Shown here: in pieces, positions 1-59,601 of the stretch
Layout: the number at the start of each line of letters is the position of its first letter
How positions within the stretch are numbered: position 1 is the first letter of the stretch
Source: Treponema sp.
Lineage (GTDB): Bacteria > Spirochaetota > Spirochaetia > Treponematales > Treponemataceae
Direction of reading: 5' to 3'
NCBI GenBank assembly: GCA_024402635.1
Contig: JAKSTJ010000012.1
Location: 1-59,601 of the forward strand
DNA length: 59,601 nucleotides
Program-made: the position numbers and the translations under genes
The notes under the pieces: model-generated
Databases searched by the model: none
Told to the model about the DNA's origin: nothing
The model's input: the letters and a program-made list of their open reading frames with translations, nothing else

Positions 1-1
1 A

Positions 2-181
2 AAGACATCTCACTCTTTGAACCCAGTTCCAGGTATTATTTATGACCCTGAATACAAGGGGGAATATGAATTGGAATTGAATTCAGGTTTGGGAATCTCT
101 TCTTGGCCAAGCACATTGATGCAGCTGATGGGCTTCGTTCCACCAACAGATTACGATAAGTCGATGTTGAATTTGAAATAG
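2..181 (+). CDS. Unknown protein, C-terminal part only
   Basis: The reading frame is open from the window edge to a TAG at 179-181, giving the last 59 residues of a gene that begins outside the window. I do not recognise it. The visible part ends in MGFVPPTDYDKSMLNLK and has no obvious membrane segment or cysteine. Codon use is richer in TTG leucine than most of the window. The reason to believe it is coding is a second, diverged copy of the same C-terminus at 272-319, in which almost every difference is synonymous. Function unknown; coding status fairly sure. Confidence 0.6.
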   Translation, partial: KTSHSLNPVPGIIYDPEYKGEYELELNSGLGISSWPSTLMQLMGFVPPTDYDKSMLNLK

Positions 182-187
182 ATGTAG

Positions 188-270
188 GGCGAGTTTTGCT
201 GGTTTTTGCGAATGCAAAAATGGGAGCCTTGCGACCAAAGCAAAACTCGGGAAGCACGCTTGCGTGCGAC
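188..270 (+). repeat. Two-hairpin repeat, family A copy 1
   Basis: Hairpin 1 pairs CGAGTTTTGCT (190-200) with AGCAAAACTCG (239-249), an 11-bp perfect stem whose loop holds a nested hairpin, TTTTTGC/GCAAAAA. A GGAA linker leads into hairpin 2, GCACGC-TT-GCGTGC (254-267), followed by GAC. The same order of parts recurs near 1949 and 31364. It sits exactly between two copies of the upstream gene's 3' end. Confidence 0.75.
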
Positions 271-271
271 A

Positions 272-319
272 TTTGTTCCACCTACAGATTATGATAAGAG
301 TATGATTAACTTAAAGTAG
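272..319 (+). pseudogene. Duplicated 3' end of the gene ending at 181
   Basis: This stretch encodes FVPPTDYDKSMINLK and a TAG stop, matching the end of the upstream gene in all but one residue (Leu to Ile). At DNA level it differs at many third positions and uses AGT where the upstream copy has TCG. It has no start codon or ribosome binding site and cannot be expressed alone. Both copies run on past the stop into TAGGGCG before diverging into different downstream elements. It is a remnant or cassette end, not a separate gene. Confidence 0.75.
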
Positions 320-324
320 TTTCT

Positions 325-412
325 AGGGCGTTCCCGGCTAAAGCCGGTCGCTACTTTCCGGGTTCCGCATTCGCTCCATTGCTTCGCAACGCCTGCGGCG
401 CCCTCCAAATCG
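325..412 (+). repeat. GC-rich REP-like element, copy A
   Basis: This starts with AGGGCGTTCCC, has a short stem GGC-TAAA-GCC, then GGTCGCTACTTTCCGGGTTCCGC and a GC-rich palindromic tail ending in GGCGCCCTCC. Its composition is far more GC-rich than the neighbouring DNA. The reverse complement of 1718-1887 has the same parts in the same order with a different variable stem, so the two are members of one repeat family. No protein is encoded. Confidence 0.6.
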
Positions 413-418
413 ATAACG

Positions 419-450
419 TGGGGTTGTCCCAAAAGTATGAGACAACCCCA
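419..450. terminator. 10-bp stem-loop after the minus-strand gene
   Basis: TGGGGTTGTC (419-428) pairs perfectly with GACAACCCCA (441-450) around a 12-base loop. It lies just beyond the stop of the minus-strand gene at 458. There is no T-run on either side, so it is an atypical terminator, an mRNA 3' stabiliser, or part of the neighbouring repeat. Confidence 0.45.
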
Positions 451-457
451 TCATTAA

Positions 458-1048
458 TTACAATATATTTGTAAGTTCTTCTATAGACATGTGTGGCATA
501 AGCATACCAAGGATTAGTATACCAAGTTGAACAAAGATGTATATTTTCTTTGCTTTCTTGAATGGTGAATCATCTTCTTCAATTTCTATATGGCATTTTT
601 CTGGAGTTTCAGATTTTATTTTTATTAACTCAGTTTTTAAATATCCAATATGTATATTTGTTTGTGAATATTTACGAACAGGGCGATCTATAAAATCGAA
701 AGTTCCATCTTCGGTTGAAAGAGAAAACTTATATTCTTTTCCGCCACCCCAAAAGAATCTAAAAATACCACACACAACACAAATAGCGAATACCAAGGCC
801 CGTGGTATGAATGGCATAATTGCAGTCAATAAAGAACAAACAATTAATATAGTTGTATTTGTTCTATCTATTTTATCAGAAATAGATAATTTGTTCAGTT
901 TCGTTAATTCAATTTTCTGAATCTCCTCTTTTCCCTTCTTAATAGGTGGATCTTCGATTACTAATTTTTCTTCTTCAATCGACACGAGTTTCGTTGGAGA
1001 AAACATTTTTCCAGGAGGGAGAAAAAACTCCCATTTTTTTTCACTCAT
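458..1048 (-). CDS. Hypothetical membrane protein, 196 aa
   Basis: Not recognised as a known family. The ATG at 1048 has a strong GGAGG site 8 bases upstream, which fixes the start. The N-terminal third is soluble and charged. A hydrophobic stretch at about residues 63-100 could form two membrane helices with a short turn, and a further helix lies near residues 170-185. The part between is polar and beta-like. It follows a 42-aa peptide gene on the same strand by 46 bp, probably as one transcript, and both are divergent from an XRE regulator. The size, context and membrane topology would fit a small accessory, phage-defence or toxin-type locus, but that is inference only. Confidence 0.7.
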   Translation of the reverse strand: MSEKKWEFFLPPGKMFSPTKLVSIEEEKLVIEDPPIKKGKEEIQKIELTKLNKLSISDKIDRTNTTILIVCSLLTAIMPFIPRALVFAICVVCGIFRFFWGGGKEYKFSLSTEDGTFDFIDRPVRKYSQTNIHIGYLKTELIKIKSETPEKCHIEIEEDDSPFKKAKKIYIFVQLGILILGMLMPHMSIEELTNIL

Positions 1049-1094
1049 TATAAAACCTCCAATAATAAGTTCTAATATAAGTATACATCACTAT

Positions 1095-1223
1095 TTACGA
1101 GAACAATTTGTACTTACTGTTACTGTTGCCATTTTTATAGTAGGCCCATTCCCTATCAGCTTTCTTCAAACATGTTTCCGCAAAACTAATCTGATATTTA
1201 ATCGAACTAATTTCGTCTCGCAT
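1095..1223 (-). CDS. Small charged peptide, 42 aa
   Basis: This short gene begins with ATG at 1223, preceded by an excellent AAGGAGG site 5 bases away, and ends at TAA (1095-1097). The product starts MRDEISSIKYQISFAETC, is hydrophilic with a mixed-charge helical look, and is rich in Ser, Asn and Lys at its C-terminus. It has no signal peptide and I know no family for it. It lies directly upstream of the 196-aa membrane protein gene on the same strand, so it may be a small partner such as a regulator or antidote. The ribosome site is the main evidence that it is real. Confidence 0.5.
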   Translation of the reverse strand: MRDEISSIKYQISFAETCLKKADREWAYYKNGNSNSKYKLFS

Positions 1224-1382
1224 CAATACCTCCTTTTTTACATTAATATATCAATATAAAACCTTTTAGTTTTAGTATTGTAATGTTATTATACATTATA
1301 AAACTAATAATAACAAATTATTTTAGAAGAATCTTAGTATTATTCTGTAATTATATTTCCAGAAAAAGTGCATTCTTTTTTC
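1224..1382. promoter_or_regulatory. AT-rich divergent intergenic region
   Basis: This 159-bp, very AT-rich spacer separates the minus-strand peptide/membrane pair from the plus-strand XRE regulator. Several TATA-like hexamers are present on both strands (around 1285-1310), so it probably holds both promoters and the operator of the XRE protein. No clear dyad operator could be picked out by eye. Confidence 0.4.
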
Positions 1383-1706
1383 ATGAATTCAATAAGGGAA
1401 ACATTTGTAAACAATCTCAAATTTTATAGAAAACAAAAGGGTATTTCACAGGAAAAACTGTCTTACGCCGTTGGAAAAAGCATTGCTTATATAAATCAAA
1501 TAGAAAACAAAGACACGTGGCCACAGCCAGAAATGGTAGATAAAATTGCCATGGCTTTAGGGATTTCATCGTCTGCACTTTTTGAAGAGAATAATAGCCC
1601 AGAAAATCTAAAAAATGGATTTGTAGAAAAATACGGTAAAACAATTGAGGATGAACTGATGTCCCGCATTGAAAAAGATGTAAAGGAAGTTTGTAAATTG
1701 TTATGA
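1383..1706 (+). CDS. XRE-family HTH transcriptional regulator
   Basis: A 107-aa protein with a Cro/cI-type helix-turn-helix at about residues 8-62: NLKFYRKQKGISQEKLSYAV, then the recognition-helix region SIAYINQIENK and a closing hydrophobic helix. The C-terminal tail (LMSRIEKDVKEV) may dimerise. I chose the ATG at 1383; a GTG at 1368 would add five residues and cannot be excluded, and neither has a good Shine-Dalgarno sequence. It is divergent from the 42-aa/196-aa pair and probably represses both directions. It could be the antitoxin or immunity repressor of that locus. Confidence 0.8.
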   Translation: MNSIRETFVNNLKFYRKQKGISQEKLSYAVGKSIAYINQIENKDTWPQPEMVDKIAMALGISSSALFEENNSPENLKNGFVEKYGKTIEDELMSRIEKDVKEVCKLL

Positions 1707-1717
1707 ACACTATCATC

Positions 1718-1887
1718 GCGTTAGGGATTGTAGGGGCAGCGAAGCTGTTCCGCAGCGCAGCGGAGGAATGAAGCGATAGCGGAACCCCGCAAAGCCCGAC
1801 CTTTTAAAATAGAAAATGCGTTAAGAAAAATTGCGAAAACCTGGAGCAATTTTTTAGCATTTACTATTTTAAAAGGGAACGCCCTCT
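1718..1887 (-). repeat. REP-like element, copy B, with nested hairpins
   Basis: Read on the minus strand this begins AGGGCGTTCCC and ends CCCTAACGC, the same family as 325-412 but inverted. A perfect 13-bp stem, CCTTTTAAAATAG (1800-1812) with CTATTTTAAAAGG (1865-1877), encloses AAATGC/GCATTT and then AAAAATTGC (1826-1834) with GCAATTTTT (1846-1854). The inner part, minus strand GCTAAAAAATTGC ... GCAATTTTTCTTAACGC, recurs downstream of ilvB at 33903-33933. The flank nearer 1718 is GC-rich and palindromic. This fills the 370-bp gap after the XRE gene together with the next features. Confidence 0.6.
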
Positions 1888-1948
1888 ATTCTATTGAATC
1901 AGGAAAATATGGTCACATCCGATTGAACTATCCTAACGTTGACATGGG
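1888..1948 (+). pseudogene. Possible gene 3'-end remnant
   Basis: Between the REP-like element and a family A hairpin the plus strand reads YSIESGKYGHIRLNYPNVDM in one open frame, which looks more protein-like than random AT-rich DNA. There is no start or ribosome site, and the frame then runs through the hairpin element. By analogy with 272-319 it may be an orphaned 3' end. I find no second copy in the window, so this is weak. Confidence 0.25.
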
Positions 1949-2005
1949 CGAGTTTTATACAGTCGAAGGATGCATAAAACTCGGTAAGCAACCGCAGGTT
2001 GTAAC
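1949..2005 (+). repeat. Two-hairpin repeat, family A copy 2
   Basis: Hairpin 1 is CGAGTTTTAT (1949-1958) with ATAAAACTCG (1974-1983). After GTAA comes hairpin 2, GCAACC-GCA-GGTTGT (1988-2002), then AAC. The order, spacing and hairpin 2 sequence match the copy after ilvD, while the hairpin 1 stem sequence differs with compensating changes. Confidence 0.7.
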
Positions 2006-2008
2006 ATA

Positions 2009-2041
2009 CGCTCGTTCTCGTTTTGAGGGCGGGCGTTTTTT
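2009..2041 (+). terminator. Intrinsic terminator, first copy of direct repeat
   Basis: CGCTCGTTCTC (2009-2019) pairs with GAGGGCGGGCG (2025-2035), an 11-bp stem with GU pairs, followed by six Ts. The same hairpin, T-run and following ATGGRCGAT are repeated at 2781-2823, so this terminator forms a direct repeat on either side of the DUF4258/YgiT pair. Confidence 0.75.
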
Positions 2042-2077
2042 ATGGACGATATATTTTTTTAATGTTATATTTAAACT

Positions 2078-2395
2078 GTGATTGATATTAATCAGCTTAG
2101 ACAAATAAACTTGTCTGAAAGAATTGCAATTACGGCTCACGCACAACAGAGGCTTGAAGAGCGTAAAATAAGTTTATCAGATGTTATAAAAGTTATTGAT
2201 GAAGGTGAAATTATTCAGCAGTATGAAGAAGATAAACCTTTACCTAGTTGTTTAATTTTAGGGATGACAATACATAATAAATATTTACATGTAGTTGTAA
2301 GTACTGATGATGAATATATTTATTTAATCACAGCCTACTATCCATCATTGGATCAGTGGGAAGAAGATTACAAAACACGAAGGAATGTAAGATAA
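2078..2395 (+). CDS. DUF4258 family protein, probable toxin
   Basis: A 105-aa protein with the DUF4258 pattern: ITAHAQQRLEERKIS near residues 18-32, a helix with VIDEGEII, then strands LILGM, LHVVVS and YIYLITAYYP. Members of this family are often paired with YgiT-type zinc-finger antitoxins and resemble RelE-fold toxins, and such a gene follows here. The start is uncertain: GTG at 2078 is only two codons after an in-frame stop and lacks a ribosome site, and TTG at 2111 is possible. The stop lies inside a perfect 12-bp hairpin. The toxin role comes from family and context, not from visible catalytic residues. Confidence 0.75.
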   Translation: MIDINQLRQINLSERIAITAHAQQRLEERKISLSDVIKVIDEGEIIQQYEEDKPLPSCLILGMTIHNKYLHVVVSTDDEYIYLITAYYPSLDQWEEDYKTRRNVR

Positions 2396-2531
2396 AAACT
2401 GCTGAAATGGCGCAGTTTTTATCTACTCAAAGTTTGCGTTGCAAACTTTTTTATCGACTGCACATTCTCATTTCATTGCGGATGTGCTTAAAAAGTCAAT
2501 TCGGAAATTGATATTTCCTCATCGACTTTTT
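2391..2531 (+). repeat. Array of four hairpins between toxin and antitoxin
   Basis: This 140-bp gap contains GATAAAAACTGC (2391-2402) with GCAGTTTTTATC (2412-2423); AAAGTTTGC (2429-2437) with GCAAACTTT (2441-2449) followed by Ts; GCACAT (2460-2465) with ATGTGC (2482-2487); and AAAAAGTC (2490-2497) with GACTTTTT (2524-2531). The second has a terminator-like T-run and resembles hairpin 1 of the ilvD repeat. The array could partly uncouple antitoxin from toxin expression. Confidence 0.65.
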
Positions 2532-2544
2532 ATGGGAGGTAATT

Positions 2545-2772
2545 ATGATTTGTATGAATTGTGGTGCAAAAGCTGAAAAATCTACAACGACTTATGTTCG
2601 GGATTTAGGCAAGTGCATAATTATTATCCGTAATGTTCCTTGTTTTAAGTGTACTGAATGTAATGAAGTTGTTTATACTGGTGATGTTATTGAGAAAATC
2701 AACAGAATGGTAGAAACATTAAAGCAACAAATGACTGAGATTGCAGTTGCTGATTATGAAATGGCTGCGTAA
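2545..2772 (+). CDS. YgiT-type zinc-finger protein, probable antitoxin
   Basis: A 75-aa protein with two CxxC pairs, CMNC at residues 3-6 and CTEC at about 36-39, around a short beta meander. This is the MqsA-N/YgiT zinc-binding layout used by antitoxins of RelE-like and DUF4258 toxins. The C-terminal part (VIEKINRMVETLKQQM) is helical and would mask the toxin. There is no C-terminal HTH, unlike full MqsA, so it probably does not repress by itself. The start ATG has GGGAGG 6 bases upstream. It is followed within 8 bp by an intrinsic terminator. Confidence 0.8.
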   Translation: MICMNCGAKAEKSTTTYVRDLGKCIIIIRNVPCFKCTECNEVVYTGDVIEKINRMVETLKQQMTEIAVADYEMAA

Positions 2773-2780
2773 AAGGAAAA

Positions 2781-2814
2781 CGCTCGTTCTCGTTTTGAGG
2801 GCGGGCGTTTTTTT
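2781..2814 (+). terminator. Intrinsic terminator, second copy of direct repeat
   Basis: CGCTCGTTCTC (2781-2791) pairs with GAGGGCGGGCG (2797-2807), followed by seven Ts. It is identical in stem and loop to 2009-2041, and identity continues into ATGGGCGAT. It ends the DUF4258/YgiT operon. Confidence 0.8.
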
Positions 2815-2934
2815 ATGGGCGATTCCGGTTTGTGTTGGGTGGAAGTTACCTAAGGCAGGAATAACTCGTCTTATTGAAAACAAGTTTCAGATTTTTAATA
2901 TTATGTCAAATAAAATATACTAGGTATAATATTT

Positions 2935-2963
2935 TTGACTATATACTAATTTGATGTTATATT
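2935..2963 (+). promoter_or_regulatory. Sigma-70-type promoter for the XRE/MazF operon
   Basis: TTGACT (2935-2940), a 17-bp spacer and TATATT (2958-2963). The ATG at 2970 is seven bases after the -10 box, where transcription should begin, and there is no Shine-Dalgarno site, so the mRNA is probably leaderless. A TA repressor would be expected to bind over this region. Confidence 0.7.
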
Positions 2964-2969
2964 ATTTTT

Positions 2970-3539
2970 ATGAACGAAATTCTAAAAAAATTACGTACTT
3001 TGCATAATTATTCTCAGTCTTATGTGGCGGAATATCTTAAGATTTCTCGGCAGATGTATATCAAATATGAAAGCGGTGAAGTAGAGCCATCTGTAAAGGT
3101 TGTAACAGATTTATGTCACTTATATAAAGTAAGTTATACCACAATTCTTGGTGAGCAGGATTTTATACAAGATAAATCTGATGAATCAAAAGGGGGGCAT
3201 GCTTCTAAAAGCTCAGGGGAATGTTATGTTGCTTCTCCGGCAGTTTATTATGGTGTAAATAAATCATATTCAGCCTTGCAATCAAAGGCAATAAATCAAA
3301 TAAAAGAGCTTTCTGATTTTCAGATTATTTCAGTTTTGGCTTATATGAAACTTCTGAATGAGGAAACAGCAGAAAATTCTAAGAGCAAATATAGAAAATT
3401 AATGTCAAATCCTATAGATCCAGATGAAGTCGAAAAAATAAATGCAGTTTATGACAAAATTTCGAAAGAGGAACAACTGAGATTTGTACAAGCAGGTTCA
3501 AAAAATGTATGTGAGGCCTTAAAAAATGACACGTGGTGA
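2970..3539 (+). CDS. XRE-family antitoxin, 189 aa
   Basis: The N-terminal 65 residues are a Cro/cI-type helix-turn-helix (ILKKLRTLHNYSQSYVAEYL, then SRQMYIKYESGEVEP). The middle is a low-complexity linker, and the C-terminal about 90 residues carry helices (IKELSDFQIISVLAYMKLLNE) likely to bind and neutralise the toxin. The MazF-like toxin gene overlaps its end by 14 bp, the usual arrangement for translationally coupled antitoxin-toxin pairs. Being longer than MazE, it is an XRE-type replacement of the usual AbrB-type antitoxin. It probably autoregulates from the promoter immediately upstream. Confidence 0.8.
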   Translation: MNEILKKLRTLHNYSQSYVAEYLKISRQMYIKYESGEVEPSVKVVTDLCHLYKVSYTTILGEQDFIQDKSDESKGGHASKSSGECYVASPAVYYGVNKSYSALQSKAINQIKELSDFQIISVLAYMKLLNEETAENSKSKYRKLMSNPIDPDEVEKINAVYDKISKEEQLRFVQAGSKNVCEALKNDTW

Positions 3540-3864
3540 AATCTGGTGGGTTGATTTTGGCGTTCTAAATGGCAGCGAGGCTGGTTACAGGCATCCTGCA
3601 ATTGTTGTTCAAAACGATAATTATAATGCCAGCAGAATATATACAACTGTAGTAGTTCCTTTGTCTACAAATTTATCTTTAGCAGAGCATAAGGACAATT
3701 TATTTCTTTCCAAAAAAATAACTAAACTTCCTAAGGACAGTGTTGCTTGTGTTCCATTAATTACTTCTGTAGATAAGAATCAGCTTGATGAATTGGTGTG
3801 CAAGTTGTCTGCTGAAGAAATGATGCAATTGGAGCAATGTATGAGCAGTTTGCTGAAAATATAG
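3526..3864 (+). CDS. MazF/PemK-family endoribonuclease toxin
   Basis: A 112-aa protein with the PemK-like order of motifs: TRGEIWWVDFG at residues 2-12, RHPAIVVQND at about 22-31, and TTVVVPLST at about 40-48. These hold the conserved Arg and Thr/Ser of the mRNA interferase active site. The length is normal for the family. Translation starts at an ATG inside the end of the XRE antitoxin gene. No gene follows on this strand, and the convergent rsmG ends 96 bp away. Function as a sequence-specific RNase is well supported by family, but its target cannot be read from the sequence. Confidence 0.88.
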   Translation: MTRGEIWWVDFGVLNGSEAGYRHPAIVVQNDNYNASRIYTTVVVPLSTNLSLAEHKDNLFLSKKITKLPKDSVACVPLITSVDKNQLDELVCKLSAEEMMQLEQCMSSLLKI

Positions 3865-3960
3865 CAAAAACAATGTTCCCGGAGTAAATTCAAGGTCAGT
3901 TTTAATTATGCGAAGGTAGACTAATATTGCTGAAGGTAAGAAAGTTATTTATACAGTCAC

Positions 3961-4623
3961 CTATTTTTTTATAACTACAAGATTTCTTTCGTGATCTTCT
4001 AAAAATGGAACTGTAAGTTTAATTTTTTCATAATTTTTTACCATAGTTTTTATTTCTTCCATTTCTGCAAGTATTTTTTCTTCACGAGCTTTATATGCTG
4101 CTAAATATCCGCCTTTTCTAAGCATTCTAAACAAAAGGTTAATAATTTTTAAGTCAAATGGATGGAAGGCTCTAAAAACTTCCAGATCAAAACTGTTAAT
4201 TTCAACAGTATCTACTGCTTTGCATTCAACTTTGACATTTTGAAGATTAAGTTTTTTGATAACGGAAGATAAAAAGTCGCAGCGTTTTTCCATTCTTTCT
4301 ACAAGGAAAAAATTATGTTCAGGAAATGCTATTGCCAGAGGAATTCCAGGGCAGCCTCCACCTGAGCCAATATCTGCAATGTCTAAAATTTCTTTTTTTG
4401 TTTGACTCTGTAATTCACTAATTATTTTCTTCAAATGAGGAATTGCAACCAGACTGTCTAGAATATGGTTTACTGCCATTTCGTCGGCATTTTCAGCTTT
4501 CATTAAATTGTAGCCTTTGTTAAACTCCAGAACTTCTGATATATATGTTTCTACTTGTGAAATTTGCTGTTGTGAAAATTCTATGTTCAATTTTTCTAAA
4601 CCCTGAATTAATTTTTCTGACAT
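3961..4623 (-). CDS. rsmG: 16S rRNA (guanine527-N7)-methyltransferase RsmG
   Basis: A 220-aa protein with the GidB/RsmG SAM-binding motif DIADIGSGGGCPGIP near residues 80-95 and a preceding FNKGYNLM helix with the HILDSL motif. RsmG methylates G527 of 16S rRNA using SAM, and its loss gives low-level streptomycin resistance in other bacteria. The length is normal. It is the last gene of a minus-strand run (DUF362-ferredoxin, sfsA, nudC, rsmG), 19 bp after nudC, with a weak upstream ribosome site. In many bacteria this gene lies near the replication origin, but no dnaA, gidA or parAB is nearby here. Confidence 0.92.
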   Translation of the reverse strand: MSEKLIQGLEKLNIEFSQQQISQVETYISEVLEFNKGYNLMKAENADEMAVNHILDSLVAIPHLKKIISELQSQTKKEILDIADIGSGGGCPGIPLAIAFPEHNFFLVERMEKRCDFLSSVIKKLNLQNVKVECKAVDTVEINSFDLEVFRAFHPFDLKIINLLFRMLRKGGYLAAYKAREEKILAEMEEIKTMVKNYEKIKLTVPFLEDHERNLVVIKK

Positions 4624-4642
4624 GTAAATCTCCTATCACTTA

Positions 4643-5401
4643 TTAATACAATCCGTGAATTAATCTGTATGCAATTGAACCTGGTTTTGGTGAGGCTGGA
4701 CAATTTTCTGGATCGAACCATTGTGCATCTGCAATTTCTTCTTCCTGCAGATTAAGTTCTCCGCTGTCATAATCTGCGGTAAATCCTAACATCAATTGAT
4801 CTGGAAAAGGCCAGCTTTGACTTCCTCTATAAGTAATATTTTTTATTTTAAGACCGGTTTCTTCCATCACTTCTCTTGCTACTGCTTGTTCTGCGCTTTC
4901 TCCTGTTTCCATAAAACCTGCAATACAAGCATAAATATCCTGATTTCGATAAGTGTGACGGGCAAGTAAAACTTTATTATCTTTATGAACAACTACAATA
5001 ATGCAGGGTGAAATTCTTGGAAAAAAAATATTTTTACATTCAGGACATTGTCTTGCTGTAAGTTTTTCATGATCTGCCAGTTTTTCTCCGCAATTACAGC
5101 AGAATTTTGTTAAATTTCTCCATTCCAGAAGTCCTTTTGCTCTGAATGCAATAAAATTATTCTCATCGTTATTTTCAGCAAAAAACTGACGTAAAGGAAT
5201 TGTATAGAAATTTTCTGGAAGATTTTCTATCGAAGGTAACTTTATACAGGAAAAATTAAATGTTGCTTCAGAAAAATAATTGTTTGAAGCATTTTCATCA
5301 ATTTTATAAAGCCTTTTAAGACTTTCAAATTCTGAGCTGGAAATAGAGTTTGTAATTTTATTCAGTACAATTTCTTTTTCAAAAATAACAATATATTTCA
5401 T
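4643..5401 (-). CDS. nudC: NAD(H) pyrophosphatase / NAD-capped RNA hydrolase NudC
   Basis: A 252-aa Nudix protein with the three NudC hallmarks: a four-cysteine zinc ribbon (CCNCGEKL ... CPEC, residues about 100-125), a complete Nudix box (GFMETGESAEQAVAREVMEE, about 162-181), and the family-specific SQSWPFP motif shortly after, which selects NAD(H) over other nucleotides. The enzyme splits NAD(H) to NMN(H) and AMP and removes NAD caps from RNA. The N-terminal domain is divergent, as usual. The gene lies between sfsA and rsmG in the same orientation. Confidence 0.93.
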   Translation of the reverse strand: MKYIVIFEKEIVLNKITNSISSSEFESLKRLYKIDENASNNYFSEATFNFSCIKLPSIENLPENFYTIPLRQFFAENNDENNFIAFRAKGLLEWRNLTKFCCNCGEKLADHEKLTARQCPECKNIFFPRISPCIIVVVHKDNKVLLARHTYRNQDIYACIAGFMETGESAEQAVAREVMEETGLKIKNITYRGSQSWPFPDQLMLGFTADYDSGELNLQEEEIADAQWFDPENCPASPKPGSIAYRLIHGLY

Positions 5402-5446
5402 AATAACTGAATTTCAGTATATAGAATTTGATTGTTAATTAAAATA

Positions 5447-6166
5447 TTATTTTTTAATAATCAGTTTATCTTCCTGAACCTGGCACTGTAAAAACAATAC
5501 TTCAACACCGGCTGCTTTTGCTTCTTTTAAGGCTGTCTCAAATTCTGGGTGAGTTTCTATATTTGGAAATACTTCTTTTACTCCAGGAATTTGAATCACA
5601 AAGGCAAGAAAACATTTTATTCCTCGTTTTGATGCAGCCGCCAGTTCTTTTAAATGTTTTACGCCTCTTTCTGTTGGAGCATCTGGAAAAAATCCCTGAC
5701 CGTTTTTTTCTAATGTACAGCCTTTTACTTCCATCAAATACTTCTGATTATTTTTTTCCATGTAAAAATCAACTCGGGAATTTCCAAAAGTATATTCGGG
5801 TTTTATATAATCATAAGCCTGAATTCCAGAAAGAGAATTCAACCATTCAAGAACAACTTTATTAGGTGCCTGACTGTCCATATTTATGAGCAGACTTTCT
5901 GATTGGGTTGATTGATTGTAAAGAGGATGATTTTTATCAATTTTTTTGTAAACCGCAATTAAATCAAATTTTGTTTTACGATTTTCAAATCCAGGTCTGT
6001 CCCTGAAATCTTCCATTATAACTGTGCAACCTGGAACAAGAAGTTCTCTGCATCGTCCTGTATTTTTTACATGTACAGTTTCTCTTTTACCCTGAATTTC
6101 TACATAGGCAATAAAACGATTTGGTCGCTCAAGAAAAATTCCAGAGATTATTTTTTCGTATTTCAT
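5447..6166 (-). CDS. sfsA: SfsA-family DNA/RNA-associated nuclease-like protein
   Basis: A 239-aa protein matching SfsA over its full length: an N-terminal OB-like domain (RFIAYVEIQGKRETVHVKN, then CRELLVPG) and a C-terminal restriction-endonuclease-like core with RVDFYM, KYLMEVKGCTLE and FPDAPTERGVKHL. The DF...EVK arrangement resembles a PD-(D/E)xK site. SfsA was named for stimulating maltose use in E. coli, but its biochemical role is unsettled. It is 12 bp after the DUF362 gene and 45 bp before nudC in one minus-strand run. Confidence 0.9.
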   Translation of the reverse strand: MKYEKIISGIFLERPNRFIAYVEIQGKRETVHVKNTGRCRELLVPGCTVIMEDFRDRPGFENRKTKFDLIAVYKKIDKNHPLYNQSTQSESLLINMDSQAPNKVVLEWLNSLSGIQAYDYIKPEYTFGNSRVDFYMEKNNQKYLMEVKGCTLEKNGQGFFPDAPTERGVKHLKELAAASKRGIKCFLAFVIQIPGVKEVFPNIETHPEFETALKEAKAAGVEVLFLQCQVQEDKLIIKK

Positions 6167-6178
6167 GATGTATTTCTT

Positions 6179-7303
6179 TTAAAAAGCTTTTTTTACTGAT
6201 ATTGCTTTTAAAGGACACATTTCCTGACAACAGAAGCAGGAAATACAGCCTCGTTTTTTGAATACGGCCTTTTTGTTTTTAAATTTAATTATATGTTGAG
6301 GACAACTTTCTGCACATTTTCCACATCCTGCACATTTGCTTTTTTCAACTTTAGGATAAGATTTTAAAAGTTTTCCTGCAAATTTAGCAAAAATCTTTCC
6401 GAAAACCCCTGGAAGCATGTCAGAAAAATCCAGAGAAATTGAATCTGGAATTTTGAATTGAGTCAGATTTTCTGGTAAAGAATCACCTTTAAGTGTAATT
6501 TCTTCTGGTTTTGCCAAACCTTTTTCTACTGCCTGACGAACCATTACAATTTTCATTGGATCCAGTTTCATTACAGTTGCAGCAAAATAATCCTGAGTGT
6601 AAAAATCTTTTGCTCCGAATAAAAGTCCTAAAGGATGAGAAGTTCCTCCAGTTGGACCGTTTCCTTCCATAGCATCAATTGCATCAATAATTGTAAGCTG
6701 AGGTTTTACAATCTGAGCAATTTCCAAAAGCATATTGGAAAAATCTTCAATATCAGGCCAAAGGTAATGAAGCTGTGGTTTTTCCAGCCCCGGAATAACT
6801 CCAAAAAGATTCTTAATTCCTCCACTTAAACCTGTCATAGCATGAGTTTTAAGTTTACAGATATCAATTATATAATCAGCTTCAATAATTGGTGTAATCA
6901 TATTAAATGTATGATTTTTAAATCCATCGGGACAAACTACAGGTTTTGAAGAAAAATCGTTGTTTAATGTAAGAACATCTGTTAAATCATTCATTCCGCA
7001 GACTTTATATATATTTTTCATATATTCAGCCAGATAAGGACCGCCTGAACTTTCTGCCAGAGTGATATTTGTAAATCCTTTTTCCTTAAGCCACAATGCA
7101 ACTGCCCGAACTACAGATGGATGTGTTGTTGCTGGAATTGAAGTTGGTTTTGCCATAATCAGATTTGGTTTTATAACAATCTTCATTTCTGGAGTCAGTT
7201 CTTTTTCAATTTCCTGATCTTCCATTATTTTTGCAACTGCTGCATTTATTTTCTGCTGGTCATAATCCTGAACCTGATAAATACTTTGAATCATTTTATC
7301 CAC
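6179..7303 (-). CDS. DUF362 domain protein with two [4Fe-4S] clusters
   Basis: A 374-aa protein: the N-terminal about 300 residues are DUF362 (IKPNLIM, ICKLKTHAMTGLSGGIKNLFG, DAIDAMEGNGPTGG). The C-terminal 60 residues form a 2[4Fe-4S] ferredoxin domain with KCAGCGKCAESCP and GCISCFCCQEMCP. DUF362 proteins are common in anaerobes; the reaction is unknown, but the ferredoxin tail points to electron transfer. The start ATG at 7303 has AGGTGG 8 bases upstream. It is the first gene of the minus-strand run and is divergent from the CinA-type gene. Confidence 0.85.
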   Translation of the reverse strand: MDKMIQSIYQVQDYDQQKINAAVAKIMEDQEIEKELTPEMKIVIKPNLIMAKPTSIPATTHPSVVRAVALWLKEKGFTNITLAESSGGPYLAEYMKNIYKVCGMNDLTDVLTLNNDFSSKPVVCPDGFKNHTFNMITPIIEADYIIDICKLKTHAMTGLSGGIKNLFGVIPGLEKPQLHYLWPDIEDFSNMLLEIAQIVKPQLTIIDAIDAMEGNGPTGGTSHPLGLLFGAKDFYTQDYFAATVMKLDPMKIVMVRQAVEKGLAKPEEITLKGDSLPENLTQFKIPDSISLDFSDMLPGVFGKIFAKFAGKLLKSYPKVEKSKCAGCGKCAESCPQHIIKFKNKKAVFKKRGCISCFCCQEMCPLKAISVKKAF

Positions 7304-7369
7304 CTGTTTTTTATTGATGTCATAATTCTATCACGGAAAAATGATTTATTGAAAAAAATCTTGAAAAAA

Positions 7370-7399
7370 TTGAATATTAGTTTTGAGAATTGTGATAAT
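7370..7399 (+). promoter_or_regulatory. Promoter for the CinA-type gene
   Basis: TTGAAT (7370-7375), an 18-bp spacer and GATAAT (7394-7399). The predicted transcription start is at or within a few bases of the ATG at 7409, implying a leaderless message. This is why the upstream in-frame starts, including 7400 inside the -10 region, were not chosen. Confidence 0.55.
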
Positions 7400-7408
7400 A
7401 TGTTTTTT

Positions 7409-7906
7409 ATGAATGAACAGTTAATTCGGGATGAATATAAAAATCTTACAAATTTTTTAATTAAAAATAATATTTCAATAACTACAATGGAAAGTGCTAC
7501 TTCTGGTCAGATTGCTTCTCTTATTACTGATACTGAGGGTGCATCAAAAATTTTCAAAGGGGCTTTTATTACTTATTCAAATGAAGCAAAAATTATGAAT
7601 GGAGTTCCTGCAGAAATTATTGAAAAATATTCTGTTTATTCTAAAGAAACTGTTACAAAAATGGCTGAAGTTTGCAGAAAAACTTACAATGCTGATGTTG
7701 GAATTGGAGTTTCCGGAACAATGGGTAATGTAGATCCTGCCAATATTGAATCTTCTGTTCCCGGGGAAGTTTATTTTGCCATTGCTACTAAAACTTCCGT
7801 TTCATCTTATGTTTATTCAATTGAAGCTGAAAACTGCAGATTGTATTACAAATTAAAAGTTGCAGATTTAGTTTATAAAGAATTAAGAAAAATCTTCAAT
7901 TTCTAG
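7409..7906 (+). CDS. CinA-family nicotinamide-nucleotide amidase domain protein
   Basis: A 165-aa protein corresponding to the stand-alone C-terminal domain of CinA (PncC): MESATSGQIASLITDTEGAS near residues 25-45, FKGAFITYSNEAK, then VGIGVSGTMGN and PGEVYFAIA. PncC deamidates NMN to nicotinic acid mononucleotide for NAD recycling. In PncC the first motif reads ESCTGG; here it is ESATSG, so the active-site Ser/Thr context is slightly changed and activity should not be assumed. The frame continues upstream to 7286, but the promoter position supports 7409. Its stop is 4 bp inside the 3' end of the convergent GGDEF gene. Confidence 0.8.
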   Translation: MNEQLIRDEYKNLTNFLIKNNISITTMESATSGQIASLITDTEGASKIFKGAFITYSNEAKIMNGVPAEIIEKYSVYSKETVTKMAEVCRKTYNADVGIGVSGTMGNVDPANIESSVPGEVYFAIATKTSVSSYVYSIEAENCRLYYKLKVADLVYKELRKIFNF

Positions 7907-9792
7907 TTTCTTGATTTTACTGTTTTGTGGAATTCTTCTTTTTTTACATACATAACTTCATCAGCTTCTTTAATTGCGTCAAAAAGATTTTCTTTTTCAT
8001 TAGCCTCAAATATTTTTGAACCAAAACTTGCTGTTATCTGATATGGAAGAGAAAGAGAATTAGCTTTTTGTTTTAATTGATTTTCAATTTTCTGAAGAAC
8101 TGTACTGCTTTTCTTGCATGGTCCCATAACAACAAATTCATCTCCACCATAACGGAAGCCCAGATAATTTTTAGGAATGGTAGTTCGTATTGCTTCAGCA
8201 ACAGTTTTTACTGCCAGGTCTCCATGAAGATGTCCATGCTTATCATTAATTACTTTCATGTTGTTTATATCAATAAAAATAATTTCAGTGTTTGTTTTTT
8301 CTCTGTTATTTTTATTAAACATTTCAATACCAAAACTGTCTAAACCTGCTCTGTTTAATAAATCAGAAAGAGCATCTCGAGTAGAAAGTTTTCTATGCTG
8401 TTCACTCATTGTTCGGTAAATTAAAGTCTGTCGGAATTTTTCAATGATGGTACCAACTGATCTTGTCCAGTTATAACCATTTTTTTCTTCCAGGAGGCGA
8501 GTGTCGTTTTTAGATACAAAATATCCGTGGAGATAACGCTGATTAAAAATCGGTAAAAATAAAAATACGGAAGGTTTATCTGATTTCATATTGTCTGGAA
8601 TCAGAGATTTTGTTTTTATTTTTTCAACGGGAGCAGGAATGCCATTTTCTATATTTGTAATAACCTGAACTTCTTTCCCATATGTACGGCTGTTTTCATC
8701 TGAAGTCTGTTCGCTGTTTAATGTTTTAACTACTTCATCTTTTAGAAGAATCGCAAAATCTGGACCTTCAAATGCATGTCGTTTTTCAAAGAAAAGCTGA
8801 AGGTTTTCAGTTAATTTTTTTACAGTTTCGTGTTTAATAAAAACATCTTCCAGATGACGGAGCTGGCTTGTAAATCTTTGAGCTTCATCCATCCTCTGAT
8901 AATAGTTTTGTGCAAACAATATTTGTTCTTTTGTAATATTATTGCAACATCCGCAGCTTTGTCGTTTTATCATAGTTGCAGGAATTGTTTTTGATTCAGG
9001 TGTTTTTGGATTATTCAAAATAATATTTACTGCTTCATAAGCCATTTTTTCTGCATTAACAGAAATTGTGGTAATAGAAGGAATAATTTGCTTTGATAGA
9101 GAAATATCATCAAAACCAACAACCTTTAATTCTTCTGGAATTTTTATATCATGTTCAATTGCAGCTTTTGTTACTGCCATTGCTGTAAAATCATTAACGC
9201 AAACTACAGCATCTGGCCGGTCTTTTAATTCAAAAAGTTTTTTTGCCTGTTCATAGGCTGTTTTTGTAGTCCAGTCTCCATCCAGAAAAATAAAATCCTG
9301 AATTAATAGAATATTGTATCCTTCTAAAACTTCTCTAAATGCTCTGAAATTTGAATCAGCTCCTACATCATTTTCAGGACCACCAACAAAGGCAAATTTT
9401 TTAGCATTATGATCGTTTATTAAATGTCTGATTAAATCTTTATATAAATCGTAATTTCCACTGTTTACAGAGTGCATACCTTCTATAGGGTGGGCAATTG
9501 AAACAGCAGGAACTTTAGATTCAAGAATTCTTTTTGCTTCTCTTTGTGCAACTTCATAATCATTTAAAAGGTGGGGAGTTATAAGAATTCCGTCAAAATC
9601 TTTGTAATTAATTAAATCAAAAATTGCAAAACCTGTTGTATTCTGCGTTCCATCTGGTTCAGAAAATTTATAGCAGGCAAAAACATATAAATCCAGATTA
9701 TTCTTGTCGCAGGCTGATTTAATGCCATTAATGATTGAAATAACGTAATCTGGAGACCATGGAGATGTTAAAAGGGCAATTTTCTTTTTCAC
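7903..9792 (-). CDS. Sugar-binding-domain/GGDEF diguanylate cyclase
   Basis: A 629-aa protein without a signal peptide or membrane helix. Residues 1-275 are a LacI-type periplasmic-binding-protein fold (IALLTSPWSPDYVISIINGI, DGILITPHLL, DAVVCVNDFTAMAV, VVGFDDISLS, ITTISVN) with no HTH. Residues about 290-460 are a linker that may be GAF- or coiled-coil-like. Residues about 465-625 are a GGDEF domain with an intact RYGGDEF near 545 and DINNMKVINDKHGH. This suggests a cytoplasmic sensor that makes c-di-GMP in response to a sugar or related ligand. The start is GTG, seven bases after a TATAAT, probably leaderless. Confidence 0.85.
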   Translation of the reverse strand: MKKKIALLTSPWSPDYVISIINGIKSACDKNNLDLYVFACYKFSEPDGTQNTTGFAIFDLINYKDFDGILITPHLLNDYEVAQREAKRILESKVPAVSIAHPIEGMHSVNSGNYDLYKDLIRHLINDHNAKKFAFVGGPENDVGADSNFRAFREVLEGYNILLIQDFIFLDGDWTTKTAYEQAKKLFELKDRPDAVVCVNDFTAMAVTKAAIEHDIKIPEELKVVGFDDISLSKQIIPSITTISVNAEKMAYEAVNIILNNPKTPESKTIPATMIKRQSCGCCNNITKEQILFAQNYYQRMDEAQRFTSQLRHLEDVFIKHETVKKLTENLQLFFEKRHAFEGPDFAILLKDEVVKTLNSEQTSDENSRTYGKEVQVITNIENGIPAPVEKIKTKSLIPDNMKSDKPSVFLFLPIFNQRYLHGYFVSKNDTRLLEEKNGYNWTRSVGTIIEKFRQTLIYRTMSEQHRKLSTRDALSDLLNRAGLDSFGIEMFNKNNREKTNTEIIFIDINNMKVINDKHGHLHGDLAVKTVAEAIRTTIPKNYLGFRYGGDEFVVMGPCKKSSTVLQKIENQLKQKANSLSLPYQITASFGSKIFEANEKENLFDAIKEADEVMYVKKEEFHKTVKSRN

Positions 9793-9919
9793 AATATTAA
9801 TTATACTACAATATTTTCAAATTTATATAGAAGAAAATTCTGATTTATACAAAGATGTTTTATAAAATAATAACGCAATACTTGTAATTTCGAGGTATTG
9901 TAAGTAAAATTAAAGAGAT

Positions 9920-12900
9920 ATGCCAGGCTTAAGTCAGCTTAAACAATTTAATAAAGATATTCAGTCTCTCGGTGATGAAATTACCATCCGTGCCAGTCGT
10001 GGTGAAAAGCCTGTACGTGTTCCTATTCCTCGTACAGTTGAAGATAGAGATGATACTCCTGATTTTGAACTTGGTATGCCGGAAATTGCCGCTCCTGTAG
10101 ATAATTCGGCAGTTGACGATGATCTTTCTGATATTACAGGAATTTCTCCTTCCAATACCTCTTCTGGTGAATCTGATCAATCAGCATCTTTTGAAGCACC
10201 AGATATGTCTTCTCTTCTTAATCCAATTATGCCAGATGCCGGCGATATGGGAATGCCAGATTTGTCTATGTTTATGGACGCTCCATCTCCTGCAGAAGAA
10301 GAAGTTCAGGAAGTTGTAGAAGAAGCTCCTAAAGAAATTTCTATTGCAGATATGGGCCTGGAAGCACTTTTGTCCGGGGCAGGATTTGATGGTTCTGAAG
10401 TTTCTGATATGGAAGATTCTCCTGTTAAATCTTCAGGTGATTATTACGATGATTTTGATGAAGTAGATGAGATTGAACCTGAACCAGAGCCTGTTCCTGA
10501 AAAAAAGCCGGAACCTGTTAGAAAACCAATTCCTTCTTTCCGTGGTCCAGGTGCTCCTTTAGATATTGATGATTTATTCTCTGTAAAACCACCAGTCCCT
10601 AGAAAAACTGAACCAGTTGTAGAAGATATTCCAGAACCAGAGCCTCAGGTTGTTGAAGAAATCAGTGATATTCCTGATATTGACGGTTTATTTGATACAG
10701 GTTCAAATACTTCTTCAGAAGATGATTTTTCTTCAGATTTGTCTTCTGACATTATTTTAGATAGTGATTCAGATTTTTCTGATGCTGCTGCACAAGAGGA
10801 TTTGCCACTTTCTCCAGATGATACTTTAGATTTTGGTTCTTCTGATTTTACTTTTGACGGTCAGACTAATCCTTTCGCATTTTCTGATATAGAAGATGAT
10901 GATGGTTTTGCTATGGGAGATATTCCTGTTCAGGCAGAAGATAAAGAAGAAACTGAAACTGCAGAATCGGATAATTTTTCTTTTGATTCTCCTGAAACCT
11001 CTTCCGATGATTTTGGATTAACAGATTTTGGTGACGTTTCAGATTTTTCTTCAGAAACTGCAGATTCTTCTTCCGATGCTTCCGATTTTTCTTTAGACAG
11101 CCTTGGAGATTTATCTGATTTAGATTTACCTGATTTTGGTAAAACTTCAGATTCATCATCAGAAAGCAGCGATTTATCTTTTGACACAGCTTCCGAAACT
11201 ACAGACAGTTTTGATTTACCAGATACAGATTTTAATATTGAAGAAAGTACGGACTCATCTTCAGAAAGTGACGGATTTTCTTTTGACTCATCTGAAACTT
11301 CTGACAGTTTTGATTTACCAGACACAGATTTTAGTATTGAAGAAAGTTCAGATTCATCATCAGAAAACGACGGATTCTCTTTTGACTCATCCGACGAGAG
11401 TTCAGATAGTTTTGGTTTAACAGATACAAGTTTTGATTTTGAAGAAAGTTCAGATTCATTTGGCGAAACTGAAGGTGATACATCAGATTCTTTTGAATCA
11501 TCTTCCGATGACTTTGGTATTTCTTCAGATTCATCTGAAGGTGTCGATTTTTCTGATTCTATTCCAGATTCTTCTGATTATGATTTTGACAGTGAAGATT
11601 CTTTTGAAGCAGAAGAAGGTCCTGTTGAACAGTTCTCCACAGAAGGTATGGAGGATTTTGAAATTCAGGAAACAGATTCTCAATTAAACGGAGATTCTGA
11701 CGATTTTGGCTTTGATGGTAATGATTTTGAAATTCCTGGATTTTCAGATGTTTCTTCTGCAGATACTTCTGTAAAAGCTAAAAAAGTTCCAAATCTTGAT
11801 ACACCAGACTTTAATGGTGCAATGCAGGGGAAAGAACTTCCTCCAAATACTCTTAGCGATGAACAATACAAAACTTTCATAAAGAATTTTAATGAATATC
11901 CATTAAATGTTCGTCTTGCTTTTGAAAACTTCATTGTTCAGGATGAATTTACTGATGATGCAGAATTTGAAATTATAGAAAAGATTCTGAATAAAGCTCC
12001 TGCAAGACAGGTTGCCGCTCATCTTGAAAAAATGCTGGATATTTCTATTCCAGTTCCAAGAGATTATGAACATCGTACAGCAGCTGAATATGAAGCCTAT
12101 AAAAAATCTCTTTCATATCAGTTAAGAAACCGAATTATTCCTTTTGCATTAATTGGAATGATTGCACTTCTTTTGTTCTGGGGAATCTTTAATTTTACAA
12201 AATATGTAATTGTAATTCCTGCTCAGGCTGAATCTCTTTATAAACAGGGTTATGCTTTGTTAGAGGCTGATGAATATCCTCAATCGGAAATTAAGTTTAA
12301 TGAAGCCGCTAAAAAGAAGATGAAGAAAAAATGGTTCTTTAAGTATGCCCGTGGATATAGAGAAAGAAAACAGTATCAGCGTGCAGAAAAGATGTACAAG
12401 AATACACTTCATTATTTTAATCACGATAAAGAAGCCGGTCTTGAATATGCAGATATGGCTTTAAATGATCTGGCTGATTATGCAGGTGCAGAAAATATTG
12501 TACGCCGAGAAATTCTGGATTATCATGCAGATGATCCTGATGCAAAATTGTTGCTTGGTGATATTTTCCTTGAATGGGGAACTGAAAAAGATCCAGAAAA
12601 ACTTGAACTTGCAAAAAATCAGTATATGAATCTTCTTGATTCAACAAATAATTCTAAACTCGTAAATCTCTATAATTCCAGAATGATGAGATATTATATC
12701 AGAACTGATAAACTTGCTAATGTTCTTCCATATAAAGATATGTTTGAACCTAAAGAAAGCAATCTTAGTGCTGATGACTGGACAGAATTAAGCGGCTATT
12801 TGTTAAAGAAACTTTATGGACCAATGGCTCCTTCTGAAGAATATCTGCGTTCGAAAATTGAAGGTTTAAGAAAGCTTCTTCTTAGAGCAGTTTCAATGAA

Positions 12901-13834
12901 TCCTGAAAATCCGGTTGCTCTTTACAATATTGGTAACTATTACATTAAGACAAATGAAATAATGTATGTAGAACAGTCATTAAAAGATGCAATTGATTGT
13001 TTTAATAAAGCACCTCATCTTAAAAACAGAGATATTTATAAATACATAGATTCATATCGTCTTCTTGGTGAAAATTATATTAAAACTAACGATATTCTTC
13101 AGGCTCAGGAAGCATATTCTGATGGTATAACTCTTTATAATGCAGAAAAAGAAGCTTCTGATTTTAAAGGAAATGAAGATATTGGTCATTTATATGCAGA
13201 TTTAGCCGATATAAACTACTTCTCAGCTGGCGATTATGCAAATGCAGAAATGAATTATCAGTCTGGAATTGAATTAGGTTATGATAATTCTAATATCCGT
13301 TACCGAATGGGTTATATGCAGTATAAAAACAAGGATTATCGTAAAGCACTTGGTTCGTTTATAAAATCAGGTGAAGGTGTAGAAAAAGAATTAAATCTGC
13401 TTCTTGCTTTAGGAAATACTCATTCTTTGCGTGAAGATGATTATGCTGCAGAAGGATATTACGATCAGTTGATAAATAGACTTAATACAGAAATCTTAAA
13501 CAGAGGTGGAACTGTATTCCCTCAGTCTGATAAAGCTGAATATGATATTATGACAACTTATCTCTACGCTTCAAACAACTATGGTGTAACTTTACATCGT
13601 CTTGCAGCAAGAACCGGTGATAGTTCAAGAAATGCAGAAGCAATTGTACAGTTCCAGCAGTCAGAAAGAGCCTGGGATGCATTAACTCGAAATCAGAAAA
13701 CAATGGTTCGTTTACCAGGCAGCAATCTTGCTGAAGAAAATATCAGATATGTTACTCATCCGGAATCTGAATTTGAACCTTCAATTTATCTTGAAATTCC
13801 AAAAACATTAACAGAAAACGAAGGTTTGAACTAA
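9920..13834 (+). CDS. flcA: FlcA-like periplasmic flagellar collar protein
   Basis: A 1304-aa protein in three parts. Residues 1-620 are cytoplasmic, very acidic and Ser/Asp-rich, including three tandem 33-34-residue repeats (DNA 11180-11479). After a conserved helical segment (about 645-735), one transmembrane helix lies at about 740-762 (ALIGMIALLLFWGIF). Residues 775-1280 are TPR-like helical repeats expected in the periplasm. Single-span TPR proteins of this kind (BB0326/FlcA in Borrelia) form the collar of the spirochaetal periplasmic flagellar motor. The assignment rests on architecture and resemblance by eye; another large TPR scaffold is possible. A polyprenol-kinase-like gene follows after 11 bp. 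Confidence 0.6.
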   Translation: MPGLSQLKQFNKDIQSLGDEITIRASRGEKPVRVPIPRTVEDRDDTPDFELGMPEIAAPVDNSAVDDDLSDITGISPSNTSSGESDQSASFEAPDMSSLLNPIMPDAGDMGMPDLSMFMDAPSPAEEEVQEVVEEAPKEISIADMGLEALLSGAGFDGSEVSDMEDSPVKSSGDYYDDFDEVDEIEPEPEPVPEKKPEPVRKPIPSFRGPGAPLDIDDLFSVKPPVPRKTEPVVEDIPEPEPQVVEEISDIPDIDGLFDTGSNTSSEDDFSSDLSSDIILDSDSDFSDAAAQEDLPLSPDDTLDFGSSDFTFDGQTNPFAFSDIEDDDGFAMGDIPVQAEDKEETETAESDNFSFDSPETSSDDFGLTDFGDVSDFSSETADSSSDASDFSLDSLGDLSDLDLPDFGKTSDSSSESSDLSFDTASETTDSFDLPDTDFNIEESTDSSSESDGFSFDSSETSDSFDLPDTDFSIEESSDSSSENDGFSFDSSDESSDSFGLTDTSFDFEESSDSFGETEGDTSDSFESSSDDFGISSDSSEGVDFSDSIPDSSDYDFDSEDSFEAEEGPVEQFSTEGMEDFEIQETDSQLNGDSDDFGFDGNDFEIPGFSDVSSADTSVKAKKVPNLDTPDFNGAMQGKELPPNTLSDEQYKTFIKNFNEYPLNVRLAFENFIVQDEFTDDAEFEIIEKILNKAPARQVAAHLEKMLDISIPVPRDYEHRTAAEYEAYKKSLSYQLRNRIIPFALIGMIALLLFWGIFNFTKYVIVIPAQAESLYKQGYALLEADEYPQSEIKFNEAAKKKMKKKWFFKYARGYRERKQYQRAEKMYKNTLHYFNHDKEAGLEYADMALNDLADYAGAENIVRREILDYHADDPDAKLLLGDIFLEWGTEKDPEKLELAKNQYMNLLDSTNNSKLVNLYNSRMMRYYIRTDKLANVLPYKDMFEPKESNLSADDWTELSGYLLKKLYGPMAPSEEYLRSKIEGLRKLLLRAVSMNPENPVALYNIGNYYIKTNEIMYVEQSLKDAIDCFNKAPHLKNRDIYKYIDSYRLLGENYIKTNDILQAQEAYSDGITLYNAEKEASDFKGNEDIGHLYADLADINYFSAGDYANAEMNYQSGIELGYDNSNIRYRMGYMQYKNKDYRKALGSFIKSGEGVEKELNLLLALGNTHSLREDDYAAEGYYDQLINRLNTEILNRGGTVFPQSDKAEYDIMTTYLYASNNYGVTLHRLAARTGDSSRNAEAIVQFQQSERAWDALTRNQKTMVRLPGSNLAEENIRYVTHPESEFEPSIYLEIPKTLTENEGLN
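11180..11479 (+). repeat. Three tandem repeats coding 33-34 residues each
   Basis: Units start at 11180, 11282 and 11381, each beginning FD.S and containing SFDLPDTDF.IEES.DSSSE.DGFS or a variant. Units 1 and 2 are close at DNA level and unit 3 is more diverged. They lie in the acidic region of the FlcA-like protein, so copy number may vary between strains. Confidence 0.7.
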
Positions 13835-13845
13835 TTACAGGTAGT

Positions 13846-14427
13846 ATGAATAATTTAAAGAAAGAATTGTTCCGTAAATCAATTCATATTTGCAGTGCTT
13901 TTGTTCCTTTATTGCTTCATTTTTTCTACTGGCTTACAATCGGTCTTTTAATTTTTGCAGTTTTATTTTATATTCTGACAGAAATTTTACGCTTAAAAGG
14001 TAAAAGGGTTCCTTTAATTACATTTATAACAGAAACTGCATCCAGAGACCGGGATAAAGGAAAAATTGTTTTAGGTCCGGTATTTTTAGTTCTTGGTATT
14101 CTTCTGGCAGCATTAATTTTACCAGAAATGTACGGGGCAATTGGAATATTTGCTCTTGCTTTTGGAGATGGATGTGCCAGTTTATTTGGAAAATGGATTG
14201 GCAAACATAAAATCATTAAAAGCAGTTCTAAGACTTTAGAAGGTTCCTTGGCTTGTTTTACAGCAGTTTTTATTTCTTCATTTCTTGTTTCTAAAAGACC
14301 GGTTTTAAGTTTACTGGAAGCTTTGTTTGTTACGTTAATTGAGTTTTTTTCTATTGGTAATTTTGATAATCTGATTATACCTTTGGCAGGTGGAAGTTTC
14401 TTTTTGATTTTAAATTATTTTTTCTAA
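13846..14427 (+). CDS. Diacylglycerol/polyprenol kinase family membrane protein
   Basis: A 193-aa polytopic protein with about six hydrophobic segments and the family motifs RKSIHICSAFVP at the N-terminus, FGDGCASLFGKWIGKHKI at about 105-123, and SSKTLEGSLACF. These match the SEC59/phytol-kinase/CDP-DAG-synthase-like superfamily, which phosphorylates lipid alcohols with CTP or ATP. The substrate (dolichol-like polyprenol, diacylglycerol or phytol) cannot be told from sequence. It follows the FlcA-like gene by 11 bp and is probably co-transcribed. The start ATG has a weak AGGT upstream. Confidence 0.8.
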   Translation: MNNLKKELFRKSIHICSAFVPLLLHFFYWLTIGLLIFAVLFYILTEILRLKGKRVPLITFITETASRDRDKGKIVLGPVFLVLGILLAALILPEMYGAIGIFALAFGDGCASLFGKWIGKHKIIKSSSKTLEGSLACFTAVFISSFLVSKRPVLSLLEALFVTLIEFFSIGNFDNLIIPLAGGSFFLILNYFF

Positions 14428-14531
14428 AAAGCAGAATTTAAGGTAACAAATTTATTGTAAAATTATTTTACAGAATAAAGACGAAGAAGGATTTTTTTGA
14501 TATTATATTCTTTGTATCGGAGGATTTTGTT

Positions 14532-16340
14532 TTGAAAAAGTTTATTTCTGTTTTATGTTTTTCAATTTTTTTAGCACCAGTTTTTTCACAGGAATATGAA
14601 ACTGTTGAAATTCTATCACTTCCGGAAGTTAATACAAATATTGAAAATTCTTTAGTTGAAGAAATCCCATTAGTTGAAGCTGAAGAAAAAATAACAATTG
14701 CAGAAGAGAATTCTGAACCTGTTGAGGCAGTAAAAGAAACTGAAGTTGTAACAGAAAATAAAACTGAACCAGTTGCCACCGAGCCTGTTGTTGCAGAATC
14801 TGAAATTGAAAAAAAGGATCTAAATGCTATTGTACAGCAATTATTGCTTGATGATACAGGAATTGTTCTTGCATATAGAAATTCATTATCAAAACCTAAC
14901 GATTCTGTTGAAATTATAAAATTAATTGAAAATAAAAAATCAGATATTCTTAGCGTCAGAGATCTTATTAAGAGTCAGACCGCAATTTATAATTATCAGA
15001 TTGATGAACAGCTGGAAAAAGATAAAAGTGAAATTTTAAATGCTCCAGTTCTTCTTGCTGAATCAAATGGAATGGGAGAACTTTCAGATGCAGCCAGAAT
15101 CAGAAGACAAAGTAAAATAAATGAACTGGAAAAAGATGCTGCTGCAAAAAAGAAAGCTTATCTTGATAAAATTCAATCAGATTTAGGTTCTAATGAAAAA
15201 AAAGAACTTGGATTACTGGCATCTTATTACAAAGATCTGGAAGGACGTACATATTCGGTAAATTCACTTTCAGAAGGTTTTAGTCATACTATTGAAGATT
15301 TTAATGTTGATGATGGATGCTGGTATATTAATTTCAGATATAGAATGCCTGGAATCGAAGAAACCTTAAATACAACTGTTAAAATTCCATATCAGGAAAT
15401 TACAGGCAAGAAATTTATCAGCATAGATAAAATGAATGATGCTGAATTTAATGAATTTCAGGAAAATCTCTATATTTATTCCCAATTATTTAAAGAATTG
15501 CCAGAAGTTTTCTTTGGAAAATTAGATTATGTTGTTTACAGATGGAAACTTGCTTCTGAATATAGAATGGTGCCTGTGTCTTTAGAAGTTTCTTATCTTC
15601 CAAATAAAAATAAAATTGTTGCAAAACAGGAAAAAAATCTTTCACCTAGAATTTTTGTTATGAATCCTCCAAAAGAAGTTCGTACTAAAGCTGAAATTTC
15701 AGCAGATGCTGTAAATGCAACAAAAATCATTGCAAAAGAAGCAAAAGAAAGTGAATCAGAAGCAGACCGACTTTACAGAGAATATACAAATAATTTTGAA
15801 AATGCCAGAACTGCCAATTCAAAAGAACCTGTAATTCAAAAGGGTAGAGGAGCATTTATTATTTCTGCGGCAAAATATATTGACGGAAATTATATAGATG
15901 GTCTTATAAATGCTTTTGATCCAGAAGCTTTGATTCCAGATTTAGTATCAATGGAACTGGATTTCCCATTAACAAATTTTGGATTCTGGGGACTTTCTTC
16001 TGGTGTTTATCTTCCAGTTGAACCAGGTAATATTAATTTCCAGTTTGGATTTAATTTTGGATTTAATTTCATGATTACAAATCATTTTAGACCTTATATT
16101 CAGGCTTCTGCTGTTGTTGATACAAAATACAATGGTATTCTTAAAGCTGGTGGGGGATTAGATATTATTTTAGGAAAAAGAATTCTTTTGAATCTTGGAT
16201 ATAATTACAAATGGAATTATGATTTTAATAATCTGTTAAATCCTGACGTTGATACTTCTATGATGACAGAGGAAGAAAAGAAATCAATTCCTTTCTCAAC
16301 AGGTCATAAAATTTCAATTGGTGTTGGAATTGCCTGGTAA
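14532..16340 (+). CDS. Secreted barrel-like spirochaetal protein, 602 aa
   Basis: I do not recognise the family. A TTG start at 14532 is favoured by a strong GGAGG eight bases upstream. Residues 1-19 are a signal peptide (MKKFISVLCFSIFLAPVFS, cleavage before Q20). Residues 25-100 are a Glu/Val/Pro-rich linker, and about 100-240 are helical with a coiled-coil look. The C-terminal about 120 residues have alternating aromatic and glycine strands (FWGLSSGVYLPVEPGNINFQ, FGFNFGFNFM, ILLNLGYNYKWNY, SIGVGIAW) typical of outer-membrane barrels. It is probably periplasmic or outer-membrane anchored. A bidirectional terminator follows directly. Confidence 0.7.
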   Translation: MKKFISVLCFSIFLAPVFSQEYETVEILSLPEVNTNIENSLVEEIPLVEAEEKITIAEENSEPVEAVKETEVVTENKTEPVATEPVVAESEIEKKDLNAIVQQLLLDDTGIVLAYRNSLSKPNDSVEIIKLIENKKSDILSVRDLIKSQTAIYNYQIDEQLEKDKSEILNAPVLLAESNGMGELSDAARIRRQSKINELEKDAAAKKKAYLDKIQSDLGSNEKKELGLLASYYKDLEGRTYSVNSLSEGFSHTIEDFNVDDGCWYINFRYRMPGIEETLNTTVKIPYQEITGKKFISIDKMNDAEFNEFQENLYIYSQLFKELPEVFFGKLDYVVYRWKLASEYRMVPVSLEVSYLPNKNKIVAKQEKNLSPRIFVMNPPKEVRTKAEISADAVNATKIIAKEAKESESEADRLYREYTNNFENARTANSKEPVIQKGRGAFIISAAKYIDGNYIDGLINAFDPEALIPDLVSMELDFPLTNFGFWGLSSGVYLPVEPGNINFQFGFNFGFNFMITNHFRPYIQASAVVDTKYNGILKAGGGLDIILGKRILLNLGYNYKWNYDFNNLLNPDVDTSMMTEEEKKSIPFSTGHKISIGVGIAW

Positions 16341-16343
16341 AAA

Positions 16344-16384
16344 AAAACTGTCTGAAACATTTATTTGTAACAGACAGTTTTTTT
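16344..16384. terminator. Bidirectional intrinsic terminator
   Basis: AAAACTGTCTG (16344-16354) pairs with CAGACAGTTTT (16371-16381), with A-runs before and T-runs after. It lies between the convergent ends of the 602-aa gene and murJ and can serve both. Confidence 0.85.
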
Positions 16385-16401
16385 ATTTAACCAGGATTTT
16401 T

Positions 16402-18039
16402 TTATTTTCTTTTTAATTTTCTGATTATTACCATCATTGTATCATCTTTTGTAATAATCAATTCAAGAATTCCAATCGCTCCAAAAATCAACAAATCAAT
16501 AAGAAGTGGCATTCCCTGGGAAATGATTCTTGAACTGTTTGCAAAAGTATTTAATAAGATTGGTCGCAGGAAGAAAATTGGAACTGCTGCAATTACAGAA
16601 TAAATTGTAATTTTCAAAGTATAAACCAGAGTTTTTAGAACTACTGTTTTTACCTGAATAGAGTTCATTTTTTTCATAAATACAAAAAGGAAAATTGTAT
16701 TTATAAGACTTGCAAGAGTTAAGGCAAGGGCAATTCCATCACCTTTCATTGGAAGAACTAATGCCAGAGCAAAAATAATATTTGCAACAAAACTGATAAT
16801 ACCTGCCAGTGTAGGAGTTTTTGTATTTCCCTGAGCGTAGAAAGCTGGCGAAATAACACGGTTTAATGCAATAAATAAAAGCCCTACAATGTGCCATCTG
16901 AATTCTCCTAAAGTAAGTTGAACAGATGCATCATCAAAACTTTTTGATTTATATAACAAAGTAATTAATTCCTGACCATGAACTAAAGCATAAGCAGTAA
17001 CTGGAAGTGAAATTACAATCATTATTTTAATAGCCTGAATCAAAAGTTTATTAAAATCTTCCCACTGCTGTTTGTTTGCCATAGAAGACATATCTGGAAG
17101 AATTACAGTTCCAATTGAAACTGCAAAAATACCAAGAATCAATTCCTGAAGGCGTAATGAGTATTGCAAACTTGCAGCAATTCCTTCCCCAGTTCGGTTT
17201 GCCAGTGCAGTGGAAACAACATCATTTAACTGGTAAGCAGCCATACCAATAATTGTTGGTACAATCAAAGCAATTACTTTTCTGGTTCCAGGATTTGAAA
17301 AAGTTTTTCTTAAAGTTGTAAAACAGATTTTCCAGCCGGTTTTTCTAATAAATGGCCATTGGAACAAAGCCTGAACAGTTCCACCAATTATTACACCAAT
17401 AGACATTGCAAGGGCAGGATCTCCTGTATATGGTGCTAAAATGTAAGTTCCAAGAATTACAAGTCCATTAAATAAAACAGGTGTGAATCCAGATGGAGCA
17501 AATATATTACAACCATTTAAGATTCCCTGAAAGAAAGCCGCAATGGAAATAATACACAAATAAGGAAACATAACTCTGGTAAGAAGAGTAATTTCCTGTG
17601 ATTTTAACAGATACATTTCAACCTGCTGAAAATAACCTGTACTGTTTGGATCAGCTGGTGCTTTACAGAATAATGGAGTAATAAATGGTGTAAAAAAAAT
17701 ACCGATTATTACAACACAAACTGTTAAAAAGGAAATCAATGTAAAAGTTGAAGAGATGAACTGTTGAGTTTCTTTTTTATTTTCATCAGTTGGATCTTTT
17801 GCAAGATATGATTTAAAAGTTGGGATAAATGCTACGGAAATTGCATTTTCTGCAAACAAACGTCTAAGCAAGTTTGGAATCATAAAAGCTGTTGTAAATG
17901 CATCTGCATGCATTGAAGTTCCAAGGAATGTTGCTTTTGTCATTTCCCTGATTAAGCCCATGATTCTGGATGCTAAAGTCATTATGGATAAAATTATACC
18001 AGAACGAAGCAATGATTTTTTTTCTTTTTTATTTTCCAT
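16402..18039 (-). CDS. murJ: Lipid II flippase MurJ (MviN)
   Basis: A 545-aa polytopic protein of the MOP superfamily with about 14 membrane helices. The MurJ signature is near the N-terminus (LASRIMGLIREMTKATFLG, then FTTAFMIPNLLRRLFAENA). Central parts include SLQYSLRLQELILGIFAVSIG and FYAQGNTKTPTLAG. MurJ flips lipid II across the inner membrane for peptidoglycan synthesis and is normally essential. The length is typical. A promoter on the minus strand ends 6 bp before the ATG, so the transcript is probably leaderless. It is transcribed alone. Confidence 0.95.
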   Translation of the reverse strand: MENKKEKKSLLRSGIILSIMTLASRIMGLIREMTKATFLGTSMHADAFTTAFMIPNLLRRLFAENAISVAFIPTFKSYLAKDPTDENKKETQQFISSTFTLISFLTVCVVIIGIFFTPFITPLFCKAPADPNSTGYFQQVEMYLLKSQEITLLTRVMFPYLCIISIAAFFQGILNGCNIFAPSGFTPVLFNGLVILGTYILAPYTGDPALAMSIGVIIGGTVQALFQWPFIRKTGWKICFTTLRKTFSNPGTRKVIALIVPTIIGMAAYQLNDVVSTALANRTGEGIAASLQYSLRLQELILGIFAVSIGTVILPDMSSMANKQQWEDFNKLLIQAIKIMIVISLPVTAYALVHGQELITLLYKSKSFDDASVQLTLGEFRWHIVGLLFIALNRVISPAFYAQGNTKTPTLAGIISFVANIIFALALVLPMKGDGIALALTLASLINTIFLFVFMKKMNSIQVKTVVLKTLVYTLKITIYSVIAAVPIFFLRPILLNTFANSSRIISQGMPLLIDLLIFGAIGILELIITKDDTMMVIIRKLKRK

Positions 18040-18045
18040 GTTTTT

Positions 18046-18074
18046 AGAATAAATTTATTAAGGAAAATAATCAA
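18046..18074 (-). promoter_or_regulatory. Leaderless promoter of murJ
   Basis: On the minus strand TTGATT (18074-18069), a 17-bp spacer, TATTCT (18051-18046), then six bases and the ATG at 18039. No Shine-Dalgarno sequence is present, so transcription probably begins at or next to the start codon. Confidence 0.6.
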
Positions 18075-18162
18075 TTCATTTATAAATATCTTGTTATACA
18101 TAGTGGAAAAAAATGTGAATTCATCCGATAATATAATAGACTTTCTTTAAATAAAGGATTTA

Positions 18163-19872
18163 ATGGTGGAAAGCGAAAGCAAGAGTTCTTTTGACAGACT
18201 GGTAGCAGGTCTTGATGCTCAGGATCGTATTACAATGCTGAACAGAATTAATCAGGGAAGTGTTCAGACTGTTGCCCTTGTTTCTGAAGAAATAGATACC
18301 AGCGAAAAATTTGATAATCTCTCTTCTAAATTGCAAAGTGAATCTTTGTTGTACCGTTTATACTTATGGATCCGTTCTTTGTTTACAAAAAATTCAACTG
18401 AAACAATTTATAATGAAGATTTAATTGCAAATCTGGCTCGTAAATTGAATCATAATCATCCTGGAATTGTAAATCATAAGGCAAAAGCTCTGGATTATAT
18501 TTTTTATGAAAGACTTCTTTCCATTCGTGATGCGGCTGATTTTTTTAGACCCTATTTTGGTTTTATAAATGATAAGCCTGGTGATTTTTACGTTTTTTTA
18601 AGTACTTTCGTTGCTCCTGATTTATCTGAAAAAATTAACTCTGAAGCAGACCCTTTTGTTAATCCTTTTTCAAAAGTTGGTGGTCCTGAAATTCGTCAGG
18701 AATTATTACGAAAACTTGATATTATTTTAAAAGATATGGATTCTGGAATAAAAAATCGAATCTATCTTGCAGTTACTGCTGTAAACTGGTTGGATCATTT
18801 TATTTCAATTCCTTATATTCATTTTATTTCTCAATTTACAAATGTGGCAGATAATTCATATTCAGGACCTTACAATCACTGTAAAGATGATTTGAATATT
18901 TTATGTTCTGTTTTTGATAAAATTATGCCTATTGAAAATGAGATTCTTGAAGCAATTTATCTTTTTTCTCAGCGTAAGAATCTTAATGAAAATGTTCAGG
19001 AAAAAGATATTGAAAAAGTTGTAAGAGAATTTATGTCAAAAGCTTCCAGTCATCTTGCTACAGTTCAGGATTTTGCAGGAAATGTTTCAATTAAGCGTTT
19101 AGGACGAATTGTAAATAATAAGTACGATTGGGAACCAGAAAATATGGAAGGTGCAGAAGGATGGTTTGCAACTTTCAGAAATCAATGGCATGTAATTTTT
19201 GATATTCGCTGGAATGAATGGCTGAGAGAACAGAAAAAGGCAAATTTAAGTGAAAATTTAAAATTGGATTTTAATCTTCAGGAATTTCCTGCAATGAAAT
19301 ATCGTCCATGGTTAAAATTATGGACAAATGTTACTTTTGGATGCGAATTAACCGGTGGATTTCTTTCATGGTTTGTAACCGAAAAATATGATGAAATAGC
19401 TTTACCGTTAAATGAAGTTGTAATGGAAGGCATTTTTATTAAAAGTGAAAATAGATCAGAATATTCTGATGCATTAAATGATTTTATTAACGCAAATACC
19501 AATATGAGCTATATTCTTGAAAAACTTTCACCAAAAGGGGAATACGGAAAGATTTTTGAAGATTATATAAATAATCAGGTTCATACATTCCAGGCTCAAA
19601 ATCAGATTAATTCAATGATTCAGGAAACTGAAGAAAGAATTAAAGAATGTATAAAACAGTTCTGTCGCGGTGCTCGTACAATTGAAAGAGTTTTTCACGG
19701 ATTTTTTGATGAAAGTAAAGATGGAGTTCATGAAAGTCTTCAGAATTTGTCTACAATCAAAGGTCGAGATAATCATCAGTTTAGACAGACTTTAATGGAT
19801 ATTCGTGATTTGCTAAGAAAGTGTCTTTTCTATATTTCAGAACTTGAACCAATTGATTCTGTAACAGAGTAA
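18163..19872 (+). CDS. DUF5312-like spirochaetal protein, 569 aa
   Basis: A soluble-looking, mostly helical protein without signal peptide or strong membrane segment, although residues 60-75 (YRLYLWIRSLFTKN) may touch membranes. It resembles the uncharacterised spirochaete family DUF5312, recognised from memory of the N-terminal pattern SSFDRLVAGLDAQDR; that assignment should be tested by profile search. It begins four residues into a conserved helical region and ends SELEPIDSVTE. It is divergent from murJ and precedes pgeF by 4 bp, so the two are surely co-transcribed and may share a cell-envelope role. The ribosome site AAAGGA is 3 bp before the ATG. Confidence 0.6.
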   Translation: MVESESKSSFDRLVAGLDAQDRITMLNRINQGSVQTVALVSEEIDTSEKFDNLSSKLQSESLLYRLYLWIRSLFTKNSTETIYNEDLIANLARKLNHNHPGIVNHKAKALDYIFYERLLSIRDAADFFRPYFGFINDKPGDFYVFLSTFVAPDLSEKINSEADPFVNPFSKVGGPEIRQELLRKLDIILKDMDSGIKNRIYLAVTAVNWLDHFISIPYIHFISQFTNVADNSYSGPYNHCKDDLNILCSVFDKIMPIENEILEAIYLFSQRKNLNENVQEKDIEKVVREFMSKASSHLATVQDFAGNVSIKRLGRIVNNKYDWEPENMEGAEGWFATFRNQWHVIFDIRWNEWLREQKKANLSENLKLDFNLQEFPAMKYRPWLKLWTNVTFGCELTGGFLSWFVTEKYDEIALPLNEVVMEGIFIKSENRSEYSDALNDFINANTNMSYILEKLSPKGEYGKIFEDYINNQVHTFQAQNQINSMIQETEERIKECIKQFCRGARTIERVFHGFFDESKDGVHESLQNLSTIKGRDNHQFRQTLMDIRDLLRKCLFYISELEPIDSVTE

Positions 19873-19876
19873 TAAA

Positions 19877-20743
19877 ATGATTAATTTTTCAATAAAAGCT
19901 GACTCAACAACTAAATATATTACTTTTCCCTTTATTAAAAATAATAAATCTTTGGAAAGTGAAGTAAAATGTGGATTAACTTTAATTCCTGCAGGAAATA
20001 TGAGATTCAGATGGAATGAAGAAAATCCTGTTAGAAAAGAATTATTAACTTCCATCTCAAAAAATCCAGTTCCTCTGGAATTAATCCATTCTCAAACTGT
20101 TGTTGATATTAAAAATAAAAACGACACATTTAAAATGCAGGCTGATGGTATGATTACAAAAAATCCTGAATTAATGCCTGTAATTACAGTTGCAGATTGT
20201 GTTCCAATTTATCTTTATGATTCTGTTACAAAGGTTTTTGGTGTAGTTCATTCCGGCTGGAAAGGAACTGGAATTATTAGAGAAGCAATTTTACTGGCAC
20301 AGAAAAATTATGGTTCAAAACCGGAAGATTTTTCAGTTGTAATTGGTCCTCATATAAAAAACTGCTGTTATATTGTAAACGAAGAACGAGCTGAATATTT
20401 TAGAAATAATTTTTCAAAAGATTGCGTAGTTGAACTTGAAAAAAATGGTACCTGCTATTGTGGTGGACGAGGGCTTCCAATTGTATGGAATAATGGTGGC
20501 GGAAAACTATACAGATTATCTTTGGAAAAGGCAAATCTTGCTGTTTTAGAAAAAACTGGTGTTAAATCGGAAAATATTGGTGTTTGTTCAGATTGTACCT
20601 GTTGTACAGAAATCTGCGGATCAAATCGTCGTCAAACTGCCATTAATATAAAAGAAAATAATATTGATACTTCAAAATTATCTGTTGAAGAACAATCTAA
20701 ACTTTTTACTGTAATGGCAGCTTTTACTTTTAGTTCAAATTAA
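19877..20743 (+). CDS. pgeF: Peptidoglycan editing factor PgeF (YfiH/laccase-domain)
   Basis: A 288-aa member of the multicopper-polyphenol-oxidase-like family: ELIHSQTVVDI and ADGMITKNPELMPVITVADCVPIYLYD, FGVVHSGWKGTGI, IGPHIKNCCYIV, and SDCTCCTEI near the C-terminus. The conserved Cys/His positions form the metal-dependent active site. In E. coli PgeF removes L-Ser wrongly inserted in peptidoglycan precursors; relatives act as purine nucleoside phosphorylases. It is 4 bp after the DUF5312-like gene, and its stop codon overlaps that of the convergent pseudokinase-like gene. Confidence 0.88.
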   Translation: MINFSIKADSTTKYITFPFIKNNKSLESEVKCGLTLIPAGNMRFRWNEENPVRKELLTSISKNPVPLELIHSQTVVDIKNKNDTFKMQADGMITKNPELMPVITVADCVPIYLYDSVTKVFGVVHSGWKGTGIIREAILLAQKNYGSKPEDFSVVIGPHIKNCCYIVNEERAEYFRNNFSKDCVVELEKNGTCYCGGRGLPIVWNNGGGKLYRLSLEKANLAVLEKTGVKSENIGVCSDCTCCTEICGSNRRQTAINIKENNIDTSKLSVEEQSKLFTVMAAFTFSSN

Positions 20744-22485
20744 TACAAAGGAAGTAATGGATCTTTTAAGGATTCAATAATTCTCTGTTTTTCAAATTCA
20801 AGAACTGTATTAGAAGGCAGCCACTGGTATTTTTCTCGAATAGAATCAACTGCTTTAATTACGTCTCCATCATTCAGACTTAATGCTGTGTAATAATCAG
20901 ACTTAAATACAGGACTGTTTACATCAATAACAAAAGAACTTGATTCAAGGTCTGTAATAATCCATCTGTCTTTTTTGTAGGTCAAAGTGATGGTATCAAA
21001 TACTTTTTCAACTTCAATTCTATTGTCCAAATCTTCTGAATGAAGCAGATAGTAATTAATATCGTATTTTACTACATCACCATTCTGAATTTCTTTTCCA
21101 TTTTCCATTGTTATTGGATCAACTTTGTCTCTTCTTAAAACAACTGGTGGGTGAAGATCAGAAACCTGCCCTTGAATTGTTAAATTTGTTACTCCATATA
21201 CTCCTGCATGCTGATTTTTAATATTATCAGTTGCAAAATATAAATAACCTTCAGGACTCATAAATCCCTGATCGTTATCATAGGTTCGTCTCTGTTTTCC
21301 AATTACATAAATATGACTGATTGCTCTGATGTAATTTTCAGTGTTACCACCATCAGAAATGTTTGACATTAAAACAGAATCTTTATCATTTACAGCTTTA
21401 AATAAAGTTTCAATTGTCTGTGTTGCTGTTAATCCTTTTGAACAACCTTCATCAAGATTTGTTTTAATCATGTTCCAGGTAATAAAGGTTCCAATTGCAA
21501 TAACAATAAGAGTTGTAATAATTGCTGCTGTATTTCTTCGAAGACGTCTTTTTGTGTTAACTTTAGACTGTTTAGCCTTCATGTAAGATTCAGCTTTCTG
21601 AGATAATTCTTCGTCAGTTATTTTTGTTTTATGTTCAGCATCTTTTTCTGCGTATAAAAGTTCCAGAGGAAATGTTTCAGTTGGTGTTAAATCTTCTGAT
21701 GATTTTCCTTTTTGTTTTTTTCCTGGAATATTAATTGCATTTGAGTTTAATTTAAGGGCTCTGTTTATTTCTTTTGCCAGAACAGGATTAATTCCATTTA
21801 CACATAATTCAACAGGAAGAAAATTTCTGTCCATCATATCTGCATTACGTTCAACTGTATCTGTTGAAGTATAAGGATATTTTCCAGAAAGCATTTTATA
21901 AGCAATTACGGCTCTGTTAAAACAAAGGGCAGGTAAATCGTAAAGGGTAGGGTTTATCCAACCGGAATGTTCATCTGAAATCTGACGGCTGGAAAGACCA
22001 CCTGAAGAATATTTAAATAAATCTCCTGGAAGAATCAGAATTGAAAGAGTATCTTCCACTTTATCAAAAAGAATGCCGCCTGCTCCGTTTATTGGCAATG
22101 TTTTTTTTGTAAGGGCTGCTTGTGTTAATAGAGAACACAATGCAAATCCTGCTTCAAAAGCATTGTCTTTATCGGTTTTAGAAGCATTTTCAGCTTCTCC
22201 CTTTTCTACGATAGTTAAATAGGTTTTTAATTCTGGAGAAAAAGTGTTCTTTGCACAATAAAATACAATAGGACAGTTTTTTTCCGGAATGTCGTAGGCT
22301 TTTATGTCAGAAAATGTCCAATCCGAAAATTCAAAATTATATTTACGGTCTTCCGTAATTTTTGCAACTGCAAGAACTCCTTTCTGAGTTACGATTGTGT
22401 TATAACTGGTTTTCCCAAAACTCAATTCATCCATCTGGGAGTTCATTCTGATTTCTTTTTCTGTGATAGTAACAATTTCTGACAT
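20740..22485 (-). CDS. Membrane protein with pseudokinase-like N-terminal domain
   Basis: A 581-aa protein. Residues 1-300 look like a degenerate Ser/Thr kinase fold: AKI near residue 40 at the place of the ATP lysine, GGILFDKVEDTLSILILPG at the catalytic-loop/DFG position but without HRD or DFG, then DLPALCFNRAVIAYKMLSGK like kinase helix F, and ELCVNGINPVLAKEINRALKL like the C-lobe end. One transmembrane helix at about 316-337 precedes a roughly 240-residue extracytoplasmic domain that may be NTF2- or lipocalin-like. It is the third gene of the hflK-hflC operon, 23 bp after hflC. The kinase likeness is by eye and needs a structural check. Confidence 0.6.
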   Translation of the reverse strand: MSEIVTITEKEIRMNSQMDELSFGKTSYNTIVTQKGVLAVAKITEDRKYNFEFSDWTFSDIKAYDIPEKNCPIVFYCAKNTFSPELKTYLTIVEKGEAENASKTDKDNAFEAGFALCSLLTQAALTKKTLPINGAGGILFDKVEDTLSILILPGDLFKYSSGGLSSRQISDEHSGWINPTLYDLPALCFNRAVIAYKMLSGKYPYTSTDTVERNADMMDRNFLPVELCVNGINPVLAKEINRALKLNSNAINIPGKKQKGKSSEDLTPTETFPLELLYAEKDAEHKTKITDEELSQKAESYMKAKQSKVNTKRRLRRNTAAIITTLIVIAIGTFITWNMIKTNLDEGCSKGLTATQTIETLFKAVNDKDSVLMSNISDGGNTENYIRAISHIYVIGKQRRTYDNDQGFMSPEGYLYFATDNIKNQHAGVYGVTNLTIQGQVSDLHPPVVLRRDKVDPITMENGKEIQNGDVVKYDINYYLLHSEDLDNRIEVEKVFDTITLTYKKDRWIITDLESSSFVIDVNSPVFKSDYYTALSLNDGDVIKAVDSIREKYQWLPSNTVLEFEKQRIIESLKDPLLPLY

Positions 22486-22508
22486 TTTATCCTCAAATTA
22501 ATTTTTTA

Positions 22509-23498
22509 TTAGCGTTTTCCATCAGCACTGTAAAGATAATCGAAATAATCCATACTTGTGCTGTATAATGCATCATAACCTTTTAAAGTTTCTTTATAAG
22601 ATTCCATGCTTTTCCAGAAATTAAAGAATTCTGGATCTTTGTTGTATGCATCTGAATAAATAGCTGCAGCCTGAGCATCTGCCTGACCTTTTATTTCTTC
22701 TGCTTTTCTATATGCTTCTGAAGAAATTGCACGTTTTTCGCTTTCAAGTTTACCAAGCCATGAAGCCTTCTGACCTTCACCATAAGAACGGAATGCCTGA
22801 GCAACCTGATTTCGGTCTTTAATCATACGGCTGTAAACTGATTCTGTAAGTTCATCTGAATATTTAATCTGACGAGGAACAATATCAATTACCTGAATTC
22901 CGTATTCTGGAGTAAGTTTGTTTGCTTCGACTGTCATTTCTTTACAAAGCTGATCACGGCCTTTTGAAACAATTTCATTATTTGCTTCACCGTTTACTAA
23001 AACTCCAATTTCTTCGTTATCAACATCCTGAGCAACTGCTTCTTCTGTTTTGATTTCATTAATAATATTTGAACTTCGAACAATTTCACTTAATCTGTTC
23101 TGAGTAATGATTGTTCTTGTAGCAGTATCAATAATGCTGCTTAATTTATTATATGAATTATCAAGAGTCTGGAAACTCTGGTAGAATTTTTCAGGATCTG
23201 TAATCTTCCATCTTGCAGTTGTATCTACAACAATGTACTGTTTTTCTTTTGTTGGAATTCGCTGAGCATCTCCATCAATTGAAAGAAGCATTTTTGGATA
23301 TGTAGTTACCTGATCAAGGAATGGAATTTTAATGTATAAACCTGCTTCTGTATGAGTAGAAACAATAGTTCTAAAACGAGTTACTACAACCTGACTTCCT
23401 TCATTTACAACATAAAATGGACCTGTAAAAAGGAATAAAATCAAAAGAATAATAATTACTGACAACCAGATAAGAAATTTTTTCAATGATCTAGACAT
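22509..23498 (-). CDS. hflC: SPFH-family protein HflC
   Basis: A 329-aa protein with an N-terminal signal-anchor helix (residues 9-28) followed by an SPFH/band-7 domain (YVVNEGSQVVVTRF, AGLYIKIPFLDQV, DTTARWKITDP) and a helical C-terminal region (AQAAAIYSDAYNKDPEFFNFW), which is the HflC signature. HflC and HflK form a large periplasmic cage around FtsH in the inner membrane and modulate its proteolysis. It lies 15 bp after hflK, preceded by GGAGG. The length is typical. Confidence 0.93.
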   Translation of the reverse strand: MSRSLKKFLIWLSVIIILLILFLFTGPFYVVNEGSQVVVTRFRTIVSTHTEAGLYIKIPFLDQVTTYPKMLLSIDGDAQRIPTKEKQYIVVDTTARWKITDPEKFYQSFQTLDNSYNKLSSIIDTATRTIITQNRLSEIVRSSNIINEIKTEEAVAQDVDNEEIGVLVNGEANNEIVSKGRDQLCKEMTVEANKLTPEYGIQVIDIVPRQIKYSDELTESVYSRMIKDRNQVAQAFRSYGEGQKASWLGKLESEKRAISSEAYRKAEEIKGQADAQAAAIYSDAYNKDPEFFNFWKSMESYKETLKGYDALYSTSMDYFDYLYSADGKR

Positions 23499-23513
23499 AT
23501 TTTCACCTCCCTA

Positions 23514-24479
23514 TTACTGAAGTCCTAACTGTTTTAATGGAAGAACATTTTTAAGTTCACTGTCAATCAATTCAGGTTTCTTTTCAGCACCAAAAATTTC
23601 ATTCATTGTTTCAAGATAAATACGTTCTTTTGTAACTCTAGGAGCTCTTCTGTATTCTTCGTAAACTGAATTAAAGCGTGCTACATCACCTTCTGCTTTG
23701 TTAACACGTTCTGCTGCATAACCTTCTGCAATCTGTAACTGCTGCTGTGCTTCACCACGGGCTCTTGGAATCTGAGCGTTGTATGCTTCTTTACCTTCGT
23801 TGATTAAACGGTTCATATCCTGAATTGCTTTGTTTACATCTTCAAATGCTTCCTGAACTCCAACTGGTGGAACAATATTCTGAAGCTGTACTGCAATTAC
23901 AGAAATGCCTAATCCCAGTGATGAGAAATAATCATTCATCATCTGCTGAGCCTGATCCTGAATTGTCTGACGTTCAGAACCCATTACATCAAGAATAGCA
24001 CGGTCTCCAACTAAAGTATTGATTGCCGAACGGGAAATATCTCTGATTGTTTCTTCTTTTTCGTAAACACCAAAAAGCCACTGTTTAGGATCTTCAATTC
24101 TGTACTGAATAATCCATTCAACATCAACAATATTTAAATCTCCTGTAAGCATAGAAGATTCTTCCGTAATATTATTTCTATATTCGCTGTTTCTGCCTGA
24201 TTTAATTGTTGTAAATCCAAATTCTTCTTCCTGAACAACTTTTACAGGAACATTGTGATTTTTTTCAATTCCAAATGGCAGCTTAAAATGAAGTCCTGAA
24301 TCAACTGTTCCAACGTATTTTCCAAAACGTGTAATAACAGCCTGTTCTGTTTCATCTACAATGTAAAAACTTGAAAATGAAGCTATTACCAAAACTCCAA
24401 GAATAATAATCCATGTTATGGTAGAAGGTTTTAAGAAATTAATTTTTCTTTTTGCCTTCTGAGTATTTGCATCACTCAT
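23514..24479 (-). CDS. hflK: SPFH-family protein HflK
   Basis: A 321-aa protein with one membrane helix at about residues 20-42 and an SPFH domain (ETEQAVITRFGKYVG, SGLHFKLPFG, EWIIQYRIEDPKQWLF), then the helical tail ARGEAQQQLQIAEGYAAERV typical of HflK. I place the start at the ATG at 24479, which has GGAGG 4 bases upstream; the frame extends 15 residues further, but without a ribosome site. It is the first gene of a three-gene operon with hflC and the pseudokinase-like gene, and should partner HflC around FtsH. ftsH is not in the window. Confidence 0.93.
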   Translation of the reverse strand: MSDANTQKAKRKINFLKPSTITWIIILGVLVIASFSSFYIVDETEQAVITRFGKYVGTVDSGLHFKLPFGIEKNHNVPVKVVQEEEFGFTTIKSGRNSEYRNNITEESSMLTGDLNIVDVEWIIQYRIEDPKQWLFGVYEKEETIRDISRSAINTLVGDRAILDVMGSERQTIQDQAQQMMNDYFSSLGLGISVIAVQLQNIVPPVGVQEAFEDVNKAIQDMNRLINEGKEAYNAQIPRARGEAQQQLQIAEGYAAERVNKAEGDVARFNSVYEEYRRAPRVTKERIYLETMNEIFGAEKKPELIDSELKNVLPLKQLGLQ

Positions 24480-24612
24480 GCTAACCTCCGCATTATAATA
24501 ATATTTTAAAGATAGTAAAAACACATAGAAAATACAAGTTTAAATTATCACGGAAAAAAAATACAGAAAATAAAAATATGGGTTATAATAAAATTCAGGG
24601 AAGAGTTTAAAA

Positions 24613-25401
24613 ATGGAAAATAAAAAAGTTGTTAAAAAGAATCAGAAAAAATCTGATCAGGAAAATCTGCTGCAGGCTTCTTTTGATTACAATGGTAAAT
24701 CTCTGGATGAATTAAAACTTATTAGAAAAATTGAACAGGAAAAAAATCGGCGGGAACAAAATCCTGTAGACAGTTTTATGATTAAACTTATTATTGTCCT
24801 GATTCTTGTTTGTATTCTGGTAACTATAATTGTAAGTTCAGTTCTAATCAGTAAAAATCATAATCAGAAAAATTCCAATTCTGTAGAAATGCGGGTTGAA
24901 TCTACATTAACTTCCTGTCAGGAACTTGTAAGTTACAAATACAGATATCAGCAGATGGATTTTATAAAACATAGTGCCAGTTCTTCCTGGACAAGTTATG
25001 TTTTATTAAAATATTCAGGAATTCTTCGAGCAGGAATTAAAGATTTGAATCAGTGTACTTTTGAAATGTCTGATGATAAAAAGAATCTTAAAATATTTAC
25101 ACCTGAACTAGAAATCCTTGGAAACGAAATTTCTTCGTATGAAGTTTTAGATGAATATCAAAGATGGTTCAGTGCTTTAACGGTTAAAGAAACAATGGAA
25201 GAACTGGACAGAAAAAAACTTCAGCTGGAAAAAGAAGCTGTTCAAAATGGTTTATTAAAGGAAGCTGCCGATCATGCAAAATTGACTCTGGAAAAAATGT
25301 TTCTTGCTGCCGGTTTTGAAAGAGTTCAGGTTGTTTATCCTCCGATAGATATTTCGCCATATATAAACAAAACTGATGAAGAAAATATATCCGCTGAATA
25401 A
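24613..25401 (+). CDS. DUF4230 domain membrane-anchored protein
   Basis: A 262-aa protein with a basic, Lys-rich cytoplasmic N-terminus, one membrane helix at about residues 57-78 (IKLIIVLILVCILVTIIVSSV) and an extracytoplasmic DUF4230 domain (RVESTLTSCQELVSYKYRYQ, RAGIKDLNQCTFEMSDDKKN, and a helical C-terminus with TLEKMFLAAGFERVQVVYPP). The family function is unknown. It is divergent from hflK across 133 bp and transcribed alone or with leuB, which begins 69 bp later behind its own probable promoter. Confidence 0.8.
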   Translation: MENKKVVKKNQKKSDQENLLQASFDYNGKSLDELKLIRKIEQEKNRREQNPVDSFMIKLIIVLILVCILVTIIVSSVLISKNHNQKNSNSVEMRVESTLTSCQELVSYKYRYQQMDFIKHSASSSWTSYVLLKYSGILRAGIKDLNQCTFEMSDDKKNLKIFTPELEILGNEISSYEVLDEYQRWFSALTVKETMEELDRKKLQLEKEAVQNGLLKEAADHAKLTLEKMFLAAGFERVQVVYPPIDISPYINKTDEENISAE

Positions 25402-25470
25402 TTAATTGAAAAAAACTTAAAAAAAGTATATAACAACAAAGGTATATAATAGTATAAAGAGGTTATCGTA

Positions 25471-26556
25471 ATGGAAAAAACTATTGCTCTTATTCCTGGT
25501 GATGGAATCGGTCCTGATGTAATTGCAGAAGCTGTAAAAGTTTTAAATGCAGTTGCAAATAAATATGGACATAAATGGATTTATAAAGACGTAATCGCAG
25601 GTGGTAAAGCTATTGATATGTTTAAGCACCCTTTACCAAAAGAACAGCTTGATATTTGTCTTCATGCAGACTCTGTTTTACTTGGAGCTGTTGGTGGTCC
25701 AAAATGGGATAACGTTGATCCTTCAATTAGACCTGAAAAAGGTTTGCTCGCTCTTCGTGGTGGAATGAAAGTATTTGCTAATCTTCGTCCTGCTGTAATT
25801 TTCCCTCAGTTAAAAGCAGCTTGTCCTCTTAAAGATGAAATTATTGGTCAGGGTCTTGATATTTTGATCGTTCGTGAATTAACTGGCGGTATTTATTTTG
25901 GCGATAGAGGTTTCTCTCAGGATGGAAATTCTGCATGGGATACTGAAAAATATTCTCGTGAAGAAATTGAACGTATTGTAAGAATGGCTTTTGAAGCTGC
26001 AAAAAATCGTCAGAAAAAAGTAACAGTTGTAGATAAAGCTAACATTTTGAATACAAGCCGTTTATGGCGTAAAGTTGCTGAAGAAATTCATACAGAATAT
26101 CCTGATATTGAATTAAACTTCCTTTATGTAGATAACGCTGCAATGCAGTTGGTTCGTAATCCTCGTCAGTTTGATGTTATTGCTACTTCAAATATGTTTG
26201 GTGATATTCTTTCTGATGAAGCTTCTCAGATTACAGGTTCAATTGGTATGCTTGCGTCTGCATCTTTAGGTAATGGAAAAGGACCTGGACTTTATGAACC
26301 AATTCACGGTTCTGCTCCTGATATTGCAGGTAAAAATCTTGCAAATCCATTGGCAACAATTCTTTCTGCTGCAATGCTTTTACGTTATGATTTCAAACTT
26401 GAAACAGAAGCTAAAGCAATTGAAGCTGCAGTTCAGACTGTTCTTAACGAAGGCTGGAGAACAGGTGATATTGCCGGTGATGTTGAAGCTGTAAAAGCAG
26501 CAGGAAAACTGGTTGGTACAAAAGAAATGGGTCAGCTTGTTGCAGATAAAATTTAA
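25471..26556 (+). CDS. leuB: 3-isopropylmalate dehydrogenase LeuB
   Basis: A 361-aa enzyme with the beta-decarboxylating dehydrogenase signatures: [13 protein letters not shown] at the N-terminus, [24 protein letters not shown] around residues 140-152, and the metal/substrate loop [20 protein letters not shown] near 246-265. It oxidises and decarboxylates 3-isopropylmalate to 2-oxoisocaproate in leucine synthesis with NAD+. leuA and leuCD are not in the window. A TATAAT at 25445-25450 and an AGAGG ribosome site precede the ATG. No transcription attenuator or T-box is visible. Confidence 0.96.
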
Positions 26557-26650
26557 TTTATAAATACTTTTAAAATTAACTATTCATCTGATATAATTGG
26601 GAAGAAGTATGTAAAATGCTTTTTCCCTTTTTTATTTAGTGGAGGAATTT

Positions 26651-27904
26651 ATGAAAAAATTTATTTTTATAATGACAGGTCTTCTTTTGGTTTTTAGTTT
26701 ATTTTCATGCAGTTCAAAGAAAACTGTAAAAACCAAGAAACCTTTCTCGTATGATAATGATTTTACACTGGAAGTAATTGTACCTGACACTTCAAGTAAC
26801 ATAAAAACAAAAGCAGAAAAAATTAATAAAAAACTTACTGCAGTTGAACTTACTAAATTAATGGGAAACGGAATTAATCTTGGAAACACAATGGAAGCAT
26901 ATAGAGGATGGTTTCATAGTACTAAATTAAATGCTGAATCTTATGAAAGAGCCTGGGGACAGCCAGAAACTACAGCCGAAATATTTGTTGCATACAAAGA
27001 AGCTGGTTTTGATACTGTAAGAATTCCTGTTGCCTGGACTAATATGATGGATTATGAAAACGGCGATTATGTAATCAGTTATGAATATCTTGATAGAGTA
27101 GAAACTGTTGTTAATTATGCTCTTGATGCAGATTTATACGTAATTATAAATGATCACTGGGATGGACAATGGTGGGGAATGTTTGGTTCTGAAAATATGG
27201 AAACCCGTCATAATGCAGTTATGCTTTACAAATCAATGTGGACTCAGATTGCAACAAGATTTAAGAATTATTCAGACAAATTGATTTTCGAAGGTGCCAA
27301 TGAAGAACTGGGAAATCGTCTTAATGATGATACAGTTTTTTCTGCCGGTGCAAAAGGTGTACTTACAGAAACCCATCTTTTTCAGGCTGTAAATGAAATT
27401 AATCAGTGTTTTGTTGATGTTGTAAGAAGTACTGGAGGAAACAATTATTATCGTTTTCTTTTGATTCCTGGATTTGATACAGATATTCGTCAAACTGTTG
27501 ATGTTCGTTTCGAAATGCCAGAAGATTCAGCAAAAAACAAACTTCTTGTTTCAGTTCATTATTATACTCCTTCAACTTTCTGTATTCTTAATCAGGATGC
27601 AGACTGGGGAAAGAATAAAGAAGATTGGGGCACTCAAGATGATTATGGCGTAATGAACAGAAATCTTGCTCAAATGCAGAAATTTGTTGAACAGGGATAT
27701 GGAGTTGTTATTGGTGAATACGGGGTTTCTATGAAAAAAGACGGGGACAAAAAAGATGGAACCGAAAAATGGATGAGAAATCTTGTAGAAAAATCAGAAG
27801 AATATAATTACTGTCCAATTCTCTGGGATTGCAACAGTTTCTTTAAAAAGACTGGAACATTAGGTTTTCAAGATCCTGAACTGGCCGCAATTTACAAAAA
27901 ATAA
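26651..27904 (+). CDS. GH5-family glycoside hydrolase lipoprotein
   Basis: A 417-aa protein with a lipoprotein signal (MKKFIFIMTGLLLVFSLFSC, lipobox SLFSC), then a GH5 endoglucanase-type barrel: MGNGINLGNTMEA, GFDTVRIPVAW, INDHWDGQWWGMFG, FEGANEELGNRL with the Asn-Glu acid/base, and VVIGEYGVSM with the Glu nucleophile. It probably cleaves beta-1,4-glucans or related plant polysaccharides at the cell surface, in keeping with a gut or rumen life style. The ATG at 26651 is chosen because GGAGG lies 5 bases before it; an upstream GTG overlaps that site. It is transcribed alone between leuB and the LRR gene. Confidence 0.9.
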   Translation: MKKFIFIMTGLLLVFSLFSCSSKKTVKTKKPFSYDNDFTLEVIVPDTSSNIKTKAEKINKKLTAVELTKLMGNGINLGNTMEAYRGWFHSTKLNAESYERAWGQPETTAEIFVAYKEAGFDTVRIPVAWTNMMDYENGDYVISYEYLDRVETVVNYALDADLYVIINDHWDGQWWGMFGSENMETRHNAVMLYKSMWTQIATRFKNYSDKLIFEGANEELGNRLNDDTVFSAGAKGVLTETHLFQAVNEINQCFVDVVRSTGGNNYYRFLLIPGFDTDIRQTVDVRFEMPEDSAKNKLLVSVHYYTPSTFCILNQDADWGKNKEDWGTQDDYGVMNRNLAQMQKFVEQGYGVVIGEYGVSMKKDGDKKDGTEKWMRNLVEKSEEYNYCPILWDCNSFFKKTGTLGFQDPELAAIYKK

Positions 27905-27919
27905 TATTATATTTTTCAA

Positions 27920-27948
27920 TTGAGATATTGAGATTTTTAGAATATAAT
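27920..27948 (+). promoter_or_regulatory. Leaderless promoter of the LRR gene
   Basis: TTGAGA (27920-27925), an exact 17-bp spacer and a perfect TATAAT (27943-27948), then seven bases to the ATG at 27956. With no Shine-Dalgarno sequence, the transcript most likely begins at the start codon. Confidence 0.7.
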
Positions 27949-27955
27949 ATTAAGC

Positions 27956-29653
27956 ATGGATTTTGGTACCTCTTCAAATAATAAAAAAAATGGTCTTATA
28001 TATAAAGATGATTTTAAAACAATCATTGGAGTAGATGAAGCTTCCGGTCTTTTTACTGGGCGAGTTCCATTTGGTGCTCATGCAATAACATCGGAAGTTT
28101 TTTCAAACTCTCCATATGAATCTATATCTTTGCCTGATTCTCTGGAAGTTTTAGGTGAATGTCTTTTTGAAAATTCTCCTAATCTTCAGAAAGTAAAATT
28201 ACCTTATGATATAAAATCCCTTCCTGCTTATCTTTTTTCAGGATGTACAGCTTTATCATTAGTAACAATGCCTGCTCAGCTTTCAGAATATCCTGAAGGT
28301 CTTTTCTATAATTGTACCTCTTTAAAAGAAATTGTTTTACGTCCTGGTATTTCAACTATTCCTGAAAATTGTTTTGCAGGCTGTAGCGCATTAATGTCTG
28401 TTGTAATTCCAGATTATATTAAAAATATAGGAAAGAATGCTTTTGCAGGTTGTACATCTCTTTCAACTGTAATAATTCCTTCATCAATTATGGATATTTC
28501 CCCTGATGCTTTTGAAAATTGTCCAAATATTACAAGCGTAAGACTTTTAGGTGAAAGTGCAATTTATTTTATTGACCCAAAAGATAATTGTTTATACGAA
28601 CGAACAGCAAATGGGGATGAATTGATTATAAAAGTTGCACAGGTTCAAAAGCAGGAAGTTTCTTTCTTTGAAGAAAATGAAGAAGCTCTCCCAGAAGAAA
28701 CTTTCTTTGAAAATGAAGAAGTATCTGAAATTGATGAAACTTTCAGTTCTGAAGTACAGGCTGATTCTGAAGAAATGTCAGCTGTTTTAGGTTCAGAACC
28801 AATTATGGAACCTGCTGCAGATATGATTCAAGAAAATAATGATGAAATACAAATGTCTCAAGAGGAGGAGCAGTCTATTATGAGCGATAGTTTTATTCCT
28901 GAAGCACAAACTGAAAATTCTATGGATACTGTAATTGAAAACAATGTAGACAGCATGCTGGCAGATATTATGAATGATGAACGTTCAAGAACAGAAAATG
29001 TTTCTACTTCAGTTGCTGTTGATGAAAAAGAAACTCAAATTTTGACAGAAATGATGGATGTAATGAACGAAAAATCTGAATCAGAAAATACAGGTAGAGT
29101 TACAGAAGATGAACTTGCCAGATTATTTTCTAAAAACGAAAGTACAGAACCTGCTGGAGAAGATGCTGTTCAGGTTCAGAAATCTGCAGATGAAGTTGAT
29201 AGTAAAACACAGATTCTTCTTTCTTCTGTTGCATTCAGTAATGTAATTGAATGTAATCCAGAAGGTGAACTTCCTTCAGATCCAGAACTTTTTGTAATTG
29301 CAGAAAAAACTGTTACAGGTGCAGATGGTTCAGCAGCTTTCTCTTCAAAGCTTGTTAAAACTGCCAGAACATTTGCTCATATTCAGGATTTCAAACGAAT
29401 TATTCTCTTAAATGGACTTCCTGTTGAAAATGATGAATTTATGCAGTTCTATCATCACTTTATTGCACAAAAACATGTTGTATTTGCCTGTGAAGCTTCA
29501 AGTCCTGCAAAACTTTCTGAATATGGTAAAACAGTTTGCGAAGAATCAAGAATCAGTCTTGATCGTGATGATTTAATCAGTCAGCGTAAGAAAATCAGTA
29601 TAAAAAACAATACTTTAATAAAACTTGTTATTCAGGATAAATACGAAGAATAA
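27956..29653 (+). CDS. Cytoplasmic BspA-type leucine-rich repeat protein
   Basis: A 565-aa protein. Residues about 35-205 hold five to six LRR_5 (BspA-like) repeats with the pattern FAGCTSLSTVIIPSSI.DI. Residues about 215-425 are acidic and low-complexity. The C-terminal about 135 residues form a compact alpha/beta domain (PELFVIAEKTV, FAHIQDFKRIILLNGLPVE, KHVVFACEASS) that I do not recognise. LRR_5 proteins are normally exported, but this one has no signal peptide or membrane helix, so it appears cytoplasmic. ilvD starts 18 bp downstream behind a GAGG site and may be co-transcribed. The role is unknown; protein interaction is likely. Confidence 0.75.
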   Translation: MDFGTSSNNKKNGLIYKDDFKTIIGVDEASGLFTGRVPFGAHAITSEVFSNSPYESISLPDSLEVLGECLFENSPNLQKVKLPYDIKSLPAYLFSGCTALSLVTMPAQLSEYPEGLFYNCTSLKEIVLRPGISTIPENCFAGCSALMSVVIPDYIKNIGKNAFAGCTSLSTVIIPSSIMDISPDAFENCPNITSVRLLGESAIYFIDPKDNCLYERTANGDELIIKVAQVQKQEVSFFEENEEALPEETFFENEEVSEIDETFSSEVQADSEEMSAVLGSEPIMEPAADMIQENNDEIQMSQEEEQSIMSDSFIPEAQTENSMDTVIENNVDSMLADIMNDERSRTENVSTSVAVDEKETQILTEMMDVMNEKSESENTGRVTEDELARLFSKNESTEPAGEDAVQVQKSADEVDSKTQILLSSVAFSNVIECNPEGELPSDPELFVIAEKTVTGADGSAAFSSKLVKTARTFAHIQDFKRIILLNGLPVENDEFMQFYHHFIAQKHVVFACEASSPAKLSEYGKTVCEESRISLDRDDLISQRKKISIKNNTLIKLVIQDKYEE

Positions 29654-29671
29654 AAAAGAGGTTAAATAAAA

Positions 29672-31357
29672 ATGAAAAGCGATAACGCAAAAAAAGGTGT
29701 AGAAAGAGCACCTCACAGATCATTATATTATGCATCTGGTTATACAGATGAAGAATTAGCACAGCCAATGGTTGGTATTATTTGTGCAAAAAATGAACTT
29801 ATTCCAGGTCATATTGAACTTGATCGTATTTCAGAAGCTGTAAAAGCTGGTGTTAGAATGGCAGGTGGTACTCCTGTAGAATTCCCTGCAATTGGTGTTT
29901 GTGATGGTATTGCAATGGGACACGAAGGAATGAAATATTCTTTAGTAACTCGTGAACTTATTGCAGATTCAATTGAATGTGTTACAAAAGCTCATCAGTT
30001 TGATGCTTTAGTTATGATTCCAAACTGTGACAAAATTGTTCCTGGAATGTTAATGGCTGCTGCACGTCTTGATCTTCCAACTGTATTTGTTTCTGGCGGA
30101 CCAATGATGCCAGGTCATTTACCAGGTAACGATCCATCTAATCCATATTCTGGAAGAAATCTTTCATTAACAGATATGTTTGAAGCAGTTGGTGGTCTTG
30201 CTGTTGGTAAAATCAACGAAGAACAGCTTAAAGAAATGGAACATAAAGCTTGTCCTGGTTGCGGGGCTTGTTCTGGAATGTTTACTGCAAACTCAATGAA
30301 CTGTTTAACAGAAGTTTTAGGTCTTGGTTTACCAGGAAACGGAACAATTCCAGCTGTAACAGGAGAAAGAATTGCTCTTGCTAAACATGCAGGTATGGCT
30401 GTAATGAATCTTTATAAAAAAGGAATTACTGCCCGCCAGATGATGACTGCAGAAAACTTTAGAAACGGTCTTGCAGCTGATATGGCTCTTGGTTGTTCAT
30501 CAAATACAATGCTTCATCTTCCTGCAATTGCTCACGAAGCTGGTCTTACAATTGATTTACATGAAGTAAATGATATTTCAAATAGAACTCCAAATCTTTG
30601 TCATCTTGCACCTGCTGGTCATACATTTATGTGTGAACTTGATGATGCTGGTGGTGTTCAGGCTGTTCTTGCTGAACTTGCAAAGAAAAATCTTATTAAT
30701 ACAAATCTTATTACTGCAACAGGTAAAACAATTGCAGAAAATCTTAAAGGTGTAAAAAATAGAAATCCAGAAGTTCTTCGTCCAATTGAAAATCCTTTCA
30801 GTGAAAACGGTGGACTTGCAATACTTTTTGGAAATCTTGCACCAAATGGAACTGTTGTAAAACGTTCTGCCTGTGCAAAAGAATTACTGCATCATACAGG
30901 TCCAGCCAGAGTATTTAATGATGAAAGTGAAGCAATGGCTGCTGTTCAAAAACGTCAGATTAATGCCGGTGATGTTGTAGTTATTCGTTATGAAGGTCCA
31001 AAAGGTGGTCCTGGAATGAGAGAAATGCTTGCTGTTACTGCCGCTCTTGCTGGTCAGGGATTGGATAAAGATGTTGCTCTTATTACAGACGGACGTTTCT
31101 CTGGTGCAACTCGTGGTGCTTCTTTAGGTCATTGTTCTCCAGAAGCAGCTGATGGTGGTCCAATTGCTTTAGTTCAGGAAGGCGATTTAATCGAACTTGA
31201 TATTAATAATTATAAAATTGATCTTAAAGTAAGTGATGAAGAACTTGCTGCAAGAAAAGCAAAATGGGTTTGCCCAGAACCAAAAGTAAAAACTGGTTAT
31301 CTTGCTCGTTATGCAAAACTTGTTTCTTCCGCAGATAAAGGTGCAATTTTACAATAG
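29672..31357 (+). CDS. ilvD: Dihydroxy-acid dehydratase IlvD
   Basis: A 561-aa iron-sulphur enzyme with the IlvD/EDD signatures: [36 protein letters not shown] around residue 117, [20 protein letters not shown] near 193-210, [18 protein letters not shown] and [20 protein letters not shown]. The conserved cysteines bind the cluster. It dehydrates dihydroxy acids to 2-oxoacids in valine, isoleucine and leucine synthesis. The length is normal. The last 25 bases of the gene plus 16 bases beyond the stop occur again 76 bp downstream, with one synonymous difference. Confidence 0.97.
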
Positions 31358-31363
31358 ATACTT

Positions 31364-31407
31364 GCAAGTTTGCATAGCAAACTTGGTAAGCAACCGCAGG
31401 TTGCGAC
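31364..31407 (+). repeat. Two-hairpin repeat, family A copy 3
   Basis: Hairpin 1 is GCAAGTTTGC (31364-31373) with GCAAACTTG (31377-31385) around ATA. After GTAA comes hairpin 2, GCAACC-GCA-GGTTGC (31390-31404), then GAC. Compared with the copy at 1949, the second stem pair changes from G-C to A-T on both arms, which supports a selected structure. It separates two copies of the ilvD 3' end. Confidence 0.75.
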
Positions 31408-31408
31408 C

Positions 31409-31449
31409 AGATAAAGGAGCAATTTTACAATAGATACTTGCAAGTTTGC
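31409..31449 (+). pseudogene. Duplicated 3' end of ilvD
   Basis: The 41 bases equal 31333-31373 except for GGT to GGA in a Gly codon. They include the codons for DKGAILQ, the TAG stop and ATACTTGCAAGTTTGC after it. There is no start codon. The copy ends where hairpin 1 of the preceding element would begin its loop. Confidence 0.85.
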
Positions 31450-31474
31450 TATTTCCCATTATATGTAAATAAAG

Positions 31475-31512
31475 AAAGCCTGTTTCTTTTTTTTAGAGAC
31501 AGGCTTTTTTTA
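31475..31512 (+). terminator. Intrinsic terminator after ilvD
   Basis: AAAGCCTGTTTC (31475-31486) pairs with GAGACAGGCTTT (31496-31507), one GU pair, followed by a T-run. It lies after the duplicated 3' end and before the convergent META-domain gene. Confidence 0.8.
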
Positions 31513-31544
31513 TAATTTCTGTTATGATTTTTTTGAAAATATTG

Positions 31545-31958
31545 TTAATTCTTAATTAACTTAAGTTTATTTCCTGTAACAGAGTTTTCTATAATGATAG
31601 TGTTTTCATCTTCCATTTTGCAGGAATCAGCTTTCATTAAACAGATAAGAAAATTATCTTCAAAAGTCTGTGCAACTGGTTCTCCCATCATTTTTGTACT
31701 GGCAAAATTATCCCAAGGTTTGAAAATATTTTTATTAACTGTAACAGTTCCTGATAAAGAATTTACTCCAGAATTTCCTCTGAAAGTAAAATCATATTTA
31801 TTTATTTGTTCAATGATTATTTCTGCTTTTGCACCTGTAATAAGGTTCCCGTCAATTATAATTTCAGAACATGTCCAGTTTCCAGTAATTTCTGGCTGAC
31901 CTGTACATCCTGTAAATAGAATTGCAGCTAATGTTGCGAATACAAAAGATTTCTTCAT
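31545..31958 (-). CDS. META-domain (HslJ-like) lipoprotein
   Basis: A 137-aa protein with a lipoprotein signal (MKKSFVFATLAAILFTGC, lipobox LFTGC) followed by a single META domain: ITGNWTCSEIIIDG, FRGNSGVNSLSGTVTV and ENTIIIENSVTGNKLKL. HslJ-type proteins sit in the outer membrane and are linked to heat shock and novobiocin resistance in E. coli; the mechanism is unclear. The ATG at 31958 has AAGGAGG 8 bases upstream. It is transcribed alone between ilvD and ilvB on the opposite strand. Confidence 0.85.
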   Translation of the reverse strand: MKKSFVFATLAAILFTGCTGQPEITGNWTCSEIIIDGNLITGAKAEIIIEQINKYDFTFRGNSGVNSLSGTVTVNKNIFKPWDNFASTKMMGEPVAQTFEDNFLICLMKADSCKMEDENTIIIENSVTGNKLKLIKN

Positions 31959-32100
31959 TAGTTTTTCCTCCTTATGGGTTAGTAATATAGAAACAACAAA
32001 TAATAAAAAAGATTACAGATAAAAATCAAAAAAATGAAACTAAAGGGATTAAAAGATATTAATAATATTAAATAAATTAAGTATTTATAAAGATTGTTTA

Positions 32101-32129
32101 TTGAAAAAAGCTGAAAATTCCTTTATCAT
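32101..32129 (+). promoter_or_regulatory. Promoter of ilvB
   Basis: TTGAAA (32101-32106), a 17-bp spacer and TATCAT (32124-32129). The 5' leader would be about 25 bases and contains AGGGTG as ribosome site. There is no room for a leader peptide or T-box, so amino-acid attenuation is unlikely. The rest of the 202-bp gap after the META gene is AT-rich with no other feature seen. Confidence 0.6.
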
Positions 32130-32160
32130 CAAAATAGATAAAATTTTTACAGGGTGAAAT

Positions 32161-33894
32161 ATGAAATTAAATGGCTCACAGATAGTAATTGAATGTTTAG
32201 TTGAACAGGGTGTAGACAGAGTTTTTGGTTATCCAGGTGGTGCAATTTTAAATATTTACGATGAATTATATAAAAACCAGGAAAGAATTACACATATTCT
32301 TACCGCTCACGAACAGGGTGCTTCTCATGCAGCTGATGGTTTTGCAAGAGCAACTGGAAAAGTTGGTGTTTGTATGGCAACTTCAGGTCCAGGAGCAACA
32401 AATCTTGTAACAGGACTTGCTACTGCATATATGGATTCTATTCCTGTAGTTGCAATTACTTGTAATGTTGGACGCTCTCTTCTTGGTAAAGATTCGTTCC
32501 AGGAAATCGATATCTGTGGCGTTACAAAACCTATCACCAAACATAATTTTATTGTTATGGATCCAAAAGATCTTGTTTCTACAATCAGACAAGCTTTTAT
32601 CATTGCTTCAACTGGTCGTCCAGGTCCTGTATTGATTGATATTCCAAAAGATATTACTGCAGCAGAAATTGATTACGAACCACTTACAGATGAAGAAAAA
32701 GCTAAACTTTTAAAGAAGGTTGAAAAAGAAGTTTATAAAAGAGAAATTAAAGTTTCTGAACCATCTGAAAAAGAATTAAAGAAAATCGCAGAAATTATTA
32801 ATAATGCAAAACAGCCTGTAATATATGCCGGTGGTGGTGTAAAAATTTCTGGAGCAGAAAAAGAACTTCTTTCATTTGCAGAAAAAGCTGAAATTCCCGT
32901 TTCTGAAAGTTTAATGGGTCGTGATGTTTTCCCTGCAACTCATCCTCTTTGTACATGGATGGTAGGGATGCATGGTACAAAAGCAAGTAATATGGCAATT
33001 ACAGAAAGTGATCTTGTTATTGCAATTGGTGCCCGTTTTAGTGACCGAGTTTATGGAGATGCTTCGAAATTTGCTCAATTAGCAAAGGTTGTTCATATTG
33101 ATATAGATCCATCTGAAATAAGCAAAAATATTAAAGCTGATGGAAATCTTATTGGTGATATAAAAGCTGTTTTGACAAAAATTTTACCTTTGATTGAAGA
33201 AAAGAAACGTGTTGAATGGCTGGAAAAAATCAATAACTGGAAAAAAGAATATCCTGCTTGTTATGATAAAAAACCTGTTAATTCAGTAAATCCTAAATTT
33301 ATTTGTGAGTGTGTAAATAAAATTGCAGGTGAAGATACATTTATTACAACAGAAGTTGGTCAGCATCAGATGTGGACTGCACAATTCTATCCATTTACAA
33401 AACCAAGAACTTTTGTAACTAGCGGTGGTCTTGGAACAATGGGATATGGAACTGGAGCTGCAATTGGTATTCAGGTAGCAAAACCAGAAGCAAGAGTTGT
33501 TCACATTGCCGGAGATGGATCTTTCCGTATGAATTGTAACGAACTTGCTACTATTACTCATTATAATCTTCCAATTGTAATTGTTGTAGAAAATAACAAT
33601 GCATTGGGAAACGTAAGAATGTGGCAAAGACTTTTCTATGGAAAACGATTCAGTCAGACAACATTAGATTTTGGACCAGATTGGGTAAAACTCGCTGCTG
33701 CATATGGAATTAAAGGTTATAAGGCAAAAAATGCAAAACAGTTTGAAAAGGCATTTGCATCGGCATTTAAATCAGGAAAACCAGCCATTGTAGAAGTTAC
33801 TGTAGATAAAGATGAAATGGTATTACCGATGGTGCCAGGTGGAAAACCAATCTACAATATGATAATGGAACTTTCCAAAGAGATGATGGATTAA
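32161..33894 (+). CDS. ilvB: Acetolactate synthase large subunit IlvB
   Basis: A 577-aa thiamine-diphosphate enzyme: VFGYPGGAILNIYDEL, the catalytic Glu in TAHEQGASHAADGFAR near residue 50, central FAD/CoA-like domain, and the ThDP motif GDGSFRMNCNELAT near 451 with NNNALGNVR. It condenses two pyruvates, or pyruvate and 2-oxobutyrate, at the first common step of branched-chain amino-acid synthesis. No ilvN regulatory subunit or ilvC follows, so the small subunit must be elsewhere or absent. The 3' end is repeated 140 bp downstream with only synonymous changes. Confidence 0.96.
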   Translation: MKLNGSQIVIECLVEQGVDRVFGYPGGAILNIYDELYKNQERITHILTAHEQGASHAADGFARATGKVGVCMATSGPGATNLVTGLATAYMDSIPVVAITCNVGRSLLGKDSFQEIDICGVTKPITKHNFIVMDPKDLVSTIRQAFIIASTGRPGPVLIDIPKDITAAEIDYEPLTDEEKAKLLKKVEKEVYKREIKVSEPSEKELKKIAEIINNAKQPVIYAGGGVKISGAEKELLSFAEKAEIPVSESLMGRDVFPATHPLCTWMVGMHGTKASNMAITESDLVIAIGARFSDRVYGDASKFAQLAKVVHIDIDPSEISKNIKADGNLIGDIKAVLTKILPLIEEKKRVEWLEKINNWKKEYPACYDKKPVNSVNPKFICECVNKIAGEDTFITTEVGQHQMWTAQFYPFTKPRTFVTSGGLGTMGYGTGAAIGIQVAKPEARVVHIAGDGSFRMNCNELATITHYNLPIVIVVENNNALGNVRMWQRLFYGKRFSQTTLDFGPDWVKLAAAYGIKGYKAKNAKQFEKAFASAFKSGKPAIVEVTVDKDEMVLPMVPGGKPIYNMIMELSKEMMD

Positions 33895-33902
33895 AAGGAT
33901 AA

Positions 33903-33964
33903 GCTAAAAATTGCAGTGCAATTTTCTTAACGCTTTTCGATAAATCACGAGGCATAAATGCCTC
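33903..33964 (+). repeat. Two-hairpin element between ilvB 3' ends
   Basis: Hairpin 1 is AAAATTGC (33907-33914) with GCAATTTT (33918-33925), framed by GCTAA and CTTAACGC. After a 15-base linker comes hairpin 2, GAGGCAT-AA-ATGCCTC (33949-33964). The hairpin 1 region matches the minus strand of the innermost hairpin at 1818-1858, including the unpaired TAA/CTTAAC sides. Its layout of two hairpins before a duplicated gene end parallels family A, but the sequence is different. Confidence 0.7.
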
Positions 33965-33970
33965 TTCTCA

Positions 33971-34049
33971 GGTACCAGGAGGAAAGCCAATCTACAATAT
34001 GATAATGGAACTTTCGAAAGAGATGATGGATTAAAAGGATAGGCTAAAA
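33971..34049 (+). pseudogene. Duplicated 3' end of ilvB
   Basis: These 79 bases repeat 33831-33909 with five differences. Four are synonymous third-position changes (Val, Gly, Lys and Ser codons) and one lies after the stop. The copy codes VPGGKPIYNMIMELSKEMMD, then TAA, and continues into AAGGATAGGCTAAAA. There is no start codon. After the shared part, this copy runs into a different hairpin from the one that follows the intact gene. Confidence 0.85.
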
Positions 34050-34050
34050 T

Positions 34051-34093
34051 ACAGGGCTGTCGTCATGCTGAACTTGATTCAGCATCCCTGTAA
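34051..34093 (+). repeat. Interrupted hairpin with ATGCTGAA dyad
   Basis: ACAGGG and CCCTGT flank ATGCTGAA-CTTGA-TTCAGCAT, with an unpaired CTGTCGTC on the 5' side. The inner dyad resembles dispersed intergenic inverted repeats I recall from other bacteria, but that memory is not checked. It follows the second ilvB end and may act as terminator or mobile repeat. The rest of the gap to the SDR gene is AT-rich spacer. Confidence 0.55.
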
Positions 34094-34188
34094 ATCATCC
34101 TTGTTTCTTTCTAATCTTACCATTTTTTTAGAGTTTTCTTACATTATTATTTTTTTCAACTGTTATAATTATTTAAAGAGGTAAAAAA

Positions 34189-34935
34189 ATGGTAGATGTA
34201 AAAGGTAAATGGGCTCTTGTTACTGGAGCAAACCGTGGAGTTGGTTATAGAATTGCTAAATTCATGGCTTCAAAAGGCTGTAATCTTATTTTACATAGTC
34301 GTTCACTTGAACATACTGCAGCTGTTCTTAAAGAAGTTCGTGAAATGGGTGTAGAAGCTTACGATATAGCAGCAGAACTTTCAGAACCTGCTCAGGTACA
34401 GAAAATGATTGATGATATTAATGCAAAAGGAACTCAGGTTGATATTCTTTTTAATGATGTTGCAGTTCAGATTGCTTATAGAGTTGATTATTATAAAACT
34501 CCTGTTGAAGATTACGAAAAAAGTTTTTATATAAATACAATTGCTCCAATGATGCTTTGTTATGCATTTATTCCACCAATGATTGAAAGAGGTTGGGGTA
34601 GAGTAATCAATACAACAAGTGGTATCCGTAATGAACCTCAGCAGGCTGGTTATTCAGCAAGTAAAGCTGCTTTAGATAAAGTTACCAATGATCTTGCCGG
34701 TAAACTTGACGGTACTGATGTTTGTATTAATCTTACAGATCCAGGCTGGTGTAGAACAGATTTAGGTGGACCAAATGCTCCTAATGATCCTGACAGTGTT
34801 ATTCCAGGAATTTGTGTTGGTGCGTTTATTGATGATAAAATCAGCGGAAGAAATCTTGGAGCTCAGGGATTTACTGGTATGACTTTGGAAGATGCTGTTG
34901 AAAAAGCTAAATCTTATCCAAAACTTTTCCTGTAA
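34189..34935 (+). CDS. Short-chain dehydrogenase/reductase
   Basis: A 248-aa classical SDR: NAD(P)-binding VTGANRGVGYRIAKF at residues 13-27, LFNDVAV in place of the usual NNAG, the catalytic Ser in NTTSGIRN and the Tyr/Lys pair in AGYSASKAAL. The Arg in LHSRS after the second strand favours NADPH. The substrate cannot be predicted, and FabG-like or sugar/alcohol reductase roles are possible. It has an AGAGG site 8 bases before the ATG and is transcribed alone between ilvB and the DnaA-box region. Confidence 0.85.
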   Translation: MVDVKGKWALVTGANRGVGYRIAKFMASKGCNLILHSRSLEHTAAVLKEVREMGVEAYDIAAELSEPAQVQKMIDDINAKGTQVDILFNDVAVQIAYRVDYYKTPVEDYEKSFYINTIAPMMLCYAFIPPMIERGWGRVINTTSGIRNEPQQAGYSASKAALDKVTNDLAGKLDGTDVCINLTDPGWCRTDLGGPNAPNDPDSVIPGICVGAFIDDKISGRNLGAQGFTGMTLEDAVEKAKSYPKLFL

Positions 34936-34986
34936 TTCCAATTTTATAAACATAGAATTCACAGTTCATGCACATAAAAACACTGT

Positions 34987-35219
34987 TTATTCACAAGTTA
35001 TCCACAATTTAACAAAAATAAACCATCAATTTTGTTATCTGGTGGATAAACCTTTATTTATAAAAACTTAGTGATTTTATGTGTTTAATTTTGTAATTCC
35101 TTATAATATAACAAAAAAGGTGAAAACAATTTAATTTTGCTTTCACCTTTTTTTAGTTATTAATCTAATTTATATTTTAATTTAAGAAGAAAGTGGACAA
35201 AATTCAGGACTTATCCACA
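34987..35219. promoter_or_regulatory. Cluster of DnaA boxes in a non-coding AT-rich region
   Basis: Two perfect DnaA boxes, TTATCCACA, lie at 34998-35006 and 35211-35219. TTATTCACA (34987-34995) precedes the first by exactly 11 bp in the same orientation, and a one-mismatch box is on the opposite strand at 35041-35049 (GGTGGATAA). A terminator hairpin lies between. The 295-bp region is otherwise AT-rich and gene-free. It could titrate DnaA or be an accessory or even primary origin, but no dnaA, dnaN or gyr gene is near. Confidence 0.55.
35113..35154. terminator. Bidirectional intrinsic terminator
   Basis: AAAAAAGGTGAAA (35113-35125) pairs with TTTCACCTTTTTT (35141-35153), with T-runs in both directions. 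It lies between the convergent SDR and STAS genes and inside the DnaA-box region. Confidence 0.8.
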
Positions 35220-35230
35220 ATTTATTAACA

Positions 35231-35782
35231 TTATCCTAATGTTACTTCTCCATGATCATTAATTGCAAGAATAGACTTACAACCAGAACATCGGAATCTT
35301 CCTGCTTTTGTTGCACGTAATTTTTTAGTACAAACAGGACATGAAATTACTAATGGGAATACAGAAGATGCAGTAATAGAACCTTCTGAGAAAAACTGTA
35401 CAGCTTCTTCAAGATTGTTTTTAATATTAAAGAACTGAGAGAATCCTAATAACTGGAATACTTCATAAACTTTTGGCTGTATTTCCAAAAGAACAATATC
35501 TCCACCTTTTGGTTTTACCATTTTTAAGAATACAGTAAAAGAACCAATTCCAGTTGATGAAACATAGTTTAATGAAGAACAATTGAAAATAAGGTTGATA
35601 TATCCAGCTTCTATAATCTGTGATACTTTTTTCTGGAAATAACTTGAGTTATAAGTATCAATATAACCACTTAAATAGATAGAAAGTCCATTTTTTACAC
35701 CATCAGCCTTTCTGAGGTTAATAGTAAGACTATCATCTTTTTCCTGATCAAAACCCGGAATTAAGGCGTTATTGTTATCCAT
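35231..35782 (-). CDS. STAS-domain protein with C-terminal zinc ribbon
   Basis: A 183-aa protein. Residues about 18-125 form a STAS/anti-sigma-factor-antagonist domain (NGLSIYLSGYIDTYNSSYF, LIFNCSSLNYVSSTGIGSFT, with the phosphorylatable Ser in the SSTG motif). The C-terminal about 40 residues contain CPVC and CSGC pairs, a probable zinc ribbon. STAS antagonists are controlled by phosphorylation and release a partner from an anti-sigma kinase. The ribbon could bind nucleic acid or protein and is an unusual addition. The ATG at 35782 has CGGAG 8 bases upstream. No anti-sigma kinase or phosphatase is nearby. Confidence 0.85.
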   Translation of the reverse strand: MDNNNALIPGFDQEKDDSLTINLRKADGVKNGLSIYLSGYIDTYNSSYFQKKVSQIIEAGYINLIFNCSSLNYVSSTGIGSFTVFLKMVKPKGGDIVLLEIQPKVYEVFQLLGFSQFFNIKNNLEEAVQFFSEGSITASSVFPLVISCPVCTKKLRATKAGRFRCSGCKSILAINDHGEVTLG

Positions 35783-35942
35783 TTATTTACTCCGATAGAA
35801 ATTTAAATACAAACTACAATATAGATGAAATGATACTATAAAAAATAGAAATAAGCAAATATTTTTAAGTCTTTTTTCATTTAAATAATAAAATTTCCCA
35901 TAAAGACTTATTTTGTAATATAATGTAAAATAGGTTTAACTA

Positions 35943-36914
35943 ATGAAAAAAGCATTTAAATTACTGGCAGTTTTTTTTCTTTATTCAATTGCCGGACTTT
36001 TAATTGGAACATTATTATATTCTCTCTATCAGAACCTTTTAAATTACGTCGCAGGTAATAAATTTGTTTTTTTCGATATGGAAATATTCAGGAATTCATT
36101 TTTTTATATTGCAGGCTGTTTAATTCTTTTTATTTCATCAGTTGTTGCTTATTCAAGAATCAGATATAAAGGTGGTTTAACTCAGCTTTTTGTTTTTATA
36201 ATCATTTCTTTTATTGCATGGGGAATTGCACTGCCGGTTGTAATCAATTTTGGAAATAAAGCAATTGAAAATACAGTTGTAACAGACGGAGACCTTTCAA
36301 AAGGTTATTTTCGTGAAGTAAAAAATCAAGTTTATTATTTTCTTGATAAAAAATCTGAAGGTTCCGGAAATAATTCTTATATTCAGATTGATAAAAGTCA
36401 AAATGGAAAAGTTTCTATAAAATCTGTAGAAGAACAAAATGAACTCCCATTAAAAAATGCTGCAAAACCTTATAAAGATGTATTGATTGCAGATACTGTT
36501 AAAACTGATAATTATTTTTCAGGATTTATTAATTTCAGACTTATATTACAAAAAGCTTCTTCAAACTGGACAAGGGGCTGGTCATTCTGGCTGGGATTCT
36601 TATCATTAGGATTTGTTTTATGCTCAATCTATGGGCTTTCAAATTTCTTTAACTGGAAATTAATAAATGCCTGTCTTGTAATGATTTCAACTTTATTAGT
36701 TTTAGGATTTAATACGGCGTTTTACAGTGGCTGGTTGAATGGTTTTAAAAATCTTGGACTTTGGAAAATTGATATAATTCAAAAGTTTGGTTTTATTGTA
36801 GATGAACCGGTTCTTGTAATTATTAATTTATTTGCAGGCTTATGCTTTATAATTACTGGAATTATAAGATTCTTCGTTTATCGAAAAAAATTACGAAAGG
36901 GAGGAACTAACTGA
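35943..36914 (+). CDS. Membrane protein, 323 aa, first of a linked pair
   Basis: Not recognised. Three hydrophobic helices lie in the first 110 residues, a soluble extracytoplasmic segment at about 115-200 (including KGYFREVKNQVYYFLDKKSE) and three helices at about 210-310. The next gene has the same plan of three N-terminal helices, a soluble middle and three C-terminal helices, and starts on the last base of this gene's stop codon, so the two products probably form a complex. A TATAAT-like box precedes the gene. It could be a spirochaetal envelope transport or assembly factor, but there is no direct evidence for a function. Confidence 0.7.
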   Translation: MKKAFKLLAVFFLYSIAGLLIGTLLYSLYQNLLNYVAGNKFVFFDMEIFRNSFFYIAGCLILFISSVVAYSRIRYKGGLTQLFVFIIISFIAWGIALPVVINFGNKAIENTVVTDGDLSKGYFREVKNQVYYFLDKKSEGSGNNSYIQIDKSQNGKVSIKSVEEQNELPLKNAAKPYKDVLIADTVKTDNYFSGFINFRLILQKASSNWTRGWSFWLGFLSLGFVLCSIYGLSNFFNWKLINACLVMISTLLVLGFNTAFYSGWLNGFKNLGLWKIDIIQKFGFIVDEPVLVIINLFAGLCFIITGIIRFFVYRKKLRKGGTN

Positions 36915-38740
36915 TGAAAAAAATTTTAGGAATTATTTCTCTCTTTTTAGGAATTGAACTTGTTGTTTGTATAATTGTAGGTTTTGTTACAAAGATTCAG
37001 GTGGAAATTCCATCATCCTCTGTTTTTTTATATAAGTTTTGCACGGTTTTTGAATATTTTTTTAAGTATCTTCCATATATTATACTTACAGGTTTTACTG
37101 CCAGTTGTTCTGTTTATTTTGGCCATAATGCAGAAGGAAGTATTAAACGATTTTCCAATGCAATGTTTAAAAGATTTAAATCTGTTATGATTGCATCTTT
37201 AATTTGTACAGCTTTTTTAACATTAACTCAGGAAGTTTTTACAGTTGCAATTAAAAAGTCAAAAGAACAAATTGTAAACAGACCAAAAATCATAAAAGAA
37301 TATATAAAAGTTGGAAATAATCTTTTTAATGAAGGTTTGTACGACAGAGCTCAAAAATATGCGTTGGCCACTCTTCAGTTAGAACCAAATTCTCAGGAAG
37401 CAAGAGATTTAAAAGGTAAGGCTGAACTGGAAATTAATAGAATTGAATTTGAAGATTTACGATTTGATCTGGCAAATGCAAAACCATTGGAAGAAGAAGA
37501 TAACAGTTTAAAAATTGATCAGAATGCAATGCTTCAGGTAAAAGAATGTTTAACTAAGGCAGAAGATGCATTTACTAATGGTCAATGGTTCTATGCACAT
37601 TACTATTCTGAATTAGGCAAAAAACTTGTTTCTGCAAAAGATCCAAATTATGACCGTTTACAAGAACTTTCAATTCAATCCTGGACAAATCTTGAATCAG
37701 ATCATCAGATTGAAAAAACAAAAGAACAGAATCAGTATGATGAAAAATATGAAGGCTACAAAGCTTTAATGAACAAAGATGATCTTCAGGCATATTATAT
37801 TTTCAGATCTTTACTGGAAGATCCAGAAATGAAACATGACAGTGATGTTCTTTTTTATTACGAAATTGCCAGAGAACGGATAGAACAAAAATATTTCTTT
37901 ATAGATGAAACTTTTGAACTTCAAAGTTTTGAAAACGCCAGTGATGTTTATTTTTCACATACTCATTTAAGCGGCAGTAAAGATATTGTTTATTTTAAAG
38001 GAATGACAGAAGTTAAAGAAACAGGTCAGACTATTCAGTATTTACGAGGTCTTACAATTATGAATTTTGACTATCAGGGAAACTGGATAAAAACCATGCA
38101 TTGTCCTTATGCAAAAATGATGCCAGTATCTGTTAAGAATATTAATTCTATAACAAAAAAACTTCTGGAAATTGACGATTCAACAGAATACGTTCCATAT
38201 TTATTATTAAAATCAATTGGTCGTGATGACGCAAATCAGATTTATACTCCTGATTTTTCTTATAATGATAATGAAGAACATCTTGAAAATGATTATCTTT
38301 TATTTCCAATGGCTTTTGATGACTTTTTAATGCTGGAAAATTCAACTATAAATCCTGAAACTGCATATGCGCCATCTCTTATAGAATTTGTTTCAAATGC
38401 AGAAAGATTTGGATATTCTCAGTCTGTATTTGGTCAGATTGTTTTGAACAGAATTCTTTATCCTTTATTTCTGCTGATTCTTTTTATATTCCTTGCTGCT
38501 TTTGGCTGGAATAACAGACTTGGTTCTGATCAGTTCTTTAAATTTTCATGGCTTTTTAGTTTCCCACTGATTATTCTTATTGAATATGTTTTCTATTCAG
38601 TAATGATGTTTCAGTACAGACTTATTAATTATGCATTAATTGGTATGACAGGTTCTCTTTCTGCACTGGCAGCAGGAAGTATAGTATATATAGTTCTTCT
38701 TTTATTAGTTTCAATTTATTTTCTTGCAAGAAAATCCTGA
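36914..38740 (+). CDS. Membrane protein with TPR-like middle, 608 aa
   Basis: Not recognised. There are three membrane helices in residues 1-110, then a TPR-like helical stretch (YIKVGNNLFNEGLYDRAQKY, ATLQLEPNSQEARDL) at about 125-300, a soluble domain to about 510, and three helices at the C-terminus. It starts ATGA on the stop of the 323-aa gene with GGGAGG upstream, so translation is coupled. The TPR-like part, presumably outside the membrane, suggests scaffolding of a protein complex. No catalytic motif is visible. Confidence 0.7.
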   Translation: MKKILGIISLFLGIELVVCIIVGFVTKIQVEIPSSSVFLYKFCTVFEYFFKYLPYIILTGFTASCSVYFGHNAEGSIKRFSNAMFKRFKSVMIASLICTAFLTLTQEVFTVAIKKSKEQIVNRPKIIKEYIKVGNNLFNEGLYDRAQKYALATLQLEPNSQEARDLKGKAELEINRIEFEDLRFDLANAKPLEEEDNSLKIDQNAMLQVKECLTKAEDAFTNGQWFYAHYYSELGKKLVSAKDPNYDRLQELSIQSWTNLESDHQIEKTKEQNQYDEKYEGYKALMNKDDLQAYYIFRSLLEDPEMKHDSDVLFYYEIARERIEQKYFFIDETFELQSFENASDVYFSHTHLSGSKDIVYFKGMTEVKETGQTIQYLRGLTIMNFDYQGNWIKTMHCPYAKMMPVSVKNINSITKKLLEIDDSTEYVPYLLLKSIGRDDANQIYTPDFSYNDNEEHLENDYLLFPMAFDDFLMLENSTINPETAYAPSLIEFVSNAERFGYSQSVFGQIVLNRILYPLFLLILFIFLAAFGWNNRLGSDQFFKFSWLFSFPLIILIEYVFYSVMMFQYRLINYALIGMTGSLSALAAGSIVYIVLLLLVSIYFLARKS

Positions 38741-38765
38741 CAAATATAATAAAATGTTATAAAAT

Positions 38766-38794
38766 TTGACAAAAATAGTATTCTTGTCGATAAT
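38766..38794 (+). promoter_or_regulatory. Strong promoter of the surface-lipoprotein operon
   Basis: A perfect TTGACA (38766-38771), a 17-bp spacer and GATAAT (38789-38794). Transcription would start near 38801, leaving a leader of about 118 bases before the ATG at 38919. The leader carries TTAAGAAT/ATTCTTAA (about 38825-38845) as a hairpin. This contrasts with the leaderless promoters elsewhere and suggests post-transcriptional control of the operon. Confidence 0.65.
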
Positions 38795-38918
38795 GTGATT
38801 GGACTACGGTCTGTTCTAATTAATTTAAGAATGTCTTTATTCTTAATTGCGTAGCTTGCTTAGATTTGTTTTTTGTAACTCTATCAGGGAGTATTCAAAT
38901 TTTAAAAAAGGAGTGATT

Positions 38919-41570
38919 ATGAAGAAGATATTTTCTTATCTTTCTATTTCCCTGTTATTTATTTTATATACTTCATGTTCTTACATGATAAAAGATTTTA
39001 AAAATGCTGCTAATGCTTATTTTACTGTAATCAAAAATTATGAAGCAGTTGATACAGAAGAGTATGATTTAAATCTTCAGGAAACATTATTTATTAAGGG
39101 AGATCCTTCTAAGTATATAACAGAAGAAAAAGGATTTTCTCTTGATTCAAGAAATTATGATAAGGCTTCAAATACTTTAACTTTAAATTTCAAAAGAAAC
39201 GAAGTTATCCTTACATTCCATCTTGAAGGTGGTGTATACAAACACGTAACAGAAACTGATGTCCCAAAATCTGGTAAATATGGAGCAACTTTCTATCCTT
39301 TAGATCATCTGGAAATGGCTAAAACTGATTTTGAATTCTCAGGCTGGAGTCTTGAACCAAATGGAGCTTCTATAAATCTTCCATATACTTTTCCAGCAGA
39401 AGATTGTGATTATTATGCATTGTGGAACAGCGTTGATAATAACAAAGATGCTGTATTTACTGTAAAGACTCGTTTACAGAATAAAGATGATGATGGTTAT
39501 ACAGTAATTGCTGAAAATATTCATATGGGTGAAGTAGGGGAAGAAACAAAAATTTATGCTTCTCAGAAAGAAGGCTTTGTTCCATTACAGATTACTCAGC
39601 AGGTTGTAACAGCAGACGGTAGTACAGTTGTTTTCGTTGATTACAATCGTAAAGAAATGACTTATACATTCTATTTATCTCATGATGAAGAAGAAGTGGA
39701 TTATTGTCATTGGACAGAAGATCCAGATGATATAGAAGATCAGGTAAAGGTTATCTCTGGACGTTACGAATCATCTGCTGCAGGAAAACTTCCTGAAGAT
39801 CCTGTTCATGATGAAATCGACGGTGAAGTTTGGGAATTTGCCGGATGGAATGAAGTAAACGGTTCTCCTGATGAAATTTTCTTAAAAGACAGAGTTTTCT
39901 ATGCAATATGGAAAAAAACAATTTCAAAATATACAGTTGAACACTATTTTGAAGCTTTGGAAGAAGATGCTGAACCTGTAAAACTTGCTGAATATGCAGA
40001 CAGAATAGAAAAGAATACTACTGGCGAATATACAAATGCTCAGCCATATAAAACAACTCCTGGCTTTACTGTTGATAAGATTGAAAATGTAGTTCTGGAA
40101 GAAACTGGTACAGTTGCAAAAGTATTCTATCGACGTGCAAATGTTCTCATTACTTTAGATCCTAATGGAGGAGTTTGGAGTAATGGAGATAATACTTCTA
40201 AATATATTAGCGGAAAATATGGAAGACCAGTTACTGAACTTCCTGTAAGCAGTGACTTGTCAGAATTAGTTGGATGGATAACTTCAGAAGGTCAGGAAGT
40301 TAGTTCTTTACCATCAACTTTCCCAGCAACCAGTCAGATTTATATTGCAAAATGGAAGAAAATTAAATCTGTTTTCTCTGTAAAATACTGGTATCAGAAT
40401 ATTGAAGATGATGAATATGTTCAGAATAAGTTGATTACAGAAACTCATATTGATCTTATTGGAGAAAAAACAACTGGTATTGATGAATCAATAAGAGAAA
40501 AACTTTCTGAAGGTTTCGAATTCTCTCCAAATCCAGAATCTTTTGATATTGTTGTTCCAGCTGAAGATGATACAGAAATAAATGTTTACTTTAAACGTAA
40601 AATTGTAAATGTAAAAATTGATGTTAATGGTGCAACTTGGGAAGACGGTACAAAGGAACCAAAATCTTATATTGGTAAGTTTGGTGCTGTTATGAATATT
40701 CCTACAAGTACATGGAATTTACACAGTGTAAATCATAGAGAAGTTTCTATTGATGATGGAAAAACCTGGAATCCTGTAGAACGTCCATCAACATTCCCTG
40801 CTTATGATTCTATCTATCGAATTATCTGGGATGATTTAGGTGTTCCATATGTTGTTAAATATTATGAACAGAATATAAATGGAACAGGTTATAGTTTAAT
40901 TGGTTCTGAAACATTAAGTGGTGCTTCTGGTGATGAAACATCTGTAACACCAGAACCTAGAGTTGGATTTGTAACAAAAACTGTAGAACAGAAACAGATT
41001 GCTGCAAATGGTGGAACAGTTGTTGAAGTTTATTACGACAGAAAAGAAATAAAACTTACATTTGGTCCAGGTGATCATGGTAAATGGAGTAATGAAGAAC
41101 CATCTGTAGTTATTACAGGTTTGTATGGTCAGAATGTAACTGCTCCTAATACAAATAATCTTATTTCAGACGAACTTTACGAATATGACGGCTGGATGCT
41201 GGCAAAAGAAGGTGCATCTGAAGATAAGGTTTTGATTCCTGCAACATTCCCTGCAGAAGATGTAGTTTATAAAGTTAAGTGGAACAAGATTGAATCAACA
41301 GAAGTTGGCGGAAATAACGGAAGCTGGATTGTTGATGCAGGTGCAACTGATATTGGTATTATAAAAACAAATATTGTTGAATCAAGTTATTTATTGCACG
41401 TAAAGGTTCCTTATGCAGGAAACTGGACTTTTGTATGGACAATTGATGGTGTTGAATCAACTCTGCCATCTATAACAATGGATTTTGAAAAAGGTAATCA
41501 TCAGATTTCTGTAGTTGCATCTTGTAATGGTGCTGAATACACATCTGATACAACTTTATCGATTAACTAA
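38919..41570 (+). CDS. InlB/MucBP-like repeat surface lipoprotein, 883 aa
   Basis: The start is the ATG at 38919 with GGAG 7 bases upstream, giving a lipoprotein signal with lipobox LYTSC. The rest alternates two modules. One is InlB B-repeat-like, ending GW(S/N/I/M) ... FPA...Y.IW (for example VLITLDPNGGVWSNGD to YIAKWKK). The other is MucBP-like, beginning Y.V.YW/HY/YY and ending ...KVFYRR or EVYYDRK. About five InlB-like and four MucBP-like units are visible. A C-terminal Ig-like segment follows (WTFVWTIDGVES). Such proteins are surface adhesins or spacers. First gene of a four-gene operon. Confidence 0.8.
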   Translation: MKKIFSYLSISLLFILYTSCSYMIKDFKNAANAYFTVIKNYEAVDTEEYDLNLQETLFIKGDPSKYITEEKGFSLDSRNYDKASNTLTLNFKRNEVILTFHLEGGVYKHVTETDVPKSGKYGATFYPLDHLEMAKTDFEFSGWSLEPNGASINLPYTFPAEDCDYYALWNSVDNNKDAVFTVKTRLQNKDDDGYTVIAENIHMGEVGEETKIYASQKEGFVPLQITQQVVTADGSTVVFVDYNRKEMTYTFYLSHDEEEVDYCHWTEDPDDIEDQVKVISGRYESSAAGKLPEDPVHDEIDGEVWEFAGWNEVNGSPDEIFLKDRVFYAIWKKTISKYTVEHYFEALEEDAEPVKLAEYADRIEKNTTGEYTNAQPYKTTPGFTVDKIENVVLEETGTVAKVFYRRANVLITLDPNGGVWSNGDNTSKYISGKYGRPVTELPVSSDLSELVGWITSEGQEVSSLPSTFPATSQIYIAKWKKIKSVFSVKYWYQNIEDDEYVQNKLITETHIDLIGEKTTGIDESIREKLSEGFEFSPNPESFDIVVPAEDDTEINVYFKRKIVNVKIDVNGATWEDGTKEPKSYIGKFGAVMNIPTSTWNLHSVNHREVSIDDGKTWNPVERPSTFPAYDSIYRIIWDDLGVPYVVKYYEQNINGTGYSLIGSETLSGASGDETSVTPEPRVGFVTKTVEQKQIAANGGTVVEVYYDRKEIKLTFGPGDHGKWSNEEPSVVITGLYGQNVTAPNTNNLISDELYEYDGWMLAKEGASEDKVLIPATFPAEDVVYKVKWNKIESTEVGGNNGSWIVDAGATDIGIIKTNIVESSYLLHVKVPYAGNWTFVWTIDGVESTLPSITMDFEKGNHQISVVASCNGAEYTSDTTLSIN

Positions 41571-41581
41571 GGAGGAGGCTT

Positions 41582-44500
41582 ATGATGAGTAAAAATATTT
41601 TTAGAAAAGTATCAAAAATTTTTAGTATTGCAGTAACAGCCTCTTTAATTCTGGCATCATGTAATTTTGGTCTTGCTCAGAATGAAAAAGATGAAAAGGT
41701 AACAGTAGAACCGGGTAATACTTTAGTAAAAGTGAATGTAAGTGCACTTTCTTCTGCTTCAAGAACTGCATTGCCTGCTCATGATTTAAATAATTATCTT
41801 TATGATTTCTCATACAAAGCTGCAGATTCTTCAGAAGAAATAGCCTTGTGTGAAAAAGAATCATTAATTGAACTTAATTCTATTAGAAAAGAATTGAGAA
41901 GTGGAAAAAACTATACATTTAAGATTTCCGCATGGTCTGGAGAATCAAAAATTCTTGAAGGTCAGACAGTTGTAGAAAATCTTTCTGGTGAAACTTACAA
42001 TGCTTCTATTCTGTTGCTTCCATTAAAAGGACTTGAAGGAACCGCAAAAGTTACTGTTACATATCCTGATGATGGTGTAATTAAAACTATAAAATATGTA
42101 TATTCTTCTTCAAGAAATGCAGTTCCTGTAGAATCAGTTGTTTCCGGAGCCGGAGAAGCTGGAACAAAAACTTTTGAAATCAAGAAAACAAATGTTCCAT
42201 CAGGTACAGTTCAGTATATTATTTTTGAAATGTATGACGCACAGGGAGCAGTTGTTTATAGACGTGCAGAAAGTCTTTATGTAGTAGGCGGTCAAACTTC
42301 TATTTCTACAATAGCAATTGATAATTCATATTACTATAGAAAACCTGTAACCGTTTCTGTAAAAAAAGATGGTACTGTATATTCTGATTCAGTTCTTAAA
42401 GTAGATGTTGAATCTAATGGTAAAGTTTATTCTTTAGCGAAAGATTCTTCTGGTTATTATACAGGTGATGTTCCTGCTGATTCTTATACAATTAATATTC
42501 AGGATGTAAATTCTGGCGTAGTTGTAGAGGCTGGTAAATCTGCAATTGTAGATTTGTATACAATTAAGATTCCATCTTCAAAAGTAACATTAACTCCTGC
42601 CGAACATAGTGGAATTGTAATTTCTGATGAAAGAGGAAATCTTGTTGTTCCTAAGAATGGAAACTTTACTGTTGATGTTGCTATAAACGAAGGTTATAAA
42701 ATTGAAGGTTCTGCTACAATCGGTGGAAAAGCTTATGCTCCTTCAGTAACATTAAATCAGAGAGAAATCGGTACTTCAGAAATAATTGTTTCAGGAATTG
42801 TTCCAATTGAATATTCTATTACATATTCTGACGGAGCATTTATCTTAAGCAATTTTGACAGTAAATATAAAAAATATACAATTGAAAGTGATTTTGCACT
42901 TCCTGTAATTAGCGATACAGCTGAAAACAATTTTGGTGGATGGCAGATTTCAGGAACAAATACTGTTATTTCAGAAATTAAACCTGGAAGAACAGGAAAT
43001 CTTTCTCTTGATGCTAAATGGAATGCAAAAGATACAGCCGGTTACGATATTATTTATCTCTTTGAAGATATTGCAACCAGTGATTATCATTCAGATTCTT
43101 CAATAAAAGAAAATACAAAAGGAAACGGAATTGTTGGTTCAAAAACAACAATAACCAGTGGTTCTGCTCAGGCTCCTGTTTTTGATGGCTTTAATAACCC
43201 TGTAATTGAAAACATAACTGCAATCAGAGCAGATGGAACAAGTAAAGTAACTGTTAAATATTCAAGAAAAGTTGTAGCAATTACTTTCAACGCTGGTGAA
43301 AATGGAAGTTTTGATTCTGGTAATACAAAAACTGTATCTAAGAAATACGGTGCTACAGTTGCATCTACCGAAATTCCAGTTCCAGTAAGAATAGATTATA
43401 AACTTACAGGATGGACTCCTGCTCTTCCTGCAATTCTTACAGTTCCTGATTCTCCTGTAACTTATACAGCTGTTTGGGAACAGGAATATGCTGGTTACAC
43501 TATTGAAAAATGGTATCAGAATAAAACTGATGATAGTTATACAGAAGCCGTTTCAGAAAGAGATACTTCTAAAAAGGCTAAAATTGGTGAAACTGTAACA
43601 GCCTCAGCACCTATTGTAACTGGATTTAATGCAAAACCTGTTGAATCTGTAACTGTAACAGCTGATGGTAGTGCAGTAGTAAAAGTTTATTACGATAGAA
43701 AATCTGTAACAATTTCTCTTGATCTTGATGGTGGTGCAATTCCTGGTAGTGATAAAGTAACCTATACAGGAAAATATGATGCTGCAGTTTCTCTTCCAGC
43801 AACCGCTCCTGTTAAAGACGGATGGGAATTTGTTGGTTGGGTAAGAGCCGGTGATACAGATACTTCTGCATTGCCTTCAGTTTATCCTGCAACAAATATT
43901 ACATATAAGGCTAAATACAATCAGACTGTTGCATCATTTACTGTAAAAATCTATAAACAGGAAGTTGATGGAACTTATCCAACTGTAGAAGCTAAAAGTT
44001 TTACAACAACAGGTTCAATTGGACAAACTACTGAAGTAACTCAATCTTTAGCAACAATTCATCTTCCAATGCCAGAAGGTTTTGAATGGGATAAAGTTGA
44101 AAATAAAACTCTTGCAGTAAGCGGAACTGTTGTAAATGTTTATTACAAACGAAAACTTGTAACTTATACATTTAATGGAAACCGTGGTGGATGGAATGGA
44201 GATACAACAAAATCATTCAGTGTAAGATATGGTGCTGCTATTTCAGTTCCAGAAAGACCTGAATTTGGTACTTTGATTTTTGCAGGATGGGGAACAACTT
44301 CAACTGCTGATACAATTACAACTCCAGATACAACTGCCGGATTAACAAATAAAACTTATTATGCAGTATGGAAGTCAAAGATTGATACAGGTGACGTGTC
44401 AGATCCAATTGACCCTTCAAAATTAAATGTTGATTTTGCTTATGATGTAACTGGAACAAAAATTACTTCAACATTTACATATCCAGCTGCAACAAATCCT

Positions 44501-44665
44501 CTGGATTGGGAAATTATCTGGCAGGTAAATGACAGAATTGTTTCTGGCCAGACAACAAATATTATGAATTATACTGGTACTGCAAAACTGAAATATGAAG
44601 TTAAATTGATTGCTTATTACAAAGGCATTCCATATATCAAAACTCATACAGTTGAACTTAAATAG
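41582..44665 (+). CDS. InlB/MucBP-like repeat surface lipoprotein, 1027 aa
   Basis: A lipoprotein signal ends in SLILASC (about residue 25). Residues 30-330 contain beta-rich domains including a PEGA-like region (VTVSVKKDGTVYSDSVLKVD). From about 405 onward four InlB-like units (for example VTISLDLDGGAIPGSDKV, FVGWVRA, YPATNITYKAKY) alternate with three MucBP-like units (YTIEKWYQNKTDDSY ... VVKVYYDRK). A C-terminal domain (about 940-1027) resembles that of the preceding protein. The ribosome site GGAGGAGG precedes a double ATG; the first is used here. It lies 11 bp after the first gene and probably arose by duplication of it. Confidence 0.8.
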   Translation: MMSKNIFRKVSKIFSIAVTASLILASCNFGLAQNEKDEKVTVEPGNTLVKVNVSALSSASRTALPAHDLNNYLYDFSYKAADSSEEIALCEKESLIELNSIRKELRSGKNYTFKISAWSGESKILEGQTVVENLSGETYNASILLLPLKGLEGTAKVTVTYPDDGVIKTIKYVYSSSRNAVPVESVVSGAGEAGTKTFEIKKTNVPSGTVQYIIFEMYDAQGAVVYRRAESLYVVGGQTSISTIAIDNSYYYRKPVTVSVKKDGTVYSDSVLKVDVESNGKVYSLAKDSSGYYTGDVPADSYTINIQDVNSGVVVEAGKSAIVDLYTIKIPSSKVTLTPAEHSGIVISDERGNLVVPKNGNFTVDVAINEGYKIEGSATIGGKAYAPSVTLNQREIGTSEIIVSGIVPIEYSITYSDGAFILSNFDSKYKKYTIESDFALPVISDTAENNFGGWQISGTNTVISEIKPGRTGNLSLDAKWNAKDTAGYDIIYLFEDIATSDYHSDSSIKENTKGNGIVGSKTTITSGSAQAPVFDGFNNPVIENITAIRADGTSKVTVKYSRKVVAITFNAGENGSFDSGNTKTVSKKYGATVASTEIPVPVRIDYKLTGWTPALPAILTVPDSPVTYTAVWEQEYAGYTIEKWYQNKTDDSYTEAVSERDTSKKAKIGETVTASAPIVTGFNAKPVESVTVTADGSAVVKVYYDRKSVTISLDLDGGAIPGSDKVTYTGKYDAAVSLPATAPVKDGWEFVGWVRAGDTDTSALPSVYPATNITYKAKYNQTVASFTVKIYKQEVDGTYPTVEAKSFTTTGSIGQTTEVTQSLATIHLPMPEGFEWDKVENKTLAVSGTVVNVYYKRKLVTYTFNGNRGGWNGDTTKSFSVRYGAAISVPERPEFGTLIFAGWGTTSTADTITTPDTTAGLTNKTYYAVWKSKIDTGDVSDPIDPSKLNVDFAYDVTGTKITSTFTYPAATNPLDWEIIWQVNDRIVSGQTTNIMNYTGTAKLKYEVKLIAYYKGIPYIKTHTVELK

Positions 44666-44676
44666 GAGGCGCAATT

Positions 44677-47600
44677 ATGAAAAAAATTAGTTCAATATTA
44701 GCCGGACTTATTCTTGTTTTACTGACTTTTTCCGGTTGTAAAAACTTTGTGACTCAAAATGTTGAAGCTAAAAAAGGTTATGTATATTTCAATATAAAGG
44801 ATGCAGATAATTCTGGTGCCAGAATTGCAACTGCTTCTTATGATTGGAATAATTTTACATACAGATTGTATGCTAAAGTTGGAGGAAGTTCAGAAAGAAA
44901 AGTAATTGTTCCAAAAGATAATTCTTATGCTACAAAATCTGAAATTTTTACAGGACACGAATTAGCATTAACAAGTTATGTATTTACTCTCGAAGCTTAT
45001 GATTCTAACAAATCTCTTGTTTTCCAGAGTGCAGATGTTCCTGTTGATCTTTCAAATGGTACTTCAACTGTAAGTTTTATTATGTATCCTGCTGGAACAA
45101 AAACAGGAAGTGCATTAATTACTCTTAAATTCCCAAAAGGTGAAGATGTAAAGAGTGTTTCCTGCTGTACACAGAATATTAAAACAAATGCAGAAAGCAA
45201 CAAGAAAACAGTTTCAGTTTTCTCAACTTCAGGTGATTATAATGTTGTTGAATATGCAATTTCAGATTTGACTCCAGGTTATGATACAGTTGCCGTTTTC
45301 TATCTTAATGATGTAAATGGAACTTGTATTGCCAGCCGTATGGAAAGTCTTGTAATCGTTGGTGGTTTACAGTCTACAAGCGAGATTGTTTTATCAGCAA
45401 ACGATTATCGTAAATATGATGTTCAAATGCCTCTTAAACTGGAAGGAAATCAGTGGGGTGATTCAAAGAAACAGTTGATTCTAGTTCCTCAGGAAGATAT
45501 TAATGATCCAAACCCAAGAACAATTTTCCTTTCTGAAGTAAAAGCAACTGCAACTTTTACAGGTAATATTGCAGATATTCCATACTATATTTATGTAAAA
45601 GATTTGTCAGATAATAAACTGGATGATCAGCCAGCTTATGGTTACAATACAATGGTTGAATATCAGCCATCTGTAAACGGTCTTATTTCAAATTATGAAA
45701 TGAACACAGTAACACTTCCTGCAAGAGGATTAAATTATAATTATGTTTCAGGTGGTATTTACGGTGGTCAGGATTCTGATGGAAATGACATGTATTATGT
45801 TGCAAAAAATCAGTCATTAACAGTAGGAATTAACATTAAAGAAGGATACAGCAATACTTCAGTTAATATTGAAGGAAAATCTTATCAGAATAATTCTAAT
45901 GTTGTGATTGGCCCTGTAACATCTTCAAAAATGGTTTCTGTACTTGGTGTTTCATGTCAGATTTATAATATTCGTTATGACATGGGTGGTGGTTCACAAA
46001 AAGATACATCAAAATTTAAAACATCTTATACAGTAGAAGACACTGTTGATCTTCCAGGTATTGCCGCTGTTCAGGGACCTGTAGAAAATAAAGTTCTTGA
46101 CGGTTGGATTGATGCTCAAGGAAACAGATTGTCAACAATTTCAAAAGGTACAACTGGAGATAAATTATTTACAGCCTGCTATAAGACTATTGAAATCGGT
46201 CTTACAAACGATCCTTCTGAAAAACTTCCAGATGATGCTGAAGCTGGTAGTTTTGATGACTTTACAATTTATCCTTCAATCTGTGCTTCAGGTTTCTCAA
46301 TGATTGTAAAATGGCAGAATGATGATCCTTCAACAAATGTTACTGAAGTTTGGCTTGATATGAATGGTAACGGCGCAATTGATGTTGATGATGGTGATTA
46401 TCGTGTTACAGGTTCTGCTAATCCAAAAACAGAAGACTTTACTGGTTATATCTTAAAGGCTGAAAAACCAAATAGTTCAGATAAACCTGCATCAAACTTT
46501 ACATTCTCAATTTATGGTGGACATCTTGCTGCAATCGAAGGTCTTGGTGCTGATGCTGCAAATATTTCTACTGTAAATATTCAGGGAACAAATACTGTAA
46601 TTGGTGGTACTGTAAAAGGTAGAAAAACTGGTGTAAATCTTCCAACTTTCAAAAATGAATGCATAAACATTGCAGGTCAGTTAAGTGGAGAATATGCACT
46701 TACAATACTTTCTAAAAACAGCTACTACTCAAGAAAACCATTTATTGATGTTGTAAAAATTGAAGATAAAAAATGGGTTGAATTAGGAAAAGTTACTTGT
46801 CTCTATGTTGGAACAGATACTTCAAAAGTTGAATTTGAAAAAGAAATTGAACTTGAATTACGAGATGATACAAGAAATAGTACTCACTATTTATATATCA
46901 GAAATCCAGAAGAAATTGGATTACCAAGTGAAGAGCTGTCTGTTCCTGGCGAAAATGTTCCTGGTGGAGTTTTGTGGATAACAGAACCAGACGGAAATAT
47001 TTCAAAAACAGAATTTACTCTTGGTGACACTACAGTAATTAATAAAGCTTGTTCTGTATTCTCTATTTTAGTTGAAAATGGTTCTATGAAATTATCAGAA
47101 ACTCAGATGAAAAATAATGCAGGTGCTTATATTTCAACTTCAAATCTTGGTAAATATAAAACTAAGGTTAATAATCAGAGTTATACTGAAAATCTTACAA
47201 CAACAGATACATATACTTATATTCATATGATGTCTGAAGAGAATTCTCTTACACCTTTCTCTGCAACTGAATTCTTAAAAACAATTCACTTTATAAAAAA
47301 CAGTGAATCATCAAAAATAAAAATCAAACTTAATCTTGAAGCTGTAGATTATGCTGATATTGCTGCAATGGTTCAGGAAGCCACCGCAAATACAGGTAAT
47401 TCAAAAGCTTTCAGTTATTATGACGGAAGTTTCTATCTTGGTGTAAGATCAACAGCAACAAATGGTGGTTGTACATGGATTGAAGCTTACAACGGTGCAA
47501 AACAAATTGTTTTCAATGGTATGAGAGGTTATTTAATTAATATTACTTCTGATGTAGAAAATGACTATATTTTCAACAGAATGGGACTTGGAAAAGCCTG

Positions 47601-48294
47601 GACAGGTGGTGCGAGATATGATTCTGTAGAAGATCATAATGACGGAAGTTTTGCATGTCATTTGGATGAAACATACCATGTTGTATATGATTCAACTAGT
47701 CGAACATCACCAGGTGCTGCATTCAGAATTGATACTCCTCATTATCGCTGGCAGTGTGGTCCAGAAGCAGGTAATATTATTTCTACAGGTACAATTCCTT
47801 ATAATACAGCTGCAATATCTACTTTTGAACCTACAAAAATTACATCAGCAAAGTATGGTTCTTCTTACTCTGGATATGCAAATAAAACTGTAGATTTATT
47901 GGATGCAAATAAGGTTAAGATTGGAACTGCAGTTACAGGTACTTCTGGTGGAAGTATGACTAAAGGTTATACATTGGTTATTACTTCAAGCAATTATACT
48001 GGAACACCAAAATATATTGGTTATTGTACAACTGGAACAGGAAGTTATACTAGTAAGAAAAATATTATGTATGCAAACTGGGCTTCTGGTGAACCAAACG
48101 ACAGCTTTGCAAGTGGAACTTCAGAAGAATGTATCCACTTCAAGACAGACGGAAAATGGAATGATTTTAACTGGGACCGCTATGGTGGAGATGATACAGT
48201 AACTTCTTACATTGTAGAATTCAGTCCATATGAAACTGTTTATGGAAAATCTAAAGCTACAAAAGGTTCAATTAAGCAGGAAGCTTCATATTAA
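44677..48294 (+). CDS. Surface lipoprotein with C-type lectin domain, 1205 aa
   Basis: A lipoprotein signal ends in FSGC (residue about 23). Beta-rich N-terminal domains share the layout of the preceding gene. One InlB-like unit (YDMGGGSQKDTS ... DGWIDAQGN) lies near 430-500. An EF-hand-like calcium loop, DMNGNGAIDVDD, is near 562-573. The C-terminal about 290 residues form a C-type lectin-like domain (GMRGYLINITSDVENDYIFN, NWASGEPNDS near 1133, GKWNDFNW near 1158, YIVEFSPYE). EPN and WND are the calcium-dependent sugar-binding motifs of mannose-type lectins. A surface glycan-binding adhesin is the likely role. Third gene of the operon, 11 bp after the second. Confidence 0.82.
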   Translation: MKKISSILAGLILVLLTFSGCKNFVTQNVEAKKGYVYFNIKDADNSGARIATASYDWNNFTYRLYAKVGGSSERKVIVPKDNSYATKSEIFTGHELALTSYVFTLEAYDSNKSLVFQSADVPVDLSNGTSTVSFIMYPAGTKTGSALITLKFPKGEDVKSVSCCTQNIKTNAESNKKTVSVFSTSGDYNVVEYAISDLTPGYDTVAVFYLNDVNGTCIASRMESLVIVGGLQSTSEIVLSANDYRKYDVQMPLKLEGNQWGDSKKQLILVPQEDINDPNPRTIFLSEVKATATFTGNIADIPYYIYVKDLSDNKLDDQPAYGYNTMVEYQPSVNGLISNYEMNTVTLPARGLNYNYVSGGIYGGQDSDGNDMYYVAKNQSLTVGINIKEGYSNTSVNIEGKSYQNNSNVVIGPVTSSKMVSVLGVSCQIYNIRYDMGGGSQKDTSKFKTSYTVEDTVDLPGIAAVQGPVENKVLDGWIDAQGNRLSTISKGTTGDKLFTACYKTIEIGLTNDPSEKLPDDAEAGSFDDFTIYPSICASGFSMIVKWQNDDPSTNVTEVWLDMNGNGAIDVDDGDYRVTGSANPKTEDFTGYILKAEKPNSSDKPASNFTFSIYGGHLAAIEGLGADAANISTVNIQGTNTVIGGTVKGRKTGVNLPTFKNECINIAGQLSGEYALTILSKNSYYSRKPFIDVVKIEDKKWVELGKVTCLYVGTDTSKVEFEKEIELELRDDTRNSTHYLYIRNPEEIGLPSEELSVPGENVPGGVLWITEPDGNISKTEFTLGDTTVINKACSVFSILVENGSMKLSETQMKNNAGAYISTSNLGKYKTKVNNQSYTENLTTTDTYTYIHMMSEENSLTPFSATEFLKTIHFIKNSESSKIKIKLNLEAVDYADIAAMVQEATANTGNSKAFSYYDGSFYLGVRSTATNGGCTWIEAYNGAKQIVFNGMRGYLINITSDVENDYIFNRMGLGKAWTGGARYDSVEDHNDGSFACHLDETYHVVYDSTSRTSPGAAFRIDTPHYRWQCGPEAGNIISTGTIPYNTAAISTFEPTKITSAKYGSSYSGYANKTVDLLDANKVKIGTAVTGTSGGSMTKGYTLVITSSNYTGTPKYIGYCTTGTGSYTSKKNIMYANWASGEPNDSFASGTSEECIHFKTDGKWNDFNWDRYGGDDTVTSYIVEFSPYETVYGKSKATKGSIKQEASY

Positions 48295-48312
48295 TAAAAG
48301 GGAGAAGATTAT

Positions 48313-48909
48313 ATGAAAAAATTACTTATTACATTAGCTGTATCCCTTTGTTTTATGGGAGCAGGTTTTGCTCAGGAAACTTCAGCTTCTGAAATGGCTG
48401 TTAGGGGTGGTGCAAATATCAATATTCAACCGGTTGTAGGAGATTTTGCAGATTATGTTTCTTTAAACGTTGGTGGAGGGGCTGCTGCTGAAATTGATTT
48501 ACCAATATCTCTTCCAGACTGGATCAAAATTGGTGTTCCTGTAAATCTTGGAGCAAATGTTTCTATTCCAAAAACTGATATGATTCAGTCAATGTGGAAT
48601 TTCCAGCTTTCTTCAGGAATTTATGCTCGTTTCTTAATGATGAATGGCAGTCTTATTATTCAGCCAGAACTTGATTATGGAATGGCAGGTTATTTTGTAA
48701 CACCAACTGATTATTATTCAGAAATGATTAATTCATTCTATCTGGATCAAATGTTTCAGTTTTCTTTGAATGTAAGATATGCACCAAAGAATATTCTTGA
48801 TGGAAAAATGGAATTCTCTATTGCTCCAGTTTATGCTTTAAGTCCTGAGATGGATGAGTTGGCTCATTATTTTGGTGTACGTTTAGGTGTATTCTATAAA
48901 TTAATGTAG
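48313..48909 (+). CDS. Small outer-membrane-barrel-like protein, 198 aa
   Basis: A cleavable signal peptide (MKKLLITLAVSLCFMGAGFA, cut before QE) is followed by a protein of alternating strands: AVRGGANINIQPVVGDFADY, VPVNLGANVSIPKTD, LIIQPELDYGMAGYF, MEFSIAPVYAL and a terminal aromatic strand FGVRLGVFYKLM. This fits an eight-strand barrel; the family is not recognised. It follows the lectin lipoprotein by 18 bp with GGGAG as ribosome site and closes the operon. It might anchor or export the lipoproteins, but that is inferred only from position. Confidence 0.72.
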   Translation: MKKLLITLAVSLCFMGAGFAQETSASEMAVRGGANINIQPVVGDFADYVSLNVGGGAAAEIDLPISLPDWIKIGVPVNLGANVSIPKTDMIQSMWNFQLSSGIYARFLMMNGSLIIQPELDYGMAGYFVTPTDYYSEMINSFYLDQMFQFSLNVRYAPKNILDGKMEFSIAPVYALSPEMDELAHYFGVRLGVFYKLM

Positions 48910-48925
48910 TATTTCTATATTAAAG

Positions 48926-48979
48926 AAAGGCTGTCTGTTAAAATCTGTAAAAAAGATTTCCTTCAGGCAGCCTTTTTTC
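48926..48979 (+). terminator. Intrinsic terminator of the surface operon
   Basis: AAAGGCTG.CTG (48926-48937) pairs with CAGGCAGCCTTT (48964-48975) around a 26-base loop, followed by Ts. A one-base bulge interrupts the stem. Confidence 0.75.
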
Positions 48980-49062
48980 TTTTTAAAATTATCTTGCTAG
49001 AAATAAATCATAGTAGTAAAATTATTAAGTTATAAAATTAGACTTTTAATTAAGGTAAAAAA

Positions 49063-49593
49063 ATGACTTTAGAGATGCTTGATAAGGCTGTTCGCCGTGT
49101 ACCTGATTTTCCAAAACCAGGAATTCTTTTTTATGATATTACAGGAGTTTTAGTAAATCCAGAAGCTTTAAAATTTACTTTTGAAAAGATGATTGAGATT
49201 TACAAAGATTCAAAAATTGATGCCGTTGCTGCTGTAGAAAGCCGCGGATTTATTTTTGGTGCTCCATTGGCAGAGGCTCTTGGGGTGCCTTTAGTTTTAA
49301 TCAGAAAAAAAGGTAAACTTCCTGGAGATACTTATGAATGCAGTTATTCTCTTGAATATGGAACTGCAACTGTAGAAGTTCATAAGGCTGATGTAAAAAA
49401 AGGTCAGAAATTTGTAGTAGTAGATGATTTGATTGCAACAGGTGGAACTTTAGCAGCTGCTAAAAACCTTATTGAGCAAGGAGGCGGGGAAGTTACTGAT
49501 TTCTTTGGTGTAATCGGTCTTCCCGACTTAAATTATGAAAAAGTTCTTGCTCCTTGTAAAGTAACAACACTTTTAAATTACGCTGGTGAATAA
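49063..49593 (+). CDS. apt: Adenine phosphoribosyltransferase
   Basis: A 176-aa type I phosphoribosyltransferase with the Apt N-terminus (VRRVPDFPKPGILFYDITG), the substrate loop AVESRGFIFGAPLAEALG and the PRPP motif VVVDDLIATGGTLAA at about 123-137. It makes AMP from adenine and PRPP in purine salvage. The length is typical. An AAGG site precedes the ATG. It is the first gene of a run with asnA (15 bp later), an unknown gene and a pseudouridine synthase. Confidence 0.96.
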   Translation: MTLEMLDKAVRRVPDFPKPGILFYDITGVLVNPEALKFTFEKMIEIYKDSKIDAVAAVESRGFIFGAPLAEALGVPLVLIRKKGKLPGDTYECSYSLEYGTATVEVHKADVKKGQKFVVVDDLIATGGTLAAAKNLIEQGGGEVTDFFGVIGLPDLNYEKVLAPCKVTTLLNYAGE

Positions 49594-49608
49594 AAAAAGA
49601 GGATATAT

Positions 49609-50640
49609 ATGTTTAAATTACCATCAAAATATAAATCAATTTTAAATACAAAAGAAACTGAACACGCTATTGTGGCAGTAAAAGATTTCTTTCAGCTTGC
49701 TTTATCAACTGAATTGAATTTAACAAGAGTTACAGCTCCATTATTTGTAGGGGCTGGAACTGGTATTAATGACGACTTAAACGGTGTTGAACGCCCTGTT
49801 TCATTTCCTGTAAAAGCATTAAACGAACAGAAAATGGAAATCGTTCAGTCATTAGCTAAATGGAAGAGATTAAAAATTACATCCCTTGGACTTGAACCTG
49901 GATTTGGTATTTATACAGATATGAATGCTTTGCGTCCAGATGAAGATTTAGATGCAATTCATTCTATTTATGTAGATCAGTGGGACTGGTGTATGGCAAT
50001 TGATCCTAAAGATAGAACTGTTTTCTACTTACATGAAATTGTTAAAAAAGTTTACAGATGTATTCAGAGAACAGAATTCTTCCTTTATGACCGATATCCA
50101 GAAATCAAACCAATTTTGCCAAAAGATATAAAAATTCTTTATGCAGATGATTTACAGAAACAGTATCCAGATTTAACACCAAAAGAACGTGAAAACAAAG
50201 TTGCTAAAGAATATGGAGCAGTTTTCATTACAGGTATTGGTGGTAAACTTGCTGATGGTACAATTCATGATGGACGTGCTCCAGATTATGACGACTGGAT
50301 TACAGAAACAGGTGACGGACATAAAGGGTTAAATGGTGATATCCTTGTATGGAACCCTGTATTAAATTCAGCATTTGAACTTTCATCAATGGGTATTCGT
50401 GTAAGTCCTGAAAGTCTTAAAGCTCAGCTTGAAGAACGCAATATGACAGAAAGAGAAAAATTTGATTTCCATTCTCGACTTCTTAAAGGTGAATTGACTC
50501 AGACTTTAGGTGGTGGAATCGGACAGTCTCGTCTTTGTATGTTCCTTTTAAGAAAAGCTCATATTGGTGAAACACAGGTTAGTGTTTGGACCGATGAAAT
50601 CAAAAAAGACTGTGAAAAAAGAGGAATTGTTCTTCTTTAA
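49609..50640 (+). CDS. asnA: Aspartate-ammonia ligase AsnA
   Basis: A 343-aa class II tRNA-synthetase-like enzyme matching AsnA: LTRVTAPLFVGAGTGINDDLNG, VQSLAKWKRLKITSLGL, IYVDQWDWCMAID, GDGHKGLNGDILVWNPVL, the motif-3-like LGGGIGQSRLCMFLL. It makes asparagine from aspartate, ammonia and ATP. The length is typical. AGAGG lies 8 bases before the ATG. It lies between apt and a gene of unknown function in the same transcription unit. Confidence 0.96.
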   Translation: MFKLPSKYKSILNTKETEHAIVAVKDFFQLALSTELNLTRVTAPLFVGAGTGINDDLNGVERPVSFPVKALNEQKMEIVQSLAKWKRLKITSLGLEPGFGIYTDMNALRPDEDLDAIHSIYVDQWDWCMAIDPKDRTVFYLHEIVKKVYRCIQRTEFFLYDRYPEIKPILPKDIKILYADDLQKQYPDLTPKERENKVAKEYGAVFITGIGGKLADGTIHDGRAPDYDDWITETGDGHKGLNGDILVWNPVLNSAFELSSMGIRVSPESLKAQLEERNMTEREKFDFHSRLLKGELTQTLGGGIGQSRLCMFLLRKAHIGETQVSVWTDEIKKDCEKRGIVLL

Positions 50641-50646
50641 TTAATC

Positions 50647-51636
50647 ATGCAGACTGAATACAAATTCAAATCGGAAGAAATTGAATCTCAAATTGCTCAT
50701 CTCACTGAAAAAGGTATCACTGAATTTTCTATTCATGATGAAAGAATTTCTCGTGATAAAAAAAGAATCTTAAAAATTCTCAGCCTTATCAGTGAGTATG
50801 CGCCACTAGTTTATGTTTCGATTTTAACTGATGTTTCTGTAATTGACAGAGAAGTTGTATCAGCTGCATCTGAAATTTTCTGTTCACTTGATATTCCTTT
50901 AAATTGTTCTGCCAAAGGTGGAAAAATTCTTTTTGATAAAAAACTTTACGCAAATAAAGCCCGTCTTTTAAATGATTTTGGACTTGTTTTCGGATTTCAA
51001 TTAACATATGGTCAGCTGGATGGAGATTCGTTAAAGTCATTTATGGAACGACTGGATTTTGCTGTTCAACAATATCCGAATCATATAGATTTTCCTCAAA
51101 CAGAAAATGAAGAAAATGCTCAGACTGCAAAAGTAACAGGAATTTTTTCAGCTAAAGACATTCGATATTGTAGAGATGTGGCATTTGCCTGCAGAACTTT
51201 TTATTCATCAGGAAGAGCTGTTCCCTGGATGCTTTCGATTTTACGGCCTCTTAAAATTTATCCATCACGGTTTTTTGCAGATTTTGCTGAATGGCAGCGC
51301 TGTAATAACTGTGATTTTAAAAGTGGTTTCAATCCAGAATCAGAAAATCATCTTTCTATAGAAAAAATGCAGCTTCTGTTTTTGAATGTTAAATATGAAG
51401 AAAAACATTGTTCAGATTTACTTTCACTGGTACATGATATTGTAAAAATTAATGGTGCAATGGCAAGACTGGTTGGCGAGGGTGAAGAATCCTTTGTAAA
51501 AACTTCCTATAATCCTGATGATTTATTTGGACCTGAATCACTTGAAATTATTTCTTTTGCGGAAAATGTTTGTATGGAAGAATGTAATGTTCATGTGTTT
51601 ATGACAGAAGAAGGTCCTGATTATCGTATTGAATAA
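50647..51636 (+). CDS. Unknown protein, radical-SAM-barrel-like without cluster cysteines
   Basis: A 329-aa soluble protein that I do not recognise. Residues 15-165 have the strand-helix rhythm of a TIM-like barrel (GITEFSIHDERISRDKKRIL, YVSILTDVSVIDREVVSAAS, LVFGFQLTYGQLDGDSLKSF), recalling radical SAM proteins of the B12-binding type, but the N-terminal CxxxCxxC is absent. The C-terminal part contains RCNNCDF. If the likeness holds it is a degenerate or repurposed fold. It begins 7 bp after asnA without an obvious ribosome site, and its TAA overlaps the ATG of the next gene by one base, so it is coupled to the pseudouridine synthase. Confidence 0.6.
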   Translation: MQTEYKFKSEEIESQIAHLTEKGITEFSIHDERISRDKKRILKILSLISEYAPLVYVSILTDVSVIDREVVSAASEIFCSLDIPLNCSAKGGKILFDKKLYANKARLLNDFGLVFGFQLTYGQLDGDSLKSFMERLDFAVQQYPNHIDFPQTENEENAQTAKVTGIFSAKDIRYCRDVAFACRTFYSSGRAVPWMLSILRPLKIYPSRFFADFAEWQRCNNCDFKSGFNPESENHLSIEKMQLLFLNVKYEEKHCSDLLSLVHDIVKINGAMARLVGEGEESFVKTSYNPDDLFGPESLEIISFAENVCMEECNVHVFMTEEGPDYRIE

Positions 51637-52580
51637 TGATAGAAAAACTGTTTTTTACAACAAAAGAAACTATCAGAATTGATGTTTTTTTAAGAAATGA
51701 ATTACCTTTAAAATTAAAAAAGTCCCAGGAAGAAATTTCAAATTCCAAAATCAGAAGATTAATAGCGGCAGGTTTTGTTTATGTAAATGGAAAAAAAATT
51801 GTTCGTCCTGCCTTTGAATTAAGGGGAAATTCTACAGTTTGTGTTGAATTTGACGGAGAACGTTTTTTCTTTGAAAAACAGCCTGATGATATAAAATTTA
51901 CTCTTACTGATAAAGATATTTTGTATGAAGATGAAAATTTGATTTTCATAAATAAGCCTTATAATTTTCCAGTAGAACAAACTATAACAGGAAACAGAGA
52001 TAATCTTCACGATAAACTGGTTGAATATTTGTGGCAACGAAATCCGGAACTTAGAAATCCTCCATATGCAGGAATTATGCATCGTCTTGATAAAGATACT
52101 TCAGGTGTAATTCTTTTTACAAAAAATCGTTCTATAAATAAAGAAGTTCAGCAGATGTTTGAATCTCATAGTTTTATTAAAGAATATTCAGCTGTAGTTG
52201 TTCCTTCTGATCCTTCAAAAAAACTTTCTTCGGGAGAAAAATTTACTGTTGAAAAATTCATGGGAAGAATTTCAGGAAAAAGTCAGGCTGGAAAATGGGG
52301 AAGTGTTCCAGAATCAAAAGGCGGGCAATATTCAAAAACAGATTTTGAAGTTATAAAAGAAACTTCTGTTGCCGGAAAAAAAGCCTGGTTATTAAAATGC
52401 AGTTTATATACTGGAAGAACCCATCAGATTAGAGTTCATTTAAGCGAAGCAGGATTTCCAATTGCTGGAGATAAACTTTACGGTGGAATAGAAGCAGAAC
52501 GAATGTATTTGCATGCTCAGCGTTTGTGCAATAAATCTGAATTATTAAAATTTGATGTTTCTTCCATATTATTTGAATAA
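51636..52580 (+). CDS. RluA-family pseudouridine synthase
   Basis: A 314-aa enzyme with an N-terminal S4 RNA-binding domain (IRRLIAAGFVYVNGKKIVRPAF, about 40-65) and the RluA catalytic domain: FINKPYNFPV, the catalytic Asp in MHRLDKDTSGVILFTKN at about 147-163, and GRTHQIRVHLSEAGFPIAGD. It converts uridine to pseudouridine in rRNA or tRNA; which site cannot be told (RluC or RluD type). It overlaps the previous stop by one base. It is last of the apt-asnA-unknown-rluA run. Confidence 0.92.
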   Translation: MIEKLFFTTKETIRIDVFLRNELPLKLKKSQEEISNSKIRRLIAAGFVYVNGKKIVRPAFELRGNSTVCVEFDGERFFFEKQPDDIKFTLTDKDILYEDENLIFINKPYNFPVEQTITGNRDNLHDKLVEYLWQRNPELRNPPYAGIMHRLDKDTSGVILFTKNRSINKEVQQMFESHSFIKEYSAVVVPSDPSKKLSSGEKFTVEKFMGRISGKSQAGKWGSVPESKGGQYSKTDFEVIKETSVAGKKAWLLKCSLYTGRTHQIRVHLSEAGFPIAGDKLYGGIEAERMYLHAQRLCNKSELLKFDVSSILFE

Positions 52581-52608
52581 TTTTTTTCTATTATACAAAG
52601 AATCATTG

Positions 52609-52637
52609 TAGACATTGAAAAATTGTTGTTGTAATAT
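52609..52637 (+). promoter_or_regulatory. Leaderless promoter of the FecR-containing set
   Basis: TAGACA (52609-52614), a 17-bp spacer and TAATAT (52632-52637), then six bases to the ATG at 52644. There is no ribosome site upstream. Confidence 0.55.
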
Positions 52638-52643
52638 GATTGC

Positions 52644-53135
52644 ATGAAGAAGTTTATTTCAGTAATTTTTATTTTATTTTCTGCTTTCTGTGCATTTGCT
52701 CAATCAGCAGAAATGATGGACCAGATTATCGAAGCTGACAAGGTAACATACGGTCAGATTTCTTATTTATCTGCAGTTCATCAGAAGTTAGTCGGAGATG
52801 AGGCAACTGAAGAAGAAGCTTTAACTGCATTGCTTAATGTAAAGCATTTGTCAAAGTCTGTTTTACCAGAAACTGTTATTACTTTAGAAGATTTGTCTTG
52901 TTTATATCTGAAAATGTGGCCATCGGTAAAAGGTGGATTCATGTGTCGAATTACAAATAAAGCTCCAAGATATGCTTATAAGCAGTTGCAGGAAGATGGT
53001 ATTCTTCCAAAAAATTCCGATCCATGGAATACAGTATCAGGTTTTGAAGCTCTTAACATTCTTACTAAATGTATGATGACCTATGTTCCAGAAGAAGAAA
53101 GAATGACACTTAATGATGATGGAATGGAGGACTAG
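52644..53135 (+). CDS. Secreted protein, 163 aa
   Basis: A signal peptide MKKFISVIFILFSAFCAFA is cut before QS. The mature part is mostly helical (MMDQIIEADKVTYGQISYLSA, ATEEEALTALLNVKHL, GFEALNILTKCMMTYVPEEE) and resembles an S-layer-homology-like or helical-repeat fold, though no clear family is recognised. It begins 7 bases after a -10 box. It precedes a barrel protein (4 bp) and a FecR-domain protein (16 bp), so the three likely work together at the envelope. Confidence 0.72.
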   Translation: MKKFISVIFILFSAFCAFAQSAEMMDQIIEADKVTYGQISYLSAVHQKLVGDEATEEEALTALLNVKHLSKSVLPETVITLEDLSCLYLKMWPSVKGGFMCRITNKAPRYAYKQLQEDGILPKNSDPWNTVSGFEALNILTKCMMTYVPEEERMTLNDDGMED

Positions 53136-53139
53136 CTAA

Positions 53140-54288
53140 ATGAAAAAACGTTTTTTTAGTGTAGTATCATTTATGCTCCTTGTTACTTTTTCTGCTTCCG
53201 CTTTGGAATGGGGTGGTCTTGTAAAAAATAATACAGATGTAAAAACTCTTGATTTTGAAGAGTATGGTATTTCCCAGGATGAAGAACTTTATATCTGGGG
53301 TAAAGTTCCTTTTGGAAAACAGTCCCCATTTTCTCTTGTAGGAGAATTGGTTTATAAAGGCATTTTTGATTTTGATAATAATGGCTTATCAACAATGGAA
53401 AATATTATTGATGTGGATATTTTCAAAATTGCAGGTAATATTGAAGTTGGACAGGCATCATCAATCAATATGTCTTTAGGACGTTTCTATGTTTCTGATT
53501 CTACAAGAAAATTATTTTCACAGTTAATAGATGGTGGACAGATGACATTCAGTTTCCCATGGATTGGATTGTCTTTCTTTGGTGGTTTTACAGGATTTAT
53601 TAACAGCCATGTAACTCCAATGATGGAAGCTGACGGTATTGTTTTAAAACCAAATTCAATTTTATATTCTGTAAATATTCCTTATCTTGTTGGTCAGACA
53701 AAAATTGAATTCCCATATTTCATGGGTAATACTTTATCTTTAGAAGCATTGGGATTCTTTGATACAAGAGATTTCGAAATAAGCAGATATTTTGGTGAAT
53801 TGTCAATTTCCGGACCTTTAAATAATTCTGTATTCTATAAGTTTGATACAATTGTTGGATTTAATAATAGTCTGGAATTTTCTAATTACACAAACCTGAC
53901 ATATTTCTCATATCCATTTAGTTTTATGATGATTAATTTTGGTGTTGAATATGCATCTGGAAAAATTGGTCCTTTAAATCCATTCTATCCAGTAACATCT
54001 CAGGTTGCTTGTTCTGCTAATAGTCATCCTGCATTATCTGGAGTTCTTATTCCAAATGCAGCAATTACAATTTCTACAGGTTCTTTCTATACAAGTATCG
54101 GAGGAAAATTCCTTTTCAGTTGGCCTGATAATACATTTACTCCTTCAGGTGGAGAACTAAGTTTGATGTCACAGTTTAATATTTTAAGTGATATTAAAGT
54201 AAACATCAGTGTTGATGGATATTATGATATTACTGGTGGTGGCGAAACAAATTATTCCGCTTCTTTAGGAACAGCTATTTCATTATAG
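53140..54288 (+). CDS. Outer-membrane-barrel-like protein, 382 aa
   Basis: A signal peptide MKKRFFSVVSFMLLVTFSASA is followed by a protein with many alternating strands and paired turns: YGISQDEELYIWGKVPFGKQ, FSLVGELVYKGIFDFDNNGL, SINMSLGRFYVSDS, MMINFGVEYASGKIG, VNISVDGYYDITGGG and a terminal YSASLGTAISL. It is not recognised, but a porin-like barrel of 14-18 strands is plausible from length. It has no lipobox. It is the middle gene of a three-gene set with a small secreted protein and a FecR-domain protein. Confidence 0.75.
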   Translation: MKKRFFSVVSFMLLVTFSASALEWGGLVKNNTDVKTLDFEEYGISQDEELYIWGKVPFGKQSPFSLVGELVYKGIFDFDNNGLSTMENIIDVDIFKIAGNIEVGQASSINMSLGRFYVSDSTRKLFSQLIDGGQMTFSFPWIGLSFFGGFTGFINSHVTPMMEADGIVLKPNSILYSVNIPYLVGQTKIEFPYFMGNTLSLEALGFFDTRDFEISRYFGELSISGPLNNSVFYKFDTIVGFNNSLEFSNYTNLTYFSYPFSFMMINFGVEYASGKIGPLNPFYPVTSQVACSANSHPALSGVLIPNAAITISTGSFYTSIGGKFLFSWPDNTFTPSGGELSLMSQFNILSDIKVNISVDGYYDITGGGETNYSASLGTAISL

Positions 54289-54304
54289 TATAGGAGTTTA
54301 GTTT

Positions 54305-55129
54305 ATGAAAAAAAGAATTATTGCATTTATAATTTCACTGGCAGCTGCAATTGTTTTTGTTTCTCCTGTGGTTGCAGAATCTGCTAAAGTAACACATATT
54401 GTTGGCAAAGTTGAAGTAAATCGTGGTGGAAAATGGGTTCCATTAAACGTTTCTGATAGTGTTGAACAGTCGGAAACAATTAATACAGGTTTTAATTCGG
54501 AAGCTGTATTAAAATTTAATGGTTCTGTATTTAAAATTGCTGCTTTATCTCGTGTAAAACTTGATTCTCTTGTTGCTTCTGAAAACAAAGTTTCTATTAC
54601 AGTAAATTCAGGAGCCGTTCGTTCAAAAGTATCTAAACCTTCTGACGGTTCTAAGGCAAAATATACAGTAGGTACTCCAGTTGCCGTTGCGTCTGTTCGT
54701 GGAACAAACTTTATTGTAACTGCAGATGGTTCTGTTAAATGTACTGATGGTAAAGTTGCTGTATGGTCAAGAAGAAAATATGCTTCCTATGTTCAGAAAG
54801 TAGTTGATAAAGCTAAAAAATCTGGCGTTGATATTGAAGATATGGGTGTAATTCCTGATTTAGGAAACTTAACAGACATTGCTGCTCTTGGAATTGATTT
54901 TGATGACTGGAGTTTTGGTGGTGATGTAAATGTTACTCAGGGACAGAGTACTGAATTAACAACCAGCGGAAATCCTAAAAAACCAATGAATGATGCTGCT
55001 GATAATGTAACTAAACCAAGAACTTATGTAACAACTGCTGCTGAAAAAGATGCACTTGATGCTGGTGGAGAAGCAGCAATAAGAAATGAACCTGGAATCA
55101 ATATTGAAATTAAAATTGAATTACCATAA
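54305..55129 (+). CDS. FecR-domain secreted protein
   Basis: A 274-aa protein with signal peptide (cut near VVAES, residue about 24) and a FecR domain at about 28-150: THIVGKVEVNRGGKWVPLNV, INTGFNSEAVLKFNGSVFKI, VNSGAVRSKV and GTPVAVASVRGTNFIVTADG. In FecR regulators this domain is periplasmic behind a membrane helix and signals to an ECF sigma factor; here there is only a signal peptide and no sigma gene, so it is more likely a structural or ligand-binding envelope protein. The C-terminal 100 residues are polar. A strong terminator follows. Confidence 0.85.
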   Translation: MKKRIIAFIISLAAAIVFVSPVVAESAKVTHIVGKVEVNRGGKWVPLNVSDSVEQSETINTGFNSEAVLKFNGSVFKIAALSRVKLDSLVASENKVSITVNSGAVRSKVSKPSDGSKAKYTVGTPVAVASVRGTNFIVTADGSVKCTDGKVAVWSRRKYASYVQKVVDKAKKSGVDIEDMGVIPDLGNLTDIAALGIDFDDWSFGGDVNVTQGQSTELTTSGNPKKPMNDAADNVTKPRTYVTTAAEKDALDAGGEAAIRNEPGINIEIKIELP

Positions 55130-55161
55130 TTTAAATACATAAAATAAATAATTATTTAAGG

Positions 55162-55190
55162 GCCTGAAAGTTTACTTTCAGGCTTTTTTT
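55162..55190 (+). terminator. Intrinsic terminator after the FecR gene
   Basis: GCCTGAAAG (55162-55170) pairs perfectly with CTTTCAGGC (55175-55183) around TTTA, followed by seven Ts. Its 3' half overlaps the -35 region of the next promoter. Confidence 0.9.
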
Positions 55191-55199
55191 CATTATAGT
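55171..55199 (+). promoter_or_regulatory. Leaderless promoter inside the terminator
   Basis: TTTACT (55171-55176), 17 bp and TATAGT (55194-55199), then six bases to the ATG at 55206. The -35 box is the loop of the upstream terminator, so read-through and initiation share the same DNA. Confidence 0.45.
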
Positions 55200-55205
55200 C
55201 AAATC

Positions 55206-57329
55206 ATGAGTATAATTTCAGTTAAAAATCTTTCATTTTCTTATGATAATAGTAAACCGGAAGTTCTTCATAATATATCTTTTGATATTAAGGAAGGATC
55301 TTATACGGCAATTGTAGGCTCAAATGGAAGTGGAAAAAGTACTCTTTCAAAATTAATTTGCGGTCTTTTAAATTCAAAAAAAGAAGAAATTAAGATTCAA
55401 GATGGAAAAACTGTTGGTTTAGTTTTCCAATCTCCAAAAAATCAGATTGTAAGTCCAATCGTATATAGAGATACAGCTTTTGGTCCTCAGAATTTACACT
55501 TACATAAAAGTGAAGTTGAATTAAGAACAATCGAATGTCTTAATATTACAGGAATGCTGGAAAACGCAAATAAATCAACATCATCAATTTCGCTGGGGCA
55601 AACACAAAAAGTAGCATTAAGTGGGATGCTTGCAATCTGGCCTGATGTTTTGGTTCTTGATGAAGCAGTTGCAATGCTGGATCCTATTTCAAGATATAAT
55701 ATTTTTGATTTTCTAAAATACTGGCACAAACGTGGTAGAACAATTATTCATATTACCCATGACATGGATGCAATAGAGGAAGCTGATTCTATAATTGATA
55801 TTGAAAAAGGAAACATTATATTTGAAGGTTCAAGGGAAGATTTTAAAAACAAAACAGAATTAGTAAATTTAATAAAAGGCCCTAAAATTCCTTTTAAAGA
55901 AAAATCTCAGATATTCGAAACAGAACCTGTTTTATCTCTGAAAAAAGTTGATTTTAAATACAATAAAAATCAAGATAAAAAATCTCTTAGTAATATAAAC
56001 TTTACTTTATATAAAGGAACTGTTACTGCGCTAACTGGTCCTTCGGGTGCAGGAAAATCAACTATTCTGGAATTGTGTACAGGTTTATTAAAACCAGTTA
56101 ATCCAGAAGCAAAAGTTACATCTATTTCAAAACCCTCAATTGTTTTACAAAATTGTTCAGATGCATTATTCCGTCCATTTGCTGCCGATGATGTAGCTTT
56201 TGGTCCAGAAAATCAGGGAATTAGTGGAAAAGAATTAAAAGCCAGAGTTGTAGATGCAATGGAAAAAGTAAATTTACCTTTTGAAGAATTTGCTGATAGT
56301 CATACAATAGAATTAAGTGGTGGACAGCAGAGAAGACTTGCAATTGCAGGAATTATTGCTCTGAATAAAGATATTATTATCTTAGATGAACCTACAGCCG
56401 GATTAGACGGGCAGTCAAGATTTGAAGTTATTAAATTAATGAGAAGTCTTGCAGATGAAGGAAAAACTGTTTTATTCAGTACTCACAAAAGGGATGAAGC
56501 AGATTTTGCTGACAGAGAAATTAATATTCATGATGGTAGAATTGTTTTTGATACCTGTAAAAATCAGCAGGCGGAAGAATTAGAAGAAATGAAATCTTTT
56601 GGCGGAATTGGAATGCTGGAAGGTTTAAGAAAATCTACTTCATCCATATCCGGCGAAAATCGAAAGGAAAAAAGTTTTATAACAAAATTTCCTGCTTCCT
56701 TAAGAATTATTTTATTTTTAGCCTTGTTTGTTTGTTCTCTTGCAATTAACGCTCCTGTTGGTTATGGAATAATCGGGGTTTTATCTTTTATTTATTGTAA
56801 GTTGTGTGGATTTTCAATTCTAAAATTGTTAAAAGGTTTTCTTAAAGTTGTTCCATTTTTAATTCTTTTTGCAATATTTCAGATGATATTTCAAGCTCCG
56901 TTGGAAGGAGAAGTTCATTTTACAGAATGGAAATGGTTTTTAGTAACTCCTTCAAAACTTTTTATTTGTTTAAGAGGATTTGTTAAAACTGTTTCAGCTA
57001 TGGCATGTATCTGTGGATTTTTTATTTCCACTCCTGAATATGATTTGATTGATGGATTAAAAGTTCTGCTTTTTCCATTGTCTATAATTAAGATTCCTGT
57101 GCGTTATTTAATTTTGATTTTTGAAATTATGTTCCGTTTTATTCCATTGTTACTGGAAGAAGCTTATTTAATTATAAAAACACAGATTATTCGGGGTGGG
57201 CTTGGAGCTGCTAAAGGATTTTTCGGAAAAATCAAAAATGTACTTCCTCTTTTTGTTCCATTGATTATTCAGACAATTCGAAAATCAGAGGCTTTAGCAG
57301 AAGCTATTACAATGAGGGGTTTTAAATGA
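55206..57329 (+). CDS. ECF transporter, fused ATPase-ATPase-EcfT
   Basis: A 707-aa protein joining three subunits that are usually separate. ATPase 1 has Walker A GSNGSGKST near 38, signature SISLGQTQKV near 128 and Walker B VLVLDEA. ATPase 2 has GPSGAGKST near 279, ELSGGQQRRLAI near 368 and IIILDEPTAG. Residues about 490-707 are an EcfT-type membrane subunit with four or more helices and the coupling motif IIRGGLGAA and SEALAEAITMRGFK. It would power uptake of a vitamin or metal through a separate S-component, not found nearby. The signature of ATPase 1 is degenerate. A Nudix gene overlaps its end by 4 bp. Confidence 0.9.
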   Translation: MSIISVKNLSFSYDNSKPEVLHNISFDIKEGSYTAIVGSNGSGKSTLSKLICGLLNSKKEEIKIQDGKTVGLVFQSPKNQIVSPIVYRDTAFGPQNLHLHKSEVELRTIECLNITGMLENANKSTSSISLGQTQKVALSGMLAIWPDVLVLDEAVAMLDPISRYNIFDFLKYWHKRGRTIIHITHDMDAIEEADSIIDIEKGNIIFEGSREDFKNKTELVNLIKGPKIPFKEKSQIFETEPVLSLKKVDFKYNKNQDKKSLSNINFTLYKGTVTALTGPSGAGKSTILELCTGLLKPVNPEAKVTSISKPSIVLQNCSDALFRPFAADDVAFGPENQGISGKELKARVVDAMEKVNLPFEEFADSHTIELSGGQQRRLAIAGIIALNKDIIILDEPTAGLDGQSRFEVIKLMRSLADEGKTVLFSTHKRDEADFADREINIHDGRIVFDTCKNQQAEELEEMKSFGGIGMLEGLRKSTSSISGENRKEKSFITKFPASLRIILFLALFVCSLAINAPVGYGIIGVLSFIYCKLCGFSILKLLKGFLKVVPFLILFAIFQMIFQAPLEGEVHFTEWKWFLVTPSKLFICLRGFVKTVSAMACICGFFISTPEYDLIDGLKVLLFPLSIIKIPVRYLILIFEIMFRFIPLLLEEAYLIIKTQIIRGGLGAAKGFFGKIKNVLPLFVPLIIQTIRKSEALAEAITMRGFK

Positions 57330-57880
57330 AAAACGACTTTTCTTTATGTCCAAAATGCGGAAGCAAAAAAATTCAGAATCAGGGTGACAGAAAATGGTTT
57401 TGCCAGGATTGTGGATTTATTTTGCATAATAATGTTGCCGCTGCTGTAGGAGCAATTATTTGCGATAAAAATAAAAATGTTCTTTTTGAAGTAAGAGCAA
57501 AAGACCCAAGAAAAGGCTTTTTAGCTTTACCAGGAGGGTTTGTTGATGCAGATGAAACTCTTGAAGAAGCAATAATCCGTGAATGTAAAGAAGAAATTGG
57601 AACTGAAATAGAATCGCCTGAATTTTTGTGTTCATATCCTAATACATACGAATATAAAGGAATTGTTTATAAAACCTGTGATGTTTTTTTTATAGTAAGA
57701 TTGCCTGAAAATCAAAGTCTGGAAGATCTTGTTTCAAAACTTTCCATTCAGGAATCAGAGGTTCAAAAACTTGTTATTTCGAAAGTTGAAAGAAAAGAGG
57801 ATGTAGAAAAGCTGCCTATGGCTTTTGAAAGTTCTATAAAAACTCTTTTGAAATTTACAGATTTAACCGCGGATATGTAA
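57326..57880 (+). CDS. Nudix hydrolase with N-terminal zinc ribbon
   Basis: A 184-aa protein. Cysteines 8, 11, 26 and 29 form a zinc ribbon (CPKC ... CQDC). A Nudix domain follows with GGFVDADETLEEAIIRECKEE at about 70-90. The NudC-specific SQPWPFPxS motif is absent, so it is not a second NudC; ADP-ribose, NAD-related or other nucleotide pyrophosphates are possible substrates. The ATG overlaps the ECF transporter stop (ATGA), so it is translationally coupled. That pairing raises the possibility that it acts on the imported vitamin or its nucleotide form, which is inference. Confidence 0.85.
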   Translation: MKNDFSLCPKCGSKKIQNQGDRKWFCQDCGFILHNNVAAAVGAIICDKNKNVLFEVRAKDPRKGFLALPGGFVDADETLEEAIIRECKEEIGTEIESPEFLCSYPNTYEYKGIVYKTCDVFFIVRLPENQSLEDLVSKLSIQESEVQKLVISKVERKEDVEKLPMAFESSIKTLLKFTDLTADM

Positions 57881-57940
57881 GATTTGTAAAAATTACAATA
57901 GATTTTTTATTTAAAATAATTCATAATTTAATAAACTGCA

Positions 57941-57982
57941 AAGGGGCAGAATTTGTTTAAAAGCAAATTCTGCCCCTTTTTT
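57941..57982 (+). terminator. Strong intrinsic terminator before alsT
   Basis: AAGGGGCAGAATTTG (57941-57955) pairs perfectly with CAAATTCTGCCCCTT (57964-57978), followed by Ts. It ends the ECF/Nudix operon. The neighbouring AGGAGG is the ribosome site of the next gene. Confidence 0.9.
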
Positions 57983-58001
57983 CTTTTTTCAGGAGGTTCT
58001 C

Positions 58002-59498
58002 ATGCTTGAGACAATTACAAACGTTAATAATGCTGTAAATGGAGTTGTTTGGGGAACATTTGGTATTTCTCTTTTACTGATTGCCGGTATTGTTATGACT
58101 ATTGTTAATAAGGGATTCCAATTTTCTCATTTTGCCCATTGGATGAAAAAAACAATTGGTGCAATCTTTAAAGAAAAATCTATTACTGCTCATACTGGTA
58201 AAGATAACAAGGCTATTTCTCAATTCCAGAGTTTATGTACTGCTTTAGCTGCCACAATTGGTACTGGAAATATTGTTGGTGTTGCTACCGCTATTGTAAT
58301 GGGTGGTCCTGGTTCAATTTTCTGGATGTGGATTATGGCTGTTTTCGGAATGATGACAAACTATTCTGAAAATGTTCTTGGTATTTTCTATCGTCGTAAA
58401 GGATCAAATGGTGAATGGCACGGTGGTGCTATGTATTATCTTAGAGATGGTCTTGGAGCTTATAAAGGTTTCAAATGGATAGGAATTATTCTTGCTATTT
58501 TATTCAGCTGTTTCTGTTTACTTGCAAGTTTTGGTATTGGAAATATGAGTCAGGTAAACTCTATTGCCGGAAACATGGATTCTGCTTTCCATATTCCTGC
58601 ATGGGTAACAGGTATTGGACTTGTAATTCTTTCTTCAGTAGTAATTCTTGGTGGACTTAAAAGAGTTGCTTCTGTAACAGAAAAATTAGTTCCATTTATG
58701 GCAATTTTGTACATAATCGGAGCTTTAGTTGTTGTTTTTGCTCACGTATCTTCTATTCCAGCTGCTTTTGCTTCTATTTTCAAAGGTGCATTCCAGTTAA
58801 AATCTGCAACTGGTGGTATTGTTGGTTATGGTGTTCAACTTGCTATTACATGGGGATTTAAACGCGGTGCTTTCTCAAATGAAGCAGGTCTCGGTTCTTC
58901 TGTAATGGTTCATTCTTCTTCAAACGTAAAAGAACCTGTACGTCAGGGAATGTGGGGAATTTTTGAAGTATTCGCAGATACAATTGTTGTATGTACATTA
59001 ACAGCTCTTGTTGTTCTTACAAGTGGTCTTGTTGATCTTGAAACAGGAACAATGCTTTCTGAAAATGTAAAATCTGCTTTAGTTGGTGAAGCTTTTGGAA
59101 CAATTTTTGGACAGGTTGGACCAATGTTTATTGCTATTGCAATTCTTCTTTTTGCATATTCCACAGTTTTAGGATGGAGTCATTATGGTACAACTGCATG
59201 GGGATATTTGTTCGGAGATAAATCTGCAATTATTTATAAAATTGTATTTGTTGTAATGATTTTCTTTGGCTGTACAATGAGTCTTGATTTAGCATGGGAT
59301 TTATCAGATACATTCAATGGTCTTATGATGATTCCAAACTTAATTGGTGTACTTGCTCTTTGTCCTGTTGTTGCAAAAATTACAAAGAATTATGTAGACA
59401 GAAAACTTCATAATAAAGATGTAAAACCAATGCTTTCTGCTTTTGAAGATATTCAGAAAGAAGCTGAAGAAGAAATAAAAAATGAAGGTTTAAAATAA
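58002..59498 (+). CDS. alsT: Alanine/glycine:cation symporter (AGCS family)
   Basis: A 498-aa polytopic protein with about eleven helices and AGCS signatures: TALAATIGTGNIVGVATAI near residues 82-100, GGPGSIFWMWIMAVFGM, GEWHGGAMYYLRDGLG, ITWGFKRGAFSNEAGLGSS and FAYSTVLGWSHYG. It imports alanine or glycine with Na+ or H+. AGGAGG lies 7 bases before the ATG. It is transcribed alone after a strong terminator, and its promoter is not obvious in the short gap, so read-through or a promoter upstream of 57940 is possible. The gene is complete, with TAA at 59496-59498. Confidence 0.95.
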   Translation: MLETITNVNNAVNGVVWGTFGISLLLIAGIVMTIVNKGFQFSHFAHWMKKTIGAIFKEKSITAHTGKDNKAISQFQSLCTALAATIGTGNIVGVATAIVMGGPGSIFWMWIMAVFGMMTNYSENVLGIFYRRKGSNGEWHGGAMYYLRDGLGAYKGFKWIGIILAILFSCFCLLASFGIGNMSQVNSIAGNMDSAFHIPAWVTGIGLVILSSVVILGGLKRVASVTEKLVPFMAILYIIGALVVVFAHVSSIPAAFASIFKGAFQLKSATGGIVGYGVQLAITWGFKRGAFSNEAGLGSSVMVHSSSNVKEPVRQGMWGIFEVFADTIVVCTLTALVVLTSGLVDLETGTMLSENVKSALVGEAFGTIFGQVGPMFIAIAILLFAYSTVLGWSHYGTTAWGYLFGDKSAIIYKIVFVVMIFFGCTMSLDLAWDLSDTFNGLMMIPNLIGVLALCPVVAKITKNYVDRKLHNKDVKPMLSAFEDIQKEAEEEIKNEGLK

Positions 59499-59529
59499 AC
59501 AGCTAAGATATCGCCGCTTAATTTAACTT

Positions 59530-59577
59530 GAGTTTCTAGAAAAACTCTGTTTATTGAACATGTTCGCTTTCGCGAAC
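59530..59577 (+). repeat. Two adjacent hairpins at window end
   Basis: GAGTTT (59530-59535) pairs with AAACTC (59542-59547). After a 14-base linker GTTCGC (59562-59567) pairs with GCGAAC (59572-59577). The order of a GAGTTT hairpin then a GC-rich hairpin downstream of a stop codon recalls family A, but the GKAA linker and TGYRAC end are missing. No duplicated alsT end is seen before the window ends. Confidence 0.45.
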
Positions 59578-59601
59578 GAATTAAATATCCTCGGAAGTTG
59601 A

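Follow-up and report, generated by a model that had tools for sequence, protein, structure and literature searches.

The window, the whole stretch of 59,601 nucleotides of Treponema sp. DNA that was analysed, carries ilvB, encoding the large subunit of acetolactate synthase, and ilvD, both named by NCBIfam models over their cut-offs, and the 3' end of each gene is present twice. At ilvB, 79 nt (33831-33909) occur again at 33971-34049, with a start-to-start distance of 140 nt and an identity of 94%. The repeat and its five differences, described in the initial annotation, were confirmed: four are synonymous third-position changes (GTG/GTA, GGT/GGA, AAA/AAG and TCC/TCG), the fifth (A/G) lies after the stop, and the working end (copy U) and the second end (copy D) have the same meaning in 21 of 21 codons, the stop included. 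The features of both loci are as follows.

31332-31373, + strand: ilvD end, copy U (CAGATAAAGGTGCAATTTTACAATAG plus 16 nt), from TIGR00110 over cut-off and repeat comparison
31361-31407, + strand: second type of double hairpin, at ilvD, CTTGCAAGTTTGC-ATA-GCAAACTTG (arm also given as GCAAGTTTGC), then GCAACC-GCA-GGTTGC-GAC
31408-31449, + strand: ilvD end, copy D, identical to copy U at 41 of 42 positions, the lone difference being synonymous (GGT/GGA)
32161-33894, + strand: ilvB, working gene, from its open reading frame and TIGR00118 over cut-off; its last 20 codons belong to copy U
33831-33909, + strand: copy U, the working ilvB end with its stop and the first 15 nt beyond, from repeat comparison
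33897-33970, + strand: double-hairpin element, subtype GGATAAGC..TTCTCA, with hairpin 1 (33907-33925), hairpin 2 (33949-33964) and the outer stem GA.AAGC/GCTT.TC, from covariance model R1, covariation and fold
33971-34034, + strand: copy D, the second ilvB end, same frame open to the stop (VPGGKPIYNMIMELSKEMMD*), taken as the displaced end
34037-34050, + strand: second element, start only (truncated), GGATAGGCTAAAAT, with a subtype start as in L061, from by-eye comparison with aligned copies
34051-34091, strand not assigned: palindrome of another dispersed repeat (GTCATGCTGAACTTGATTCAGCAT type), from own-genome matches

Both hairpins of the element sit between the ilvB copies, as had been noted before, and 33897-33970, folded as single-stranded DNA, gave z = -3.62, with none of 200 shuffles folding as well. 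Among the 58 ends of open reading frames of at least 100 codons in the window, the score for an end duplication within 350 nt was 105 for ilvB and 34 for ilvD, the next best being 21; since only these two are duplicated, a chance repeat at ilvB was ruled out. The 15 nt after the ilvB stop (AAGGATARGCTAAAA) contain the 5' end of the element, and copy D therefore also runs into an element start, albeit a truncated one. The claim that each copy is followed by a hairpin of its own needs correcting: a hairpin (34051-34091) does follow copy D, but copy D has the truncated element start as well, and the hairpin belongs to another dispersed repeat. Of 53 own-genome matches of the ilvB query, 40 fell on this palindrome and 11, besides the locus itself, on the element. 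Compared with relatives, neither U nor D of ilvB was consistently closer.

At ilvD, the last codons and 16 nt repeat with a period of 76 around a double hairpin that is unlike the ilvB element. With up to 3 edits allowed, its second hairpin had 12 matches among the collected loci of several genomes, a number of these matches being repeat readings of one place. Because ilvD uses another hairpin, the association of double hairpins with duplicated gene ends may extend beyond one family.

A dispersed double-hairpin element in Treponema

The interval between the ilvB copies is one copy of a dispersed element of approximately 73 nt. Segments of its first 60 nt have matches at 11 further places of the own genome, and its sequence is also matched at many places in genomes of the same genus. 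The consensus of 27 aligned copies reads GGATAAGCTAAAAATTGC-nnnn-GCAATTTTTTTAACGCTTTTCGATTnATCAC-CGGCCGC-CA-GCGGCC-TTACACA, the last letters coming from comparison of the flanks, and the stems covary: 11 of 20 predicted pairs have changed at both bases, with pairing kept, in one copy or more. Covariance model R1 matched 33897-33968 at ilvB (81 bits, E 1.2e-15 in the own genome), this copy being one of the 27 from which the model was built; the right end was moved to 33970 from comparison with other copies. With the guide bases of IS200/IS605 elements in view, the sequence just before hairpin 2 was read by eye in the 27 copies: it changes along with the right end of the element (ATCA with CTCA, AACA with CACA) and is related to it by identity and not by complementarity. 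The ends ATGTGGTAA and TTACACAT are present in some copies only (by eye). A second subfamily with the outer stem ACC/GGT (AACCTAAA..TTTAACGGTT) adjoins the first at two duplicated gene ends (L007/L082 and L075).

The own genome holds 32 matches to the covariance model at E up to 0.1. In the genus, matches at E up to 0.001 were found in 26 of 59 genomes, the own included, with 0 to 33 matches each, a patchy distribution among genomes that are mostly drafts and in several cases less than 90% complete. In the order, 16 of 194 genomes (own included) had matches at E up to 1e-6, all of them Treponema, one of 74 genera, in a search with strict filters by which weak copies outside the genus may be missed. 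No Rfam family reached its gathering score for the element, with three weak matches of 12-20 bits, and a known RNA family was ruled out on this ground; the search of a plasmid collection gave no match to the element. The minus strand of the window has weaker element-like copies at 1788-1864 and 57738-57819 (57738 in minus-strand count), which may be one place.

The surroundings were examined for 118 copies, a selection, best scores first, from among the matches listed and not all of them, with 15 of the 32 own-genome matches taken and three weak matches dropped from an original 121; the set holds the tandem pairs L063, L080, L086 and L219. A gene end in sense precedes 38 copies by no more than 60 nt, in 58 an antisense gene end abuts the right end of the element, and 21 are directly followed by a ribosome-binding-like motif and a start, these being raw counts from open frames and not from annotated genes, in classes that can overlap. 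Inverted repeats enclose the copies L169, L176, L191, L152, L170 and L175, with the left arm 8-11 nt before and the right arm 2-3 nt after the element; flanking inverted repeats scoring at least 28 were counted at six of 117 copies (control 0.09%). Around some intergenic copies they may be pre-existing palindromes.

One ordinary insertion, seen by eye as an empty and a filled site, gained approximately 70 nt and duplicated at most about 2 bp. At another site, hairpin 2 alone is missing in a relative and, therefore, hairpin 2 is a separable module. A search for candidate enzymes revealed PF01797 (Y1 transposase) in 12 and PF00078 (reverse transcriptase) in 17 of 59 genomes, neither tracking the copy number of the element. 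PF01797 had no match in G004, G015, G071, G076, G024 and G002 (21-31 copies; G024 is 83% and G002 71% complete), and since high-copy genomes are without a match, a Y1 transposase was ruled out as the resident mover. PF00078 had no match in the high-copy genomes G004, G015, G071, G076 and G002, the first four of which hold 22-31 copies. A diversity-generating retroelement was rejected since the changes at ilvB are not adenine-directed and the reverse transcriptase does not track the copies, and an integron attC site since, on inspection of the 27 copies, the conserved AAC faces an unpaired T and has no GTT partner. With an extra length of 140 nt at ilvB and of about 200 nt in the purB units described below, the inserts are too short for an endonuclease ORF or an integrase gene.

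Gene ends on both sides of the element

The arrangement of gene end, element and second gene end was found in seven of the 118 copies, clear of the control: at ilvB and purL in the own genome, at iorA in G024 and at purB in G003, G025, G076 and G078 (genomes of the genus are given as G numbers, loci as L numbers). Three control values of 110-132 are taken to be purB paired with purB, and all others were 19 or less. The count looked in sense only, where 91 of the 118 copies have a gene end upstream; a scan of both strands added only intergenic tandem repeats and weak matches, and one further hit (L086) is an intergenic tandem repeat and not a gene. The same seven stood out among 120 loci (30 each of four genes; for purB, 30 of at least 66 matches listed in the genus were read), with the element between the copies in seven of seven and a best score beyond them of 23 (L221, no real match). 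The names purL, purB and iorA rest on best NCBIfam matches below the whole-protein cut-offs and on supporting Pfam domains, purL and iorA having been tested as their last 250 residues and purB having TIGR00928 below and Pfam ASL_C above cut-off. In the initial annotation, an ordinary tandem duplication in relatives with an unvarying element, or a lack of other genes with the arrangement, had been held to make a special mechanism unlikely; the element does vary between copies, and other genes of the genome and the genus share the arrangement.

The element also occurs without an end duplication, as at purB of G014 and downstream of ilvB in G086 (L259). As a rule the element does not carry a gene end, since 111 of the 118 copies are without a gene-end duplication and the ordinary insertion added no more than about 70 nt. 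At iorA in G024 (L079), the displaced end and the start of the following gene share bases (TAATGG), and the ribosome-binding site of that gene seems to lie in the displaced end, which may therefore stay useful.

Four genomes have the purB insertion at one and the same base, pointing to repeated site-specific entry or else to descent with the second copy kept under constraint. Compared with G004, purB of G086 is 91-98% identical up to 10 codons before the site and 77% identical over the 9 codons that directly precede it; in the final 27 codons, 56 of 81 positions agree. Between G076 and G086, 24 differences were found from -180 to -22 and none from -21 to +80 (102 positions), while the stop codons differ. 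Because the bodies differ while the ends share 102 identical positions, comparison of these genomes shows that the working purB end in G076 and G086 was imported. In G076, copy D agrees with G004 and G024 at 71 and 70 of 81 positions and copy U at 56 and 53, and the flank downstream of D is, by eye, that of G004 and G024; judged by this likeness, D is native in G076. A 73-nt element lies at the right border of this import, and G086 has the imported end without the element or the native copy in the 240 nt shown. Sharp left borders, no more than a few bases from the site, were seen in G086 (against G004) and in G025 (against G094), the latter pair having one difference from -180 to -9 and 12 from -8 on.

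Copy D of purB was closer than U to relatives in 12 of 14 comparisons for G003 and in 10 of 14 for G076. At purL, D was closer in 17 of 24, with five ties and two in which U was closer; only tails were used, seven of the 24 body comparisons being out of register (gene ends of other length). In G025, U of purB was closer in 10 of 14 and D in two, with two ties; both copies differ from the close relative G094 at 8 of 81 positions and are closer to each other than to G094, and the flank after the second copy resembles the G094 terminator. In G078, U was closer in seven and D in five, with two ties, and the copies share the first bases after the stop. For these two genomes the donors would be near relatives or the copy would be local, and similarity does not tell which copy is native.

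Pooled over the seven U/D pairs, 60 synonymous and 9 non-synonymous codon differences were counted in 155 codons, stops included; unconstrained change would give about 58 non-synonymous ones. None of 2000 simulations gave 9 or fewer, even with only half or a quarter of the changes unconstrained, under a uniform substitution model and with four of the seven pairs being purB and not independent genes. The purB codons of U and D are alike in meaning at 28 of 28 in G025 and at 26 of 28 in G078. Since the differences are mostly synonymous, the second copies most likely acted as gene ends until recently.

At purB, the new stop is followed, ahead of the element, by a stretch that matches the opening bases of the imported end exactly as their reverse complement. 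The complement measures 15 nt in G025, 15 nt in G003, 16 nt in G076, 13 nt in G078 and 9 nt in G014; elsewhere in 721 nt of purB it reaches 9 nt at most, so that the value of G014 is at background level and a complement of 13-16 nt is present in four of five genomes. It tracks the imported end (TTTTTT with AAAAAA in G003, GAGCAG with CTGCTC in G076), and the complement to the second copy is shorter (5-9 nt). Since the stretch complements the imported end and changes together with it, the purB unit can fold as three stems, and the fold predicted for G025, G003, G076 and G078 encloses the gene end in the loop of stem 0, the first of the three. By eye, no such complement was seen at ilvB, purL and iorA.

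Origin of the duplicated ends

On balance, the ilvB repeat was probably left by a small Treponema element of two hairpins, for which we predict movement between strains together with a recoded gene 3' end. Such a unit would enter a gene a few dozen bases before the stop; the imported end would be read as the new end of the gene, the element would come next, and the native end would be shoved downstream as an unused second copy. The unit may enter as single-stranded hairpin DNA with a complement stretch guiding it to its site, and an enzyme supplied in trans may cut at the right end of the element (TTACACA or TTACTCA). Synonymous recoding would be favoured because it prevents recombination between U and D, which would delete the element. 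The initial annotation had offered two accounts of ilvB, an element that brings a recoded gene end and an incoming allele that leaves the resident end behind. The first is supported in the main by purB in G076 and G086 and by the gene-end duplications in the genus, and at purB of G076 and G086 the second is true together with it. For ilvB alone, with four synonymous differences and no copy consistently closer to relatives, we infer the import from the element family.

An imported tract next to a native remnant, as at purB, would also result from homologous recombination with a related strain in which the element already followed the stop of the gene, with an illegitimate right-hand join inside the resident gene end and the element as a passenger; purB of G014, with its end, a linker and the element but no second copy, looks like such a donor. 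Illegitimate joins would scatter, however, whereas the right junction falls on the same purB base in four genomes and at the end of the element in seven of seven, and the left border lies at or near the start of the inverted repeat in both readable pairs (G025/G094 and G086/G004). We regard this recombination as unlikely, though it is the alternative to be taken most seriously. Somewhat less probable again is a local event that the element only provokes, either a tandem duplication or a template switch at the hairpins, after which the copies diverged. Taken alone, ilvB and ilvD might indeed be young local duplications: the copies differ at only 5 of 79 and 1 of 42 nt, respectively, and copy D ends inside the first hairpin arm at both genes. 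The likeness of the G078 copies just after the stop and the mutual closeness of the G025 copies point the same way. But a local event cannot yield ends identical at 81 of 81 positions in G076 and G086 next to unlike bodies and a native copy D, by which it is refuted for purB of G076, and it would require that a presumably untranslated copy be under coding constraint.

Two further mechanisms account for the layout in principle. In retrohoming, a transcript that stops at the element would be copied into cDNA, which would prime in the target gene and recombine further upstream. This would fit the seven duplications, in each of which the element lies in sense on the 3' side of the gene end (in a sense-only count), as well as the fixed right and the seamless left end; it leaves the covarying inverted repeat of purB unexplained, and the reverse transcriptase is without a match in G004, G015, G071, G076 and G002. 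Since this enzyme does not track the copies, retrohoming was rejected as the main cause, and we consider it very unlikely. A long target-site duplication, made by a staggered cut of 40-90 bp at insertion, would leave just the observed order of repeat, element and repeat, but the ordinary insertion duplicated at most about 2 bp (by eye), in several pairs the synonymous sites differ far too much, and it is false for G076, where the purB end was imported; of all the explanations we give this one the least credence.

Within the preferred reading, that of an element moving with a recoded gene end, the guide-like complement at purB is the basis of a more specific model, which we offer tentatively and hold to be possible rather than likely. 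The purB unit would be a gene-free homing cassette of about 200 nt: a three-stem single-stranded DNA, of which a guide of 13-16 nt directs it to one essential gene, the recoded end rescues that gene and the two-hairpin part is recognised by a host enzyme. In effect this would be a gene drive with a recoded rescue in bacteria, which could be retargeted by changing guide and end and would have struck purB independently in several species.

Small, dispersed elements of two adjacent hairpins are known from fungal mitochondria, and the Treponema element resembles them in build but differs in sequence and host; to our knowledge, no recoded gene end is associated with the fungal ones. In bacteria, MITE, REP and IS200/IS605-derived elements are short, dispersed and palindromic, lie at gene borders and are patchily distributed. 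The Treponema element is like them in size and placement but has no Y1 transposase that tracks it, and we know of none among them that carries a gene end. A literature search that covered titles and the openings of abstracts, with few subscription journals in its scope, gave no match for a Treponema repeat or an ORF-less carrier of gene ends.

Duplicated C-termini are described for mobile endonuclease ORFs of fungal mitochondria, in atp6 of Allomyces and in atp6, atp9, cox2 and nad3 of Glomus, where, according to the account in PMC3630166, the imported C-terminal end is fused and the displaced native end still matches relatives, with differences that are largely synonymous. As in those ORFs (PMC3630166), the imported end is in frame and the native end is displaced in Treponema (purB of G076 and G086); the fungal inserts, as characterised there, carry a LAGLIDADG or GIY-YIG endonuclease gene, whereas the Treponema unit is bacterial, comprises approximately 73-200 nt with two or three hairpins and has no ORF besides the gene end. 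In Escherichia coli, prophage e14 inserts in frame into icd and the incoming end restores the gene; a displaced copy of 165 bp remains, and the two are reported to be 12 nt apart with two conservative replacements (PMC11148124). As described in that source, e14 is a prophage with an integrase gene and one site (PMC11148124), whereas the Treponema element is tiny, dispersed and found at many genes. Gene-end swapping is thus known with prophages and endonuclease genes; here it would be done by an ORF-less dispersed double hairpin.

An element of this kind would show how very small elements settle in essential genes, and would account for the abruptly recoded tails by which conserved proteins mislead phylogenies. 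The movement and targeting of hairpin DNA could be studied in it as a compact system and, since the purB complement covaries with the imported end, the question of a guide is directly testable.
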